Shown in pieces: positions 1 through 64,000 of a DNA stretch of 64,000 nucleotides. A program made the translations under genes and the position numbers. The notes beneath the pieces are model-generated. The model was not told the DNA's origin and made no database searches. It was given only the letters and a program-made list of their open reading frames with translations. Origin of the DNA: Altererythrobacter sp. TH136 (lineage in GTDB: Bacteria; Pseudomonadota; Alphaproteobacteria; Sphingomonadales; Sphingomonadaceae); NCBI RefSeq assembly GCF_007065885.1, contig NZ_CP041409.1:62001-126000 (forward strand). Reading direction: 5' to 3'. How positions within the stretch are numbered: position 1 is the stretch's first letter; each line of letters begins with the position of its first letter.

Positions 1-1
1 G

Positions 2-961
2 GGGGACGCGCTGTGCGGCGGGTTCCTGTCATGGCGGAGTGCCGACCGGCTGCGGGCGATCGGGGCGGATCCGGCGGAGCTTGGCGGCCACCCGGTCCAC
101 ACGCTGGCGCTGATCGCCGGGAGGCACGTGGCTGTCGCGCCCCTGCCGGCGGCCGGGTTCGGGTTGTCGCGCCGGGCGCTCGATACGGCTCTGCGCGCTC
201 GGGCGATGGCAGATGGGGCGCGGCTGGTGATCGAGCGGGCGCGCGCGGTCCGGCCCGGCGCAATCGAGGGCGACAGCCGCGAGTGGCCTTCAGAGGCGAT
301 TTTCCTGGCGACCGGCAAGCACGACGTGCGCGGCGAGCCGCGACCACGCACCGCTAGCGACCCCGCGCTGGGCCTGCGCATACGCCTGCCGGCCCAGGCT
401 GGACTGCATTCTCTCCTGCGCGGGCGGATCGAGTTGCACCTGTTCGATGGCGGCTATGCCGGCATCGTCCTGCAGGAAGATGGCTCCGCGAACGTGTGCT
501 TGGCCTTGCGCAAATCGCGGCTGGCGGCGGCGGGCGGCGACCCCCGCGCGCTGCTTGACCACCTCGCCGGCGCGCACCCGCGCTTCGCTGAGCGGATGGC
601 GTTTGCCGGCACGGACTTGCCCATCGATACCGTCGGCTCGGTGCCTTACGGGTGGATTGCGCGGGATACGGAGAGCGGTCTGTTTCGCCTGGGAGATCAG
701 GCGGCGGTAATCCCGTCGCTGGCGGGAGAGGGGATGGCCATCGCAATGACCAGCGGTGAACTCGCCGCGAAGGCGTGGCTGGCGGGGGAAAGCGCGCCCC
801 GTTTCCAGCGGCGCTTCGCTCGCCGCGCGTGGCGCCCGGTCAGGACCGCGCAGCTCGTATGGGCAACCGCCGAACGCCCGCTCGGTGCGCGGCTGCTGGC
901 GGCGCTGGCGGGCGAAGCGCCGATGCTGGCGCGCGCCGCCATGGCGCTGACCCGGATCTAG
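2..961 (+). CDS. NAD(P)/FAD-dependent oxidoreductase, 5' end missing
   Basis: The frame is open from base 2, so the N-terminal dinucleotide-binding Rossmann motif lies before the window; about 319 residues remain. The visible part has the second FAD motif of the geranylgeranyl reductase/aromatic hydroxylase fold: GDQAAVIPSLAGEGMA near the C-terminal third, where GD and the following PxxGEG contact FAD. The substrate cannot be read from sequence. In sphingomonads such genes often sit beside a type III polyketide synthase and a methyltransferase, but those would be upstream and unseen. A methionine-free stretch before base 128 continues the same protein, so an internal start there is not needed. 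The TAG stop overlaps the stop of convergent ilvE. Confidence 0.8.
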   Translation, partial: GDALCGGFLSWRSADRLRAIGADPAELGGHPVHTLALIAGRHVAVAPLPAAGFGLSRRALDTALRARAMADGARLVIERARAVRPGAIEGDSREWPSEAIFLATGKHDVRGEPRPRTASDPALGLRIRLPAQAGLHSLLRGRIELHLFDGGYAGIVLQEDGSANVCLALRKSRLAAAGGDPRALLDHLAGAHPRFAERMAFAGTDLPIDTVGSVPYGWIARDTESGLFRLGDQAAVIPSLAGEGMAIAMTSGELAAKAWLAGESAPRFQRRFARRAWRPVRTAQLVWATAERPLGARLLAALAGEAPMLARAAMALTRI

Positions 962-2034
962 AGCGCGACCACCCAGCCGTGCGGATCGGGTTGCTCGCCG
1001 CGCTGGATGCCGACCAGCCGCTCACGCAGCCGCGTCGTCAGCTGGCCGGGACCGCCTGACCCGATGGTGAATTCAAAGTCCGGCGCGGCGACCTTGCCGA
1101 CCGGGGTCACCACCGCCGCGGTGCCGCACGCCATCGTCTCCACCAGACGGCCGGACGCCGTATCGGCTCGCCACTGGTCAATCGCGTAGCGTTCCTCGCG
1201 GATAGTCAGCCCCTCGTCGCGCAGCAGCTGGATCAGGCTGTCGCGGGTGACGCCGGGCAGGATCGTGCCGCCGAGCGGGGGGGTGATCACGCTGCCATCG
1301 TCGAACACGAAGAACAGGTTCATGCCGCCCAGTTCCTCGATCCAGCGGCGTTCCACCGCGTCGAGGAACACCACCTGGTCGTGCCCCTTGGCGATCGCCT
1401 CCGCCTGCGGAACCAGGCTCGCCGCATAATTGCCGCCGGTCTTGGCCGCGCCGGTGCCGCCGGGGGCGGCGCGGACATAGTCCTGGCTGACCCAGATCGA
1501 CACCGCCGGCGCGCCCGACTTGAAGTAATTGCCCACCGGGCTGGCAATCACCAGGAACTTGTATTCGCGCGCGGGCCGCACCCCCAGGAACGCCTCCGAC
1601 GCGAACATGAAGGGACGCAGGTACAGCGAGCCGCCATCGACGGTGGGAAACCAGTCGCGATCCTTCAGCACCAGTTCGCGGCAGGCGGCGATGAACAGGT
1701 CTTCGGGCAAGCGCGGCATCGCCAGCCGATCCGCCGACTGGTTGAGCCGCGCGGCGTTCACCTCGGGACGGAACATCGCCAGGCTACCATCGGGGTGGCG
1801 GTAGGCTTTCAACCCTTCGAAGATTTCCTGCGCGTAATGCAGCACCGCGCACGCGGGATCGATGATCAGCGGCTCGCGCGGGCCGATCCGCGGCGAGTGC
1901 CAGCCTTTTTCGGCATGGTAATCGATCGTGACCATGTGATCGGTGAACACCGAGCCGAAGCCGGGGTCGGCAATGGCCTGGGCGCGAGTTTCGCCGGGGA
2001 CGGGAGCGGGGTGGGGCAGGTGCGCGAAATCCAT
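958..2034 (-). CDS. ilvE: branched-chain amino acid aminotransferase
   Basis: A 358-residue class IV PLP aminotransferase that reversibly transfers the amino group between glutamate and the keto acids of Leu, Ile and Val in the cytoplasm. The likely Schiff-base lysine is K198 in AAKTGGNYAA. The class IV signature EELGGMNLFF (about 233-242) is followed by TPPLGGTILPGVTRDS, as in bacterial and mitochondrial BCATs. The ATG at 2034 begins MDFAHLPHP and is preceded by only a weak ribosome site. About 75-220 bases upstream lies a structured leader with a short peptide frame and a hairpin, which may control it. leuB for the same pathway is far away at 51.4 kb. Confidence 0.93.
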   Translation of the reverse strand: MDFAHLPHPAPVPGETRAQAIADPGFGSVFTDHMVTIDYHAEKGWHSPRIGPREPLIIDPACAVLHYAQEIFEGLKAYRHPDGSLAMFRPEVNAARLNQSADRLAMPRLPEDLFIAACRELVLKDRDWFPTVDGGSLYLRPFMFASEAFLGVRPAREYKFLVIASPVGNYFKSGAPAVSIWVSQDYVRAAPGGTGAAKTGGNYAASLVPQAEAIAKGHDQVVFLDAVERRWIEELGGMNLFFVFDDGSVITPPLGGTILPGVTRDSLIQLLRDEGLTIREERYAIDQWRADTASGRLVETMACGTAAVVTPVGKVAAPDFEFTIGSGGPGQLTTRLRERLVGIQRGEQPDPHGWVVAL

Positions 2035-2107
2035 GCGCGGCGGTTAGTAGCGCAGCAGCATGGGCGCAAGATCAGCCGTCCCGGCGCGCCCCGTATGGTA
2101 CAAATGA

Positions 2108-2142
2108 GAAGGGCGGCTCCTGCCAAGCAAGAACCGCCCTTC
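2108..2142 (-). terminator. Hairpin in ilvE leader, possible attenuator
   Basis: Perfect 9-bp inverted repeat GAAGGGCGG / CCGCCCTTC (2108-2116 and 2134-2142) with a 17-base loop, about 75 bases before the ilvE start. Read on the minus strand it is followed by TCATTTGT, only a poor T tract. The 3' arm (2111-2117) could alternatively pair with GGGCGGC at 2164-2170, which would open this hairpin. That is the layout of an attenuator, but this is inference. Confidence 0.5.
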
Positions 2143-2195
2143 GCATGGTCAGCGGCCAGTGCGGCCGCCCACGAAGCCTCTATCGGCGAAGAAGA

Positions 2196-2252
2196 CTACC
2201 GATAATGCTCCGCGAGGGTCGACACCGACCTCCCTGCTGAACCATGAGACAT
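2196..2252 (-). CDS. possible 18-residue leader peptide upstream of ilvE
   Basis: On the minus strand a strong AGGAGG (2264-2259) lies six bases before an ATG at 2252 that opens an 18-codon frame, MSHGSAGRSVSTLAEHYR. Its TAG falls inside a small hairpin (TATCGG 2199-2204 with CCGATA 2181-2186 on the minus strand). It has no run of Leu, Ile or Val codons, so classical branched-chain attenuation is not obvious. An overlapping frame reads on to 2149 without a comparable ribosome site. The strong Shine-Dalgarno sequence and hairpins favour a translated leader; the peptide itself is unproven. Confidence 0.4.
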   Translation of the reverse strand: MSHGSAGRSVSTLAEHYR

Positions 2253-2487
2253 CGGTCACCTCCTTTCGCGCTGGATAGCCAGACCCCTGTTTCACCTGGG
2301 GCCGAGAGCCGCGTGTATCGCTGGCCTCAAGGCGCAATGTGAGTCGAACAGCCGGCGAACACAAGACTTGAAATGGAGTTTTTCACTGTCAGGATCGGTG
2401 GTTCGCGCTCCGGTCCTGCACAACGCGCTGGCGCCTTGCTGAGCGGGCGGCTTGCAGGGCGTAACGAAGCTTGCCAGACCTTCGGCA
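2253..2487. other. intergenic region before the leader and the Nudix gene
   Basis: Apart from the Shine-Dalgarno sequence of the ilvE leader peptide (2259-2264) I see no convincing gene here. Promoters for the leftward ilvE transcript and the rightward Nudix gene should lie in this divergent space, but I find no pair of boxes good enough to call. Confidence 0.4.
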
Positions 2488-2955
2488 ATGAGCAGGGAAG
2501 AACGCTTTTTCGCGGCGGTGGCCGCGCGCCAGCTGGTGCGAGCTTCCGTGCGCGCCATCGTCATTTCCGATCGCGGATTTCTCGTCCAGCGTCCAACCGA
2601 TGGGCCGAACGCGCACAATGCCTTCATCGGCGGTGAGTACGAACTGGGGGACAGCTTCCAGGCGCGCTTGCGGGCCGAGTTCGAGGAAGAGACGAGCGCG
2701 CGGGTCGTTTCCGCGCACTATCGGTTCGTCGTGGAAAACCGCTTCCGGTCCGGGTCTCACGAGGTGCAGACGCTCGAACACTATTTCGAAGTCACGCTCG
2801 ATCGGGAACAGGTCTCCAGCCGGGAGGAGCACCTTGAACAGGTGTGGCTCTCGCCCGGCCAATTCTTCACGGCAGACGTGAAACCCGCCATCGTTCGCGA
2901 TGCGCTGCGAACCGCGACGTGGCGCGATGTGCGCCATCTGGCGGTCACCGGCTAG
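2488..2955 (+). CDS. Nudix hydrolase
   Basis: A 155-residue protein with a Nudix box from about residue 51: GGEYELGDS, then A-x-L-R-A-E-F-E-E-E-T-S. The metal-binding glutamates of the REUxEE core are present, but the usual Arg is Ala and the usual final Gly is Ser, so the box is a variant. Such enzymes cleave nucleoside diphosphates linked to another group; the substrate is unknown. I prefer the ATG at 2488 (MSREERFF) to a TTG at 2452, since the extra residues are not domain sequence, but neither has a good ribosome site. The gene is divergent from ilvE and convergent with the next lipoprotein gene. Confidence 0.8.
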   Translation: MSREERFFAAVAARQLVRASVRAIVISDRGFLVQRPTDGPNAHNAFIGGEYELGDSFQARLRAEFEEETSARVVSAHYRFVVENRFRSGSHEVQTLEHYFEVTLDREQVSSREEHLEQVWLSPGQFFTADVKPAIVRDALRTATWRDVRHLAVTG

Positions 2956-2989
2956 CGCGGCGTCCCGCCAGGGGTCCAGTGTCGCGCGG

Positions 2990-3517
2990 TTAGCGGCAGT
3001 CTTCGATCACTCGCGTGACTTCCGGCCAGCTCGGCAGATAGAGCGGGGGTGCGCCGGCCACCTCGATCGCGAACCGGCCTTTCGAGAGCGCCATCGAATC
3101 GAGCAGCGGATCGCTGGCGGCCAGCACCACGCGCATCGCGCCGTTCACGGGGGAACCGGCCAGCGCGCGGTTGTCGAATTCGGTGCGCACGGTGACTGGC
3201 GCTGATGCAGCGAAGTTGCCGGCGCGGATCAGTTCCACCGATCGGGACGCAGGCACGCAGCGCATCGCGAAGCGCGGCTCGCTGGCGGCTTCGCCGAAGC
3301 GCGCCTCGCTGCCGCCGCTGACGGGACTGTAGCGCCAGTCGCCCGGGGTCTGCGGCGCGTCGATCCAGTTGGTGAACGCGGGCGCGGGCAACGGGGCCGG
3401 GGTAGGCCGGGCGACGGGCTGCTGCACCGGAGGCGTGGGCGTGGGCGCGGGCCTGGGCGCCACGCACGCCGCGGTGCCCAGAAGTAGCGCAATGGTGATC
3501 GAGCGGCGAAACTGCAT
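2990..3517 (-). CDS. conserved lipoprotein of unknown function
   Basis: 175 residues beginning MQFRRSITIALLLGTAACV, a type II signal peptide with lipobox GTAAC, then a Pro-rich linker (PAPTPTPPVQQPVARPTPAP) that should hold the domain away from the membrane. The remaining 125 residues contain two or three cysteines and no motif that I recognise. Given the lipobox it is presumably anchored in the envelope. It diverges from tlyA, the two starts being about 50 bases apart. Homologues probably exist in related sphingomonads, but I cannot name a family. Confidence 0.7.
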   Translation of the reverse strand: MQFRRSITIALLLGTAACVAPRPAPTPTPPVQQPVARPTPAPLPAPAFTNWIDAPQTPGDWRYSPVSGGSEARFGEAASEPRFAMRCVPASRSVELIRAGNFAASAPVTVRTEFDNRALAGSPVNGAMRVVLAASDPLLDSMALSKGRFAIEVAGAPPLYLPSWPEVTRVIEDCR

Positions 3518-3569
3518 GATTTCTCCCTGTTCCCGCGGAGTTCAACGCACGCTAGGCGATGCGGTGCCA

Positions 3570-4379
3570 ATGGGAAAGAAGCGCCTCGACCAGTTGCTCG
3601 TGGACCGCGGGCTGGCGGAAAGCCGCACGCGCGCGCAGGCGCTGGTCATGGCGGGCCTCGTGTTCTCGGGCGAAACCAAGCTGTCCAAGAGCGGTCAATC
3701 GCTGGCGGAGGACGCCGCGATCGAGGTGCGCGGGCGCGACCACCCGTGGGTTTCGCGCGGCGGGATCAAACTGGCCCACGCGCTGGACGTGTTCGCGCTC
3801 GATCCGGCTGGGGCCACCGCGATGGATATCGGCAGCTCGACCGGCGGATTCACCGACGTTCTGCTGCAACGCGGGGCGGTGCGGGTGTTCGCGGTCGATT
3901 CGGGCACCAACCAGCTCGCCTGGAAACTGCGGCAGGACCCCCGCGTGGCGGTGCTGGAACAGACCAGTGCGCGCATCCTGACGGCCGAGCAGATCGACGC
4001 GCCGTGCAACTGGGTGGTGTGCGATGCCTCGTTCATCAGCCTCGCCAAGGTGCTCGAGCGGCCGCTGTCGCTCGCCGCGCCCGACTGCCGGCTGGTCGCG
4101 CTGATCAAGCCCCAGTTCGAGGTGGGGCGCGAGGAAGTGGGCAAGGGCGGGGTGGTGCGCGCGGCTGAACTGCATGCGCGGGTGTGCGGCGAGGTCCGCG
4201 AATGGCTCACCGCCGGCGGCTGGACGGTGGACGGTCTCACCACCAGCCCGATCACCGGGCCCGAAGGCAACGTCGAGTTCCTGGTGGCCGCGCGCCGGGG
4301 CCACGTTGCGCCCGCCGCCGCGCTCGGCCAAGACGAAGCAAGCGTCGCGACCCAGGGCGAATCAGGGGAAGTGGAATGA
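3570..4379 (+). CDS. tlyA: TlyA-family rRNA 2'-O-methyltransferase (hemolysin A family)
   Basis: 269 residues: an N-terminal S4 RNA-binding domain (KKRLDQLLVDRGLAESR, about 2-60) followed by an FtsJ/RrmJ Rossmann methyltransferase domain. The SAM site is DIGSSTGGFTDVLLQ (from D86), the acidic residue after strand 4 is in VVCDASFIS, and a catalytic lysine is in ALIKPQFEVG. TlyA proteins 2'-O-methylate cytidines in 16S and/or 23S rRNA; the old hemolysin name is misleading. The ATG at 3570 begins the S4 domain; the open frame extends upstream but into the lipoprotein gene. The stop overlaps the tspO start (ATGA). Confidence 0.9.
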   Translation: MGKKRLDQLLVDRGLAESRTRAQALVMAGLVFSGETKLSKSGQSLAEDAAIEVRGRDHPWVSRGGIKLAHALDVFALDPAGATAMDIGSSTGGFTDVLLQRGAVRVFAVDSGTNQLAWKLRQDPRVAVLEQTSARILTAEQIDAPCNWVVCDASFISLAKVLERPLSLAAPDCRLVALIKPQFEVGREEVGKGGVVRAAELHARVCGEVREWLTAGGWTVDGLTTSPITGPEGNVEFLVAARRGHVAPAAALGQDEASVATQGESGEVE

Positions 4380-4927
4380 CCGGATTGGCATCGAGGCGAC
4401 AACTGCGCGCGAGCCTGATGCGTTGGGCGCTGTTCACCGTGCCGCTGGTGCTGCTGCTCGGGTTCCTGTCCGGCCGCGCCGGCAGCAGCGCCGACAGCCC
4501 GTGGTTCCAGGCGCTCGCCAAGCCTGACATCTTCCCGCCGCCGATGTGGTTCGGGATCGTGTGGACGATCCTGTACGTCATGATGGGGCTGGCGCTGGCG
4601 ATCGTCTGCGCCGCGTGGGGCGCGCGCGGGCGGACAGCCGCGATCATCGCATTCGCGGTGCAGTTGGCGGTGAACCTCGCGTGGTCGCCGACGTTCTTCG
4701 GGATGCAGCAGATCAGCACGGCGCTGATCGTGATCGCGGTGCTCGATGTGCTGGTGATCGTCACCATCGTGCTGTTCTGGCGCGTGCGGCGAAGCGCGGC
4801 GCTGCTGCTGCTGCCGTATCTGGCCTGGATCGCCTTCGCGACCTTGCTCAATTACGAGTTCCTGCGCGCCAATCCCGAAGGCGGGTTGGGGCAGGAGAGC
4901 GGGGCGGCGCAGCGGTACGAGATCTGA
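4376..4927 (+). CDS. tspO: TspO/MBR family tryptophan-rich sensory protein
   Basis: 183 residues with five predicted hydrophobic helices, as in TspO. Family signatures are PDIFPPPMWFGIVWTILYVMMG after helix 1 and NLAWSPTFFG at helix 3, the latter being the usual N-x-x-W motif. TspO is an outer- or inner-membrane protein that binds porphyrins and, in alphaproteobacteria, modulates tetrapyrrole metabolism and photosynthesis genes. The ATG at 4376 overlaps the tlyA stop by four bases, implying translational coupling; the longer frame upstream is tlyA out of frame. The C-terminal tail (EGGLGQESGAAQRYEI) is hydrophilic. Confidence 0.88.
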   Translation: MTGLASRRQLRASLMRWALFTVPLVLLLGFLSGRAGSSADSPWFQALAKPDIFPPPMWFGIVWTILYVMMGLALAIVCAAWGARGRTAAIIAFAVQLAVNLAWSPTFFGMQQISTALIVIAVLDVLVIVTIVLFWRVRRSAALLLLPYLAWIAFATLLNYEFLRANPEGGLGQESGAAQRYEI

Positions 4928-4979
4928 CGCGCCGGAATCTCACTTGCGGGGCGCCGGGGCAGCGGCCACATAGCGCCTT

Positions 4980-5246
4980 ATGCAAAGCGAAAATCATCTG
5001 ATCTCCGACTTCGTCAAGCTGGCCAACGCGGCTGCCGGGACCGCCGCGGGCATGGCCCGCGAAGCGCGCGAAGGCGCGCGGGAACGGGTGCGTGAGACGG
5101 TCGGCGGGCTGGACTTCGTTTCCCGCGAGGAATTCGACGCGGTCAAGGACATGGCCGCCCGCGCGCGCGAGGAAAACGAACGGCTGTCGGACCGGATCGC
5201 CGCACTCGAAGCCAGGCTGGCGGCGGGCGGGAACGCTGGTTCCTGA
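4980..5246 (+). CDS. ubiK: UbiK/BMFP-domain accessory factor
   Basis: An 88-residue protein of the membrane fusogenic (BMFP, formerly YqiC) family, known in E. coli as UbiK, an accessory factor for aerobic ubiquinone biosynthesis that interacts with UbiJ. Residues 1-35 form an amphipathic segment (LISDFVKLANAAAGTAAGMA), and the second half is a coiled coil with the typical VSREEFDAVKDMAARAREENERL pattern ending in LEARLA. The length fits the family. It lies 52 bases after tspO, in the same direction, and is followed 31 bases later by a small conserved-looking gene. Confidence 0.85.
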   Translation: MQSENHLISDFVKLANAAAGTAAGMAREAREGARERVRETVGGLDFVSREEFDAVKDMAARAREENERLSDRIAALEARLAAGGNAGS

Positions 5247-5256
5247 TCGAGGTTTA

Positions 5257-5277
5257 GGTGGAAAGGATCGTTCCACC
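5257..5277 (+). promoter_or_regulatory. Hairpin immediately before an apparent ATC start
   Basis: Perfect 7-bp stem GGTGGAA / TTCCACC (5257-5263 and 5271-5277) with loop AGGATCG, which holds a Shine-Dalgarno-like AGGA. The stem ends directly against the ATC codon at 5278, which appears to open the next gene. Whether it regulates initiation is inference. Confidence 0.4.
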
Positions 5278-5574
5278 ATCTTCACTCAGCTTAACCCGCC
5301 GCTCCCCTTGCACGTCCTCGACAAGGGCGACGGTCTCGCCACCGGTCTGATCGACTACGGTCCTGAGCATAATCTGCTGTGGATCACCGCGATCGACGCG
5401 ACCGGCGAAATCTGGTGCGCGCCCAATCCGCAAGCCCGCATGCAAGCCAACTGGAGCATGGGCCGCGCCCGCAGCGGCACGGTCGCCGCTTCCCGCGAGC
5501 GGATCGCGGCGAAGGCCGGATCGGGAGTGGCGTGCGAAGATTGCGCCGACATGGTGACGCCGGTGGCCGCCTAA
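5278..5574 (+). CDS. small hypothetical protein with apparent ATC start
   Basis: About 98 residues, IFTQLNPPLPLHVLDKGDGLATGLIDYG..., with the segment GEIWCAPNPQARMQANWSMGR that looks like a conserved core; I cannot assign a function. No ATG, GTG or TTG occurs in frame between the out-of-frame part of ubiK and this segment. The possible starts are ATC at 5278 or CTG at 5236. I chose ATC because the protein-like sequence begins there and an AGGA lies ten bases upstream in a hairpin loop. AUC starts are rare, so a mutated ATG or a sequence error is also possible. The stop overlaps that of convergent recF. Confidence 0.55.
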   Translation: MFTQLNPPLPLHVLDKGDGLATGLIDYGPEHNLLWITAIDATGEIWCAPNPQARMQANWSMGRARSGTVAASRERIAAKAGSGVACEDCADMVTPVAA

Positions 5575-6635
5575 CTCTCCCGCCGGACCCCGCCGCCGGC
5601 CACGCGCCAGATGGCGGCCTGGTCGATGATCGGGTCGAAGGGCGCGGTTTCGGTCCCGGTGAACCACACTTGCGTGCCGCTTCCCGCCAGCCGATCGAAC
5701 AGCGCCGCGCGCCGGACGGGATCGAGATGCGCGGCCACTTCATCGAGCAGCAGCACCCCCGTGCGGCCGCGCGCCGCCAGTTCGGCGTGCGCCAGCGTGA
5801 TCGCGATCAGCATCGCCTTCTGCTCGCCGGTCGAGCAGCGCTCCGCCGGTTGCCCCTTGCCGGCCATCGTGATGTCCAGATCGTCACGGTGCGGACCTTC
5901 GAGCGTCCGCCCCGCCGCCCGGTCGCGCGCGCGCGCGGCACGCCAGGCTTCGGCACTCGCGGCGCCGCCTGACCGGTAGGCGAGCTCGGGCAGCGCGAAC
6001 GGCGCGCGGGGCAGGGTGGCTAGCGCGGCGGAGAGGGCCTCCACCAGCGCGGCCCGTCCGGTTGCCAGAGCCGAGCCGGCTTCCGCCATCTGGCCCTCGA
6101 TCCCGTCGAGCCACAGCGGGTCGGGCGTCGCCTCGCCCGCCAGCAGCCGGTTGCGTTCGCGTAACGCGGCTTCAAAGCGCGCGGCGTTGCGGGCGTGACC
6201 GGCGTCGAGCGCCACCGCCAGCCGATCGAGCCACCGCCGCCGGCCCCCCGCGCTGCCGGTGAACAGCCCGTCCATCGACGGTGTGAGCCATGACAGCGCG
6301 AGCCATTCGCCCAGCGCGACCGCGCTCGCCTCCGCGCCGTTGATCCGCACCAGCCGGCGGGTGGGCCGGACCGGATCGATCAGGGTGCCAAGGCGCACTT
6401 CGTCCGTGCCCAGCGACGCGCCGACCGCAAATCCACCGTCCCCTGCGGCGGAGGCCATCTCGGTGAGAGCCGCGCGGCGCAAACCCCGTCCGGGGGCAAG
6501 CAGCGAGAGCGCTTCGAGCACGTTGGTTTTGCCGGCGCCGTTTTCGCCCACCAGCAGATTGAAGCCGCGCGCACCCTCAAGCGTGGTTTCGCGATGGTTG
6601 CGAAAGCGGGACAGGGAGATGCGGTCAAGGGCCAT
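5571..6635 (-). CDS. recF: DNA replication and repair protein RecF
   Basis: 354 residues of the SMC/RecF ATPase family, which loads RecA on gapped single-stranded DNA with RecO and RecR in the cytoplasm. The start MALDRISLSRFRNHRE is the normal RecF beginning, so I use the ATG at 6635 rather than an upstream codon. The P-loop is GENGAGKT (about residue 30), the ABC signature is CSTGEQKAML, and Walker B is TGVLLLDEVAAHLD with its acidic pair. recF is not beside dnaA/dnaN/gyrB here. recO is at 50.8 kb. The gene ends with a TAG overlapping the stop of the preceding small gene. Confidence 0.95.
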   Translation of the reverse strand: MALDRISLSRFRNHRETTLEGARGFNLLVGENGAGKTNVLEALSLLAPGRGLRRAALTEMASAAGDGGFAVGASLGTDEVRLGTLIDPVRPTRRLVRINGAEASAVALGEWLALSWLTPSMDGLFTGSAGGRRRWLDRLAVALDAGHARNAARFEAALRERNRLLAGEATPDPLWLDGIEGQMAEAGSALATGRAALVEALSAALATLPRAPFALPELAYRSGGAASAEAWRAARARDRAAGRTLEGPHRDDLDITMAGKGQPAERCSTGEQKAMLIAITLAHAELAARGRTGVLLLDEVAAHLDPVRRAALFDRLAGSGTQVWFTGTETAPFDPIIDQAAIWRVAGGGVRRES

Positions 6636-6691
6636 CGTAAGTGCCCCGGTTAGCGGTGCGGCACCGCTGCCGCCAGCCGCCATTTCGCCGA

Positions 6692-6706
6692 TACCAACTG
6701 TTGGTA
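6692..6706. promoter_or_regulatory. perfect palindrome upstream of sigma-54 promoter
   Basis: TACCAACTGTTGGTA is a perfect 15-base palindrome about 100 bases before the sigma-54 core at 6791. A second inverted repeat, GCGCGA-6-TCGCGC, lies at 6724-6741. Position and symmetry suit binding sites of a bacterial enhancer-binding protein; no PspF gene is in view, so this is inference. Confidence 0.45.
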
Positions 6707-6790
6707 AAATTTCCCGATGATGAGCGCGACGTTAATCGCGCAGACATCGGACCGAGACCGAAAATGGCGGAATTATGCGGTTTTCGCGAA

Positions 6791-6808
6791 TTGGCACGCT
6801 GCTTGCGA
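6791..6808 (+). promoter_or_regulatory. sigma-54 (RpoN) promoter for the pspC unit
   Basis: TTGGCACGCTGCTTGCGA has the invariant GG (6793-6794) and GC (6805-6806) exactly ten bases apart and matches the -24/-12 consensus TGGCAC-N5-TTGC. It lies 57 bases before the small membrane protein gene that is coupled to pspC. Phage-shock operons are the textbook sigma-54/PspF targets, which supports the call. Confidence 0.75.
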
Positions 6809-6864
6809 AGTATGCGGCATCCACCGGATGGTCCGATGGAACGCTTGGACAAGGAAATCAGGAA

Positions 6865-6987
6865 ATGCCCGTACTCAACAACAAGCTCGGTGCCGCTCTC
6901 ATGTCAGCCGCTTTCACCCTCGTGATGCTGTCGATGGCAATCGCTCCCGCAAACGGTGGTGCGCTGCTCCCGGGCGTCATGGCATGA
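6865..6987 (+). CDS. small single-pass membrane protein coupled to pspC
   Basis: A 40-residue protein: a short positive N-terminus (MPVLNNKLG), one hydrophobic helix (AALMSAAFTLVMLSMAIA) and a short tail. AGGAAATCAGGAA provides the ribosome site before the ATG at 6865. The stop overlaps the pspC ATG by four bases. It follows the sigma-54 promoter directly, so it is the first gene of a two-gene unit. It occupies the place pspB often takes but I see no PspB sequence; function is unknown beyond likely membrane location and envelope-stress context. Confidence 0.6.
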   Translation: MPVLNNKLGAALMSAAFTLVMLSMAIAPANGGALLPGVMA

Positions 6988-7202
6988 GCGCCATCGACCG
7001 CCAGCGCCCCGCTGTGACCCCCGTGCGATCGGGGTTCGGCCTCGACCGCGCCAATGGCAAGATCTTCGGAGTGTGTTCCGGGATCGGCCTCCACTTCGGG
7101 ATCGATCCCATGATCGTCCGCGCCGTATTTGCAATCGGCACGATCATCGGTCTTGGATCGTTTGTCCTGATCTATCTGGCGATCGCATTGATCGCTGACT
7201 GA
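6984..7202 (+). CDS. pspC: PspC-domain protein
   Basis: 72 residues consisting almost only of a PspC domain: FGLDRANGKIFGVCSGIGLHFGIDPMIVRAVFAI, then a membrane helix GLGSFVLIYLAIALIAD. PspC is an inner-membrane sensor of the phage-shock response that with PspB captures PspA when the membrane is stressed. E. coli PspC is about 120 residues, so this is a minimal form lacking the C-terminal leucine-zipper part. The ATG overlaps the preceding stop. No pspA lies next to it. A good terminator follows within three bases of the stop. Confidence 0.82.
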   Translation: MSAIDRQRPAVTPVRSGFGLDRANGKIFGVCSGIGLHFGIDPMIVRAVFAIGTIIGLGSFVLIYLAIALIAD

Positions 7203-7204
7203 GG

Positions 7205-7229
7205 AGGGCGCGGGGGTATTCCGCGCCCT
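7205..7229 (+). terminator. Rho-independent terminator after pspC
   Basis: AGGGCGCGG (7205-7213) pairs with CCGCGCCCT (7221-7229), 9 bp with a 7-base loop, then TTCTC. It ends the sigma-54 unit and lies only 14 bases before the stop of the convergent SDR gene, so it may serve only the rightward transcript. Confidence 0.7.
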
Positions 7230-7242
7230 TTCTCATGCCGCC

Positions 7243-8031
7243 TCACATCGCGCTGATGCCGCCGTCGAGCTTTAGCTCCGCCCCGGTCATGAAGCTGCTT
7301 TCGTCGCTGGCGAGGAACAGCACGCCATCGGCGATCTCCCGGGGTTCCCCGACCCGTTTGAGCGGAATCTGGCGAGCCAGCTTGTCCATGATCACGCTCT
7401 TCTCGCGGCCCGAACTCGCGACCATCCCGTCGAGGATCGGCGTGTCGACGAACGTCGGGTGGACCGAATTGCAGCGGATATTCCACCCCATCTTGCCGCA
7501 ATAGAGCGCGACCGATTTCGACAGCATCCACACCGCCGCCTTGCTGGCATTGTAACCGGGCATCGTGTCGCTCGCGATCAGGCCGGCGATCGAGCTGATG
7601 TTGATGATCGACCCGGGCTGGTTGTCCTTCATCAGCGGCAGGGCCTTCTGGCAGCCCAGGAACACGCTTTCGACGTTGATCGCGAAGCCGCGGCGCCAAT
7701 CTTCGAGCGTGCAGGTCTCGATGTTGCCGCGGACGCCGACGCCCGCGTTGTTCACCAGTACGGACAGTCCGCCGAGCTGGTCCCGCGCCATCTCGATCGC
7801 GGCGTTCCACTGATCCTCGCTGGTGACATCGTGCTGCATGGCGAAGGCGGTGCCCGCGCCGTGCGCATCGTTGATCGCGGCGGCGGTCGCTTCCGCCCCG
7901 GCGCCGTTGACGTCGGTGCACAGCACCCGCGCGCCCTCACATGCGAGCACCTGGCAGTGCGCCGCGCCCAATCCTTGCGCCGCGCCCGTCACCAGCGCCA
8001 GCTTGCCCGCTACCCGTCCACTCATAGTCAC
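7243..8031 (-). CDS. short-chain dehydrogenase/reductase (SDR)
   Basis: 262 residues of a classical SDR. The cofactor motif TGAAQGLG is at 15-22, NNAG at 94-97, the catalytic serine in ISSIAG (about 146), and the YNASK pair Y160/K164 is intact. An aspartate after strand 2 (CTDVNG) favours NAD(H) over NADP(H). It should oxidise a secondary alcohol or reduce a ketone, but the substrate cannot be read. MSGRVAGK at the third codon is an alternative start. Its start overlaps the stop of the upstream Nudix gene by four bases, so the two are probably cotranscribed and may act on related metabolites. Confidence 0.88.
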   Translation of the reverse strand: MTMSGRVAGKLALVTGAAQGLGAAHCQVLACEGARVLCTDVNGAGAEATAAAINDAHGAGTAFAMQHDVTSEDQWNAAIEMARDQLGGLSVLVNNAGVGVRGNIETCTLEDWRRGFAINVESVFLGCQKALPLMKDNQPGSIINISSIAGLIASDTMPGYNASKAAVWMLSKSVALYCGKMGWNIRCNSVHPTFVDTPILDGMVASSGREKSVIMDKLARQIPLKRVGEPREIADGVLFLASDESSFMTGAELKLDGGISAM

Positions 8032-8555
8032 CCTCTCCCGATGATCGATGCTCCCAAGAGGAGCAGCAGCTTGGCGTCGATCCCGACACCCGCCCGGCGC
8101 CGTTCTTCGACGAACGCGGGCACTTCGTCCAGCGGCACGCGGTGGACGGTGATATCCTCGCTATCCGTCCCGCCGCCGTCGCCGACTTTCGTAAGGCCGC
8201 TGGCGCGGAACAGGTAGAAGCTTTCCGACAACATCCCGGGCGAGGAAAAGAACTGGCCGCAGTCTTCCATGCGGCCAGCGCGGTAGCCGGTCTCCTCCTC
8301 CAGTTCACGGCGCGCGGCGGTTTCGGTTTCCTCGTCCGCATCGTCGGCGTCGCCGACAAGGCCAGCCGGCAGCTCGAGCGAGCGGAGCCCCATCGGCACG
8401 CGGAACTGCTCGACCAGCAACACGTGACCCTGATCGATCGCCACGATCAGCGCCGCACGGATGCCGCGCGCCCGGCTGACGTACTCCCACCGCCCGCGCT
8501 TTCGCGCGACGATGAAGCGGCCTTCCCACACGACCTCCTCCGGCGCCTTCCGCAT
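8028..8555 (-). CDS. Nudix hydrolase, ADP-ribose pyrophosphatase type
   Basis: 175 residues with the ADP-ribose pyrophosphatase order: an N-terminal strand domain (VVWEGRFIVARKRGRWEYV), LELPAGLV, then a full Nudix box ending TAARRELEEETGY. An acidic insert DADDADEETE sits inside the box between the first Gly and the REL helix, making the spacing longer than the standard GX5EX7REUXEEXGU. The enzyme probably hydrolyses ADP-ribose or a similar NDP-sugar. The ATG at 8555 is chosen; an overlapping upstream frame is out of register. It is coupled to the SDR gene downstream. Confidence 0.85.
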   Translation of the reverse strand: MRKAPEEVVWEGRFIVARKRGRWEYVSRARGIRAALIVAIDQGHVLLVEQFRVPMGLRSLELPAGLVGDADDADEETETAARRELEEETGYRAGRMEDCGQFFSSPGMLSESFYLFRASGLTKVGDGGGTDSEDITVHRVPLDEVPAFVEERRRAGVGIDAKLLLLLGASIIGRG

Positions 8556-8585
8556 CGGGCGGCAGGTTGGGCTGGTCGCTAGACA

Positions 8586-9260
8586 TCACACCTCGATCAG
8601 GCGGTCGGGAAGCTCGTTGCTATCATCCTCGGCGCGCGGGAAGTGCTCGGACAGAACGGCGCCGACATCGGCGATGCCTGCGCTGAGCCCGTCCGCGATG
8701 CGGCCTTCACGGATGTGCACCAGCATGTCGGCCATCGCCTCGCCCCAGACCTCCGCCGAAACCTGCGTGGCGATCGCGGCGTCCGCGACGATCTCGGCCC
8801 GGTGTTCGCGCATGGACAGGTAGATCAGCACGCCCGTGCGGCCGTGCGTGCGCCGCTCCGCCCCGACCTTGAAGTGACGCACCGCCGCGTCGCGCACGCG
8901 CCCCTGCTTGATGGGGGCGGGGATCAGCGCGAACTTGAGCGGCCGCCACAGCTGGATCAGCCAGGTGCCCGCGAACTTCACGACGAACCCGGCGAGCGCC
9001 AATGAGAGAATTTCGCGCGTGGTCCATTCGTGGTTCCACCCGCCGAATAGCCATTCGACAAGGCGCAAGTAGAAGTCGGGCATCAGCGTGAATGCGGCCA
9101 ACGCGAGCGTGCCGACCAGCACGGACCAGGCGAGCTGGATATCGCTGTAGCCATCGGACTGTTCGGCCAGCACGGTGACGATTTCGCCCGCGCTCTGCAT
9201 CTCCGCCGCGGCCACCGCGGCAGAGACCTGCGCGTGCTCGGCTTCGTTCAGATAAGCCAT
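8586..9260 (-). CDS. TPM-domain membrane protein
   Basis: 224 residues of the TPM (TLP18.3/Psb32/MOLO-1) family. The N-terminal part MAYLNEAEHAQVSAAVAAAEMQSAGEIVTVLA is the first half of the domain. Two hydrophobic segments follow (about 45-62 and 85-105), then the rest: HFKVGAERRTHGRTGVLIYLSMREHRAEIVADAAI. This YgcG-like architecture splits the domain across membrane helices. It is the third gene of a lemA-TPM-TPM operon, 12 bases after the previous stop. Such operons are common in Gram-negatives; the role is poorly known, with links to envelope stress and protein turnover. Confidence 0.78.
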   Translation of the reverse strand: MAYLNEAEHAQVSAAVAAAEMQSAGEIVTVLAEQSDGYSDIQLAWSVLVGTLALAAFTLMPDFYLRLVEWLFGGWNHEWTTREILSLALAGFVVKFAGTWLIQLWRPLKFALIPAPIKQGRVRDAAVRHFKVGAERRTHGRTGVLIYLSMREHRAEIVADAAIATQVSAEVWGEAMADMLVHIREGRIADGLSAGIADVGAVLSEHFPRAEDDSNELPDRLIEV

Positions 9261-9272
9261 CGTCAGCCCCCG

Positions 9273-10088
9273 CTACCAGCCACCGGATGCGCCGCCGCCG
9301 CCGAAGCTGCCGCCGCCACCCCCGAAACCGCCGCCGCCGAAACCGCCGCTGCCAAAGCCTCCGCCTCCACCACCGCCTGAGCGAGCGGCCGCGCTGAGCG
9401 CTTCCCACAGGATGATATTGCCCACTGCGCCGCCCATGCCGCCACGCTGGCGATAGCGCCGGCCCTTACGCCCGCCGCGCATCATCGGCAGGATGACGAA
9501 GAACAGCAGGAACCCGCCCCAGATCAGCAGGCCGAACGGGAACCCGCCTTCGCCACCCGATCGCGCGCGTGTCTCTGCGGCCTGCGCCACCTTGGCCGCT
9601 TCTTCGGCAGGCAGCTCAAGCTGTTGGATGATCTGGTCGGCACCCGCGACGACACCGCCGGGCATGTCTCCCGCCCGGAACTTTGGCAGGATAGTGTTCT
9701 GCACGATCAGCGTGGAATAGCCGTCGGTCAGGACAGGCTCCAGGCCATAGCCGACTTCGATCCGTACCTTGCGGTCGTTCGGGGCGACCAGCAGGATCAC
9801 GCCATCGTTGCGCTGTTCGTCGCCGATGCCCCACTTGCGCCCAAGCTGGTAACCGTAGTCGGCGATGTCATAGCCCTGCAGACTCGGCACCGTGGCGACG
9901 ACGAACTGGCGCTGGTTGCGCTGTTCGAAGGCGGTCAGCTTGCTGTCGAGCTGCGCCTCGACCGCGGGCGGGAGGATGTTGGCCGCATCGACCACCCGCC
10001 CGGTGAGAGCGGGAAACTCCTGCGCCGCGACTGGCGACGCGAGGAGCGCCGCCAGCCAGGCGAAGACCAGCGCGAGTGAGCGCGCCAA
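9273..10088 (-). CDS. exported TPM-domain protein with glycine-rich tail
   Basis: 271 residues: signal peptide (MARSLALVFAWLAALLASPVAAQEF), a TPM domain about residues 25-165 (LTGRVVDAANILPPAVEAQLDSKLTAFEQRNQRQFVVATV...GYGLEPVLTDG), a membrane helix (LLIWGGFLLFFVILPMM) and a C-terminal tail of GGGGFGSGG repeats. That is the YgcG layout. The start appears to be TTG at 10088, four bases after the lemA stop; no in-frame ATG precedes the signal peptide. The tail is low-complexity and likely disordered. Probably inner-membrane anchored with the domain in the periplasm. Confidence 0.83.
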   Translation of the reverse strand: MARSLALVFAWLAALLASPVAAQEFPALTGRVVDAANILPPAVEAQLDSKLTAFEQRNQRQFVVATVPSLQGYDIADYGYQLGRKWGIGDEQRNDGVILLVAPNDRKVRIEVGYGLEPVLTDGYSTLIVQNTILPKFRAGDMPGGVVAGADQIIQQLELPAEEAAKVAQAAETRARSGGEGGFPFGLLIWGGFLLFFVILPMMRGGRKGRRYRQRGGMGGAVGNIILWEALSAAARSGGGGGGGFGSGGFGGGGFGGGGGSFGGGGASGGW

Positions 10089-10091
10089 GGG

Positions 10092-10763
10092 TTACTGGTT
10101 CGCGGCCGAAGCGGTCGGCGCCGGCGCGTTGTCATTGGCGCCGGTCGCCCGCGTAGCCGAACCTGAGGGCGTCATGTCGAGCGTGGGCGCCACTTCGGCA
10201 CCGGCGGTGACCGCCTTGTACGGCACGATCGGCTTCGCGCCGTAGATCACGTTGGCGCCGATCGCGCTGGGGAACGTGCGGATCTCGGTGTTATAGTCGC
10301 GCACCGCCTCGTTGTAGTCGCGGATCGAGATGCGGACCTTGTTCTCGACCCCTTCGAGCTGGCCCTGCAGCATCTGGTAATTGGTGATGGACTTGAGGTC
10401 GGGATACGCTTCGAAGTTCGCGAGCAGGCGGCCAAGGCCCGAGCTCAGCTGGTTCTGCGCCGCCTGGTATTCCGCCATCTTGGCGGGATCGGTCAGGTCG
10501 TCGGCGTTGATCTGGACGCTCGTCGCCTTCGCGCGGGCCTCGATCACGTCGGTGAGGATGCCGCGCTCCTGCTCTGCCGCGCCCTTGGCGACTTCGGCGA
10601 GATTGGGAACGAGATTGGCACGTTCCTGGAACGCTGCCTCGACATCGGCCCAGCGCGCCTTCGCGGTTTCTTCCTTGGTGGGGATCGAGTTGATGCCGCA
10701 GGCGGAAAGGCCGATCGCGGCCATCGCGACCACGACGGTGCGGCGGAGAGTGGTGAAGGTCAT
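10092..10763 (-). CDS. lemA: LemA family lipoprotein
   Basis: 223 residues starting MTFTTLRRTVVVAMAAIGLSACGINSIPT, a lipoprotein signal with lipobox GLSAC. The LemA core follows: KARWADVEAAFQERANLVPNLAEVAKG, then QLSSGLGRLLANFEAYPDLKS and FRNxR-like VRISIRDYNEAVRDYN, forming long helices. A Ala/Pro/Thr-rich tail ends the protein. I use the ATG at 10763 because it begins the signal peptide; the frame is open a few codons more. LemA proteins are envelope proteins of uncertain function, often paired with TPM-domain proteins, exactly as here. Confidence 0.88.
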   Translation of the reverse strand: MTFTTLRRTVVVAMAAIGLSACGINSIPTKEETAKARWADVEAAFQERANLVPNLAEVAKGAAEQERGILTDVIEARAKATSVQINADDLTDPAKMAEYQAAQNQLSSGLGRLLANFEAYPDLKSITNYQMLQGQLEGVENKVRISIRDYNEAVRDYNTEIRTFPSAIGANVIYGAKPIVPYKAVTAGAEVAPTLDMTPSGSATRATGANDNAPAPTASAANQ

Positions 10764-10930
10764 TGCGTCGAGCATCCTATGCAAGCAGCTGTCAACACGG
10801 CGCGAAAGGCGCGCCCGGCCTGTATTGCGGTTCTAGCACACCGGCCGGCGCGTTCAAGCGGCCCACCGCTTGCTACTCAAGAAAATCGGGGGCACATCTC
10901 ACGCTGACATAACCGGGCAGGAGGTGGAAC

Positions 10931-11356
10931 GTGTTCACAGAGTTCAAGGAATTCATCAACCGCGGCAACGTGCTTGATCTGGCGGTGGCGGTGATCATCG
11001 GCGCGGCCTTCGGCAAGATCGTCACGTCGCTCACCGACAGCGTCATCATGCCGGTGATCGGCTGGCTGTTCGGCAACACCGATTTTTCAAGCTATTTCAT
11101 TCGTCTGGGGCCGATACCTGAGACGTACAATGGTTCGCTGACGAACTATGCCGCGCTCAAGGAAGCGGGCGTGCCGATGATCGGTTATGGCGACCTTGTG
11201 ACCCAGGTGGTCAACTTCCTCATCGTGGCCTGGGTCATCTTCCTGGTCGTGAAGGCCGCCAACAAGGTCAATCGCCGTCCGGACGAAACGCCAGCGGGGC
11301 CGAGCGAGATCGAGCTGCTGGCGGAAATCCGCGATGAGCTGCGGCGGCGCGTCTAG
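10931..11356 (+). CDS. mscL: large-conductance mechanosensitive channel
   Basis: 141 residues of MscL, a homopentameric inner-membrane channel that opens under membrane tension to release solutes on hypo-osmotic shock. The start MFTEFKEFINRGNVLDLAVAVIIGAAFGKIVTSL contains the N-terminal amphipathic helix and the Gly/Ala-packed pore helix. The second helix is VVNFLIVAWVIFLVVKAANK and the C-terminal bundle is SEIELLAEIRDEL. The periplasmic loop is somewhat long. The start is GTG at 10931 with AGGAGG seven bases upstream. The tmRNA gene follows in the same direction but has its own promoter-like boxes. Confidence 0.95.
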   Translation: MFTEFKEFINRGNVLDLAVAVIIGAAFGKIVTSLTDSVIMPVIGWLFGNTDFSSYFIRLGPIPETYNGSLTNYAALKEAGVPMIGYGDLVTQVVNFLIVAWVIFLVVKAANKVNRRPDETPAGPSEIELLAEIRDELRRRV

Positions 11357-11360
11357 TCAC

Positions 11361-11389
11361 TTCACATTCAGCGCAGGGCGACTATATCC
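11361..11389 (+). promoter_or_regulatory. putative sigma-70 promoter of the tmRNA gene
   Basis: TTCACA (11361-11366) and TATATC (11384-11389) are 17 bases apart, five of six and four of six matches to the -35 and -10 consensus. Initiation would be near 11396, just before the first stem of the tmRNA precursor. Confidence 0.45.
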
Positions 11390-11395
11390 GTCGGT

Positions 11396-11720
11396 GCCGG
11401 TCCAAGGGAAACCGAGGGCCGGATATGGCGATAAATTGCGGTGTGCAATAGATACAGCGGACCCGGGGGCAGTACCCGGCGGCTCCACCACCTCCTCTGG
11501 CGTTGCAGGGGAAATGACGGGGCCGAACTAGGATCGACGTGTATTGAAAAGCATCGTTTTTGCTCGGGCTGAGTAACCCGTTCAAGGCTCAAAACCCACA
11601 AGTGCCAACGACAACGAAGCACTTGCTCTCGCTGCGTAATTCTAGGGGCTAACGCCCTGAAGTTACAAGGCTTTGAGCACGGTTCGGACCGAACCGGGTA
11701 ACAGAATCGGAAACCGGGGG
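11396..11720 (+). ncRNA. ssrA: transfer-messenger RNA, circularly permuted two-piece form
   Basis: tmRNA rescues stalled ribosomes and tags the nascent chain. Here the acceptor piece comes first: a T-arm ACCCGGGGGCAGTACCCGG and the acceptor strand GGCTCCACCA ending at 11490. After a 28-base spacer the coding piece begins GGGGCCGAACTAGGATCGACG (11519); GGGGCC pairs with GGCTCC. The tag frame at 11604-11639 reads ANDNEALALAA then TAA, the expected sphingomonad tag ending in the protease-recognised LAA. A 7-bp stem (11397-11403 with 11416-11422) opens the precursor. The outer ends are estimates; the 3' end could be anywhere near 11700-11725. Confidence 0.9.
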
Positions 11721-11723
11721 CCC

Positions 11724-11755
11724 GGGGGAGCCTAGCAACAGAATCCCCCACCTTC
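11724..11755. repeat. Repeat copy 1 (direct repeat with GGGGG/CCCCC stem)
   Basis: The unit GGAGCCTAGCAACAGAATC, followed by CCCCACCTTC, occurs here and again at 11818-11848, with about 93 bases between equivalent positions. Flanking G5 and C5 can form a stem around the unit. It lies just downstream of tmRNA and before the convergent SleB gene. Confidence 0.7.
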
Positions 11756-11817
11756 ATTTTATTGCTGGACCGACTTGGCCCCGATCGCGGCGGTCCTCGC
11801 CCCCCCGAAACAAGGAC

Positions 11818-11848
11818 GGGGAGCCTAGCAACAGAATCCCCCACCTTC
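11818..11848. repeat. Repeat copy 2 (direct repeat with GGGG/CCCC stem)
   Basis: Second copy of the unit at 11724, identical over about 30 bases, ending two bases before the stop of the cell-wall hydrolase gene. The sequence between the copies, including ATTTTATTGCTGGACC, is not otherwise recognisable. Confidence 0.7.
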
Positions 11849-11849
11849 T

Positions 11850-12977
11850 CTACATCGCTGGCGCCTTGGAAGGCTGGCCGATCCAGCGGCCTGAGTTCGC
11901 GTACTCCGCCTTGATCCCGCTCGTCTGCGGCAGGTTCTCCGCTTTGAATGCGGCGTCCCCGCCGCGCGCCTGCACGGCCGCGCTGTAAGCGGGGGGCGGG
12001 GGCGGGACATACGCTGCCGACTGCGCCGCCGCCTTGCGTTTCGCCGCCTCGTACGCCTGCGCCAGCAGCACCGGATCGGGCGCGGAGTCGGGGGTCAAGG
12101 CCTCGCTGCGCGGGTGCGGCGCAGCCATTGGCTCCCCGCCGCGGTAGCGCGCGGCGAAGGCTTCGGAGCGTCCGGCGAGCCCGCGCCACTTGTAGAACGT
12201 ATGCAGCCCGATCGTCCCGACGTTCTGCAGGCTGGAGGCCCAGTATGGCAGCACGTACGTCGCGTGATAATGCGTGGCCAGGCCGATCGGCCGGTACACG
12301 TATCCCGCCAGCGATGCAGCGGCGACCGAGCGGGCGCGCGCCCATGTCGTCCGGGACGGAACCCGTGCCAGCGAGCCATCGCAGGTGAAGCTGAACTGGC
12401 ACCCGGTGCGCCGCTCGCTGCCCTGGAATACCACCCCGCATACGCTGTTGGGATAGCTGGGATGCGCCACGCGGTTGAGGATCACTTGCGCCACCGCGCG
12501 CTGCCCCTCGGTCGGCTCGTTTGCCGCTTCGTAGTACAGCGCCAGCGTCATGCACTGTAGCGCGCGCGCCTTGTCGAGCCCGCTGCCGATCGCGGTGAAC
12601 GCGCGGGCCGAGGCACTGGCGAGTGGCTCGTCCGCGTCGGAGTGCGCCCCGGTGTCGAGCGGCGGCGGCAAGTCGTCAGTGAGCGCCAGATCGTCCGACG
12701 GGGCCGCCGGCACATCCATCAGGTAGAAGAACGCCGACCCGGGAAAGCTTTCGCCCGGTGTCTCGAACGGCATCACGCGCGCCGCCGCCGGGCTGCCGGC
12801 ATCGTCGAAAGCGCCCCATTCACCGGGCGCGGCCATCGCCGGCACGGCGATCGCCGCGGCGAGCGTGAGCAGCCGCCGCCCCCGGTGTGGACCGTCCAGC
12901 GTCAGCAGCGCACGCAGCCGGTCGATCGGCCGGGGAGGCCGCGGGCGGCGGGGCAGGCGAGGTGATGCGGGCAACAT
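11850..12977 (-). CDS. SleB-type cell wall hydrolase
   Basis: 375 residues with a Hydrolase_2 (SleB/CwlJ) domain at roughly 150-290: CMTLALYYEAANEPTEGQRAVAQVILNRVAHP, whose glutamate is the expected catalytic acid, then the YPNSVCGVVFQGSER and CQFSFTCDG elements. These enzymes cleave peptidoglycan glycan strands. The N-terminus is basic and Pro-rich (RLPRRPRPPRP) and then hydrophobic, so it may be exported or anchored. The ATG at 12977 follows AAGGAG; the longer frame upstream crosses divergent regulatory DNA. The C-terminal 85 residues are Ala/Pro-rich. In sphingomonads such a protein is usually a housekeeping wall hydrolase, not a spore enzyme. Confidence 0.85.
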   Translation of the reverse strand: MLPASPRLPRRPRPPRPIDRLRALLTLDGPHRGRRLLTLAAAIAVPAMAAPGEWGAFDDAGSPAAARVMPFETPGESFPGSAFFYLMDVPAAPSDDLALTDDLPPPLDTGAHSDADEPLASASARAFTAIGSGLDKARALQCMTLALYYEAANEPTEGQRAVAQVILNRVAHPSYPNSVCGVVFQGSERRTGCQFSFTCDGSLARVPSRTTWARARSVAAASLAGYVYRPIGLATHYHATYVLPYWASSLQNVGTIGLHTFYKWRGLAGRSEAFAARYRGGEPMAAPHPRSEALTPDSAPDPVLLAQAYEAAKRKAAAQSAAYVPPPPPAYSAAVQARGGDAAFKAENLPQTSGIKAEYANSGRWIGQPSKAPAM

Positions 12978-13144
12978 GGCTCCTTGGACAGCAAGTGCGC
13001 CTACGTCCGCACACCGGTTGGCGCGAGCGCGGTGACTGGCAGTGTCCCTTGGCGGAACAGCCCGCAGGGAATGGTTACCTCGCATGCCTCACCACCGGTT
13101 AACTTGCCTCAGGCCGCGCTGCCGCCTATGGGCGCCGCGACGTC
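12978..13144. other. divergent spacer between sleB-like gene and riboswitch
   Basis: No gene is supported here. It must hold the promoters for the leftward hydrolase and the rightward btu operon, but no clear boxes are visible to me. Confidence 0.4.
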
Positions 13145-13300
13145 ATGGGTGCTCGCGAAAGCGGGCCTAAGAGGGAAGGGGGTGCGATGCCCCCGCTGCC
13201 CCCGCAACTGTGACCGGGGAGGCTGCCCCCAGATGCCACTGGGACACCGGGAAGGCGGGGGCAAGCTGGCGATCCGGGAGCCAGGAGACCTGCCGGTGAT
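13145..13300 (+). promoter_or_regulatory. cobalamin (adenosylcobalamin) riboswitch
   Basis: The aptamer is clear: GGTGCTCGCGAAAGCGGGCC, then TAAGAGGGAA, GGTGCGAT, the core GCTGCCCCCGCAACTGTGACCGG, CCACTGGG with AAGGCGGGGGC, and the B12 box AGCCAGGAGACCTGCC at 13279-13294. It precedes btuB, the classical target. Downstream, CGAAGGC (13330-13336) can pair with GCCTTCG (13364-13370), with GGGCC/GGCCC nested inside; this may be the expression platform. With bound cobalamin such riboswitches lower expression. The exact ends are estimates. Confidence 0.93.
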
Positions 13301-13403
13301 GGTCGTTCGAGCCGGCGGGCGGGGTGTACCGAAGGCAAGCGCAGGGGGGCCAGTTCCGGCCCGGCCTTCGTCATGAGCGACTTCGCACATGACAGGAGGA
13401 TCA

Positions 13404-15248
13404 ATGCCCAAGTATCTGTTTTTGCTGAGTGCTGCCGCGTGCGCTTCGTCTGCCGCGGCGCAGATTCCCGATACCGGGATCACCGTCACCGCGACCGGTA
13501 CCCGCAGCGAGGTGGAGGTGTCCGGCCAGCCGGTCACTGTCATCGGGGAGGCGGAGATCGACGCGGTCCAGGGGGCCGACATCGCCCGGGTCCTGCGCCG
13601 CGCGCCGGGCGTGACCATCACCCGCAACGGCCCGCCGGGCGCCTTCACCGGCGTGCGCGTGCGCGGCGCGGCGGCCGAGCAGCTGCTGGTGCTGGTCGAC
13701 GGGGTCCGGGTCGCCGATCCGGCGGCGCCGGGCGGCGGGTTCGACTTTGGCAACCTGGCGGCGGGCGAGGTCGAGAAGCTTGACCTGCTGCGCGGCTCCA
13801 ATTCCACCATCTGGGGATCGGATGCGATCGGCGGGGTGCTGCTCGTCACGACCCGCAACCGCCGCGGATTGACCGCCAGTGGCGAATACGGCGCGGACGA
13901 CAGCAGCTATCTCACCGCCAGCGGCGGCGTGGGGAGCGACGCATTCTTCCTCGGCGGATCGGCCGGGTGGCAGCGGACCCATGGCTTCTCGGCAGCGGCA
14001 TCGGGCAGCGAGGCCGACGGGTCCGAGCAATGGTCCGGCAACCTGCGCGCCCGCGCCTACCTCTCGCCCGCGCTGGAACTGTTCGCGCTGGGGCGATATG
14101 TCGAAGGCGATCTCGATCTCGACGGGTATCTGGCGCCCAGCTTCACCTTCGCCGATACGGACGAGCGCCAGCACACCCGGCAATACACCGGCGCGGGAGG
14201 CGCGATCTACGACAGCGGGCCGCTGTACCTGCGCGGGGCTTACTCGTTCGCCGACACCGAGCGCGCGACATTCGACACGCAGGACAGCACCGCTCCCAAC
14301 TACACCACCGATGGCCATTCGCAGCGGGTGGACCTGCGCGGGGAGTGGCGCCCGATCGGCCCGCTGATCGTGAACTTCGGCGGGGAGAGTGAATGGACCC
14401 GCTTCGCCACCTCGTTCGACGCGGCGGAGCGGACCAGCATCTGGGGCGCTTACGCGCAAGCCGGGATCGAGTTCGGCAAGCTCGCCGCCCACGCCGGGCT
14501 GCGCCACGACCGCCACGCGCGGTTCGGCGGCGAGACCAGCGTGGGAGCCGACGCCAGCTACGAAGTCGCGCCCGACCTGCGGGTGCGCGCATCGTATGGC
14601 GAAGGGTTCAAGGCGCCGACGCTGTTCCAGCTGCTGAGCGACTACGGCAACGCCGCGCTCCAGCCCGAACGCAGCCGCAGTTTCGATGTGGGCCTCGCCT
14701 GGCGGACCCGCGCCGCGCCCACTTGGGGTGCGGTGACGCTGTACCGGCGCGACAGTAGCGACCTGATCGACTTCGTTTCCTGCTTCGGCGTGAGCGGCGG
14801 CATCTGCACCGATCGCCCGTTCGGCACGTACGACAACGTCAGCCGCGCCCGCGCCCAAGGGTTCGAGGTCGAGGTCGGTCTTGCGCCCAGCGAGCGGCTG
14901 CGGACCAGCGTCGCGTACAGCTATCTCGATGCGGAGGACCGCGCGACCGGCAACCGGCTCGCGCGCCGTCCGCGCCACGCGCTGACCGCCACTGCCGACT
15001 GGAGCGCGCCGTTCGGCGTCGTGCTGGGCGGCGACGTGCGGCTGGTGGGTGACAGCTTCGACGACGCGGGTAACTTCACCGCGATCGACGGGTATGTGCT
15101 GACCGACGTGCGCGCTAGTGTCCCGCTCGGCGACACGTTCGAGCTGTTCGGCCGGGTCGAGAACCTGTTCGATGCGCGTTACACCGAAGTCGCCGGATAC
15201 GGCACGCGCGGGCGGGCGGCGTTCGTGGGGGCGCGGGTTCGGCTGTGA
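13404..15248 (+). CDS. btuB: TonB-dependent vitamin B12 receptor BtuB
   Basis: 614 residues: signal peptide (MPKYLFLLSAAACASSAAAQ), a plug domain with TonB-box-like ITVTATGTRSEVE near the N-terminus and LLVLVDGVRVADPAAPGG, and a 22-strand barrel to the C-terminal VGARVRL. It imports corrinoids across the outer membrane using TonB/ExbBD energy. The ATG at 13404 has AGGAGGA six bases upstream. The cobalamin riboswitch upstream and btuF-btuC-btuD directly downstream fix the substrate class. The stop overlaps the btuF GTG. Confidence 0.93.
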   Translation: MPKYLFLLSAAACASSAAAQIPDTGITVTATGTRSEVEVSGQPVTVIGEAEIDAVQGADIARVLRRAPGVTITRNGPPGAFTGVRVRGAAAEQLLVLVDGVRVADPAAPGGGFDFGNLAAGEVEKLDLLRGSNSTIWGSDAIGGVLLVTTRNRRGLTASGEYGADDSSYLTASGGVGSDAFFLGGSAGWQRTHGFSAAASGSEADGSEQWSGNLRARAYLSPALELFALGRYVEGDLDLDGYLAPSFTFADTDERQHTRQYTGAGGAIYDSGPLYLRGAYSFADTERATFDTQDSTAPNYTTDGHSQRVDLRGEWRPIGPLIVNFGGESEWTRFATSFDAAERTSIWGAYAQAGIEFGKLAAHAGLRHDRHARFGGETSVGADASYEVAPDLRVRASYGEGFKAPTLFQLLSDYGNAALQPERSRSFDVGLAWRTRAAPTWGAVTLYRRDSSDLIDFVSCFGVSGGICTDRPFGTYDNVSRARAQGFEVEVGLAPSERLRTSVAYSYLDAEDRATGNRLARRPRHALTATADWSAPFGVVLGGDVRLVGDSFDDAGNFTAIDGYVLTDVRASVPLGDTFELFGRVENLFDARYTEVAGYGTRGRAAFVGARVRL

Positions 15249-16063
15249 AGGTCGCGCTGGTCGCGCTGGCGCTGCTGGCGGGGTGCGCCGCCCCGCCAGC
15301 GTCCCCGCCGCCAGCTGCCACTCCGCGGGCGCACCCGACGATCGTCAGCCTCAACCCGTGCACCGACGCGATCCTCGCCGAAGTCGCAGACCCGGCGCAG
15401 ATCCTGGCGGTAAGCCACTACAGCCACGATCCGCGCGGCACCTCGATGGACCTCGCCAAGGCGCGGCGGTTCCGCGCAACCGGCGGGACCGTGGAGGAAG
15501 TGCTGGCGCTGAACCCGGACATGGTCGTCGGCACCACCTTCATGGACCCGGCGACACGCGGCGCACTGGCCGACCTCGACCTGCGGGTCGAGACGGTCGG
15601 GATCGCCTCGACCGTGGCCGACAGCCTTACGCAGGTTCGCCAACTGGCCGCGCTGGCCGGGCATCCCGAACGGGGCGAGGCGCTGGTCGCGCGGATCGAG
15701 GCGGCCCTGGCAGACGCCCGGCCGTCCGGCGCGCCAGTGCCCGCGATCCTGTGGCAGCCAGGCGGCATCGTGCCGGGCGACGGCGCGTTGGTGAGCGAAC
15801 TGATGCGCCGCACCGGCTTTGCCAACCACGCCGCGGCGCGCGGACTGGGGCAAGCCGATTACCTGTCGCTCGAGCGCTTGCTGAGCGATCCGCCGCGCGT
15901 GCTGCTGGTAGCGGGCAGCGAGCGCGGTCAGCACCACCCCGCGCTCCGGCACGTGCCGCACTTGCAGCGCGCCGCATTCGATCCGGCGCTGCTCTATTGC
16001 GGCGGTCCGACGATCATCCGGGCGGCGGGACGACTGGCTCAGATCAGGGACGGGCTGTCGTGA
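15245..16063 (+). CDS. btuF: cobalamin ABC transporter substrate-binding lipoprotein BtuF
   Basis: 272 residues of the class III periplasmic binding family. The N-terminus VKVALVALALLAGCAAPP is a lipoprotein signal (lipobox LAGC), so it is probably tethered. Then come TIVSLNPCTDAILAEVAD and the family motifs RRFRATGGTVEEVLALNPDMVVG. It captures B12 from BtuB and hands it to BtuCD. The GTG start overlaps the btuB stop (GTGA), and its own stop overlaps the btuC GTG, a strong sign of coupled translation. Confidence 0.9.
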   Translation: MKVALVALALLAGCAAPPASPPPAATPRAHPTIVSLNPCTDAILAEVADPAQILAVSHYSHDPRGTSMDLAKARRFRATGGTVEEVLALNPDMVVGTTFMDPATRGALADLDLRVETVGIASTVADSLTQVRQLAALAGHPERGEALVARIEAALADARPSGAPVPAILWQPGGIVPGDGALVSELMRRTGFANHAAARGLGQADYLSLERLLSDPPRVLLVAGSERGQHHPALRHVPHLQRAAFDPALLYCGGPTIIRAAGRLAQIRDGLS

Positions 16064-17037
16064 CGCGCGCTGTCGTCATCCTCCTCGCCCTGATCGCGCT
16101 GGCCTTCCCGCTGTCGCTGCTGGCCGGGCGGGTGTGGGTCGATCCGTGGAGCACGCCCAACGCGGCCGCGATCCTGGCCGAACTGCGCCTGCCGCGTAGT
16201 CTTCTGGCGCTGATCATCGGGGCCGGGCTGGGGGCAAGCGGCGCCGCCATGCAGGGATACTTGCGCAACCCGCTCGCCGATCCGGGGCTGTTCGGGATCG
16301 CGCCGGGTGCGGCGCTGGGGGCGGTCGCCAGCCTGTGGTTCGGGTTCGCCGCCGCGCCCTACTTGCTGCCGGTCTTCGCGCTGGCGGGAGCAGCCGGCGC
16401 GATGGCGCTGCTGTCGCTGATCGCGGGGCGCACCCTCAGCGGGACAGGGGGCATCGCCCTGTTCACGCTGGCGGGCATGATGATCGCCAGCCTGGCGGGC
16501 GCGCTGACCAGCTTTGCCATCAGCCTTGCGCCCAATGCCTTTGCGATGAGCGAGATCGTCACCTGGCTGATGGGCGCGCTGACCGACCGGTCGTGGCGCG
16601 AGGTGTGGATTGCCCTCCCGCTGACCCTCGCGGGGATCGGCTGCCTGGCGATGGCCGCGCGCGATCTCGATGCGCTGGTGCTGGGAGACGGCGCGGCGCG
16701 CAGCCTGGGCATGGAGACGCGCCGGATGCAGGGCTGGCTGATCGCGGGCGTGGGCCTGACGGTGGGCAGCGGGGTCGCGGTCGCCGGGATCGTCGGCTTC
16801 GTGGGGCTGATCGTCCCGCACCTCGTCCGCCCGTTGACCGACCGCCGGCCATCGTCGGTGATGCTGCCGAGCGCGCTCGCCGGCGCGCTGCTGGTGCTGG
16901 TGGCGGACTGCGTGTGCCGGGTGCTGCCGCTGGTGACGGAGCTGCGGCTCGGCATCGCGCTCAGCCTGGTGGGCGCGCCGTTCTTCCTGTGGTTGCTGCT
17001 GCGGATGCGCCTGGGCCGGCCAGGGGGGCTGGCATGA
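16060..17037 (+). CDS. btuC: cobalamin ABC transporter permease BtuC
   Basis: 325 residues of the FecCD family, with about ten hydrophobic helices. Typical features are RLPRSLLALIIGAGLGASGAAMQGYLRNPLADPGLFGIAPGA near the start and GIVGFVGLIVPHLVRPL in the coupling region that contacts the ATPase. It forms the dimeric inner-membrane channel for B12. I start at GTG 16060, where the protein-like sequence begins; the frame is open for hundreds of codons upstream over btuF, but in another register. Both ends overlap neighbours by four bases. Confidence 0.93.
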   Translation: MTRAVVILLALIALAFPLSLLAGRVWVDPWSTPNAAAILAELRLPRSLLALIIGAGLGASGAAMQGYLRNPLADPGLFGIAPGAALGAVASLWFGFAAAPYLLPVFALAGAAGAMALLSLIAGRTLSGTGGIALFTLAGMMIASLAGALTSFAISLAPNAFAMSEIVTWLMGALTDRSWREVWIALPLTLAGIGCLAMAARDLDALVLGDGAARSLGMETRRMQGWLIAGVGLTVGSGVAVAGIVGFVGLIVPHLVRPLTDRRPSSVMLPSALAGALLVLVADCVCRVLPLVTELRLGIALSLVGAPFFLWLLLRMRLGRPGGLA

Positions 17038-17774
17038 TCCTGCGCGCGAACGATGTCTCGCTGGAAGGCCGACTCAATTCCCTATCTCTGGCGCTGGAGC
17101 CGGGGCGGATCACCGCGATCTGCGGCCCCAACGGCGCGGGCAAGTCGAGCCTGCTGCAGTGCCTTGCAGGATTGCTCCGCCCCGACACCGGATCGGTGAC
17201 GCTGGACGGTGCCGAGTTGCAGGGGGTGCATCCGCGCGAACGGGCGAAAGCGATCGGTTACCTGCCGCAGGACGGCGAAGTGGCCTGGGACGTGGCCGTA
17301 CGCACCCTGGTCGCGCTGGGGCGCCTGCCGCACCGCGACCGGGGCACCGCGCAAGTGGACGGCGCTCTCGCCGCGCTGGACCTGATCGCGCTGGCGGATC
17401 GTCCGGTGTCGCGCCTGTCGGGCGGCGAGAAGGCGCGGGTGCTGCTGGCGCGTGTGCTGGCGGGGGCGCCGCGCTGGATCCTGGCCGACGAACCGCTCGC
17501 CGCGCTCGATCTCGCACATCAACTCAGCCTGCTGGCGCACCTTCGGCGCGCGGCCGATGCCGGCGTTGGCGTGGTGCTGGTGCTGCACGACCTGGCGCTG
17601 GCGATGAACCATGCGGACCGCGTGTTGGTGCTGGACCGCGGTACGAAAGCGGCCGACGGCGCTCCCGAAGAAGCGCTGTCGGCCGCGATCATCCAGCAAG
17701 TCTGGGGCGTTCCCGCGCGCTGGCTGGGAGAGCCCGGCGCGCGGGCACTGGTGGCGGGACGCCCTCCCGCTTAG
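17034..17774 (+). CDS. btuD: cobalamin ABC transporter ATP-binding protein BtuD
   Basis: 246 residues of an ABC ATPase: Walker A GPNGAGKS, Q-loop in YLPQDGE, signature LSGGEKARVLLAR, Walker B WILADEPLAALD and the switch histidine in LVLHDLALA. It powers BtuC. The ATG at 17034 overlaps the btuC stop (ATGA). The TAG stop shares bases with the convergent M3 peptidase stop, so there is no space for a separate terminator. With btuB, btuF and btuC it makes a complete uptake operon under one riboswitch. Confidence 0.93.
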   Translation: MILRANDVSLEGRLNSLSLALEPGRITAICGPNGAGKSSLLQCLAGLLRPDTGSVTLDGAELQGVHPRERAKAIGYLPQDGEVAWDVAVRTLVALGRLPHRDRGTAQVDGALAALDLIALADRPVSRLSGGEKARVLLARVLAGAPRWILADEPLAALDLAHQLSLLAHLRRAADAGVGVVLVLHDLALAMNHADRVLVLDRGTKAADGAPEEALSAAIIQQVWGVPARWLGEPGARALVAGRPPA

Positions 17775-19984
17775 CCGGTCTCGTCACCGCTGCTCGGGAT
17801 CGTGCTCGTTCCCGAGCCAGTGCCGCCGGTCAGGCCGAGCGCCTCGAGCATCGGCTGCACGTTGGGTTCGCGCCCGGTGAACGCCCGGTACATCTCGAAG
17901 TAGTCCTGCGTCCCGCCCTGGCTCAGCACCGTGCGGCGGAAGTGATCGCCGTTCTGCCGGGTCAGGCCGCCGTTCTCCATGAACCACTTGCGGCTGTCGC
18001 GGTCGAGCATCTGGGTCCACAAGTACGAATAGTACCCCGCCGAATAGCCCGCCGGATCGGAGAAGATGTGCCGGAAGTAGCTCGTACGGTACCGGGGCGG
18101 CACCAGGTCCACCGCCAGGCCGAGTTCGCTGAGCGCGTTGTTCTCGAACGTGTTCACCGCCGCCGGGGTGTTGATCGCCGCCGCCTGCGCGGGGGTGAGA
18201 GCGTGCCACTTCATGTCGAGCAGCGCGGCTTCCACCACTTCGCCAAACTGGTAGCCCTGGTCGTACTTCGACGCCGCTTCCATCTTGGCGATCAGTTCCT
18301 GCGGGATCGGGGCGCCGGTCTGGTAATGCTTGGCGTAGTTGGCCAGCACTTCGGGGTGGCTGGCCCACATCTCGTGGACCTGGCTCGGGTACTCGACAAA
18401 GTCGCGCGCGGTCGCGGTGCCCGACAGGCTTTCGTATTTCTGGTTGGCGAAGAACCCGTGCAGCGCGTGGCCGAATTCGTGGAACGTCGTCTCCACCCAG
18501 TCGAAGCTGATGAGCTGCGGCTGGCCTTCGGGCGCCTTGGGGATGTTGAGCACGTTGTAGATCACCGGCTTGGTGCCGTTGAGCTTGGACTGCTCGACGA
18601 AGTTGCTCATCCACGCGCCGCCGCGCTTGTTGTCGCGCTGGAACGGGTCGAAGTAGAAGATGCCCAGCTGGCTGCCGTCGGCTTCGAACACGTCGTACAC
18701 CCACACGTCGGGGTTGTAGACGGGCAGGTCGGTCCGCTGCTTGAAGCTGAGGCCGTAGAGCCGGTTCGACATGAAGAACACGCCGTCTTCCAGCACGCGG
18801 CGCAATTCGAAATACGGCTTCACCGCGTCTTCGTCGATCGCGTACTTCTTGGCCTTGAGCTTGTCGGCGTACATCGCCCAGTCCCACGGCTTGACGGTGA
18901 AGTTCTGGCCGCTGGCCTTGATCTCCGCATTCAGCGCGGCGGCGTCGCGCCGCTGGGTCGCCTCGAGCGCGGGGACCATCTGCTGCATGAAATCGAGCGC
19001 GGTCTTGGGGTTCTTCGCCATGCGATCGTACATCTGGTACGTCGCCCAATCGGGCGCGCCGAACAGCGCGGCCTTCTGCGCGCGGAGCTGGACGATCTCG
19101 GCCACCAGCGCGCGGGTGTCGTTCTCGCCGCCCGTCTCGGCGCGGTTCCAGCTCGCGTTGAACAGCGCTTCGCGGGTAGCGCGATCGGTCAGCGTCGCGA
19201 GCGCTGGCTGCTGGGTGGTGTTCTGCAGGGTGATGACCTGCGCACCCGGCGCCCCGCGCTCGGTCGCCGCCTTCTTCGCGGCCGCGATGTCGGCATCGGA
19301 CAGGCCGGCGAGCTTGGCTTCCTCGGTGATGACGAGCGCTGCGTCCTTGGTCGCCTGGGTCAGCCGCTGGCCGAACGTGGTGGTCGCGGCCGACAGACGG
19401 GTGTTGATGTCCTTGACCTGTTCCTTTTGCGCCGCGGTCAGCTGCGCGCCGGCGTGGACCATGCCTTCATACGTGTCTTCGAGCAGCTTGGCGTCCTCGG
19501 TGTCGAGGTTCAGCGCAGCGCGCCCGTCATACACCGCCTTGACCCGCTGGAAGAGCGCAGGGTTCAGGCTAATCGCATCGTAATGCTGGGTCAGCTTGGG
19601 GCTGATCTCGGCGTCGATCGCGTCCAGCGTGTCGTTGGTGTTGGCCCCGGTCAACGTGCCGAACACCCGGCCTACCCGGCCCAGCATCGCGCCCGATTGC
19701 TCCAGCGCGACGATCGTGTTTTCAAACGTGGGCGCGGCGCGGTTGTTCACGATCGCCTGGATCTCGGCATCGTGGATCGCCATCGCCTGTTCGTAAGCCG
19801 TACGGAAGTCGCCGTCGGAAATCTTGCTGAAGTCAGGCGCGCGCAGCGGCAGCGTGCTGTCGGCGGCAAAGTAACCGGTCGCCTGCGGCAGGGCGACGGC
19901 GGGGCCGTCCATCGTGGTATTCTGCATCGTGCTGCATCCTGCGAGCAGCGAGCCGACAGCCGCTGCGACGAAAAGCCTGGTCAT
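17771..19984 (-). CDS. dcp: M3 family metallopeptidase (Dcp-like), lipoprotein
   Basis: 737 residues of the thimet oligopeptidase/dipeptidyl carboxypeptidase family. The zinc motif is TTFHEFGHALHGFFAN with the third ligand glutamate in DFVEYPSQVHEMWA. The start MTRLFVAAAVGSLLAGCSTM is a lipoprotein signal (LAGC), which suggests a periplasmic or outer-membrane-anchored enzyme; E. coli Dcp lacks one. It should cleave short peptides, probably removing C-terminal dipeptides. The ATG at 19984 is chosen because it begins the signal. It faces btuD convergently and shares a stop tetranucleotide with it. Confidence 0.9.
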   Translation of the reverse strand: MTRLFVAAAVGSLLAGCSTMQNTTMDGPAVALPQATGYFAADSTLPLRAPDFSKISDGDFRTAYEQAMAIHDAEIQAIVNNRAAPTFENTIVALEQSGAMLGRVGRVFGTLTGANTNDTLDAIDAEISPKLTQHYDAISLNPALFQRVKAVYDGRAALNLDTEDAKLLEDTYEGMVHAGAQLTAAQKEQVKDINTRLSAATTTFGQRLTQATKDAALVITEEAKLAGLSDADIAAAKKAATERGAPGAQVITLQNTTQQPALATLTDRATREALFNASWNRAETGGENDTRALVAEIVQLRAQKAALFGAPDWATYQMYDRMAKNPKTALDFMQQMVPALEATQRRDAAALNAEIKASGQNFTVKPWDWAMYADKLKAKKYAIDEDAVKPYFELRRVLEDGVFFMSNRLYGLSFKQRTDLPVYNPDVWVYDVFEADGSQLGIFYFDPFQRDNKRGGAWMSNFVEQSKLNGTKPVIYNVLNIPKAPEGQPQLISFDWVETTFHEFGHALHGFFANQKYESLSGTATARDFVEYPSQVHEMWASHPEVLANYAKHYQTGAPIPQELIAKMEAASKYDQGYQFGEVVEAALLDMKWHALTPAQAAAINTPAAVNTFENNALSELGLAVDLVPPRYRTSYFRHIFSDPAGYSAGYYSYLWTQMLDRDSRKWFMENGGLTRQNGDHFRRTVLSQGGTQDYFEMYRAFTGREPNVQPMLEALGLTGGTGSGTSTIPSSGDETG

Positions 19985-20084
19985 CTTCAAGTGAAATTCT
20001 CCCTGGGAACACGCAGGCCCGCGCGCGGCGGGTTGCGCTGTCAGCAACTACGCTTGAGCCGCGGATTGGTTGCCGCTGCAACCA

Positions 20085-20621
20085 CTATGGCCGCAACGGA
20101 TATTGCACAACCGGCTCGTAGTGCGATCCCCCGGTGCCAAGGGTGCTCTCGACCAGTTGGAACGCGTCCACCGGCCATTCGGGCGCGCGGAACGGTCCCG
20201 CCTGCGCCAGCCACGCGCCGGTCGGCCCGGCGGCGCCGCTCAGCCGGGCGAGCGTGACGTGGGCGGCGAACTTGCGTCCTTCGGGTGGCAGCCCGGCGCG
20301 CTGGCAGGCGCGTTCGACTTTCGCTTGCAGCGCGGCAAGATCGGGCGAGGGGGCGACCCCCGCCCATAGCGTGTGCGGCCGGCCCTTGCGCGCGAATTGC
20401 CCCGTTCCGCTCAGCTTCAGCGCGAACGGGGCGGCGCGCACCCGGCCCAGCTCGGCGGCGAGGTCTTCCGCGTCAGGCGGCGGTATATCGCCCACGAAAC
20501 GCAGGGTCAGGTGCAACTGGTCGTCGCTCTGCCACCGCGCGCCCTCCACGCCGCCCATTGCATCGAGCAGCGCGTCGCGCACGGGTTCGGGCGGCCGCAG
20601 GGCGACGAACAGACGAGGCAT
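20085..20621 (-). CDS. thpR: RNA 2',3'-cyclic phosphodiesterase (LigT/ThpR)
   Basis: 178 residues of the 2H phosphoesterase superfamily. The two HxTx motifs are HLTL (after QSDDQL) and HVTL (after KFAA), the hallmark pair. The start MPRLFVALRPPEPVRDAL is the typical ThpR beginning. The enzyme hydrolyses 2',3'-cyclic phosphates at RNA ends to 2'-phosphates; its cellular role is unclear. It sits between two exported metallopeptidase genes on the same strand and may share a transcript with them. Confidence 0.9.
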   Translation of the reverse strand: MPRLFVALRPPEPVRDALLDAMGGVEGARWQSDDQLHLTLRFVGDIPPPDAEDLAAELGRVRAAPFALKLSGTGQFARKGRPHTLWAGVAPSPDLAALQAKVERACQRAGLPPEGRKFAAHVTLARLSGAAGPTGAWLAQAGPFRAPEWPVDAFQLVESTLGTGGSHYEPVVQYPLRP

Positions 20622-20675
20622 GGCGCAGCTCCAGTCGGCGGCCGCGGTGGGTGCCCGCGGCCGCTGCGACCGTCT

Positions 20676-22727
20676 TTACCAGATCCGCGCGCGCTGTTCA
20701 GGCGGGATGTAGTTCTTGTCGCCCGGCTTCACGTCGAACGCCGCGTACCATGCATCCACGTTGCGCAGCGGGCCGATGGTGCGGAACCGTTCTGGGCTGT
20801 GCGGATCGGTGGTGACCTGGCTGCGCAGATCGTCCTCGCGCGCCTTGGACCGCCACACCTGCGCATAGGCGAGGAAAAACCGCTGGTCGCCAGTCAGCCC
20901 GTCGATCACCGGCGCTTCCTTGCCGCCCAATGACTTGTGGTAGGCATCGTAGGCCACGAGCACGCCGGCGAGATCGGCGATGTTCTCGCCCATCGTCAGT
21001 TCCGGGTTCACGAACGCGCCCGGTACGGCTTCGTATTTCGCGTACTGATCGCCGAACACCTTGGCCTCTTTCTCGAACCGCGCGGAGTCCTGCGGAGTCC
21101 ACCAGTCGCGCACCGCGCCGTTGGCATCGATCTTGCGGCCCTGGTCATCGAACCCGTGGCTGATCTCGTGACCGATCACGACGCCGATCGCGCCATAGTT
21201 GACCGCCGGATCGGCATAAGGATCGAAGAAGGGCGGCTGCAGGATTCCGGCCGGAAATACCATCTTGTTCTCCAGCCCGCCGTTGTAGGCGTTCACCGTC
21301 TGCGGGTTCATGACCCACTTCTTCTTGTCGACCGGCTTGCCGAGATCGCTCATCGCATAGTCGGCGTTGAACTTGGTCGCGTTGCGGACGTTGTCGTACA
21401 GGCTGGTGGGCGACACCTGCAGCCCGTCGAAATTGCGGAATTCGTCGGGATTGCCGACCATGACCTGCATCTTCTCCAGCTTCTCCAGCGCGGCATCCTT
21501 GGTGGCGGCGCCCATCCAGTCGTTGCCGCGAATACGGTCCGCCATCGCCAGCTTCAGGTTCCGGACCAGCTCCTCCATCCGGGTCTTGGCAACCGCGGGG
21601 AAGTATTCGGCCACGTACGCCTCACCCACCAGCTCGCCCAGCGAGGTATTGACGTTGGTGATCGCCCGCTTCCACCGCGGCTGCTGTTCGCTGACACCCG
21701 ACAGCGTGCTGGTGAAGGCAAAGCGGCTGTCGACCATGCGCTTGTTCAGATAGGGCGAGGCCTGGTGCGCGACGTGGAACTGCTCCCACAGCTTCAGCGT
21801 GTCGAGATCGGTGCTGGCGTACAGCTCTGCCAGCGCCTTGATCGCGGTGTTCTCGTTGACGATGATCCGGTCCTGCGGCGGAATGCCCGCGCCCTGGAAA
21901 TACGCGTTCCAGTCGATCCCCGGTGCGTATGCGGCCAGCTGCGCGCTCGACATGGGGTTGTTGATCTTGCCGATGTCGCGCCGGTCGGCGATCGGCCACG
22001 AAAGCTGCGCCACATACGTCTCGAACGCCAGCACCTCCTGTGCCGAGACGGCGGGGTTGGCCACGCCGATGGCGCGGAAGGTCCGCTCGATATAGTCCTG
22101 GTAGGCAGCGCGCTGCTTGGCGAACTGCGGGTTGAAGTAATAATCGCGCTCCGGCAGTCCCAGCCCGCTCTGGCCGAACCACAGCACGTTCATTTCGGGA
22201 TTGCCGGTGTCGGCATAGGGCCCGCCGCCGAACAGGGTGGTCCCGAACTTGTCGTAGGTTGAGCCCATGAAGCGGGCGAATTCCGTCTTGTCGCCGATGG
22301 CGCGGACGCGGGCGATGTCCTGCATCAACGGGGCGACACCGGCGCGCTCCACCGCGGCCTCGTCCAGAAACGTGCGGTAGAGCATCCCGTACTTGGTCTG
22401 CGCGGCGGATTGCGCGGTGACGAGATCGCGCACCTGTTCCTGCGAGCGTTCGCCCAGGTCGACGAACGATCCGGTGGAAGCCCGGTCCGCCGGGATATCG
22501 GTCCGGTCGATCCACGCGCCGCTCGCGTAGCGTTCGAAATCGTCGCCCGGCCTGGCGCTGAGATCGCGCGTGGTGAGGTCGAGCCCGTAATCGCCGATCG
22601 CCGCCTGTCCGGTGACGACGATCTGTTCGTTGTCATCAGCGCTGGTGTTCTGCGCCAGCGCCGGCGCGGCGGCGAGCGACAGGCCGAGCGCCGTGGCGGC
22701 GGCTAGCATGGATTTGAAGCTGGTCAT
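20676..22727 (-). CDS. M13 family metallopeptidase (neprilysin/PepO-like)
   Basis: 683 residues with signal peptide MTSFKSMLAAATALGLSLAAAPALAQ, so it is secreted to the periplasm. The M13 zinc motif is VVIGHEISHGFDDQGRK (HExxH), and the third ligand lies in MGENIADLAG; NAYYNP-like and C-terminal PERFRTIGPLRN elements are present. It should cleave small peptides, as PepO and neprilysin do. I use the ATG at 22727, start of the signal. It diverges from uvrA with 274 bases between. Confidence 0.9.
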   Translation of the reverse strand: MTSFKSMLAAATALGLSLAAAPALAQNTSADDNEQIVVTGQAAIGDYGLDLTTRDLSARPGDDFERYASGAWIDRTDIPADRASTGSFVDLGERSQEQVRDLVTAQSAAQTKYGMLYRTFLDEAAVERAGVAPLMQDIARVRAIGDKTEFARFMGSTYDKFGTTLFGGGPYADTGNPEMNVLWFGQSGLGLPERDYYFNPQFAKQRAAYQDYIERTFRAIGVANPAVSAQEVLAFETYVAQLSWPIADRRDIGKINNPMSSAQLAAYAPGIDWNAYFQGAGIPPQDRIIVNENTAIKALAELYASTDLDTLKLWEQFHVAHQASPYLNKRMVDSRFAFTSTLSGVSEQQPRWKRAITNVNTSLGELVGEAYVAEYFPAVAKTRMEELVRNLKLAMADRIRGNDWMGAATKDAALEKLEKMQVMVGNPDEFRNFDGLQVSPTSLYDNVRNATKFNADYAMSDLGKPVDKKKWVMNPQTVNAYNGGLENKMVFPAGILQPPFFDPYADPAVNYGAIGVVIGHEISHGFDDQGRKIDANGAVRDWWTPQDSARFEKEAKVFGDQYAKYEAVPGAFVNPELTMGENIADLAGVLVAYDAYHKSLGGKEAPVIDGLTGDQRFFLAYAQVWRSKAREDDLRSQVTTDPHSPERFRTIGPLRNVDAWYAAFDVKPGDKNYIPPEQRARIW

Positions 22728-22964
22728 GTGATCGCGGTCCCCCTGGGTATCGACAGGTGCTTGGCGCCGCGCACGCGGCCGCGCAAGTGGTTGGTGGTGA
22801 AACCGGTTCGGCGGCCCGGGCGAGGGCTGGTCGACCAACGGGCCAGCCCAACCGACGAACGCGGGCGCTCATGCTGCCGCCCGTGCCGGCGGCGCCAGAC
22901 GTTGCATTCCGGACCCCGACCCCCACATCGCACGTTCGGCGGGGGAGGGCGTCCCGCGCATCTC

Positions 22965-22990
22965 TTGACACTCGCGAACGAAACCGGAAC
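22965..22990 (+). promoter_or_regulatory. SOS (LexA) box and -35 element before uvrA
   Basis: GAAC-GAAACCG-GAAC at 22976-22990 is a perfect alphaproteobacterial LexA box (GAAC-N7-GAAC, the reverse complement of GTTC-N7-GTTC). It starts six bases after TTGACA (22965-22970), a perfect -35 box, and ends 11 bases before the uvrA ATG. No good -10 box is visible, but LexA binding here would block the promoter. Confidence 0.8.
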
Positions 22991-23001
22991 ACGCTACTCC
23001 T

Positions 23002-25959
23002 ATGTCTCTCACTCAGATCAGCGTGCGTGGCGCCCGCGAGCATAATCTCAAGGGCATCGACATCGATCTGCCGCGCGATGCGCTGATCGTTATCACCGGG
23101 TTGTCCGGCTCCGGCAAGTCGAGCCTGGCGTTCGACACGATCTATGCCGAAGGGCAGCGGCGCTATGTCGAGAGCTTGAGCGCCTACGCGCGCCAGTTCC
23201 TCGAGATGATGCAGAAGCCCGATGTCGAGCATATCGACGGTCTCAGCCCCGCGATCTCGATCGAGCAGAAGACCACGTCGCGCAACCCGCGCTCGACCGT
23301 GGCGACAGTGACCGAGATCTACGATTACATGCGCCTGCTGTGGGCGCGGGTCGGGGTGCCATATTCGCCCGCCACCGGTTTGCCGATCGAGGCGCAGACG
23401 GTGTCCAACATGGTCGACCGGGTGATGACCCTACCCGAAGGGACGCGCGCCTACTTGCTCGCGCCCGTGGTGCGCGGCCGCAAGGGAGAATACCGCAAGG
23501 AACTGCTCGAGTGGCAGAAGGCCGGCTTCACCCGCGTGCGCATCGACGGCGAGATGTACGAGATCGGCGAGGCGCCGGCGCTCGACAAGAAGTTCAAGCA
23601 CGACATCGAGGTGGTGGTCGATCGTCTCGCGGTGCGCGAGGGGATCGAGACCCGGCTGGCCGACAGCTTCGAACAGGCGCTGAAGCTGGCCGAAGGGCTG
23701 GTCTATTTCGACCTGGCGGACGGCGTGGTCCCGGGGCGCGAGGCCGAGGGCGAGGCGGGCGGCGCGATGAAGGGGGCGGGGCTCCCCGCCAACCGGATCG
23801 TGTTCTCCGAAAAGTTCGCCTGCCCGGTGTCCGGCTTCACCATCGAGGAGGTCGAGCCGCGGCTGTTCTCGTTCAACGCTCCGCAGGGCGCGTGCCCGGC
23901 GTGCGATGGCCTGGGCGAAAAGCTGCTGTTCGACCCGCAGCTGGTGGTGCCGAACGAGCACCTTAGCCTGAAGCAGGGCGCGGTGGTGCCGTGGGCCAAG
24001 TCCAACCCGCCGAGCCCGTACTACATGCAGGTGCTGAGTAGCCTGGCAAAGGAGTTCGGCTTCGACCTCACCACCCCGTGGGAGGCGCTGGGCGAGGACA
24101 ACCAGACCGTCATCCTCCACGGCACCAAGGGCAAGGCCGTGCCGCTCACCTTCAAGGACGGGCGCAAGGAATACACCGTGCGCAAGGCGTTCGAGGGGGT
24201 GATCGGCAACCTCAACCGCCGGATGCTGCAGACCGAAAGCGCGTGGATGCGCGAGGAGCTGGGCAAGTACCAGACCGCGCAGGCGTGCGAGACCTGCCTC
24301 GGCAAGCGGCTCAATGACAAGGCTCTGAGCGTCAAGATCGCCGGGACCGACATCGCCACCCCCACGCAGATGAGCGTGACGATGGCCAAGGACTGGTTCC
24401 TCGCCCTGCCGGACCAGCTGACCGACACGCAGAACCAGATCGCCCGCGCGATCCTGAAGGAGATCAACGAGCGGCTGGGCTTCCTCGACAACGTCGGGCT
24501 CGACTACCTCAACCTCGATCGCACCAGCGGCACGCTGTCGGGCGGGGAGAGCCAGCGCATCCGCTTGGCGTCCCAGATCGGCAGCGGGCTGTCGGGCGTG
24601 CTCTACGTGCTCGACGAACCCTCGATCGGCCTCCACCAGAAGGACAACGACCGCCTGCTGCTGACGTTGAAGCGGCTGCGCGATCTCGGCAACACGGTGA
24701 TCGTGGTCGAGCATGACGAGGATGCGATCCGCACCGCCGACCATGTGGTCGATCTCGGCCCCGGCGCGGGCGTCCACGGCGGCGAGATCGTCGCGCAGGG
24801 CACCCTGAAGCAGGTGCTCAAGGCCAAGAACAGCCTCACCGCCGACTACCTCACCGGCCGCCGCCAGATCGCGATCCCGGCCCGGCGCCGCCCCGGCAAC
24901 GGCCAGCACATCACCGTTCATGGCGCGCGGGCGAACAACCTGCGCAACGTCACCGCCAGCATCCCATTGGGCACGTTCACCTGCATCACCGGCGTCAGCG
25001 GTTCGGGCAAGTCGAGCTTCACCATCGACACGCTCTACGCCGCCGCCGCGCGCACGCTGAACGGCGCGCGGGTGATCGCGGGCGCGCACGACCAGGTGAC
25101 GGGGTTCGAATACTGCGACAAGGTGATCGAGATCGACCAGTCGCCGATCGGCCGCACCCCGCGCTCCAACCCGGCGACCTATACCGGCGCCTTCACCCAG
25201 ATCCGCGACTGGTTTGCAGGGTTACCCGAAAGCGCCGCGCGCGGGTACAAGGCGGGGCGGTTCAGCTTCAACGTCAAGGGCGGCCGGTGCGAGGCGTGCC
25301 AGGGCGACGGGCTGATCAAGATCGAGATGCACTTCCTGCCCGACGTCTATGTCACGTGCGAGGAATGCCACGGCAAGCGCTACAATCGCGAAACGCTTGA
25401 GGTGAAGTTCAAGGGCCTGTCCATCGCCGACGTTCTCGACATGACGATCGAGGACGCGGAGGAGTTTTTTAAGGCCGTCCCCCCGATCCGCGACAAGATG
25501 CACATGCTGAACGAAGTCGGCCTTGGCTACGTCAAGGTCGGCCAGCAGGCGACCACGCTTTCCGGAGGCGAGGCGCAGCGGGTCAAGCTCGCCAAGGAAC
25601 TCAGCCGCCGCTCCACCGGGCAGACGCTCTACATCCTCGACGAGCCGACCACCGGCCTGCACTTCGAAGACGTGCGCAAACTACTCGAAGTGCTCCAGCG
25701 CCTGGTCGACCAGGGCAACAGCGTGGTGGTGATCGAACACAACCTCGACGTGATCAAGACCGCCGACTGGGTGCTCGACCTCGGCCCCGAAGGCGGCGTG
25801 CGCGGCGGGGAGATCGTGGCGCAGGGGACGCCCGAGCAGGTCGCGGCCGAGCCGCGCAGTTATACCGGCGGGTACTTGAAGCCAATGCTGGCGAAGCAGG
25901 CGGCCTTGAAGCAGCCGGCGGCTAAGCGGAAGGCGCGGCAGAAGGTGGCGGCGGAGTAG
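23002..25959 (+). CDS. uvrA: UvrABC system protein A
   Basis: 985 residues of the excision-repair damage sensor. It has two ABC ATPase halves: Walker [10 protein letters not shown] (about residue 31) and GVSGSGKSS (about 670), and signatures [12 protein letters not shown] and [12 protein letters not shown]. Zinc-binding cysteine pairs are in [11 protein letters not shown] and [11 protein letters not shown]...CEECHGKR. UvrA2 with UvrB scans DNA for bulky lesions in the cytoplasm. A LexA box lies 11 bases upstream. uvrB is 3.6 kb away on the opposite strand, and an AT-richer two-gene insert begins right after this stop. Confidence 0.97.
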
Positions 25960-26097
25960 CGGCGCTAACAATCGAGGCGCTCTGTTGCAATGCTTCGGCT
26001 TCAACAAGGACGCTGCAAACCTCGACAACACCTAAGTGGGCTGTCAGAATTTCCGTAGTTTTCCCCGTTATCCACATGAGTCGGAAACAGTGGACTG

Positions 26098-27246
26098 ATG
26101 CAAGCAGGGTTCGCCTCAAAGCTGTATCAATGGATCGAATCGCTAAAGCGTTTGAGTTCGCACGGGAACAAGCAGAGTGAGGAAAATTCGGCCGCAATCA
26201 TGGACGTAATTGATCTAACCCGAGATTCGGACGAGAGATATGAGTTTCATCTCCCCGTCGACCACGAGCGGACGACCATGGAAGAGGAGTTCTTGGAGGA
26301 TCTCTCTCGAACGTCTGCATTCCGCAGGCTTTCTGACATTCGATTTCTTGGCGCGCTTGACTATTATCTTATATCATCGCCAAATCAACACCCTCAGAAT
26401 TCGCGATATACTCGAGCCCAGCATAGTTGGGGCGTCGCCCTGTTGGCTCAAAGATATTTGCAGGGTAAATCCTTTACCCCGCACGACCGGATGGTTTGCA
26501 TCGCTGCCGCGATGTTACACGACATAGGTCACTCAGCTTTCTCTCACACCCTCGAGCCAGCCTTCGTCGAGCTCTTCGGAATTAATCATCATGCAGTTTC
26601 CGAGGAAATAATTCGCGGTTCAGATCGCCAATTCGAGGACGTGCGCGCTACTTTAACGACATACGGCCTCGACCCCGAGGAAGTCATAGCTGTCCTCAAC
26701 GGAGATGATGAAAAATACGACCGGTATTTCTCTGGCCCTATAAACTTCGACACCATAGAAGGTATACTGCGCTCGAGGCAATATGTAAAAATGGAAACCC
26801 TCGGGCTGAGTCCGTGGAGGGTGCTCAAAGCGTCGAAAGACAGAAGTGCCAGAGCCGACCAAGAAACTGTTGATAGTTTCTGGAATTTGAAGGGAGAGAT
26901 TTATAATCTTGTAATTAGGTCCTCCTTCGGTGCCTTCCTTGATCAGCTATTTCTAGAGATATTTAAGAGAGAGCAGGACCGAATTTCGCCGAATGACTTC
27001 TACCTTTCGGAAGCGCAGATGTTCAAGAAATTTCCTGGGTTGCGGAAGGCATTTGATCCGTCTTTCATTGAGCAGTTTAGCCGAGAAGCCTTCTCGGGTT
27101 ATCTCTCCGTTACGGTCCGCCATTTTCACGTAGATCAGTCGCAGGACTTTTTTACCCGTTGCGACGCCCTCCGGTATAAGCATACAAAGGAGCTTCGCAA
27201 CGTCCAGATCCCCCGCTTTAGTGGGGGTGATTTGGGCGAGGCCTAG
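26098..27246 (+). CDS. HD-domain phosphohydrolase, dNTPase-like (island gene 1)
   Basis: Up to 382 residues. Metal-binding residues of the HD fold are visible: H109 in RAQHSWGVA, H141-D142 in AAMLHDIGHSAFSHTLEP, and a later aspartate D218 in NFDTIEGILR. The RxxHS...LLHDIGHxxFSHTLE spacing resembles dNTP triphosphohydrolases and SAMHD1 more than the c-di-GMP or RelA types. The start could be ATG 26098 or ATG 26200 (MDVIDLTRD); neither has a strong ribosome site. DNA here is AT-richer and uses ATA, AGA and AGG codons rare in the neighbours. It is followed 8 bases later by a nucleotidyltransferase gene, so the two likely act together. Confidence 0.8.
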   Translation: MQAGFASKLYQWIESLKRLSSHGNKQSEENSAAIMDVIDLTRDSDERYEFHLPVDHERTTMEEEFLEDLSRTSAFRRLSDIRFLGALDYYLISSPNQHPQNSRYTRAQHSWGVALLAQRYLQGKSFTPHDRMVCIAAAMLHDIGHSAFSHTLEPAFVELFGINHHAVSEEIIRGSDRQFEDVRATLTTYGLDPEEVIAVLNGDDEKYDRYFSGPINFDTIEGILRSRQYVKMETLGLSPWRVLKASKDRSARADQETVDSFWNLKGEIYNLVIRSSFGAFLDQLFLEIFKREQDRISPNDFYLSEAQMFKKFPGLRKAFDPSFIEQFSREAFSGYLSVTVRHFHVDQSQDFFTRCDALRYKHTKELRNVQIPRFSGGDLGEA

Positions 27247-27254
27247 GGGGATAC

Positions 27255-28187
27255 ATGAACTCGATAGAACGGGCGCGCATCTTTTCCGAAGAGAAGATAC
27301 AGGAACTACGAGCTAAGCTGGCAGCGGAGATCGGACCTGGGGCTAACGTGGTCACCTGCGGATCATTCGCTCGCCGCGACGCTTCGCGCGCCTCTGATCT
27401 AGATTACTTCTGCGTATTTCCGGGCGAGGAAAAAGGTCGGACGAGTAACCCGGCAATCCGTGACATTGTGATGGATGTCATTGGAAAAGCGCCCTCAGAG
27501 GGCGGCGCCTTCGCGAAGGACGTCACCGAACGTCAACTCCTGACGAACATTGGGGGATGGGATGACGATAATGAAAACATTACTCGGCGCATCTTATATT
27601 TGCTCGAAGGCGAATACCTTACTGATCGTAAGGAGTTTGAGGCGATTCGTGCAAACCTAATTGAGCAGTATGTGGGAAACACGCCAAACGATCATCAGAT
27701 CGCATTTTATTTGTTGAACGACATAGTGCGATATTGGAGAACAATGGCAGTAGACTACGCTCATAAGACCTCCCAACTTGGCCCTAGTAAACCGTGGGGA
27801 GTGCGAAACCTTAAACTGGTTTATTCGCGCAAGCTGATCTATGCGAGTGGTATCTTCTCCGTTGCCCTTACCGCGGATCGATCTGAAGTACAGAAGTGCG
27901 AAATCCTCCAGACCCTGTTTGCTATGACGCCAATTGAACGGCTTCAATATGTCTGTGGTATAACCGCAACGACGCGTCTATTCGAAATCTATGCATTCTT
28001 TTTGGACAAGATTGAAGACAAGAATTTCCGATCACGGATTGACTCGTTGAAACCCGAGGACAAGCACACTGACGAGGAATTTAGGTCTCTTAAGAATGAG
28101 GGGCACTATTTCTCGCGGGAACTGATGGCTCTTTTACAGAGTACATTTCACGCATCGCATCCAATTCACATGTCACTCATTTTCTAA
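27255..28187 (+). CDS. nucleotidyltransferase-domain protein (island gene 2)
   Basis: 310 residues. The N-terminal polymerase-beta nucleotidyltransferase motif is CGSFARRDASRASDLDYF: G36-S37, then D48 and D50, ten residues apart as in this superfamily. The middle region (LNDIVRYWRTMAVDYAHKT...KPWGVRNLKLVYSRKLIYASG) is helical and resembles the substrate-binding part found after DUF294/GlnD-type transferase domains. It could add an NMP to a protein or a nucleotide; the target is unknown. Base composition matches gene 1 and differs from the flanks. The spacing of 8 bases after the HD gene indicates one operon; GlnD itself joins the same two domain types in one protein. Confidence 0.78.
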   Translation: MNSIERARIFSEEKIQELRAKLAAEIGPGANVVTCGSFARRDASRASDLDYFCVFPGEEKGRTSNPAIRDIVMDVIGKAPSEGGAFAKDVTERQLLTNIGGWDDDNENITRRILYLLEGEYLTDRKEFEAIRANLIEQYVGNTPNDHQIAFYLLNDIVRYWRTMAVDYAHKTSQLGPSKPWGVRNLKLVYSRKLIYASGIFSVALTADRSEVQKCEILQTLFAMTPIERLQYVCGITATTRLFEIYAFFLDKIEDKNFRSRIDSLKPEDKHTDEEFRSLKNEGHYFSRELMALLQSTFHASHPIHMSLIF

Positions 28188-28277
28188 GGCGCCAGTATTT
28201 TCTCCGATGGTCGCCGCCGCACAGTCCGCTCTGCCTGGAGCGCGGGTTAGGGGAGAGACGGGCTTCGACCTGCCCAA

Positions 28278-28559
28278 TCAGCCCTCCTGCCCATCACCCT
28301 CCCGATTCCCCACAAACCCCCGCATCCCCGCGAACGCCGGCAGCCAGTCCTCCCGCCGCACGGTCCAGCTTTCGTAGGTCGGGGTGAAGCGGCTCGGTTC
28401 GTCGAGGGTGCCGAGGTGGACTTCGATCTCTTCGTCCCAGCGGGCGAAGACCGATCCGCCGCAGGTGGGGCAGAAGTGGCGGTTCTTCCAGTGGCGGGGC
28501 TCGCCGCTCGCCTCGATCCGCACCGCGCCGCATGGGCATCCGCCGGTCACCTGGTCCAT
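28278..28559 (-). CDS. shortened GFA-family (glutathione-dependent formaldehyde-activating-like) protein
   Basis: 93 residues. The N-terminal GFA motif GGCPCGAVRIEASGEPRH runs straight into the C-terminal part NRHFCPTCGGSVFARWDEE...FTPTYESWTVRREDWLP. Normal GFA proteins are about 130 residues, with a CHCxxC zinc segment of some 40-50 residues between these parts; it is absent here with the frame kept. The structural zinc site would lack half its ligands, so this is probably a decayed gene, although a minimal functional variant is possible. It is convergent with the nucleotidyltransferase gene. The ATG at 28559 starts MDQVTGG. Confidence 0.7.
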   Translation of the reverse strand: MDQVTGGCPCGAVRIEASGEPRHWKNRHFCPTCGGSVFARWDEEIEVHLGTLDEPSRFTPTYESWTVRREDWLPAFAGMRGFVGNREGDGQEG

Positions 28560-28685
28560 CCGCTCTCCTCCTTGCGCCGGGCGCCTCGCGCAAACCGCTG
28601 TCCTACAGCCCCCCGCATGCCATAGATGGTCCGATTCGCATGGCCTTTCGCGTGAAGGCGCCTCAACCTTGAAGGATGCGGATCG

Positions 28686-29525
28686 ATGACCCCTGCCTCT
28701 CTGCCCGCCGTGATCGACCAGCCGGGCGCCGCGCCGCCGCCGGTCCAGCGGAGCTTCCCCCGGCCGCTGCAGACCGCCTTCCTTGCGGCGCTGGCGGACA
28801 GCGGCAGCGTGCGCGCGGCGGCGCGCGGGGTGGGGGTGTGCTATCGCACCGCCTATCGCGCGCGGCGCAGCGATCCTGCGTTCCGGCGGTTGTGGGATGG
28901 CGCGCTGCTCGCCGCGCGGCCGCAGGCGGAAGAGGTGCTCGCCACCCGCGCGATCGACGGGGTGGAGGAAGAGGTGTGGTACCACGGCGAGGTTGTCGCC
29001 ACCCGCCGCCGCTATGACGCGCGGCTGCTGCTCGCGCACCTCGGCCGGCTCGACAAGCTGGCGGACGATGCCGATGCGGCGGCCCTGGCAGGCGACTTCG
29101 ACGACGCGCTGGACCGCTTCGCCAGCGGCGAACCGCCGGCGCGCGGGGAGGGGGCAGGTTCCTCGCCAGAACAGTGTGACACGTGTGACACTTCGGGCGA
29201 CGCGGAGGCCGCTCCGCCCCCGGCTCCGCCCGCCGCGCCGCCGTCCGGCCCGGAGCGGCAATGGTGCGAGCATACCGGCACGATGCTGCCGCGGGTCGAT
29301 CGCCTGCTCAACGCGATGGACGCCGCCCGTCCCGCCGATGCGCGCCTGCCTGGCGAGATCTACGGCTATCCCTCGGGCGCGGTGGAGGCCGAGCAGATGG
29401 CCGCGTTCGAGGCGCAGGTGGCGCGGTGGTGGCTGGTGGTCCCCCCGGGCGAGGACGACGACCCGGCGGAGTGGACCTTCACCGAGGATCTGACCCCCTG
29501 GGAGCCGCTGGCCGGGGCCGGGTGA
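28686..29525 (+). CDS. hypothetical protein with terminase-small-subunit-like HTH
   Basis: 279 residues. Residues about 22-65 (FPRPLQTAFLAALADSGSVRAAARGVGVCYRTAYRARRSDPAFR) resemble the helix-turn-helix of terminase small subunits or Mu-like regulators. A variable Ala/Pro-rich middle (APPPAPPAAPPSGP) precedes a C-terminal part ending DDDPAEWTFTEDLTPWEPLAG. No phage gene lies nearby, so it is not part of a prophage here. In the middle a tandem 9-base repeat codes for CDTCDT. Function is unknown; a DNA-binding role is inference. It converges with uvrB. Confidence 0.65.
   Translation: MTPASLPAVIDQPGAAPPPVQRSFPRPLQTAFLAALADSGSVRAAARGVGVCYRTAYRARRSDPAFRRLWDGALLAARPQAEEVLATRAIDGVEEEVWYHGEVVATRRRYDARLLLAHLGRLDKLADDADAAALAGDFDDALDRFASGEPPARGEGAGSSPEQCDTCDTSGDAEAAPPPAPPAAPPSGPERQWCEHTGTMLPRVDRLLNAMDAARPADARLPGEIYGYPSGAVEAEQMAAFEAQVARWWLVVPPGEDDDPAEWTFTEDLTPWEPLAGAG
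29174..29191. repeat. tandem 9-base repeat inside the HTH gene
   Basis: GTGTGACAC occurs twice in direct tandem, encoding Cys-Asp-Thr twice in the linker of the HTH protein. In-frame, so harmless to the reading frame. Confidence 0.7.
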
Positions 29526-29538
29526 CCCGCCCGGCGGC

Positions 29539-31728
<2,190 letters not shown>

Positions 31729-31743
31729 GCCGGACGATATGGG

Positions 31744-31758
31744 GAACGAAACGGGCAC
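31744..31758 (-). promoter_or_regulatory. degenerate SOS (LexA) box before uvrB
   Basis: On the plus strand GAAC-GAAACGG-GCAC; on the minus strand GTGC-N7-GTTC, seven of eight key bases of the alphaproteobacterial LexA consensus. The spacer is nearly the same as in the uvrA box. It is 16 bases before the uvrB ATG. Confidence 0.5.
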
Positions 31759-31830
31759 GGGCAAGTGATTGCGATTTCCGGCTTCCTGCCGCAGTCTCGC
31801 GATGAATCCCGCCGTTCTCTGGAGCCCTTG

Positions 31831-32424
31831 ATGAAGACGCATTCTCTCGTTGCCGCCGCCTGCCTGGCGTTCGGGGTTGCCGGCTGCGGGAACGAGGCGG
31901 ACGAACCACCGCAGCCGAAGAGCGCCGCCGCGGTGCTGTCGGAGGCTGGCAAGCTGGAGAAGCCGGAGCCGGGACAGTACCAGACCACGGTCAAACTGCT
32001 GGAATTCTCCGTACCCGGACTTCCGCAGAGTTAGGCCGAAAAGCTGAAATCGATGATGGGCAGCAATATCGGCGATCAGAGCTCGACCTACTGCCTGACC
32101 GCCCAAGATGCGGACAAGGGTTTTGAGGACATGATCCGTAAGTTGAGCGAGGGGCAGGGCGGCCTCACCTGCGAATTCGCCCGCTTCGATGTCAACGGCG
32201 GCAAGATCGATGCGGACATGACCTGCAAGGGTGCACAGGGCATGCAGTCGGCGATCACTCTGGAGGGCACCGCCACCGCGCAGAGCACCTCGATGCGAAT
32301 GGCCATGACCCAGTCGGCGGCCATGTTGCCGGGCGGTGAGGTGAAGATGGATCTGCAGCTGGATTCCCGCCGCATCGGGGAGTGTTCCCCACTCGATGAA
32401 ACTCGCGCGGACCGCCAGCGTTGA
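31831..32424 (+). pseudogene. DUF3617 lipoprotein gene interrupted by an in-frame amber codon
   Basis: From ATG 31831 the frame gives a lipoprotein signal ([20 protein letters not shown]) and the DUF3617 beginning ([21 protein letters not shown]), then TAG at 32032-32034. The same frame continues without shift as [33 protein letters not shown]..., the rest of a DUF3617 domain with its cysteine pattern (YCLT, LTCEF, MTCKG, IGEC), ending at 32424. A single base change, for example CAG to TAG, explains it. The 67-residue upstream piece could still be made; internal restart at ATG 32053 would lack a signal peptide. Confidence 0.8.
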
Positions 32425-32443
32425 TCGACCGAGAAGCGAAAGG

Positions 32444-33226
32444 ATGCGGCGCGTGGCCTCACGGTTCGATTACCAGATGCTGGGGGGGCAGATCGCGGGC
32501 GCGCGGGGCGCCTTGCGGCATCGCATCGCGCTCGCGCGGGAAGATTGTCCCGAAGGCGTCGGCGGACCGCCGCTGAGGCGGTTGGTGGGGGAACTCGAAT
32601 GGTTGGTGGAACCGGCCCGCCGGGCGTTTCGCCGTTATGAACCGGCGGCCGCGCGTCGTCCGCGCACGGTCATGCTGCTACCCGGGTTTGCCACGCATCC
32701 GGTGCGCATGCGCTACATGGCGCGGCGGCTGGAGGCGGCGGGGCACCGAGTGAAGCGCTGGGGCCTGGGCTTCAACTGGGGTCCGACCGAAGGCAACATC
32801 GCCTCACTCGAAACGCGCCTCGAAGATCTTGCGGCGCGCCATGGAGAGCCCGTCGCGCTGGTCGGCTGGAGCCTTGGCGGGCTGTTCGCGCGCGAACTCG
32901 CAAAGCGGCGTCCCGGCGAGGTTGCCAAGGTGGTGACGATGGGCTCCCCGTTTTCGTGGAGCCCGCGAGCGAACAACGTCTGGCGGGCGTACCATCTGGT
33001 CACCGGCCACCGGGTCGAGGAACCGCCGGTTGCGGTGGAGCTATCTGCCAAGCCGCCGGTGGAGACGGTCGCGCTGTGGAGCCCGCGCGATGGCATCGTC
33101 CATCCGCGCGCGGCCTGCGGTGCGCCGGGCGAACGTGACCGGGCGGTGGCGGTGCGCTGCACGCACATGGGCTTTGCCTATGATCCGCGCGCCATCGATG
33201 CCGTGCTCCGCGAACTCGACCGGTAA
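32444..33226 (+). CDS. alpha/beta hydrolase
   Basis: 260 residues. The nucleophile elbow GWSLGG and the preceding strand ([20 protein letters not shown]) are typical of alpha/beta hydrolases; [21 protein letters not shown] is the oxyanion-hole region, and the C-terminal HMGFAYDP holds the likely catalytic histidine, with the acid in WSPRDGIVH. It resembles lipase/PGAP1-like enzymes, but I cannot name a substrate. ATG 32444 (with AAAGG just before) or ATG 32396, overlapping the pseudogene, may be the start. It has no signal peptide. Confidence 0.78.
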
Positions 33227-33305
33227 GCGCCTCGATGTCGAAATACTTGCTGCGCTTGCGCCGCGCTGCGTTAATGACGCGCTGCAACAAGTCACCCGGA
33301 GGCAG

Positions 33306-34733
33306 ATGAACGGCGCGGACGCACCTTTCGACGAGATGCGCGAACCCACGGGAGAGGTGCGACCGGCGTATGCCGCATATGGCCGGTGGCTCGACGAGCA
33401 GAATCCCGGCTGGCTGAAGCGCAAGCACCTCGAAGCTGAAGGCGTGTTCCGCCGCACCGGGATCACGTTCAATGTCTATGGCGAGGATGCGGCGGAAGAG
33501 CGCCTGATCCCGTTCGACATGGTACCGCGCATCGTATCCGCGAGCGAATGGCGCCGGCTGAGCCGCGGCATCGAGCAACGCGTCCGCGCGCTCAATGCCT
33601 TCATCCACGATCTCTATCACCGGCAGGAGATCATCCGGGCCGGGCGCGTCCCGGAGCGGCTGTTCCGCGACAACGCGGCATGGCTGCCCAACATGGTCGG
33701 GTTCACCCCTCCGGGCGGGGTGTACACCCACATCGTGGGGATCGACCTGGTGCGCACCGGGCCGGACGACTTCTTCGTGCTGGAAGACAACGCCCGGACC
33801 CCCAGCGGCGTGTCGTACATGCTGGAGAACCGCGAAACGATGATGGCGATGTTCCCTGACCTTTTCACCCGCGTCGGGGTGGAAACGGTCAGCGACTATC
33901 CCACGCGGCTCGCCCGCAGCCTCGCGGCGTGCGCGCCGCCGGCCACCTCGGGCAAGCCGGTGGTCGCGGTGCTGACACCGGGAATCTACAATTCGGCTTA
34001 CTACGAGCACGCGTTCCTCGCCGATCAGATGGGCGCCGAACTGGTGGAAGGCAGCGACCTGCGCGTGGTGGGCGGCCGGGTCGCGATGCGCACGACCGGC
34101 GGATACCAGCCGATCGACGTGCTCTATCGCCGGGTCGACGACGAATATCTCGACGCGCTGACCTTCAATCCCGACAGCGTGCTGGGCGTGCCGGGCATCA
34201 TGGACGTCTATCGCGCCGGGGGGATCACCATCGCCAACGCGCCGGGCACCGGGGTGGCGGACGACAAGGCGGTGTATTCGTTCATGCAGGAGATCGTCGA
34301 GTTCTACACCGGCGAGAAGCCGCTGTTGCCCAATGTCGAGACTTTCCGCTGCGCCGATCCGGACAGCTTGAAATATGTGCTCGATAACCTCGCCGAACTC
34401 GTGGTGAAGGAAGTTCACGGGTCCGGCGGCTACGGCATGCTGGTGGGCCCGGCGGCGAGCCGGCGCGAACTCGCGGCCTTCCGGCGCAAGCTGATCGCGC
34501 GACCGGAGAACTACATCGCGCAGCCAACGCTGGCGCTGTCCACCTGCCCGGTGTTCACTCGCAAGGGACTGGCACCGCGCCACGTCGACCTCAGGCCGTA
34601 TGTGCTGGTCTCGCCCAACACGATCGACATCACGCCGGGCGGGCTCACCCGCGTGGCGCTGAAGCCGGGCAGCCTCGTCGTCAATTCCTCGCAGGGCGGA
34701 GGAACGAAGGACACCTGGGTGCTGAAGGACTGA
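33306..34733 (+). CDS. circularly permuted type 2 ATP-grasp protein (Anbu operon)
   Basis: 475 residues of the DUF404/DUF407 family, an ATP-grasp fold in which the domain order is permuted. Visible features: ITFNVYGEDAAEERLIPFDMVPRI, HTHIVG-like GVYTHIVGIDLVRTG, DDFFVLEDNARTPSGVSYMLENR, YRRVDDEYLDALTFNPDSVLGVPG and VVKEVHGSGGYGMLVGP. Such proteins join amino acids or peptides using ATP; the product is not established. GGAGG lies five bases before the ATG at 33306. Genes for alpha-E, transglutaminase and Anbu follow in the same direction, a set described by comparative genomics as a likely peptide-tagging and degradation system. Confidence 0.9.
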   Translation: MNGADAPFDEMREPTGEVRPAYAAYGRWLDEQNPGWLKRKHLEAEGVFRRTGITFNVYGEDAAEERLIPFDMVPRIVSASEWRRLSRGIEQRVRALNAFIHDLYHRQEIIRAGRVPERLFRDNAAWLPNMVGFTPPGGVYTHIVGIDLVRTGPDDFFVLEDNARTPSGVSYMLENRETMMAMFPDLFTRVGVETVSDYPTRLARSLAACAPPATSGKPVVAVLTPGIYNSAYYEHAFLADQMGAELVEGSDLRVVGGRVAMRTTGGYQPIDVLYRRVDDEYLDALTFNPDSVLGVPGIMDVYRAGGITIANAPGTGVADDKAVYSFMQEIVEFYTGEKPLLPNVETFRCADPDSLKYVLDNLAELVVKEVHGSGGYGMLVGPAASRRELAAFRRKLIARPENYIAQPTLALSTCPVFTRKGLAPRHVDLRPYVLVSPNTIDITPGGLTRVALKPGSLVVNSSQGGGTKDTWVLKD

Positions 34734-34751
34734 TATGCGAGCCTCCGTCCC

Positions 34752-35696
34752 ATGCTAGGCCGTACCGCGCACCGGCTGTTCTGGATGTTCCGCTATCTCG
34801 AGCGGGCGGAGAACACCGCCCGCCTGCTGGATGCGGGCCTGCGCATGGCCCTGACGCGCGACCTGATCTCGGCAGAGGAGGAATGGCGCTCGGTCATCCA
34901 CGCCGCGGGCCACAGCAGTGCCTATGGCAAGAAGCACGGCACCTACACGGGCATTCAGGTGTGGAATTACATCCTGCGCGACAAGGACAATGCAGGCAGC
35001 GTGCTGGCAATGATGCGTGAAGTGCGCACCAACGCGCGCGGTGTCCGCAATGCCATCAGCGGGGAACTGTGGGGCGTGGTCAACGAAAGCTGGATGGCGC
35101 TGGACGACAAGCTGTCGCGGCCGGTCACCCAGGGGAACGTGGGCGAGATCATCTCCATGGTCCGCCGGACCGGGACCCTGGCGCATGGTGCGATGGCCAA
35201 TTCGATGCTGCGCGATGCGGGCTACGACTTCGCGCGCGCAGGCACGCTGGTGGAACGGGCGGATAACACCGCGCGCATCCTCGACATGAAATATTACCTG
35301 CTGCTGCCGTCACTCAGCTACGTCGGCACCACGGTGGACAGTGGGCAGTGGGATCAGATCCTGCGCTCGGTCGCGGGGGACCGGGCCTATCGCTGGCTTA
35401 ACGCGGGGCAGACCGATCCGCGCGGCATCGTGCAGTTTCTGGTGCTCGACGAACGGTTTCCGCGCAGCTTGGCCTACAGCCACTCCCAACTGCGTGAGAA
35501 CCTCGCGTCTCTGGCGCGGATTCACGGCGGGGAGGGGCAGAGCAACGTCCTGATCGAACGCTCGGCGGGAGAGCTGGCGAGGCTGCGGATCGGCGAAGTG
35601 TTCGAGACCGGCCTGCACGAATTCCTGGGTGAATTCGAACGGTGCAATGCCGCAATTGCCCGGACCATCGCTGAAGATTACCGGTTCCTGGCCTAG
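34752..35696 (+). CDS. alpha-E domain-containing protein (Anbu operon)
   Basis: 314 residues of the DUF403 (alpha-E) family, all helical: MLGRTAHRLFWMFRYLERAENTARLLDAGLRM at the start, then VRNAISGELWGVVNESWMALDD and GTLVERADNTARILDMKYYLLLPS. Alpha-E proteins nearly always accompany the permuted ATP-grasp protein and are thought to act with it; no reaction has been assigned. It begins 18 bases after the ATP-grasp stop and ends 17 bases before the transglutaminase gene. Confidence 0.9.
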   Translation: MLGRTAHRLFWMFRYLERAENTARLLDAGLRMALTRDLISAEEEWRSVIHAAGHSSAYGKKHGTYTGIQVWNYILRDKDNAGSVLAMMREVRTNARGVRNAISGELWGVVNESWMALDDKLSRPVTQGNVGEIISMVRRTGTLAHGAMANSMLRDAGYDFARAGTLVERADNTARILDMKYYLLLPSLSYVGTTVDSGQWDQILRSVAGDRAYRWLNAGQTDPRGIVQFLVLDERFPRSLAYSHSQLRENLASLARIHGGEGQSNVLIERSAGELARLRIGEVFETGLHEFLGEFERCNAAIARTIAEDYRFLA

Positions 35697-35713
35697 GGAG
35701 GGAATACAGCCTG

Positions 35714-36529
35714 ATGCGCCTCTCGATCAGCCACACGACGCGGTATCGGTTCGACCAGCCGGTTTCGCACGCGCTCCAACGGCTCCGCCTGACCCCGAAG
35801 GCAACCCAGGGCCAGACGATCCACGACTGGCAGATGGATTTCACCAACGCGGCGCAGGAACTGGAGTACGAGGATCAGCATCACAACCATGTGACGCTGG
35901 TCGCGCTGGAACCCGGTGCAACGGAGGTGGTGATCACTTGCCACGGTGTCGTGGAAACGAACGATAAGGCCGGGATCATCGGACGCCATGCCGGGCACCT
36001 GCCGTTGTGGAGCTTTGTCGGTCAGACCGATCTGACCCGGGCGGGGCCGCGCCTGCGCTACCTTGTGCGTGGGCTCGAGGCTCCAGATCGCAGCCGGCTC
36101 GATTTTCTCCACGCGCTGTCGGACGAGATCCGCCGGCAAGTGGTCTATGCGACCGGCACCACCGGCGTCCGAACGACGGCCGAGCAGGCGCTGGAGGCCG
36201 CGACCGGCGTCTGCCAGGATCACAGCCATATCTTCATCGCCGCCGCTCGGATGACCGGGATTCCGGCGCGCTATGTCTCAGGCTATTTGATGATGAATGA
36301 CCGCATCGACCAGGAGGCGACCCATGCCTGGGCGGAGGCGCACGTCGACGGCCTGGGCTGGGTGGGCTTCGATGTCTCTAACGGCATCAGCCCGGATACC
36401 CGTTACGTGCGCGTCGCCACGGGGCGCGACTATCGCGATGCGGCGCCGATCACCGGCATCAGCTATGGCGCCGCGACAGAGGACCTCAACGTGGTCGTGG
36501 CGGTTGAACAGCAGCAACAGCAGCAGTGA
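35714..36529 (+). CDS. transglutaminase-like cysteine peptidase (Anbu operon)
   Basis: 271 residues: an N-terminal beta domain (MRLSISHTTRYRFDQPVSHALQRLRLTP) and a transglutaminase core with the full triad: C167 in ATGVCQDHSH, H204 in THAWAE and D220 in VGFDVSNG. The family acts as a peptidase or transferase; in this operon it probably processes the ligated product. The C-terminus is an unusual run of glutamines (VEQQQQQQ) from CAG/CAA repeats, a possible slippage tract. It starts 17 bases after the alpha-E stop. Confidence 0.9.
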   Translation: MRLSISHTTRYRFDQPVSHALQRLRLTPKATQGQTIHDWQMDFTNAAQELEYEDQHHNHVTLVALEPGATEVVITCHGVVETNDKAGIIGRHAGHLPLWSFVGQTDLTRAGPRLRYLVRGLEAPDRSRLDFLHALSDEIRRQVVYATGTTGVRTTAEQALEAATGVCQDHSHIFIAAARMTGIPARYVSGYLMMNDRIDQEATHAWAEAHVDGLGWVGFDVSNGISPDTRYVRVATGRDYRDAAPITGISYGAATEDLNVVVAVEQQQQQQ

Positions 36530-36578
36530 GGCGCCGACGGGAAAAGCGGGCCCGGCGGGCGGCTGATTGGGGAGCTAG

Positions 36579-37337
36579 ATGACGTATTGCGTGGGAATGG
36601 TGCTCGACAAGGGGCTGGTGATGATGAGCGACACCCGCACCAATTCGGGTGTCGACAACATCTCGGTGTTTCGCAAGATGATCAGCTGGCAGGTCGCCGG
36701 CGAACGGATCATCACGGTGATGACCGCGGGGAACCTGGCCACGACCCAGGCTGTGATCAGCCAGCTGGAAGAGCGCGACAAGCAGCCGGGCGAACGGCAC
36801 AACACCGTCTTCGAGGCCAAGACGATGTTCCAGGTCGCGACCGAGATCGGCCGGCTTCTGCGCAAGACGATCGAGGAGCGGCAGGGGGCGAACGGCGTGG
36901 CAGGACAGGGCCGCTTCACCGGCTCGATCATCGTGGCGGGCCAGATCAAGGGGATGGAGCCGCGCCTGTTCCTGATCTACCCGGAAGGCAATTTCATCGA
37001 AGCGAGCTGGGACACGCCGTTCTTTCAGATTGGGGAGACCAAATACGGCCGCCCGATCCTGATCCGTGCGTATGACCGCGAGATGAGCTTCGAGGATGCG
37101 GTCAAGCTGCTGTTGGTGAGCTTCGATTCCACGCTTAAGGCGAACCTTTCGGTCGGATTGCCGCTCGACCTGATGGTGATCGAAAGGGATGCCTTTGCCG
37201 CCACGCACGAGCGGCGGATCACGCATGACGATCCATACTATCACGCGATCGCGAACGGGTGGGGGGAAGCCTTGAAAGACGCATTCACCGGATTGCCCGA
37301 TTACAGCTTCTTCACGCCGGACCAGGCAGGCGGTTGA
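36579..37337 (+). CDS. Anbu proteasome-related peptidase
   Basis: 252 residues of the ancestral beta-subunit (Anbu/BPH) family related to HslV and the 20S proteasome. Residue 2 is the expected N-terminal threonine nucleophile (M-T-Y-C-V-G), exposed after Met removal. Other features are MVLDKGLVMMSDTRTNSGVDNI and TGSIIVAGQIKG in the subunit core; K33-like lysine is in SVFRKM. It assembles into ring-like particles in the cytoplasm and lies last in the operon with ATP-grasp, alpha-E and transglutaminase genes. Substrates are unknown. Confidence 0.92.
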   Translation: MTYCVGMVLDKGLVMMSDTRTNSGVDNISVFRKMISWQVAGERIITVMTAGNLATTQAVISQLEERDKQPGERHNTVFEAKTMFQVATEIGRLLRKTIEERQGANGVAGQGRFTGSIIVAGQIKGMEPRLFLIYPEGNFIEASWDTPFFQIGETKYGRPILIRAYDREMSFEDAVKLLLVSFDSTLKANLSVGLPLDLMVIERDAFAATHERRITHDDPYYHAIANGWGEALKDAFTGLPDYSFFTPDQAGG

Positions 37338-37506
37338 CGATATCGAGCCGGGTTCATGAAGGAAAAAGTCCCGAAATGGAGGTAAAGCGTTGAGAGCGCT
37401 GGCTGAGGCCATCAGGACTTATCCCTAGCCGGAAGCACCTAGTTCCTCTCCAATGTCGAAGAACCTGCGATAGGCCGGCGCGGTTATTCACGGCACCTGA
37501 CGTGCC

Positions 37507-38133
37507 ATGAACGAACGGCACATCATCCACTTCGTCGAACCCGATACGCGGCTGCGCGCCGATCTCGCCCGCGTCACATTCGCCGCCGGCCATCACGCGG
37601 AAGTCTATGCCGACCTGGCGGAACTGGCGGACCATCCCCCGCAGCGCGGCATCATTGCCCTGCGGGACGATACCGACGCCAGCACGGTCCGTGAACGGCT
37701 CGACCTGCTGGCGGGACGCGGGTTGTGGCTGCCGGCCGTGGTGATGGGCGAGCACCCCACGACCGACCGGATCGTCGCCGCGATCAAGGCGGGCGCGCTC
37801 GACTATCTACCGCTGCCCCTCCTGCCCGCCCGTCTTGATGCGATGCTGGCCACCATCGGCGATGAAGCCCACGCGCATGCCGAGGCCCGCCGCCGGATGG
37901 TCGAAGCGCGCAGCCGGATCGGCAGCCTGTCGGCGCGGGAGCGCGAGGTGCTGGACTGGTTGACCCGGGGGAGCAGCAACAAGACGATCGCGCGCGAACT
38001 GGCGATCAGCCCCCGTACGGTCGAAATCCACCGCGCCAACATGATGCACAAGCTGGGCGCCGCGCATCCGGCTGATGCGGTGCGCTTGCAGATCGAAGCG
38101 CGGCTCAGCGAAGATCGGCAACGCGCCAGTTAG
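37507..38133 (+). CDS. FixJ-like response regulator with degenerate receiver
   Basis: 208 residues: an N-terminal CheY-like domain (IIHFVEPDTRLRADLARV...) and a C-terminal LuxR-type HTH at about 138-183 (LSAREREVLDWLTRGSSNKTIARELAISPRTVEIHRANMMHKLGA). The receiver looks atypical. The strand-3 region IIALRDDTDAS lacks the usual D-x-x-x-P phosphoacceptor pattern, and the usual K-P after strand 5 reads LPLPLLP. It may work without phosphorylation. No histidine kinase gene is adjacent. The stop shares a four-base overlap with the convergent extensin-like gene. Confidence 0.8.
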   Translation: MNERHIIHFVEPDTRLRADLARVTFAAGHHAEVYADLAELADHPPQRGIIALRDDTDASTVRERLDLLAGRGLWLPAVVMGEHPTTDRIVAAIKAGALDYLPLPLLPARLDAMLATIGDEAHAHAEARRRMVEARSRIGSLSAREREVLDWLTRGSSNKTIARELAISPRTVEIHRANMMHKLGAAHPADAVRLQIEARLSEDRQRAS

Positions 38134-38795
38134 CGGCAGAACCCGCCCTGGCGACCGCTCTCGACATGGAAGTGGTCCTTGTGTGCCGCGTTGTAATCCG
38201 GGCCGAGCACGGTGCCGAAGCGCTTGCAGGCGCTCAGGTGGACGAGCCGGAGGAACCGCTGCGTCGCCGCATCGCCGCCGCTCCAGTCGCCCAGCACGCT
38301 GATCCGGCGACCGTCGGCCAGCACGAATGCCGAAATGTCGATCGCGTTGGCGGTCGCGTGCGCCGATCGCCGCCCGCTGCCGGCGACATCGCGGCAGGAA
38401 TAGCTGCCCAAGGTTTCGATCCGGGCGAGGGGGCTGCCGAGAACCTGGCGCGCCGCCCGGTCCACTCCAAAGCGCGCCCAGGCGGCGGTGGTCTCCGCCA
38501 AGCGGCAACTGACCGGACCCAGATTGGTCAGCCGAAACTCGCCGACGTCGCCGTGGACGGCGCTCAGATTGACAGTGCTCAGGGTAGAACAGCCCGCGCC
38601 ATAGTATCGATCAGCCACGGGCGAGACGTTCGCACCCCTGGCTCCCAGATCGGCGAGGCATTGGCGCTGCTCGCCGCTCACAGCGACAGGGCGGGGCGCC
38701 TGAGCCTGGGGCCTGGCGGGCGCGCGGCCTTCGGGCACCAGGCTGCCGCAGCCGGACAGTGCGAAGGCAAGAATGAGAACGGCGAGGCGCGTCAT
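38130..38795 (-). CDS. extensin-like lipoprotein
   Basis: 221 residues starting MTRLAVLILAFALSGCGSL (lipobox LSGC), then a Pro/Ala linker and a C-terminal extensin-like domain (DUF882-related, LAS peptidase fold): VSCRLAETTAAWARFGV, GSYSCRDVAGSGRRSAHATANAIDISAFVL and DHFHVESG. The H-x-x-x-x-A-x-D and HxH motifs are the zinc ligands of LAS peptidases, so peptidoglycan peptide cleavage is plausible. I start at the ATG 38795; a GTG at 38810 is possible but the lipobox fits the shorter form. Confidence 0.83.
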   Translation of the reverse strand: MTRLAVLILAFALSGCGSLVPEGRAPARPQAQAPRPVAVSGEQRQCLADLGARGANVSPVADRYYGAGCSTLSTVNLSAVHGDVGEFRLTNLGPVSCRLAETTAAWARFGVDRAARQVLGSPLARIETLGSYSCRDVAGSGRRSAHATANAIDISAFVLADGRRISVLGDWSGGDAATQRFLRLVHLSACKRFGTVLGPDYNAAHKDHFHVESGRQGGFCR

Positions 38796-38831
38796 GAGCG
38801 GCAAACTCACCCCAAGATGGTTAATGGCGCC

Positions 38832-40295
38832 CTAATGGATTGTCGGCGCGGCCTCGACCGAAGGTGCCGGGCGGCCGGCGCGGCTGACCACGACGATCGC
38901 CAGCCACGACGCGACGAAGCCAGGGAGGATCTCATACACTCCCGGCCCGCCGAAGAACGCCTGATCCCACCCGAGCGCGATCCACGCGATGACCACCACG
39001 GCGCCCGTGACGAGTCCGGCCACCGCCCCGGCGCCGGTCATCCGCCGCCAGGTCAGCGCCAATACGATCATCGGCCCAAAAGCCGCGCCAAAGCCGGCCC
39101 AGGCATGCGCCACCAGGCCCAGCACCTGGCTATCCGGATCGGCGGCGATCGCGATCCCCATCAGGGCAACCACCAGAACGCTGAGCCGGCCCACCGTGAC
39201 CGCTTCCCGCTCGCTCGCCTGCTTGCGCAGGAACAGGCGGTAGAAATCCTCGGTCAGCGAACTCGACGAGACCAGCAGCTGCGAGCTGATCGTGCTCATG
39301 ATTGCGGCCAGCAGCGCGGCATAAAGGAACCCGGTCACAAGCGGATGGAACAACAGGTTCGCGAGCAGAATGAAGATCGTCTCGGGATCGTCCAGCACCA
39401 ATCCGTTGCGGTTCACATAGGCGCGGCCGGCAAGCCCGATGCCGATCGCCCCCAGCAGGCACACGCCCATCCACACCATGCCGATATTGCGGGCGGTCGG
39501 CACCTCGTTGACCGAGCGGATCGCCATGAAGCGCACGATGATGTGCGGCTGGCCAAAGTAGCCCAGTCCCCAGGTCACCGCCGAAAGCCAGCCGACCGCG
39601 GTGAGACCGTGCGTCAGGCTGCGAAAGCCTTCCTGCGGCACCGCGGCGATCGATCCGCCGGCGCTTCCGCCGGGGCCGAACATGATCACCAGCGGCATCA
39701 GCACCAGCGCCAGGAACATGATGCAGCCCTGCACGAAGTCGGTCAGGCTGACCGCGAGGAATCCTCCGATCATCGTATAGGCCAGGACGACTACGGTAGT
39801 GATCCAGACCCCCGTCATGTAATCGCCGCCGAATGCAGTGGCGAACAGCTTGCCGCCCCCGACCATGCCGGCAGCGGTATAGACCGTGAAGAACAGCACC
39901 ACGATGATGGCGCTGGTCAGCCGCAGCGCCACCGCCTTGTCGGGAAAGCGGTTGCCGAGGAATTCGGGGATGGTCAGCGCATCACCCAGTTCCTCGGTCT
40001 GCCGGCGCAGACGCGGGGCAACCACGATCCAGTTGACCAGCGCGCCGACGAACAAGCCCGCGGCGATCCACGCTTCCACCAGTCCGCTCGCGTAGAGCGC
40101 GCCGGGCAGTCCTAGAAGCAGCCAGCCTGACATGTCCGATGCGCCTGCGGACAGCGCGGTGACCGAAGGTGACAGGTTGCGCCCGGCCAGCAGGTACCCC
40201 TCGCTGTCACCACTTGTCTTGCGCCAGGCGTACACGCCGATCGCGAGCATCAGGATGAAGTAAACCACCAGGGAGATGAGGACGCCGGTCTGCAT
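38832..40295 (-). CDS. putP: sodium/proline symporter
   Basis: 487 residues with about 13 hydrophobic helices of the solute:sodium symporter family. Features include DSEGYLLAGRNLSPSVTALSAGASDMSGWLLLGLPGALYASG near helix 2, typical of PutP, and GYFGQPHIIVRFMAIRS and LLAAIMSTISSQLLVSSS in later helices. It should take up proline with Na+. I use the ATG at 40295 (MQTGVLISLV); a GTG at 40316 would add seven residues. No putA lies nearby. Confidence 0.9.
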   Translation of the reverse strand: MQTGVLISLVVYFILMLAIGVYAWRKTSGDSEGYLLAGRNLSPSVTALSAGASDMSGWLLLGLPGALYASGLVEAWIAAGLFVGALVNWIVVAPRLRRQTEELGDALTIPEFLGNRFPDKAVALRLTSAIIVVLFFTVYTAAGMVGGGKLFATAFGGDYMTGVWITTVVVLAYTMIGGFLAVSLTDFVQGCIMFLALVLMPLVIMFGPGGSAGGSIAAVPQEGFRSLTHGLTAVGWLSAVTWGLGYFGQPHIIVRFMAIRSVNEVPTARNIGMVWMGVCLLGAIGIGLAGRAYVNRNGLVLDDPETIFILLANLLFHPLVTGFLYAALLAAIMSTISSQLLVSSSSLTEDFYRLFLRKQASEREAVTVGRLSVLVVALMGIAIAADPDSQVLGLVAHAWAGFGAAFGPMIVLALTWRRMTGAGAVAGLVTGAVVVIAWIALGWDQAFFGGPGVYEILPGFVASWLAIVVVSRAGRPAPSVEAAPTIH

Positions 40296-40521
40296 GATCA
40301 GGGTGCTAACAGCCACGGGTTCCGATGGCTACGCCGGGCACGAGACCGCTGGCACGTTGGCATAATGCTGCAGAGCGCGAGCGCGCGGAGTGTTGCTGCA
40401 CCTCCACACTGTGGCGCAATCGCTGCGGGCGCTGGAACGCCTGCGCCTAACAGCGGTTTTCGCGCTGATACGTCGGCCACGTATTGGCGGTCGCGCCCCC
40501 ATACATGCCAAAGGATACACC

Positions 40522-41367
40522 ATGTTCCGCACATTAGCTTCAACCTCGGCGCTCGCCGTTGCCGTGGCGTTCGCCCAACCCGCGCTGGCGCAGGATGCCG
40601 GGCCTTACTTCAATGGACCGTACGTTTCGGTCGCGGGTGGACTGGATACACAAGCCAGCGATTCGCGGCGTCTGCGGTTCGACACTGACCTTGATGGCAC
40701 GTATGGCGATGTCGTCCGCACCGCGGCGGGCGCGAATGCTTTCGGACCCGGTTTCTGCAGCGGCACTGCCGTGGGTTCGACCGCGGCGGCCGGCTGCTCC
40801 AGCGACGATGACGAGATCGGCTATGCCGTCCGGGCCGGCTTCGATTTCCGGCAGCCTGACAGTCCGCTGGTCGCCGGGCTTCTGGTCGAGGCGAGCGGTT
40901 CGAACGCGGTGGATTACTCCAGCGGGTTCAGCACCACACCCGCCAGCTATACTTTCTCGCGCGAGCTCGATTACTCCATCGCACTGCGCAGCCGGGCGGG
41001 TATCTCGCCGGGTGACGGCCGGGGACTGTTCTACATCACCGGCGGCGTGGCCTATGCCCGCATCAATCATGACTTCGTCACGACCAACACGGCCAACTCG
41101 TTCACCGTGGTCAACGACGACGACATGCGCTTTGGCGTGCAGGCCGGTGCCGGCGCGGAACTGATGATCACGCCCAGCATCGGGATCGGGCTGGAGTACC
41201 TCTACTCGCGCTACGATGACGACAAGGCATACGTCGCCGTTGGCAAGGGCACGGCAGGCGCAACCAACCCGTTCCTGCTGGTCAATTCCACCGGAACCAA
41301 CCTGCGCCCTTCACGGACGGACCTCGACCTGCAGTCGTTCCGCGGCACCGTGAGCTTCCACTTCTAA
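40522..41367 (+). CDS. outer-membrane beta-barrel protein
   Basis: 281 residues: signal peptide MFRTLASTSALAVAVAFAQPALAQ, then GPYFNGPYVSVAGGLDTQ and alternating strands such as GIGLEYLYSRYDDDKAYV and SFRGTVSFHF. The C-terminal aromatic (F) ending on the last strand is the BAM recognition signal. It belongs to the Omp25/OmpA-barrel-like group; substrate or role unknown. AAAGGATACACC precedes the ATG at 40522. A strong terminator follows. Confidence 0.8.
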   Translation: MFRTLASTSALAVAVAFAQPALAQDAGPYFNGPYVSVAGGLDTQASDSRRLRFDTDLDGTYGDVVRTAAGANAFGPGFCSGTAVGSTAAAGCSSDDDEIGYAVRAGFDFRQPDSPLVAGLLVEASGSNAVDYSSGFSTTPASYTFSRELDYSIALRSRAGISPGDGRGLFYITGGVAYARINHDFVTTNTANSFTVVNDDDMRFGVQAGAGAELMITPSIGIGLEYLYSRYDDDKAYVAVGKGTAGATNPFLLVNSTGTNLRPSRTDLDLQSFRGTVSFHF

Positions 41368-41393
41368 GCGGCGGCAACCATCCGAATGCAGCA

Positions 41394-41419
41394 GGGGCGC
41401 CCTCACGGGCGCCCCTTTT
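41394..41419 (+). terminator. Rho-independent terminator after the beta-barrel gene
   Basis: GGGGCGCCC (41394-41402) pairs with GGGCGCCCC (41407-41415), 9 bp with a 4-base loop, followed by TTTT. It lies 27 bases after the outer-membrane gene stop and about 60 bases before the typA stop. Confidence 0.85.
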
Positions 41420-41481
41420 GCGTTTGGTAGTCTGCGTATAGAGGCCCCGGCGCGCTTCGTTCAAGCGACGCAGGCGGCGGC

Positions 41482-43314
41482 CTAGCTGCCCGAGCGGCGG
41501 GCCTTCTTCCGCTCGTGCGGGTCCAGGAAAGCCTTCCGCAGCCGGATGCTCTTGGGCGTCACCTCGACCATCTCGTCGTCGTCGATGTAGGCGATCGCCT
41601 GTTCCAGCGTCATCACGCGCGGCGGAGTGAGGCGGATTGCATCGTCCTTGCCCGTCGAGCGGAAGTTGGTCAGCTGCTTGGACTTCATCGGGTTGACCTC
41701 AAGGTCTTCCGGCTTGGCGTTCTCGCCGATGATCATCCCTTCGTAGATCTTTTCCTGCGGCCGCACGAACAGCTGCCCGCGTTCCTCGAGCATGTTGAGC
41801 GCGTAGCCGACCGCCTCGCCGGTTCCGTTGGAGATCAGCACGCCGACCGGGCGCCCTTCGATCTGGCCCTTGTGGGGGCCGTACTTCTCGAACAGGCGGT
41901 TCATGATCCCGGTGCCGCGCGTGTCGGACAGGAATTCGCCGTGATAGCCGATCAGTCCGCGGCTCGGAGCGGAGAAGGTGATGCGGGTCTTGCCGCCGCC
42001 GCTCGGGCGCATGTCGATCATCTCGCCCTTGCGGATGGCCATCTTCTCGACGACCGTGCCCGAATGCTCGTCATCGACGTCGATCACGACCGTTTCGTAC
42101 GGCTCGGTCCGGTTGCCGTTCTCGTCTTCGCGGTACAGCACGCGCGGGCGGCTGATGCCGAGTTCGAAGCCTTCGCGGCGCATCGTCTCGATCACCACGC
42201 CCAGCTGAAGCTCGCCGCGGCCGGCGACCTCGAACGCGTCCTTGTCGGCGCTTTCGGTGACGCGGATGGCGACGTTGCTTTCCGCTTCGCGCTCCAGCCG
42301 GTCACGGATCATGCGGCTGGTGACCTTGGTTCCCTCACGCCCGGCGAAGGGGCTGTCGTTGACGGCGAAGCGCATCGACAGGGTGGGCGGGTCGATCGGT
42401 TGTGCGTGAAGCGGCTCGCTGACCGAAGGATCGGCGATGGTGTTGGACACGGTCGCCACAGCCAGGCCCGCGATCGAGATGATGTCGCCGGCACGCGCCT
42501 CGTCGACCGGCACGCGGTCGAGTCCGCGATAAGCCAGCAGCTTGCTGGCACGGCCCGTCTCGATCACCTTGCCGCTGCTGTCGAGCGCGTGGATCGGCGA
42601 GTTGATCTTGACCGTGCCGGATTGAACCTTGCCGGTCAGGATGCGCCCGAGGAAGTTGTCGCGGTCCAGCAAGGTCACCAGGAACTTGAACGGTCCGTCG
42701 AAGTCTGCCTGCGGGGCGGGGACGTGGCTGACGATCTTTTCGAACAGCGGCGTCAGGTTGCCCTCGCGCCGATCGGGATCCTCGCTGGCATAACCGTTGC
42801 GGCCCGAAGCGTAGAGCACGGGAAAATCGAGCTGCTCGTCAGAGGCGTCGAGGCTGACGAACAGATCGAACACCTCGTCGAGCACTTCCTGGATGCGCTG
42901 GTCGGGGCGATCCACCTTGTTCACCACCACGATCGGACGCAGGCCCAGCGCCAGCGCCTTGCCGGTGACGAACTTGGTCTGCGGCATCGCGCCTTCGGAG
43001 CTGTCGACCAGCAGGATCACCCCGTCGACCATCGACAGGATCCGCTCGACCTCGGCCCCGAAATCGGCGTGGCCCGGCGTATCGACGATGTTGATGCGGA
43101 TATGCTCGTCGGAGCCTTCCGGCGCCCATTCGACCGAGGTCGGCTTCGCCAGGATCGTGATCCCGCGTTCCTTCTCGAGGTCGTTGGAGTCCATCGCCCG
43201 CTCTTCAACGCGCTGGTTATCGCGGAAGGTGCCGGACTGGCGGAACAGCTGGTCGACGAGCGTGGTCTTGCCATGATCGACGTGGGCGATGATCGCCACG
43301 TTGCGAAGGTTCAT
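41482..43314 (-). CDS. typA: translational GTPase TypA/BipA
   Basis: 610 residues. The G domain begins MNLRNVAIIAHVDHGKTTLVDQLFRQSGTF (G1), with RGITI (switch), DTPGHADF (G3), NKVD (G4), then EF-G-like domains and the TypA C-terminus ending EVTPKSIRLRKAFLDPHERKKARR. It binds ribosomes and aids 50S assembly, especially at low temperature or under stress. The ATG at 43314 fits the family start; the open frame runs further upstream without domain sequence. Confidence 0.97.
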   Translation of the reverse strand: MNLRNVAIIAHVDHGKTTLVDQLFRQSGTFRDNQRVEERAMDSNDLEKERGITILAKPTSVEWAPEGSDEHIRINIVDTPGHADFGAEVERILSMVDGVILLVDSSEGAMPQTKFVTGKALALGLRPIVVVNKVDRPDQRIQEVLDEVFDLFVSLDASDEQLDFPVLYASGRNGYASEDPDRREGNLTPLFEKIVSHVPAPQADFDGPFKFLVTLLDRDNFLGRILTGKVQSGTVKINSPIHALDSSGKVIETGRASKLLAYRGLDRVPVDEARAGDIISIAGLAVATVSNTIADPSVSEPLHAQPIDPPTLSMRFAVNDSPFAGREGTKVTSRMIRDRLEREAESNVAIRVTESADKDAFEVAGRGELQLGVVIETMRREGFELGISRPRVLYREDENGNRTEPYETVVIDVDDEHSGTVVEKMAIRKGEMIDMRPSGGGKTRITFSAPSRGLIGYHGEFLSDTRGTGIMNRLFEKYGPHKGQIEGRPVGVLISNGTGEAVGYALNMLEERGQLFVRPQEKIYEGMIIGENAKPEDLEVNPMKSKQLTNFRSTGKDDAIRLTPPRVMTLEQAIAYIDDDEMVEVTPKSIRLRKAFLDPHERKKARRSGS

Positions 43315-43582
43315 TTTCGATGTCTCTTGGTCGTAGGGCAGGGGAACGGCTCCCCGCAAAGTGGCGCGCCCCTAGCCGAGCGGGCGGCGGAAGACAACCG
43401 CGTGTGCGTGCGTGTGTCGCGCGCGCCACAGTTCGGACGAGCAACCTATCTTGTCCGACGAGCGTGCTTGCGCGGTGCAATCTGCCGGCTATTGACTCCC
43501 CTGTCAGCTAAGGGTCGCCGCACCGCGCGAATGGTTCGCGCGTGATAAGCGTCGCCCACATCGGACGAGGACCTTTCGTAAC

Positions 43583-46189
43583 ATGATCAAGACTGCTTCC
43601 GGATTTGCCGGCCGGGCCCGCTTTACCCTGCTCGCCGGTGCTGCCGTGCTCGTCGCGCCGGGCGTCGCCCATGCGCAGGATACGACCGCGCAGGACGTTC
43701 AGGAGCAAGTCGACGCCGACGGCGACAACTACCCGGTGGCTGAGGACACCAGCTCCGGCAACGTCATCGTCGTGACCGCTTCGAAGCGCGAGCAGACGCT
43801 GCAGGAAACGCCGATCTCGGTCACCGTCACGACGGGCGAGACGCTTGAGCGCGCGCAGATCCGTGACGTGCTCGACCTGCAGACGGTCAATCCGTCGCTG
43901 CGGGTCAGCCAGCTGCAGAACTCGTCGTCTTCGACGTTCATCATCCGCGGCTTCGGCAATGGTGACAACAACTTCGGCATCGAGCCGTCGGTTGGCGTGT
44001 TCATCGATGGCGTGTTCCGCTCGCGCTCGGCCTCGTCGCTCAACGACCTGTCCAATGTCCAGCGCATCGAAGTGCTGAACGGCCCGCAGTCGACCCTGTT
44101 CGGCAAGAACGCCTCGGCCGGCGTCATCTCGGTCATCACTCGCGAACCGCAGTTCGAGTTCGGCGGTTCGATCGAGGCGACTTACGGCAACTATGATGCC
44201 ATGACCCTGAAGGGTGACGTTACCGGGCCGATCACCGAGACGATCGCGTTCTCGCTCGACGCCAGCTACAATCGCCGCGACGGCTATGGGCGGATCGTCA
44301 ACCTCGACAAGGACATTTCCGACCGCAACCGCTGGACTGCGCGCGGCCAGTTGCTGATCGAGCCGAATTCCGACCTCAAGATCCGCGCGATGGCCGATTA
44401 CTCGCAGATCGACGAAGTGTGCTGTGTCGTCAGCACGCTGGTCGCGGGCCCATCGGCTCCGGCGATCTTCGGGGTCGGCGGTGCGTTGAGCACTGACTTC
44501 TTCAGCTACGACACCTACCTGAACAAGGAGCCGATCAACAAGGTCGACAACTACGGCGGGTCGGTACAGGCCGACTACAATCTGGGCGCGATCTCGCTGA
44601 CCTCGATCACCGCCTATCGCGAACTCAAGAACTTCGTCGACCAGGACGTCGATTTCACGAGCGCCGACATCGTCAGCGAAATGCGCGATCAGCGGGTCAA
44701 GACGGTCACTCAGGAGTTCCGCATCGCGTCGGACTTCGACGGACCGCTGAACTTCCTGCTCGGCGGCTTCTACTTCGACGAAAAGGTCACCCAGGACAGC
44801 GCGCTGACCACCGGTGCGGCCTCGCGCTCGTTCTTCACTCTGCTGGGCCGTGCGGCGACGCAGAACCCGGCCTTCACCTTTAACCAGATCGAAGCGGCGG
44901 TGGGCCAGCCGCAGAACAGCTTCTTCTCCGCCGGCCCGCTGACGGCAGAAAGCTATTCGCTCGACAACCGGGCCGTCTCGGTCTTCGGCACGGTCGATTT
45001 CGAACCGGTCGACGGGCTCGTGTTCACGGGCGGCTTCAACTACACCGACGACAAGAAGGACTTCGCCCTTAGCGGTCAGGCGTTCGACGAGCTGTCCAAT
45101 CTCAACCTCGTCGACACGTTCATCACCGGTGCGACTGGCGGCGCGGTGACGAGCCGGGCGCAGTTCCTGGCGCTGCCTTCGGCAACGCAAGCGGCCCTGC
45201 GCGCGGCGGCGCTGAATCCGGCCGTCAATCCGTTGCTGGGTCTGGCGCCGTTCCAGTTCCAGCCGCCGTTCCTGGCCATTCCGAACGCGGTCGAGGACGG
45301 CCGTACCCACGACAGCGACCTCAGCTACCTGCTGCGGGTGGCGTACAACGTGTCTGACCAGATCAACGTTTACGCGAGCTATGCGACGGGCTTCAAGGCC
45401 AGCTCGGTCAACCTGTCACGCGATTCGCGGCCGCTGTTCGGGGACTTCATCCCGGGTCCGGGGCGTTCCTCGTTCCTCGCCCCGTCTTCGCCGATCACCG
45501 ACGCCGGTCTGGGCGTGGCGAACCTCACCACCGGTTCGCGGTTTGCCGGACCTGAGGATGCCGAGGTCTATGAGATCGGCCTGAAGGCGCAGTTCCCCGG
45601 GCTCGACTTCAACCTCGCGCTGTTCGACCAGACCATCAAGGGCTTCCAGAGCTTCGTGTTCACCGGCACCGGTTTCCAGCTGAACAACGCTGGTCAGCAG
45701 TCGGTGCGGGGCTTCGAGTTCAGCTCGACTATCACGCCTGTCCGGCCGCTCGTGTTCACGTTCGCCGCAACGTACCTCGATGCGGTGTACGACAGCTTCG
45801 TGGATAGCCCGGTGGGCGATCTGTCGGGACTGCGTCCGGGCGGGATCCCCGAATGGAACCTCTCTACCTCGGCCACTTACGCGCATGAATTCGGCGCGAG
45901 CGGCAACCGGCTGATCAGCCGGATCGATTTCAGCCACGAAAGCAACACCGCGATCAACAACGGCCTGCCGACGTTCGGTCCGAACAGCTTCCGGCGCGAA
46001 GTGAACCTGGTGAATGCGTCGATGACGCTGGCGCTCAACAACGGGCTGGAAATCGGTGCATTTGCCCGCAACCTGCTCGACGATCGCTACATCGTGACGG
46101 TGTTCGACGGCGTGGCCCAGGCGGGCACCGTTTCGGGCTACCCGAACACGCCGCGCACCTATGGCGCACTGGCACGGTTCAAGTTCTGA
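43583..46189 (+). CDS. TonB-dependent receptor
   Basis: 868 residues: signal peptide (AGAAVLVAPGVAHAQ), then NVIVVTASKREQTLQETPISVTVTT as the TonB box and plug start, with FIIRGFGNGDNN and LNGPQSTLFGKNASAGVISVITREP. The rest is the barrel, ending GYPNTPRTYGALARFKF with C-terminal aromatic. This is the large substrate-unknown group common in sphingomonads, which take up iron chelates, carbohydrates or aromatic compounds. No neighbouring gene shows the substrate. The gene has its own terminator. Confidence 0.92.
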   Translation: MIKTASGFAGRARFTLLAGAAVLVAPGVAHAQDTTAQDVQEQVDADGDNYPVAEDTSSGNVIVVTASKREQTLQETPISVTVTTGETLERAQIRDVLDLQTVNPSLRVSQLQNSSSSTFIIRGFGNGDNNFGIEPSVGVFIDGVFRSRSASSLNDLSNVQRIEVLNGPQSTLFGKNASAGVISVITREPQFEFGGSIEATYGNYDAMTLKGDVTGPITETIAFSLDASYNRRDGYGRIVNLDKDISDRNRWTARGQLLIEPNSDLKIRAMADYSQIDEVCCVVSTLVAGPSAPAIFGVGGALSTDFFSYDTYLNKEPINKVDNYGGSVQADYNLGAISLTSITAYRELKNFVDQDVDFTSADIVSEMRDQRVKTVTQEFRIASDFDGPLNFLLGGFYFDEKVTQDSALTTGAASRSFFTLLGRAATQNPAFTFNQIEAAVGQPQNSFFSAGPLTAESYSLDNRAVSVFGTVDFEPVDGLVFTGGFNYTDDKKDFALSGQAFDELSNLNLVDTFITGATGGAVTSRAQFLALPSATQAALRAAALNPAVNPLLGLAPFQFQPPFLAIPNAVEDGRTHDSDLSYLLRVAYNVSDQINVYASYATGFKASSVNLSRDSRPLFGDFIPGPGRSSFLAPSSPITDAGLGVANLTTGSRFAGPEDAEVYEIGLKAQFPGLDFNLALFDQTIKGFQSFVFTGTGFQLNNAGQQSVRGFEFSSTITPVRPLVFTFAATYLDAVYDSFVDSPVGDLSGLRPGGIPEWNLSTSATYAHEFGASGNRLISRIDFSHESNTAINNGLPTFGPNSFRREVNLVNASMTLALNNGLEIGAFARNLLDDRYIVTVFDGVAQAGTVSGYPNTPRTYGALARFKF

Positions 46190-46225
46190 TCACGCGCCTG
46201 CGCGCGTTTTCGTTGACGCAAGGAA

Positions 46226-46251
46226 GGGCCCCGTTCGCGGGGCCCTTTTTT
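46226..46251 (+). terminator. Rho-independent terminator after the TonB-dependent receptor
   Basis: GGGCCCC (46226-46232) and GGGGCCC (46239-46245), 7 bp with a 6-base loop, followed by six Ts (46246-46251). It lies 37 bases after the receptor stop. Confidence 0.9.
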
Positions 46252-46315
46252 GTTGCGCGCCGATAGCTCTTATGTTCCCCTCCCCAACAGGGAAACAACA
46301 GAGGGGACAGTTTCC

Positions 46316-46774
46316 ATGGATTGGATGATACTGCCGTTTAAGCGTTACGCCGAATTCTCGGGCCGCTCGCGCCGTATGGAATACTGGATGTTCGCGCTGC
46401 TCAACGTGATCGTCGTGACGGTGCTGATGTTCGTCATCTTCGGAGCGGGCGGGGCAGCCGGCTTGATGGCGCCGGGCGCCAGTGGCGAACTGGGCGCGGG
46501 TTTCGGTGCGCTGTTTGGCGGAGTGGGTTTGCTGATGCTGCTGTACGCGGCGATCGTGTTGGTCCCCAGCATCGCCGTGACCGTGCGCCGGTTGCACGAT
46601 CGCGACAAGAGCGGGTGGTGGTATCTTGGCGCGATCATCGGGGGGATGATCCCGGTCGTGGGATTTCTGGTTTCGATCGCGTTCCTGGTGCTGATGGCGC
46701 TGCCGGGCACCCCGGGTCCGAACCGCTTCGGGCCCGATCCCAAGGGCGTGGGCGAAGCCGAAACGTTCGCTTGA
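46316..46774 (+). CDS. DUF805 membrane protein
   Basis: 152 residues of the DUF805 (YhaH-like) family: MDWMILPFKRYAEFSGRSRRMEYWMFALLN at the start, then hydrophobic helices and the hallmark VRRLHDRDKSGWWYL. It is an inner-membrane protein of unknown function. The ATG at 46316 follows GAGGGGACAG; an upstream TTG/ATG is less likely. It ends 23 bases before the convergent ABC permease gene. Confidence 0.85.
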   Translation: MDWMILPFKRYAEFSGRSRRMEYWMFALLNVIVVTVLMFVIFGAGGAAGLMAPGASGELGAGFGALFGGVGLLMLLYAAIVLVPSIAVTVRRLHDRDKSGWWYLGAIIGGMIPVVGFLVSIAFLVLMALPGTPGPNRFGPDPKGVGEAETFA

Positions 46775-46797
46775 TCTGCGCGGCAGGCGCTGCGGGC

Positions 46798-49308
46798 TCA
46801 AAGCGCCCGCAGCGCCTGTGCCGGTTTCGCGCGGAGCAGCGGCAAGGCGCCGGCGAGCGCGAACAACACAACCAGCGCGAGGCCTGCGCCAAGCACGCCG
46901 AACACCGCCGGCCACGCGGGCAGCCAGTCGAACTCGAACAACTGGGTCACCACCGCCCACGCGGCGAGGAGCCCGAGCGCGAGGGACACCAGCGCAAGCA
47001 GCGCGGCGAGGGCGCCATACTCTGCCAGAGCCAGTAACAAGACCTGCCGCCTGCTGGCGCCGAGTACGCGCAGGATCACGGTATCGTAAGTGCGCTGCGC
47101 CCGCGCCGCGGCGATCGCTCCCAGCAGCACGGCCAAGCCCGCCAGAACCGCCACCGAAGCGGCGGCGAGGGTGGCTAGCCCCACTTGAGTTAGCAGTTCG
47201 CGCGCCTGAACCAGCACCGGCCCTGTCTCGATCACGCTGGATGACGGAAACGCGCGCACGAGGTCGCGCAACAGCGCCCCTTTTGCGCCGTCATCGGGCA
47301 GCTCGATGGTTGCGGCGACGTTGTGGGGCGCGTCGCGCAGCGTGTTGGGGCTGAACACCAGCACATAGTTGAAGCCCATGGTCTGCCAGTCGATCCGCCG
47401 CAGCGATGCGATCCGCGCACTGCGCTCGGTTCCCAGGATGCCGATGGTCAGGAAGTCGCCCACCCCGACGCCGATCGCCTGCGCCAGATCCTCGTCGATC
47501 GACACCAGCGGTTCGCCGGCATGGTTCTCCGGCCACCATTCACCCTGCGTGAGCGTATTCCCGGGGGGCACCTCATCCGCGTAGGTCAGCCCCCGCTCAC
47601 CGCGGAGTGCCCAAGCGTCCTCCGGCAAATTCTCTCCCAGGCTGGCGACGCGGGTCATGGCGTCCTTGGGGCCGTAGGCCAGGATCGCGCCGCGCAGCGC
47701 TGGCACCGTTTGTACCGCAGAGCCGGGCGCGACGCGGTCCACCAGCCCGGTGAATGCCCCCACTTGCTCCTTTGGCACGTCGAGCACGAAGTAGTCAGGC
47801 GCACGCTCAGGTACGCGCTGGGCGATCGTGCCGTCGATGCTGGTCTGGACCGCGGCGAGCAGCACGAACGCCGACAGGCCAAAGCCGAGGGCCGTCACCA
47901 GCGTCCCGGTCGCCGCGCCCGGGCGGTGCAGGTTGGCCAGCGCGGCGCGCCACAGCGGATCGCGCGGGCGCGGCAGGCGGGCAGCGACCAACCGGATGCC
48001 CCAACCAAGCGCCGCGAGCAGGATAAGCGCTGCCGCCGCCCCGCCCAGAAATCCCGCGGTCATCAATGGTTGCCGGGCGGTCGCCAGCGCGAGAGCGGCA
48101 ATCGCGGCCAAACCGGCGGCGACCACCGCGATCGCGATCCGGTCCCATCCCAACGGAGATACGCGCTCGCGCATCAGGGCCATGGCCGGGAAACGCCGCG
48201 CGCGCAGCAGCGGCGGCGCGGCAAAGACGAGCGCTACGAGCAGGCCATACGCCAGTGCGCTGAACAGCGCCGCGGGCGCGAACACGATGCCGGTACCAAT
48301 CGGCAGCAGCCCGGCAAGTGCGCGTGCGATCACCGGCGTGAGCGCGACCCCGGCAACGATCCCCGCGATGCTGCCCACCAGCGAGGCGGCGCCGATTTCC
48401 ATGGCGTAAATGCGGGCGATGTCGCCGCTGGTGGCGCCAAGCACCTTCAGCGTGGCGATGTTCTGGCGCCGGGCGTCGAGGTATGACGACACGCCCCCGC
48501 CGATGCCGATCCCCGCGATCACCAAGGCGGCGAGCCCCACCAGGGTCAGGAACTCCCCCATGCGGCCCACGAAGCGGTCCACGCCGGGCGCGCCCCTGTC
48601 GCGTGTGCGGATCTCGAACCCGGCGGCGGGAAAGCGCGCCTTCAACTCGGCTTCGACCGCTTGCGGATCGCCCGGCTGCGTGAAGGCGACGTTGGTTTTG
48701 GAGCGGTACATTGCGCCCGGCGCGGTGAGCCCGGCGGCCGCGGGCACATCGGCGCGCACGATTATCGTCGGGCCAAGCTGGAACCCTTCGCCCAGCCGAT
48801 CCGGTTCCTGGTCGAGTAGCCCGCCGACCCGCAACCGGGCCGAACCGATTGTCAGCAGGTCCCCCGGTTTCACGCCCAGCCGGTCTGCGGCGCCAGGAGC
48901 GACCCAGGCGGCGCCGGCGGGCGGGGCACCGACCGTCTGGCCATCCAGCAGCGTCGCACGGCCATACAGCGGCCAGCGGTCGTCCACCGCTTTCAACTCG
49001 ACGGGCGCTGCGGCATCCGCGGAACTCGCCATGGCCTGCATCCGCAGCCCTTGCGACACGGTGCCGAGCGCGCGCAACGCGGCGAGTTCAGGCGGCGTAG
49101 GCGCGCGCTGCCACAACGCGACCTGCACGTCCGCGCCCAGGAATTCGCGGCCACGCTCGCTCAGCTGGCGTTCGATCGTGCTTGTCAAAGTGCCGATCGC
49201 CGCGAGCGCGCCGGTTCCGAGGAACAGGCACACGAGCAGCAAGCGCAGTCCGTGGAAGCGCGCGGAGAGGTCACGCCGCGCAATGCGCCAGGCGATCGCC
49301 CAGGTCAT
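46798..49308 (-). CDS. FtsX-like ABC transporter permease
   Basis: 836 residues with FtsX/MacB-like domains twice: an N-terminal membrane helix (LLLVCLFLGTGALAAIGTLTS), a periplasmic part to about residue 250, three helices with GGVSSYLDARRQNIATLKVLGATS, a second set, and C-terminal helices with IAAARAQRTYDTVILRVLGASRRQVLLLALAEY. This is the YbbP/lysophospholipase-associated permease layout. The ATPase gene lies 22 bases upstream. The substrate is not known; lipoprotein or lipid export is a common guess. The ATG at 49308 begins MTWAIAWRIARRDL. Confidence 0.87.
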   Translation of the reverse strand: MTWAIAWRIARRDLSARFHGLRLLLVCLFLGTGALAAIGTLTSTIERQLSERGREFLGADVQVALWQRAPTPPELAALRALGTVSQGLRMQAMASSADAAAPVELKAVDDRWPLYGRATLLDGQTVGAPPAGAAWVAPGAADRLGVKPGDLLTIGSARLRVGGLLDQEPDRLGEGFQLGPTIIVRADVPAAAGLTAPGAMYRSKTNVAFTQPGDPQAVEAELKARFPAAGFEIRTRDRGAPGVDRFVGRMGEFLTLVGLAALVIAGIGIGGGVSSYLDARRQNIATLKVLGATSGDIARIYAMEIGAASLVGSIAGIVAGVALTPVIARALAGLLPIGTGIVFAPAALFSALAYGLLVALVFAAPPLLRARRFPAMALMRERVSPLGWDRIAIAVVAAGLAAIAALALATARQPLMTAGFLGGAAAALILLAALGWGIRLVAARLPRPRDPLWRAALANLHRPGAATGTLVTALGFGLSAFVLLAAVQTSIDGTIAQRVPERAPDYFVLDVPKEQVGAFTGLVDRVAPGSAVQTVPALRGAILAYGPKDAMTRVASLGENLPEDAWALRGERGLTYADEVPPGNTLTQGEWWPENHAGEPLVSIDEDLAQAIGVGVGDFLTIGILGTERSARIASLRRIDWQTMGFNYVLVFSPNTLRDAPHNVAATIELPDDGAKGALLRDLVRAFPSSSVIETGPVLVQARELLTQVGLATLAAASVAVLAGLAVLLGAIAAARAQRTYDTVILRVLGASRRQVLLLALAEYGALAALLALVSLALGLLAAWAVVTQLFEFDWLPAWPAVFGVLGAGLALVVLFALAGALPLLRAKPAQALRAL

Positions 49309-49330
49309 GGAACGCACCTTGGGTCCCGCA

Positions 49331-50020
49331 TCACGGTCGCAGGTCGCTCGCGATCCGGCCATCGGCCAGCGTGATCACCCGCTGGCAGCGGGCCGCGAGC
49401 TCCACGTCGTGGGTGATCACGAGCAGGGTGGCGCCGGTTTCGGCCCGGCGGGAGAGGAGGAGGTCCACGATCGTCTGACCAGTCGCCGCATCCAGGTTGC
49501 CGGTCGGTTCGTCGGCGAAGATCAGCGGGGGCCGGGGCGCGGTCGCCCGTGCGATCGCGACCCGCTGCTGTTCCCCACCGGAGAGCTGGGTCGGATAGTG
49601 GCCGAGCCGATGGCCCAGGCCCACAGCGGACAATTCCGCCCGCGCCCGTTCCTGCGCATCGGCCATGCCGGCCAACTCCATCGGGGTGGCGACGTTCTCC
49701 TCCGCCGTCATGGTGGGCAGCAAGTGAAACGCTTGCAGGACGATGCCGATGCGGCCCCGCCGCGCGCGGGCGAGGGCGTCCTCGTCCATCTGCGCGAAGT
49801 CTGCCCCGGCCACGCTGAGCGTCCCGCCGCTCGCCCGCTCGAGCCCCGTGAGCACCGCCATCAGACTTGACTTGCCGGAGCCCGATGGCCCGAGCAGGGC
49901 GACCACCTCGCCCGCGCCGATATCGAGGTCGATACCGCGCAACACGTCGACCGGGGCCGACGCGGAACCGTAGGTGAGGGAAAGATTGCGGGCACAAATT
50001 GCCGGATGAGCACTTGTCAC
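49331..50020 (-). CDS. ABC transporter ATP-binding protein (YbbA/LolD-like)
   Basis: 229 residues: Walker A GPSGSGKS, signature [14 protein letters not shown], Walker [14 protein letters not shown] and the H-loop in VITHDVE. It is the ATPase of the adjacent permease. The start is GTG at 50020 ([18 protein letters not shown]), since the longer upstream frame would overlap the divergent esterase. With the SGNH esterase on the other strand it forms the same YbbA-YbbP-TesA-like neighbourhood seen in many proteobacteria. Confidence 0.88.
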
Positions 50021-50078
50021 CCACGCTCGATGGCATAGCTGGTCGATGGCGGCAATCGTCGCCGCGGGAGAGTGGGCG

Positions 50079-50780
50079 ATGCAGGTCAGCGGTTGGTCGA
50101 TTATTGCAGTGGCTCTGGCAGTCACGGCCTGTGGATCGGAGGCGCCCACGCCGCAGCCCGCGCCCCAGGCTTCGCCGCCGGCCGTTGAGGCCACGGGCCC
50201 TCAGGTCGACGTGCTCGCTTTCGGCGATTCGCTGTTCGCCGGGTACGGCCTGGCCTCGCCCGACCAGAGCTATCCGGCACAGCTCGAGCGCGCGTTGCGG
50301 CAGGAAGGGCGGAACGTGCGGATCGCCAACGCCGGCGTCTCAGGCGATACCACCGCCACCGGCCGCCAGCGGCTAACCTTTACGCTCGACAGCCAGCCCG
50401 CCAAGCCCGATCTCGTTCTGCTGGAATTGGGCGGCAACGATCTGTTGCGCGGGCTTCCGCCCGAGCAGACCCGCGCCAATCTCGATGCGATGCTGACCGA
50501 GCTGGGCAGGCGGGACATCCCGGTGGTCCTGATGAGCCTGCAGGCGCCACCCAACTACGGCACCGCCTTCCAGCAGCAGTTCGATGCGATCTATCCCGCG
50601 CTGGCCGCCAAGCACGGCGCGGCGCTGGTGCCCTTCGTCACCGCGCAGGTGTTCACCAATCCCCGGATGATCCAGTCCGATCATGTGCATCCCACCGCGG
50701 AGGGCGTGGCGGCGCTGGTGAAGGCGACTGGCGATGCAGTCGCGCAAGCTATTCCGCCTGAACCCGGCGCGACGGACTGA
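50079..50780 (+). CDS. tesA: SGNH-family arylesterase/lysophospholipase (TesA-like) lipoprotein
   Basis: 233 residues. The start MQVSGWSIIAVALAVTACGSE has a lipobox (VTAC), so it is lipid-anchored. Catalytic features: FGDSLFAGYG (GDS with the nucleophilic serine), GGND for the oxyanion hole and SDHVHPTAEG for Asp and His. E. coli TesA has thioesterase, protease and lysophospholipase activities; substrate range here is inference. It begins 59 bases from the divergent ABC ATPase gene. Confidence 0.88.
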   Translation: MQVSGWSIIAVALAVTACGSEAPTPQPAPQASPPAVEATGPQVDVLAFGDSLFAGYGLASPDQSYPAQLERALRQEGRNVRIANAGVSGDTTATGRQRLTFTLDSQPAKPDLVLLELGGNDLLRGLPPEQTRANLDAMLTELGRRDIPVVLMSLQAPPNYGTAFQQQFDAIYPALAAKHGAALVPFVTAQVFTNPRMIQSDHVHPTAEGVAALVKATGDAVAQAIPPEPGATD

Positions 50781-51383
50781 ATGCATCTGTCGTTTGCCGC
50801 CATCGTGGTCGCCGCCCGGCCTCACGGCGAGACTGCGGCCATTGTCCGGGTGTTGAGCGAGCAATATGGACTGGTGGCTGGATACGTGGCCGGCGCGCGC
50901 GGGCGCCATCTGCGTCCCGTGCTGATCCCCGGAAACCGGGTGGCGGCTGAATTGTCCGGTCGCAGCGACAGCCAGATGCCCTTCCTCAGGCTGGAATTGG
51001 TCGAGAGCCGTGGCCCATGGCTCAGCGAGCCGCTGGCGGCAGGAGCAATCGCGTGGGTGACCACGCTGACGGCCGCGGTTCTGCCGGAACGAAATGCTTA
51101 TCCCAATATCTACAGCGGGTTAAGCGCCACTCTTGACGCGATCTGTCACGCGCCGTCCGCACGGGGATGGTTGCGCGCCGTGATCGCGTTCGAGGCGCTG
51201 GTCCTGCGCGAACTGGGATATGGCGGTACGGCGCCCCCCGCCGAAGCCGATCTTGAGGCGCTGCTGCAAATGTTTGCCCGGCTCGGGGTTCCGCTGGAGC
51301 GCTACCTGCTTGCCGACCGGAAAGGCGATGCTATGGCCGCGCGCGCCATGCTGGGCGAGCGACTGGAGAAGCTGAAGCCATGA
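50781..51383 (+). CDS. recO: DNA repair protein RecO
   Basis: 200 residues: the OB-fold N-terminal domain ([41 protein letters not shown]) and a helical C-terminus ([18 protein letters not shown]). Shorter than E. coli RecO (242), which is common in alphaproteobacteria, and no zinc cysteine cluster is visible. It anneals DNA and loads RecA with RecR and RecF. It follows directly after tesA with no gap and overlaps leuB (ATGA). Confidence 0.88.
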
Positions 51384-52438
51384 AAGTCGCGCTGCTGCCA
51401 GGCGACGGGGTGGGTCCCGAAGTGGTGCACGAAGCTGTCCGCGTGCTCGAAGTGCTCGATCTGCCCGGCCTCACGCTGCTGGAAGGCGATGTCGGCGGTG
51501 CGGCGTACCGGCGTCACGGCCACCCGCTGCCCCCCGAAACGCTGGGCGTGGCGCGCGCGGCCGATGCCGTCTTGTTCGGCGCGGTCGGCGACCCAGGATG
51601 CGACACGCTGGAGCGACACTTGCGCCCGGAGCAGGCGATCCTGGGGCTCCGCAGCGAGCTTGGCCTGTTCGCCAACCTGCGTCCCGCGGCGATGATTCCG
51701 GGGCTGGAAGCGATGAGCGCGCTGCGGCCGGAGATCGCCGCGCGCATCGATCTGTTGATCGTGCGCGAGCTTAACGGGGACGTCTACTTCGGCGAAAAGG
51801 CCATCGATGTTCTGCCGGACGGCCGCCGCCGTGGCCGCGACCTGATGAGCTATGCCGAGGATGAGGTGCGCCGCATCGCTCACGTCGCGTTCCGTGCCGC
51901 GCACGGGCGACGGCGCCGGCTGTGTTCGGTGGACAAGGCGAATGTGCTGGAGACCAGCCAGTTATGGCGCGACGTGGTGATCGAGGTCGCGGCTGAATAT
52001 CCCGACGTCTCGCTCGAGCACATGTATGTCGACAACGCCGCCATGCAGCTGGTGCGCGATCCGGGCCGGTTCGACGTGATCGTCACCGGTAATCTGTTCG
52101 GCGACATCCTGTCTGACCAGGCGAGCATGTGCGTCGGCTCGATCGGGTTGCTGGCAAGCGCCGCGCTCGGGGAACGGGAAACGGAGCACGGCACGTTCGG
52201 GCTGTATGAACCGATTCACGGTAGCGCGCCGGACATCGCAGGGCAGGGGATCGCTAACCCGGTCGCCACGATCCTGTCCGCCGCGATGATGTTGCGCCAT
52301 TCGCTGGGAGCGCCCGAAGAAGCCGAACGGGTGGAGAAAGCCGTCGCGCGGACGCTGGCCGATGGGGTGCGCGCGCGCGACCTTGGGGGCAGTGCCGGCA
52401 CCGCGGACGTGGGCGACGCGGTCATCCGCCGGCTCTAG
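51380..52438 (+). CDS. leuB: 3-isopropylmalate dehydrogenase
   Basis: 352 residues of the isocitrate/isopropylmalate dehydrogenase family, which oxidises and decarboxylates 3-isopropylmalate with NAD+ in leucine synthesis. [23 protein letters not shown], metal-binding and substrate residues in [12 protein letters not shown], and [31 protein letters not shown] and [21 protein letters not shown] are the family signatures. The start overlaps the recO stop by four bases. No leuA, leuC or leuD lies in the window. Confidence 0.95.
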
Positions 52439-52441
52439 GTC

Positions 52442-53530
52442 ATGCTCGAAGTCGCGATCATCCTCCCCACGCTCAACGAGCGGGACAATCTTGCGCCGCT
52501 ACTGTTGCGGATCGAAAACGCGCTTGGTCCGACAGGGTGGGAAGTCATCGTGGTGGATGACAACAGCCCCGACGGCACCGCCGACGCGGCGCGCGCGCTC
52601 GCCATGTCGGATAACCGCGTGCGCGCCATCCAGCGGTTCGGCCGGAGGGGCCTTGCCAGCGCAGCGATCGAAGGGATGTGCGCGACCGCGGCGCCATTCG
52701 TCGCGGTGATGGATGCCGACCACCAGCACGATCCTGCGCTCTTGCCGCAGATGCTGGCAGCCCTGCGCGAAAATGCCTGCGACATCGCGGTCGCCAGCCG
52801 GTTCGTCGCCGGGGGCAATGCGGACGGCCTGTCGAGTGCGACGCGGGAAAAGGGTTCGCGCCTGGCCAATCGGCTGGCACGCAAGGTCACGGGCATCGAG
52901 CTGACCGATCCGATGAGCGGTTATTTCCTGACCCGTTCGGACGCGGTGCGGGCGGCGGCGCCGCGCCTTTCCGGCATTGGCTTCAAGATCCTGCTCGATC
53001 TGCTCGCCACCTCCAATCCCCCGCTCCGGGTCAAGGAGTTTCCCTTGCAGTTCGCCGAGCGGCGCGCTGGCGAGAGCAAGCTCGACAACGCGGTGGCGTT
53101 CGAATTTCTGGTGGGGCTGTACGACCGCTCGCTGGGGCGCTTTGTGCCTTCGCGTTTCGCGCTGTTCGGAACCGTCGGTGCCTTGGGCGTGGCCGTCCAC
53201 ATGACGGTGTTGACGCTATTGTACCGGGTCAGCGGCGAGGGCTTTGCGCTGGCGACGGTCATCGCGACCTTCGCGGCGATGAGCTTCAACTTCTGGCTCA
53301 ACAACTTCCTCACCTATCGCGACCAGCGCCTGCGCGGGGCGGTGGCGATCGCCCGGGGCTGGCTTGGCTTTTGCCTCACGTGCGCGGTCGGTGCGCTGGC
53401 CAACGTCGCCACGGCGACCCTGTTGCAGGGTCGGGGTTTCCACTGGGTGCTTGCCGCCCTGGCGGGGATCGTGATCGGTTCAGTATGGAACTATGCGCTG
53501 TCGAGCCGCTTCGTCTGGGGCAAATACTAG
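52442..53530 (+). CDS. glycosyltransferase family 2 with GtrA domain (dolichol-phosphate-mannose-synthase-like)
   Basis: 362 residues: a DPM1-like GT2 domain (1-230) with MLEVAIILPTLNERDNL, EVIVVDDNSPDGT, DADHQHDPALLP and MSGYFLTRSD, fused to a C-terminal GtrA-type membrane domain (240-360) with four helices. The first domain should transfer a sugar from a nucleotide donor to a polyprenyl phosphate. The second domain is like the flippase-associated GtrA. It starts three bases after leuB; the stop shares four bases with the convergent PMT gene. Confidence 0.9.
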   Translation: MLEVAIILPTLNERDNLAPLLLRIENALGPTGWEVIVVDDNSPDGTADAARALAMSDNRVRAIQRFGRRGLASAAIEGMCATAAPFVAVMDADHQHDPALLPQMLAALRENACDIAVASRFVAGGNADGLSSATREKGSRLANRLARKVTGIELTDPMSGYFLTRSDAVRAAAPRLSGIGFKILLDLLATSNPPLRVKEFPLQFAERRAGESKLDNAVAFEFLVGLYDRSLGRFVPSRFALFGTVGALGVAVHMTVLTLLYRVSGEGFALATVIATFAAMSFNFWLNNFLTYRDQRLRGAVAIARGWLGFCLTCAVGALANVATATLLQGRGFHWVLAALAGIVIGSVWNYALSSRFVWGKY

Positions 53531-54804
53531 CGCCAGCTAGACAGCCACATCCAGTGTTCGAACGCGCGCGGTCCATCGAGCGGCGCGGCATCCAGTATGG
53601 GGAAGAACCAGGCGAACATCGCTGCCGATCCTGCCAGCACGATCCAGGCGAGCCACCCCCAGCCGCGCACACGCAGCGCGTCGAGCGCCAGCGCCAGCGC
53701 CGCAAGCAGCGCCATGCTGGGCAGGAAATAGTGATAGTAGAACTGGATGGGCTTGGCCGCGACGATCCAGAAGCCAAGACTGGCGGCATAGATCAGGGCC
53801 ACGGCGGCGGCATCGGCGCGCTTTCGCGCAGCGCCGGCCCAGGCGCACCAGATAACCGCCGGCAGCCCCAGCAGCATCGTCAGCGGATTGCCGATCAGCA
53901 GCACCCCGCGCTGGGCCCCGTCGGAAGGCTGGTAGAAGTACCAGATCGCCCGGCGGTTGATGATCCAGTCGGTCCAGATGCTCTGGTACGGATGCGGCTT
54001 GACGACGCTCTCCTGCATTCGCAGCATCATCTCGTGTAGGCCGATGAAGCCCAGCTTGCCGACCTCGACCGGCTCGATCAGGTAGGCCGGAAGGTAGGTG
54101 GCGGCATAGACGACCAGCGGGACCAGTCCCAGCCACAGCGCCGCCTCGGCCAAGCGGATGCCCGGCACGGGCGCCCCGCGGCGCCCGAAAATTCCGCGCC
54201 AGCCGCAAGCGTGCAGGCGGACCGCCAGAAACGCGATACCGGGTAGCGGCGCCAGCGGAATCGCATTCCATTTGGCGCCCAGCGCCAGGCCCAGCGCCAC
54301 GCCCGCGATGGCAAGGCTGCGGCGGCCATGCTCGGGCTCGCGCACCGCGGCGGCGCACTGCCAGACGGCGACCGCCAGCAGCGCGATCATGAACCCGTCG
54401 AGCATCGCGATGCGGGCGTGCACGAACAGGATGAACCCGGTCGCCAGGAGTACGCCGTACGCCAGCGTCGCGAACCTGCTGAGCGAGGCGAACCACAGCG
54501 CGCGCATGCTGGCGAACAGGCTCAGCGCTCCGGCAAGAGCGCTGGGAAGGCGCCAAGCCCAGGGATGATCGCCGAACAGCGCGATCCCGGCAGCCAGCAG
54601 TTCCTTGCCGAACATCGGGTGCTCGCGATTGAGCCAGTCGCTTCCGGCGATCAGCGCGCGGGCTGCGGGGAGGTAGTGGATCTCGTCGAAGTACGGCTTG
54701 GACGGCAGGCCCAGGCGCACGCACACGAGCGCCAGGAAGGCGACCGAAAGTGCGGCGCACCAGGCAATCGGATCGCGCGGACGGTGCGGGGAAGACACGG
54801 GCAT
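53527..54804 (-). CDS. PMT-family glycosyltransferase (protein O-mannosyltransferase-like)
   Basis: 425 residues with about nine to ten hydrophobic helices. The first loop has YFDEIHYLPAARALIAGSDWLNREHPMFGKELLAAG, with the acidic D-E pair of the GT-C fold, and GAKWNAI follows later; C-terminal helices contain IQFYYHYFLPSMALLAALALALDAL. It is similar to the PMT_2/PMT_4TMC family that uses polyprenyl-phosphate sugars. The GT2-GtrA gene on the opposite strand could make such a donor. Protein O-mannosylation is possible but unproven. The ATG at 54804 begins MPVSSPHRPRD. Confidence 0.83.
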   Translation of the reverse strand: MPVSSPHRPRDPIAWCAALSVAFLALVCVRLGLPSKPYFDEIHYLPAARALIAGSDWLNREHPMFGKELLAAGIALFGDHPWAWRLPSALAGALSLFASMRALWFASLSRFATLAYGVLLATGFILFVHARIAMLDGFMIALLAVAVWQCAAAVREPEHGRRSLAIAGVALGLALGAKWNAIPLAPLPGIAFLAVRLHACGWRGIFGRRGAPVPGIRLAEAALWLGLVPLVVYAATYLPAYLIEPVEVGKLGFIGLHEMMLRMQESVVKPHPYQSIWTDWIINRRAIWYFYQPSDGAQRGVLLIGNPLTMLLGLPAVIWCAWAGAARKRADAAAVALIYAASLGFWIVAAKPIQFYYHYFLPSMALLAALALALDALRVRGWGWLAWIVLAGSAAMFAWFFPILDAAPLDGPRAFEHWMWLSSWR

Positions 54805-54952
54805 AGAGGCCCGCCCTAGCCTCGGCCGCAGGCCAGGGGAAGTCAGGGCGGGGCAGGGCGCTGATACCCGTTTCGGTGCATTTTCTGCTTGGAACCACAC
54901 GTAATTTGCGCGATTATGGCGTCACCCACCCAAGTGACGGAGGGGATATTCG

Positions 54953-55165
54953 ATGTTGTTTCGCAAGCTCCCGATCGCACTGGCCGCTGCCAGCATGCTG
55001 GTCGCGCCGGTCGCTGCCCAGGCCGCTCCGGTCGCTCGTTCGGCGCAGCCGACCGCAGGCGAAAATGATCTCGCTGGCAGCTTCCTGTGGATCGCGCTCG
55101 CCATCGCTGCCGTGATCGGTCTGATCCTCGTGCTGGATGACGACGACGATTCGGTCAGCGCCTGA
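54953..55165 (+). CDS. small membrane protein with C-terminal penta-aspartate
   Basis: 70 residues: a signal or first membrane segment (MLFRKLPIALAAASMLVAPVAAQA), a short loop (APVARSAQPTAGEND), a second helix (SFLWIALAIAAVIGLILVL) and a tail DDDDDSVSA. Likely in the inner membrane or periplasm. The run of five Asp is striking and may bind cations or fix orientation. Function unknown. A terminator follows. Confidence 0.65.
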   Translation: MLFRKLPIALAAASMLVAPVAAQAAPVARSAQPTAGENDLAGSFLWIALAIAAVIGLILVLDDDDDSVSA

Positions 55166-55186
55166 TTTTTCCGAATTCAAGCTTTA

Positions 55187-55215
55187 AACGGGCCCCTTCG
55201 CGGGGCCCGTTTTCG
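55187..55215 (+). terminator. Rho-independent terminator after the small membrane gene
   Basis: AACGGGCCCC (55187-55196) pairs with GGGGCCCGTT (55202-55211), 10 bp with a 5-base loop, followed by Ts. Confidence 0.88.
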
Positions 55216-55275
55216 TTTGCGCGCAGCATTGCCGGTTGAAGCCGGGCGGCTTGGGCCTCTAGAGCGCGCATCGCG

Positions 55276-56499
55276 ATGAAGAAAACTACCGGAATGGACC
55301 GCTCGATCACCACACGGTGGCGCCCTGCAACGCAGGCAATCCGCGGGGGCACCTGGCGATCCGAACACGGGGAGACCAGCGAGGCGCTGTTCGTCACCTC
55401 GGGCTACACTTACGACGACGCCGAGACGGTGGCCGCGCGGTTCAGCGGGGAGGCCACCGGCATGACCTACTCCCGCCTCCAGAACCCGACCGTGGCGATG
55501 CTGGAAGAGCGGATCGCCCTGATGGAGGGCGCCGAAGCGTGCCGCACCCAGGCGAGCGGCATGGCCGCCATGACCGCGGCGTTGCTGTGCCAGCTTTCGG
55601 CGGGCGACCACGTCGTCGCAGCGCGCGCGGCGTTCGGCAGTTGCCGCTGGCTGGTCGATCACCTCTGTCCCCGCTTCGGCATCGAGACGACCGTGATCGA
55701 CAGCGGGAACGACGCGGAGTGGGAGCGGGCCATCCGCCCCAACACCAAAGTGTTCTTCTTCGAAACGCCTGCCAACCCGACCCTCGACGTGGTCGACATC
55801 GCGCATGTGTGCCGCGTCGCCAAGTCGCACGGCATCGTCACGGTGGTGGACAACGCGTTCGCCTCTCCCGCCTTGCAACGGCCGCTGGAGCTGGGCGCGG
55901 ATGTGGTCGCCTATTCCGCGACCAAGCTGATGGACGGGCAGGGCCGGGTGCTCGCCGGCGCCGTATGCGGTTCGCAGCAGTTCATCGACGAGGTGCTGCT
56001 GCCGTTCCAGCGCAACACCGGGCCCAATCTCTCGCCATTCAACGCCTGGGTGGTGCACAAGGGGCTGGAGACGCTGGACCTGCGCGCACGGGCGCAGAGC
56101 GCCTCCGCCCTTGAGCTCGGCAAGTTCATCGAAGCCCGTTTAGGCCGCAAGGGCGGGCGCTTGCTCCATCCCGGATTGCCGAGCCACCCGCGCCACGACC
56201 TCGCCATACGCCAGATGCCGAACGGCACCGGTCCGATCTTTGCGTTCGACCTGCCCGGCGGGCGGGAACAGGCGTTCGCGCTGCTCAACGCGCTGGAACT
56301 GATCGATATCTCCAACAACATCGGCGATGCGCGCACTCTGCTGTGCCATCCGGCCAGCACCACGCACGCCAACATGGGTCCCGAAGCCCGCAGCGAGATG
56401 GGGGTGACCGAAGGCCTGCTCCGCATCAACGTGGGGCTGGAGGACATCGCCGACCTGACCGAAGATATCGACCGGGCAATGTCCGCGGCGGGTCTGTAG
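55276..56499 (+). CDS. metZ: O-succinylhomoserine sulfhydrylase
   Basis: 407 residues of the Cys/Met metabolism PLP family. K217 in VAYSATKLMDGQGRV is the PLP lysine; TYSRLQNPTVAMLEERIALMEGAEA and TTHANMGPEARSEMGVTEGLLRINVGLED are the family features. MetZ makes homocysteine from O-succinylhomoserine and sulfide. The start could be ATG 55276 or ATG 55294; I keep the first, as both are close to a weak ribosome site. It sits upstream of apaG in the same direction. No SAM riboswitch is visible before it. Confidence 0.9.
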   Translation: MKKTTGMDRSITTRWRPATQAIRGGTWRSEHGETSEALFVTSGYTYDDAETVAARFSGEATGMTYSRLQNPTVAMLEERIALMEGAEACRTQASGMAAMTAALLCQLSAGDHVVAARAAFGSCRWLVDHLCPRFGIETTVIDSGNDAEWERAIRPNTKVFFFETPANPTLDVVDIAHVCRVAKSHGIVTVVDNAFASPALQRPLELGADVVAYSATKLMDGQGRVLAGAVCGSQQFIDEVLLPFQRNTGPNLSPFNAWVVHKGLETLDLRARAQSASALELGKFIEARLGRKGGRLLHPGLPSHPRHDLAIRQMPNGTGPIFAFDLPGGREQAFALLNALELIDISNNIGDARTLLCHPASTTHANMGPEARSEMGVTEGLLRINVGLEDIADLTEDIDRAMSAAGL

Positions 56500-56550
56500 C
56501 GGGCACGCCCCCTTGCACCAGGCGGCTCGAACGCTACGTTCGCAGGCGAA

Positions 56551-56949
56551 ATGAAACAGCTGTTCCAACATGCCGCGATTACCGATGGGATCACCGTGCG
56601 GGTGGCCGTCAATTTTCTGCCCGAGCAATCCCGCCCGCAGGACGGCAAGTGGTTCTGGGTCTATCATATCCGGATCGAGAACGGCCGCGCTGAGCGGGTC
56701 CAGTTGCTCAGCCGTCACTGGCGCATCACCGATGCGCGCGGCATGGTGAACATCGTCGACGGCGAAGGCGTGGTGGGCGAAAAGCCGATCCTGGAGCCTG
56801 AGCAGAGCCACGATTACGTGTCCGGCTGTCCGCTGACCACTCCGCACGGCACGATGGAGGGCTTCTACACCTTCCAGCGTGCAAGCGGGCCACCGTTGGA
56901 GGTGCGGATTCCGTTCTTCCCCCTCGCAGCCCCGGCCGAGGCGGGGTGA
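56551..56949 (+). CDS. apaG: ApaG domain protein (Co2+/Mg2+ efflux-associated)
   Basis: 132 residues of ApaG: MKQLFQHAAITDGITVRVAVNFLPEQSRPQDGKWFWVYHIRIEN, then RHWRITDARGMVNIVDGEGVVGEKPILEPEQSHDYVSGCPLTTPHGTMEGFY. It has an immunoglobulin-like beta fold. Its function is not settled; it has been linked to cobalt and magnesium sensitivity. It follows metZ by about 50 bases, and a LysR regulator gene follows. Confidence 0.92.
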   Translation: MKQLFQHAAITDGITVRVAVNFLPEQSRPQDGKWFWVYHIRIENGRAERVQLLSRHWRITDARGMVNIVDGEGVVGEKPILEPEQSHDYVSGCPLTTPHGTMEGFYTFQRASGPPLEVRIPFFPLAAPAEAG

Positions 56950-57002
56950 TGCTGGTTTCCCCGCTACCGTTCGCGCGCCTGCCGCGCTAAGGCCCGCCCT
57001 CG

Positions 57003-57818
57003 ATGAAGCGCACGCACCTGCCCCTGAACGCCCTGCGCGTGTTCGACGCCGCCGCACGGCACCTGTCGTTTACCCGCGCCGCGGACGAACTGGCGGTGAC
57101 GCCCGCCGCGGTCGGCCAGCAGATCCGCGCGCTGGAGGATCACCTCGGCACGGTACTGTTTCGCCGCACGAGCAAGGGGCTGGAACTGACCGATGAGGCC
57201 AACGCCGGGCTGGACGCCTTGCGCGAAGGGTTCCTGAAGTTCGAGGAAGCCGTCCAGGCCATGCAGGCCGGCCAGGCAAGCGACCGTTATACCATCGCCG
57301 CTCCGCGCGAATTCTACGCGCAGTGGCTGAGCCATCGTCTGGCGGCCTTCCGCGAGCAGAACCCCGGCATCCGCCTGCAGCTGATTGCCGATGAGAACGC
57401 GGACTTTACCGAGACCAATCTCGATGTGGCCATCCGGCTGGTGGACGGTCCTGGCGAGTTGGAAGGAATCGAGCTGGCCCCGGCCCGGCGGGTGGTAGTC
57501 GCCGCCCCCGGTGCGCCTGATCAGTGGATCGCCTGGCCTGGCGCGGCACTGCCTTCGGGAGAGGAGGGCATGGTTCTGGTCGCCAATCCGGGTCAGGCGC
57601 TGTCGAGCGCCATCGCCGGGCTGGGCAAGGCCATGCTGCCCGCACTGCTGGTGGAGGAAGCCGTGACCGCCGGCCGGCTATCAGTGCTGGAAGGCCCCGA
57701 TGAAGGGCGCCGCGCATACTGGCTGGTGGCGCCGCTGCCCCAGTGGCGGCAGAAGAAGGTGAAGACGCTCGTCGCGTTTCTCACTCACGAACGCGGCGCC
57801 GAGCAGCCGCAAGGCTAA
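57003..57818 (+). CDS. LysR family transcriptional regulator (GcvA-like)
   Basis: 271 residues: an N-terminal winged HTH (LPLNALRVFDAAARHLSFTRAADELAVTPAAVGQQIRALEDHLGTVLFRRTSKGLELTDEA) and a substrate-binding domain. The LNALRVFDAAARHLSFT start is like GcvA and AmpR. It binds DNA as a tetramer and responds to a metabolite, which cannot be named. The next gene is over 200 bases downstream. The spacing after apaG is 53 bases. Confidence 0.88.
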   Translation: MKRTHLPLNALRVFDAAARHLSFTRAADELAVTPAAVGQQIRALEDHLGTVLFRRTSKGLELTDEANAGLDALREGFLKFEEAVQAMQAGQASDRYTIAAPREFYAQWLSHRLAAFREQNPGIRLQLIADENADFTETNLDVAIRLVDGPGELEGIELAPARRVVVAAPGAPDQWIAWPGAALPSGEEGMVLVANPGQALSSAIAGLGKAMLPALLVEEAVTAGRLSVLEGPDEGRRAYWLVAPLPQWRQKKVKTLVAFLTHERGAEQPQG

Positions 57819-58046
57819 ACCGTCCGTCAGACGGCGGGCCTCGGACAGAGTTGGTTCGCGATTACGGTCGCGCAAGCGAACCTGCCTGGTCCGCATGGCG
57901 TTCCTGCGCCCCCATCTCCTGCCTTCGGAAACCGACCCACAAACTTGATGTCGGAACGGTTCGGGCGGGGTGGCGTTTGGAAATCCGGACGAGAGGCGTT
58001 GCGTAGCGACGAACGTGCAATTCGCTTAATCGTAAAGGGACTGAAC

Positions 58047-58631
58047 ATGAAAAAGACAATGGTTTTGCTTGCTGCCGCCGCGCTGCCGCTGGGCGCCTGC
58101 ACCTCGTACGGAAACGATGACACCCTCGCCAGCGCCGGGACCGGTGCTGCCATCGGCGCTGCCGCGGGTGCTGGCGTTTCCGCCATCGCCGGGACCGACC
58201 TGCTGACCAGCGCCGTCATCGGCGCCGCCGCTGGCGGACTTGGCGGGGCCATCTGGGCGGACCGCGATCGCGATGGCCGTGCAGACGGCTATGTCTATCA
58301 GGGCCAGTACTACCAGGGCACTCCGACGACCTATCAGGCCGGCATGGGCGACCGCACCTACTGCGCCGAACGGCGCAGCGTCGCTGGCACCGCGCTTCGG
58401 ACCGGTGCAGCGGGCGCGGCTGTGGGCGCGGGCGCTGGTGCGCTGATCGGCGGCCTCGGCGTGCTCGAAGGCGCGGCGATCGGCGCTGCCGTCGGCGGCC
58501 TTGGCGGCGCGATCTGGGCTGACCAGGACCGTGACGGCTGCGTGGACGGTTACGTCCGTGAAGGCCAGTACTACTCGGGCGAGCCGATGCAGCAGCCGGT
58601 AAGCACCGGCTACACCGGCGAACGGGGCTAA
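58047..58631 (+). CDS. glycine-zipper lipoprotein with duplicated DxDxDG motifs
   Basis: 194 residues starting MKKTMVLLAAAALPLGACTSYG (lipobox LGAC). Two repeats follow, each with a glycine zipper (GAAIGAAAGAGV or GAAVGAGAGALIGGLG), then GGLGGAIWADRDRDG or GGLGGAIWADQDRDG, then GYVREGQYYSG-like sequence. The DRDRDG and DQDRDG units resemble calcium-binding loops. Glycine zippers in lipoproteins such as 17-kDa antigens insert in the membrane. The gene precedes the L,D-transpeptidase on the same strand by 7 bases. Confidence 0.8.
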   Translation: MKKTMVLLAAAALPLGACTSYGNDDTLASAGTGAAIGAAAGAGVSAIAGTDLLTSAVIGAAAGGLGGAIWADRDRDGRADGYVYQGQYYQGTPTTYQAGMGDRTYCAERRSVAGTALRTGAAGAAVGAGAGALIGGLGVLEGAAIGAAVGGLGGAIWADQDRDGCVDGYVREGQYYSGEPMQQPVSTGYTGERG

Positions 58632-58638
58632 TCGTCCC

Positions 58639-60036
58639 ATGACCAGCATCGCACGGGCTTTTGCCGCCCGAACCAATCGCGCGATGCTGACCGTAGGTGT
58701 GGGTGCGCTGATCGCAATCGGCGCACCCATCCCGGCGGCTGCAGCACCCTTCGCCGCGCCCGCGAGCGCGGAGCTTCGGAGCGAAGTCAAGCAGCGCGCC
58801 GGTGACCTGCGCCGCTTCTACGCGGCGCGAGATTATCGTCCGTTGTGGCTGTCGCCATCTGGCCAGGCCAGTTCCGCTGTCGATCGCCTGCTCGAACGGC
58901 TGGAGACCGCGCAGTTCGACGCGCTGGACAAGCGGACGCTGAAGAACCTTCGCACCGGATCGCTGCGCCGCGATCTTGACCGCGCCGCGGGCGGCAAGCC
59001 CGAAGCGATTGCGCGCGCGGATGTCGAACTGTCACAGATGTTCGCGACTTATGCCCGGGCCATGCGCGGAGCGCCGCGCGGACGGATGTTGTACGAAAGC
59101 GCGGCGCTCGCGCCGGTCATGCCGACCGCTGAATCGGTGCTCACGTCCGCCGCCAAATCACCTTCGCTCGATGAGCACATCACGCAGATGGCGTGGATGC
59201 ATCCGTTCTATGCGGAGTTGCGGGACGCGCTCATCAGTCCGGGCTTTTCGCCTAACAAGCGCCAGGTCATCTGGGAGAACCTCAGCAGGGTTCGCGCGCT
59301 GCCGGCGATCCCGGCCGAACGTTATGTACTGGTCGACGCAGCAAGCGCGCGGCTGTGGATGTATGAGAACGGCAAGCCGGTCGATTCGATGAAAGCCGTG
59401 GTCGGGAAGCCGGAATCGGAAACGCCGGCGATGGCCGGGTTTATCCGGTACGCTATCGTCAATCCCTACTGGAACGTCCCGCCCGACCTTGTGCAGAACA
59501 CGATCGCCAAGGGCGTGCTGTCGGGTGGCACCAAGTACCTCACGCAGCGCGGTTACGAAGTGCTGGCGAATTACGATGCGAACGCCAAGCCGATCGATCC
59601 CAAGAAGGTGGACTGGCAGGCCGTTGCCGCGGGTGCGCCGCCCCCTCACGTCCGTCAGAAGCCGGGCGGGAGCAATTTCATGGGCAAGGTGAAGTACGAA
59701 TTCCCCAATGCGCAGGGCATTTATCTTCATGACACGCCCGATCGCGCGCTGCTCAAGCTTGACGATCGCCAGCTGAGCAACGGCTGCGTCCGTCTCGAAG
59801 ATGCCGACCGGCTCGGCCGGTGGCTGCTGGGCGGGAAGTCGGTCAGCAAGACAGGCAACCGGCCCGAGCAGCGGATCGACCTGCCGACTGTGGTGCCAGT
59901 CTATATCACATATCTTACCGCGGCACCCGATGCGAAGGGCACGATCGCCTTTCGTGACGATGTATACGGACGCGATAGCGCGCCGCAATTCGCCGCCCTC
60001 GAAGGCGTCAGCGGCGCCGGCGCGTACCCCAGGTAA
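58639..60036 (+). CDS. L,D-transpeptidase (YcbB/LdtD-like)
   Basis: 465 residues: signal peptide (AMLTVGVGALIAIGAPIPAAAAP), an N-terminal region, and a YkuD domain with IYLHDTPDR and LSNGCVRLEDADRL, which carry the catalytic His and Cys. It resembles the YcbB group that forms 3-3 cross-links or attaches lipoprotein to peptidoglycan. It follows the glycine-zipper lipoprotein gene by 7 bases. The last 29 bases overlap the end of the convergent tonB-like gene. Confidence 0.9.
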   Translation: MTSIARAFAARTNRAMLTVGVGALIAIGAPIPAAAAPFAAPASAELRSEVKQRAGDLRRFYAARDYRPLWLSPSGQASSAVDRLLERLETAQFDALDKRTLKNLRTGSLRRDLDRAAGGKPEAIARADVELSQMFATYARAMRGAPRGRMLYESAALAPVMPTAESVLTSAAKSPSLDEHITQMAWMHPFYAELRDALISPGFSPNKRQVIWENLSRVRALPAIPAERYVLVDAASARLWMYENGKPVDSMKAVVGKPESETPAMAGFIRYAIVNPYWNVPPDLVQNTIAKGVLSGGTKYLTQRGYEVLANYDANAKPIDPKKVDWQAVAAGAPPPHVRQKPGGSNFMGKVKYEFPNAQGIYLHDTPDRALLKLDDRQLSNGCVRLEDADRLGRWLLGGKSVSKTGNRPEQRIDLPTVVPVYITYLTAAPDAKGTIAFRDDVYGRDSAPQFAALEGVSGAGAYPR

Positions 60037-60712
60037 AGCTCGTCTGCAGGGTGCTGTCGATCGGTTGACCCGCCGCATCGGTGGCGGGACGGAAGCGGAA
60101 GCGCTGGGTGAACAGCCGACAGGTGAGACCGTCGAGCAGTTCCGCTCCGCTTGACCGGACAACTTCGCAGCGGTCCACGCTCCCATCGGTGCGAACGCGA
60201 AAGCTGATCGCCACGGTGCCGGCGAGCCCCGCCTGTTCGGCCGCTCTCGGATAGTCGCTGTCGCGCAAGGCACCGGCGATCCGCTGCGCTGGCGTTCCGC
60301 TGCCGCCGCCGCCTTCTCCAGTGCCGCTGCCGCCCGCGCCGGAGCCGCTGCCCTGCGTGCCGGATCCGCCATCGACGTCCCGCCCGTCGCCCGCAACGGG
60401 CGCGGCGGGAGCGACTGCTAGCGGAATTGCCGCCGACGGCGCTTCGCGGGGCAGCGCGTCCCCCGTCTGCCCCTCGGGAGCGGGCGCGGCGTCCGCCGTC
60501 CGCTGCGGTTCGCTGCGCTCCACGGGCGGGGGCGGGGGCGGGGGCGGTTCGTCCAAAGCGACGGTCACGGCCAGCGACTGCGTGGGTTCCACCGGCGAAC
60601 GGTCGAACGACAACCCCCACGCCAGACCCGCGATGACGAGCGCGTGCACGGCAATGGTCGCGGCAGCCGCCCCGATCCGCCGTTTGCTTTCGCCATCGTG
60701 AGTTGCATACAT
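60008..60712 (-). CDS. tonB: TonB-like energy transducer
   Basis: 234 residues: an N-terminal anchor (IGAAAATIAVHALVIAGLAWGLSF), then a Pro/Gly-rich linker (PPPPPPPPVE, GSGSGAGGSGTGEGGGG) and a C-terminal TonB domain (DYPRAAEQAGLAGTVAISFRVRTDGSVDRCEVVRSSGAELLDGLTCRLFTQRFRFRPATDAAG). It energises TonB-dependent receptors together with ExbB and ExbD, which are not next to it. The 29-base overlap with the L,D-transpeptidase gene is unusual for convergent genes. Confidence 0.85.
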   Translation of the reverse strand: MYATHDGESKRRIGAAAATIAVHALVIAGLAWGLSFDRSPVEPTQSLAVTVALDEPPPPPPPPVERSEPQRTADAAPAPEGQTGDALPREAPSAAIPLAVAPAAPVAGDGRDVDGGSGTQGSGSGAGGSGTGEGGGGSGTPAQRIAGALRDSDYPRAAEQAGLAGTVAISFRVRTDGSVDRCEVVRSSGAELLDGLTCRLFTQRFRFRPATDAAGQPIDSTLQTSFTWGTRRRR

Positions 60713-61143
60713 GACTTGGTTGGAACGCGGACTCCGTAATTCGGCTCCGAGAGTCGTGGCCCCAGGTCGATCAGGTGTGCGCGCATGGCAGGAGCATCGC
60801 GGCTGCGGCTGAACGCCGATTGACGGCTGCGGTCAAAGCGTCTAGTGGCGCGCCCATCCAAGGCCGGCTGCTGGCTCGCCTCGGTCAGATAGAGCTGAAC
60901 ATTGGCAGTTGAGTTCCGGGGCCTGGCGCTGCGTGCGCGAAGGCTCTTTTCTATTGGAGCGGTTCCAGATGGAACGCTCTCGGGGCGGCTGTCAAAGTAA
61001 CCCGGTGTCCGTGACCCGGGTGGAGTGTTTCAGGCTCGTGGCAGATATGCTGAACCCGGACATCGTCCAGGGCGGCGGCTGCGCGATCCTTTCCCTTCAC
61101 CCTGGCGTGTGGCGCCTCCATACGGTGAAGAGAGAAAGTCTTA
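60713..61143. other. Intergenic region between tonB-like gene and rpsL
   Basis: No gene is supported across these 430 bases. A hairpin GAGCGGTTCC / GGAACGCTC (60957-60966 and 60971-60979, one bulged base) stands out. The rpsL operon promoter should be here; TTGACG at 60820 is the best -35-like match but lacks a good -10 box. Confidence 0.5.
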
Positions 61144-61515
61144 ATGCCGACGATCAACCAGCTGGTCCGCAAGGGCCGCGAACCGCAGAAGGCCAAGTCC
61201 AAGGTCCCTGCGATGGAAGCGAACCCGCAGAAGCGCGGCGTTTGCACCCGCGTCTATACGACGACCCCGAAGAAGCCGAACTCGGCGCTGCGCAAGGTCG
61301 CCAAGGTGCGCCTGACCAACCAGCGCGAGGTCATCACCTACATCCCGGGTGAAGGGCACAACCTGCAGGAGCACTCGGTGGTGCTGATCCGCGGCGGCCG
61401 CGTGCGCGACCTTCCCGGCGTGCGGTACCACGTGCTGCGCGGCGTGCTCGACACCCAGGGCGTCAAGGACCGCAAGCAGAGCCGCTCGAAGTACGGCGCC
61501 AAGCGTCCGAAGTAA
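61144..61515 (+). CDS. rpsL: 30S ribosomal protein S12
   Basis: 123 residues, essentially the standard S12: [104 protein letters not shown]12 lies at the decoding site and is the target of streptomycin-resistance mutations; the residues usually changed, K43 and K88 of E. coli, are the Lys in TTPKKPN and the corresponding position in GRVRDLPG, both wild type in appearance. First gene of the str operon. Confidence 0.98.
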
Positions 61516-61537
61516 GGTTTCAACGCGGCGCTAGCCT

Positions 61538-61613
61538 GGCTCCAGCCCGCTCCTCCACCTGGCTAACCTATTGAGGTAGCATCTGGGTGGCCGGTGCGGG
61601 AGCGGGCCGAGCC
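61538..61613 (+). promoter_or_regulatory. intercistronic hairpin between rpsL and rpsG, possible S7 control site
   Basis: GGCTC-CA-GCCCGCTCC (61538-61553) can pair with GGAGCGGGC-C-GAGCC (61599-61613), giving a long stem with a 45-base loop. In E. coli, S7 binds the S12-S7 intercistronic RNA to control translation; a similar role here is inference. Confidence 0.45.
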
Positions 61614-61660
61614 GCAAGCCCTGACGGAGGTCAGGGTGCACTCCGAAGGAGTTACAAAAG

Positions 61661-62131
61661 ATGTCACGTCGTCGTCGTCCCGAGAAGCGGGAAATCCTGC
61701 CTGATCCCAAGTTCGGTGATCAGATCCTGTCGAAGTTCATGAACAACCTCATGTACGACGGTAAGAAGTCGGTTGCCGAAAGCATCGTCTATGGCGCGCT
61801 CGAAACCGTCGAGACCCGTGCCAAGGCCGATCCCATCGGGCTGTTCCACACCGCGCTCCAGAACGTCGCCCCCCAGATCGAGGTCCGTTCGCGGCGCGTC
61901 GGCGGTGCGACCTACCAGGTGCCGGTCGAGGTTCGTCCCGAGCGTGCCCAGGCGCTCGCCATCCGCTGGCTCATCACCGCCGCTCGCGGCCGTGCGGAGA
62001 CCACCATGTCGGCGCGCCTCTCGGGCGAGTTGATGGATGCCGCCAACAACCGCGGCAACGCGGTCAAGAAGCGCGAAGACACGCACCGCATGGCGGACGC
62101 CAACCGCGCCTTCTCGCACTACCGCTGGTAA
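61661..62131 (+). CDS. rpsG: 30S ribosomal protein S7
   Basis: 156 residues: [48 protein letters not shown] and [10 protein letters not shown] at the end, the usual S7 ends. S7 starts assembly of the 30S head by binding the 3' domain of 16S rRNA and can regulate its operon. The ATG at 61661 has AAGGAG ten bases upstream. Position after rpsL and before fusA is the normal str order. Confidence 0.98.
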
Positions 62132-62237
62132 CCTGGCGCTGGTAACAGCCGGCGACTTAAAATCGTCGCTGGCAAACCCTACATGGGGGCTGGCTCACAC
62201 CTGGTGAGCCGCCCCCGCTACCCCCGAGGAACTCCCA

Positions 62238-64000
<1,763 letters not shown>

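Follow-up and report, generated by a model that had tools for sequence, protein, structure and literature searches.

In Clover, the Dgt-type dGTPase CloA is activated by dTTP and restrained by p3diT, the product of its partner CloB (PMC12265719). In the MntA-HepT pair, an enzyme carrying the GSx10DxD motif modifies the toxin with which it is paired (PMC7641770). For the human restriction factor SAMHD1, a review has the substrate 3'-OH bound by Gln149 and Asp319, the triphosphate contacted by Lys312, and the base/sugar pocket shaped by Tyr315, which blocks functionalisation at one 3' position (PMC7045340). What, then, might be the role of two adjacent genes in Altererythrobacter sp. TH136, here analysed in a window of 64,000 nucleotides, that join an HD-domain hydrolase to a nucleotidyltransferase and belong to none of these systems? 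Our main reading, to which we give a probability of roughly 50%, is that they form a mobile anti-phage module consisting of a hydrolase effector and a nucleotidyltransferase regulator, analogous to Clover and built from other protein families, in which the nucleotidyltransferase would restrain the HD protein.

The gene for the HD-domain phosphohydrolase (26098..27246, + strand, 382 aa), assigned from its ORF, Pfam match and predicted SAMHD1-like fold, is followed after 8 bases on the same strand by a gene for a Pol-beta-type nucleotidyltransferase (NTase; 27255..28187, 310 aa), which is PDC-M70A-like and has a GlnE/DrrA-like predicted fold; the original prediction had placed both ORFs, and their spacing, correctly. 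An alternative HD start is possible at an in-frame ATG at 26200, and residues 1-60 of the model are of low confidence. Both genes are AT-richer than their flanks, as had been claimed: their G+C content is 0.497 (HD) and 0.489 (NTase), whereas uvrA has 0.665 and the window as a whole 0.666, and in GC3 they reach 0.55 and 0.54, compared with 0.92 in uvrA. The lowest-G+C stretch of 2.09 kb in the window begins at 26001 (0.497; mean 0.665, s.d. 0.034), and the earlier hand counts of 25/60 (26341-26400) and 28/60 (27601-27660) are exact on recount. The reported abundance of ATA, AGA and AGG codons is strong for the HD gene (20.9, 13.1 and 10.5 per 1000 codons, compared with 0 in uvrA) and weaker for the NTase gene (12.9, 3.2 and 3.2). 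On the left, outside the module, the uvrA ORF (23002..25959, + strand) forms one flank of an insertion slot. The other flank is a gene remnant (28278..28593, - strand), presumably of GFA type by its motif; the remnant's segment 28298-28509 shares 96% identity with congener L171 and recurs in similar form in L173 and L175, and its ORF is shorter than that of L173, without the middle part, and looks decayed, in keeping with the predicted position between uvrA and a decayed gene. Further right, an ORF with no Pfam match (28686..29525, + strand) has a part, 28754-29190, that lies downstream of the slot in 8/10 congeners (not in L174 or L180). No 8-15-base word that could represent an insertion repeat is common to 25861-26110 and 28181-28420.

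The two genes were apparently acquired. The 3' part of uvrA was matched in 30/30 genomes searched, including its own, and the HD protein was found in 0/10 other genomes of the genus; when about 8 kb from uvrA onward was read in those ten congeners, neither the HD protein nor the NTase was detected in the slot regions by tblastn, so that the expected absence of the pair from relatives at this locus is borne out. Most congener slots instead hold an insert of 0.38-0.51 G+C between uvrA and the right flank, and an intact-looking reverse transcriptase (RT)-type defence gene is present in four of the ten: a retron RT-Toprim I-C in L175 (3.4e-156, PADLOC/Pfam), a retron RT-Protease XI in L176 (1.3e-141), a UG17 RT with its SLATT partner in L178 (3.1e-133 and 8.2e-53) and a DRT2 in L180 (4e-131). 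One more, L171, retains a remnant at 5689-6625, made up of pieces of a DRT8 reverse transcriptase and its PD-(D/E)xK partner. A defence setting for the pair is thus supported at its slot. The low-GC NACHT protein in L177 (1179-3152; Pfam 8.6e-13, no PADLOC match) and the 435-aa ORF without a family match in L179 (5154-6458) are possible further defence candidates, and the ATPase-like protein in L172 matches mad8 weakly (5.8e-7). The L173 slot has no 100-aa ORF between uvrA and the flank and that of L174 is rearranged; the family scan covered the other eight. In L172 the 3' end of uvrA is present twice, the additional copy (1970-2202, oriented from uvrA; 82% identical to 25666-25898) lying downstream of the gene, and entry into the slot may occur by recombination at uvrA. 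The pair's closest relative, from Sphingomonas soli (L012), is likewise located directly behind uvrA (the uvrA match ends at 4740, and the HD start is 4823 or 4847), and at no other of 81 loci does uvrA lie beside the pair in the DNA read. Among the literature matches listed for a uvrA slot, no occurrence of uvrA was found. Several related species have anti-virus systems at this site, so the two genes are probably a phage-defence pair.

Relatives of the NTase are rare, occurring in 6/385 genomes of the class sample, its own included, and they are found on mobile DNA. The 4.5-kb E. coli plasmid pISHS7_5 (L008:1-4499) carries no annotated gene besides the pair and one of the Rop family, and by megablast similarity its carriage in E. 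coli is 1/5426 genomes, the one being the plasmid itself. A viral contig (L092, 1614-7428) encodes HD, NTase and a histidine phosphatase at 31-36% G+C together with Zot-family and C5-methylase-like genes, which suggests a filamentous-phage-like element; in phage records, neither the window NTase nor the E. coli protein had a match. The pair is lower in G+C than its flanks at 64/66 scored loci, by more than 0.05 at 39 of them. A scan of 141/208 candidate flanking ORFs with PADLOC at 1e-15 returned two type I specificity subunits, two MADS proteins and one Pycsar cyclase among 25 of 105 families listed, figures that, having no control set, are not evidence of enrichment.

The predicted co-occurrence of the two proteins holds across most of the family. 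Among 83 rows, comprising the best 80 of 156 NTase relatives from genome contigs, the viral contig, a Tistrella locus (L004) and the E. coli plasmid, the HD gene is directly upstream of the NTase gene in 62; the rows represent 82 loci, because L073 repeats the Tistrella locus of L004. A script had tallied 59 as adjacent (gaps of -124 to +40 nt), 14 as separated, nine as having no HD in the DNA read and one (L035) as having HD on the opposite strand, and three were moved to the adjacent class because L013 and L040 are over-long, overlapping ORF calls and the HD gene of the circular L008 crosses the start of the record. Twenty of the remaining 21 rows are Thalassospira records plus one Rhodospirillales bin. 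Here the co-occurrence fails as strict adjacency, although the genes keep to one place: in 5/5 genomes checked of the nine rows without HD, the HD gene lies upstream on the NTase strand, at a distance of 5.9-8.1 kb, and the intervening DNA, where read, consists of ordinary genes of host-like G+C, such as one for a TRAP transporter. In Thalassospira (L181-L183, and loci among L037-L064), HD and NTase occupy a single chromosomal place that is often split by variable ordinary genes. The distances among HD proteins and among NTases are correlated over 60 pairs (Spearman 0.639, with 0/2000 permutations as high), a value in which host descent is uncontrolled. For the distant NTase L007, no good HD homologue was found in its genome (G128; best E 4.5e-4). 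Homologues lying apart in most genomes, a pair found at this locus in every relative with like composition, and a clear match to a housekeeping enzyme would each have spoken against the original prediction, and none was found, the separated genes of Thalassospira being one partial exception. This genus, many strains of which have copies of host-like composition at a single place, could be taken to indicate that the pair is metabolic and unconnected with defence. The patchy distribution of the NTase, the low G+C relative to the flanks, the carriage on a plasmid and a viral contig, and a slot common with RT-type defence systems all argue the other way and make a metabolic role very unlikely.

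The HD protein matches Pfam HD at 1.1e-10 and, weakly, the PADLOC dGTPase family at 4.2e-4, and does not match PDC-M70B; the NCBIfam and PHROGs matches of both proteins are weak, being under the cut-offs or with E above 0.003. Alignment A3 contains 61 sequences, the window protein and 60 of 62 prepared references (L084 and L004 were left out), and 19 near-identical Thalassospira loci had been excluded beforehand from the lists for this and the NTase alignment A4. Its profile matches 43 solved sequences at E<=0.01, headed by SAMHD1s and by 2o6i, the E. faecalis HD phosphohydrolase EF1143 of the COG1078 type, and a structure search with the predicted model likewise returns a SAMHD1-type fold. 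Judged by model and alignment, the HD protein is of SAMHD1 type in its predicted fold and in its metal and catalytic residues. A housekeeping dGTPase was considered and rejected, given that the genome has a separate dGTPase-family match at 1.9e-99 against the weak one of the HD protein; on this point too the prediction, that there would be no clear housekeeping match, stands. The catalytic centre comprises the metal-ligand position H109 (26422..26424), the H141-D142 HD motif (26518..26523), the H150..E153 HE dyad (26545..26556) and the metal-ligand position D218 (26749..26751), all on the + strand. R106, H109, H141, D142, H145, H150, E153 and D218 are kept in all 62 paired HDs, that is, the 61 of A3 and the E. 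coli plasmid protein; the four residues originally named, H109, H141, D142 and D218, were correct and, like H150 and E153, are invariant in A3. Stand-alone homologues were collected as controls with a Listeria query, which had matches in 56/249 genomes of a phylum sample (30 loci returned, 26 ORFs usable by pattern), and three Bacillota proteins were added to give n=29. Of the 26, all have H109, the HD motif, D218 and the histidine of the HE dyad, and 23 have its glutamate.

Clear differences from SAMHD1 can be discerned around this centre. F83 (26344..26346, + strand) takes the place of Gln149 and is F in 62/62 paired HDs, as opposed to Q in 29/29 stand-alone proteins, and T219, G222 and S226 (26752..26775, + strand) take the places of Lys312, Tyr315 and Asp319. 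The first of these is T in 62/62 paired and R in 29/29 stand-alone sequences (Lys in SAMHD1), the second G in 59 and A in three paired sequences and Y in 29/29 stand-alone, and the third S in 34, C in 14, T in 11, F in two and A in one paired sequence and D in 29/29 stand-alone; the motif hDxD[RK]xxYxxxD is found in 0/62 paired and 25/26 stand-alone proteins. Residues were placed by alignment and by equal motif spacing (311, 312, 315 and 319 as 0, +1, +4 and +8), not by coordinates, and the controls lean towards canonical residues because they were found with a canonical query. An HD protein on a Rhizobium etli plasmid (L187, 2447-3733), excluded from the stand-alone counts, has M, N, N and L at the four places, sits among hypothetical genes and has no NTase beside it by tblastn; the four-residue replacement therefore marks the paired family, yet is not exclusive to it. 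Tyr360 was considered as an acceptor, being Tyr in 62/62 paired HDs and mostly Leu or Met in the stand-alone ones, and was set aside: because the C-terminal alignment between the two groups is poor, we make no claim on it. With four SAMHD1 contact residues replaced, the label 'dNTPase-type' that the protein had been given is unsupported as stated, and depletion of dNTPs is not something that can be read from the sequence. We infer that the HD pocket would be open where SAMHD1 shuts out 3' substituents; with the sugar 3' side and one contact to the triphosphate rebuilt, a plain dNTP is probably not what the enzyme acts on. From the replacements follows a precise prediction, namely that the HD protein is not a plain dNTPase.

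A rebuilt 3' side could also be read as turnover of a signal, with the NTase making a 3'-extended nucleotide, the HD protein destroying it and the true effector encoded elsewhere, and the 3'-side roles of Gln149, Tyr315 and Asp319 in SAMHD1 (PMC7045340), all three replaced in the paired HDs, fit such a scheme. Most two-gene loci, however, have no third gene directly downstream, and the 4.5-kb plasmid is annotated with nothing beyond the pair and its Rop gene, and we regard the scheme as improbable.

The NTase matches Pfam NTP_transf_2 at 3.8e-5 and the PADLOC candidate PDC-M70A at 4.5e-52, with an hhalign probability of 100% to the rhizobial NTase L011. Its active-site motif, G36-S37-x10-D48-x-D50 (27360..27404, + strand), had been read correctly: in alignment A4 (61 sequences, the window protein and 60 of 63 references, with L032, L084 and L004 left out) D48 and D50 are present in 61/61 and G36 and S37 in 60/61. 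Between D50 and D104 no acid is invariant in A4, the best position being 94 (E/D in 40/61). A DUF294-like region had also been proposed, and a homologue (L058) does match DUF294 at 4.1e-5, whereas the window NTase itself has no such Pfam match. The predicted NTase fold appears to resemble that of the adenylyltransferases GlnE and DrrA, at 9-12% identity, and the model includes an extra helical domain.

Some loci have a third gene. A histidine-phosphatase ORF starts -57 to +27 nt from the NTase end in 17/80 scorable loci (the pattern count was 18; L091 was dropped as a wrong-frame ORF, and L019 is not scorable), and 7/7 of those scanned match Pfam His_Phos_1. The NTases of these loci are 33-37% identical to that of the window, and about as many equally distant loci are without the phosphatase, which is absent at the window locus and in its closer relatives. 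A PDC-M70A-like NTase on a Rhizobium plasmid (L010, 5938-7633) also has a histidine phosphatase gene next to it, downstream, within a cluster of glycosyltransferase/MFS genes in whose vicinity the annotation shows no HD gene. GlnD carries an NTase and an HD domain in one protein. The pair could accordingly be viewed as a GlnD split in two, in which a third protein receives a nucleotide from the NTase and loses it again through the HD protein, and both the resemblance of the predicted NTase fold to the protein-modifying GlnE and DrrA and the alteration of the HD site at the 3' side and one triphosphate contact would suit a writer and an eraser. The SAMHD1-type fold of the HD protein does not, and no third gene was detected at most loci, the histidine phosphatase accompanying so few of them; we consider such a division of labour doubtful.

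The main reading casts the HD protein as the probable effector, a predicted SAMHD1-fold metal-dependent phosphohydrolase with its catalytic centre intact, and the NTase as the probable restraint, which would most likely nucleotidylate the HD protein or make a small nucleotide that binds it, so that the HD protein would be held off until infection. A role for the NTase as a nucleotide-adding switch of the HD protein is plausible by analogy with Clover and MntA-HepT (PMC12265719, PMC7641770), and the direction of control would be as in Clover. The GlnE-like fold of the modelled NTase tips the balance towards covalent control. We put forward only tentatively a fuller version, in which an enzyme of SAMHD1 fold, its pocket open at the 3' side, would act on a 3'-extended nucleotide or a nucleotidylated protein and not on dNTPs, the GlnE-like NTase would modify the HD protein, the histidine phosphatase would be a third component in some loci, and the whole would constitute an undescribed defence system. 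No description of an HD-NTase pair was found in the titles and abstract openings among the literature matches listed from a collection that covers few subscription papers.

How close is this to Clover? The likeness is one of layout: in both, an HD-superfamily hydrolase with an HD motif and an HE dyad adjoins a Pol-beta NTase, with a similar total length, about 2.2 kb for Clover, and the difference on the hydrolase side is that the window HD is SAMHD1-type, with 382 aa, where CloA is Dgt-type, with about 473 (PMC12265719). As a reference we used a Phaeobacter plasmid locus (L128), one of three loci found via a CloA fragment, in which an NTase-like ORF of 259 aa comes after a dGTPase of 480 aa. 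The dGTPase carries the published numbering as far as H69 (R29, R34, D37, R38, F41, R46, R47, T52, Q53, V54, D61 and H69), with A instead of the published T at 25 and with the residues after H69 shifted, and from this sequence agreement we presume that L128 is a Clover locus. CloB-like protein was found in 3/398 genomes. No NTase was seen, by pattern and by inspection of neighbouring ORFs, at the 30 loci returned for the PADLOC dGTPase family from 299 genomes, and at five dGTPase loci on plasmids no nucleotidyltransferase is annotated beside the gene.

With hhalign, the window HD and the Clover-like protein of Phaeobacter align over 93 HD-core columns at a probability of 80%. The 43 solved matches of profile A3 include none of the chains 9p8s-9p8v, octameric 'DNTP triphosphohydrolase' entries that we take to be CloA; these are likewise missing from the 50 rows shown by the structure search, an absence that carries no weight. 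The p3diT-binding Arg29, Arg34 and Arg38 of CloA align, at low identity, to T, E and D in the window, and the commonest residues across the HD family are L/A/D at the first place, P/S/D at the second and E/A/D at the third, with Arg in 5/62 and 4/62 at the last two places. The window NTase has GSx10DxD and a GlnE-like predicted fold, unlike the CloB-like reference with its GGxxRD..DxD and later Asp, and against an alignment of the latter, which is made of two sequences, the Phaeobacter CloB and one relative, and not of the paper's Salmonella and C. difficile queries, it reaches an hhalign probability of 1.7%. Membership in Clover is rejected on both proteins, by the HD family, the arginines, the NTase profile and the missing third acid. 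A Clover-like mechanism is a separate matter: a phage-altered nucleotide pool would activate (d)NTP hydrolysis by the HD protein, and the NTase would make a diffusible inhibitory nucleotide, as CloB does with p3diT and HalB with oligodeoxyadenylate. Against it are the SAMHD1 substrate-recognition residues replaced throughout the paired HDs, the arginine places just described, and an NTase unrelated to a CloB at the profile level with no invariant acid between D50 and D104, and we therefore hold it to be rather unlikely. Clover showed that a partner nucleotidyltransferase can hold back an enzyme that destroys nucleotides. If our main reading were true, a second pair of the same layout from other families would suggest that this regulatory logic arose more than once.

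Other known systems bear comparison as well. The window NTase is a clear relative of PDC-M70A, of which no mention was found in the literature searched; the partner in PDC-M70 is the downstream PDC-M70B, seen beside the rhizobial NTases L009 and L011, whereas in the window it is the upstream HD protein, with no PDC-M70B beside the NTase, which only the HD gene adjoins on its strand. The 2023 PADLOC library thus recognises the NTase alone of the two, and through a different pairing. With MntA-HepT the pair has in common a GSx10DxD nucleotidyltransferase joined to a potentially harmful enzyme, and it differs in that the partner is an HD protein by Pfam, not HEPN, and in the extra helical domain of the modelled NTase. 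The GlnE and DrrA adenylyltransferases are remote in sequence. From SAMHD1 and the E. faecalis 2o6i protein the window HD differs in having Phe, Thr, Gly and Ser/Cys/Thr as the family's equivalents of Gln149, Lys312, Tyr315 and Asp319, and in being paired with an NTase; a SAMHD1-like effector would connect a system of bacteria with the protein family to which that human restriction factor belongs.
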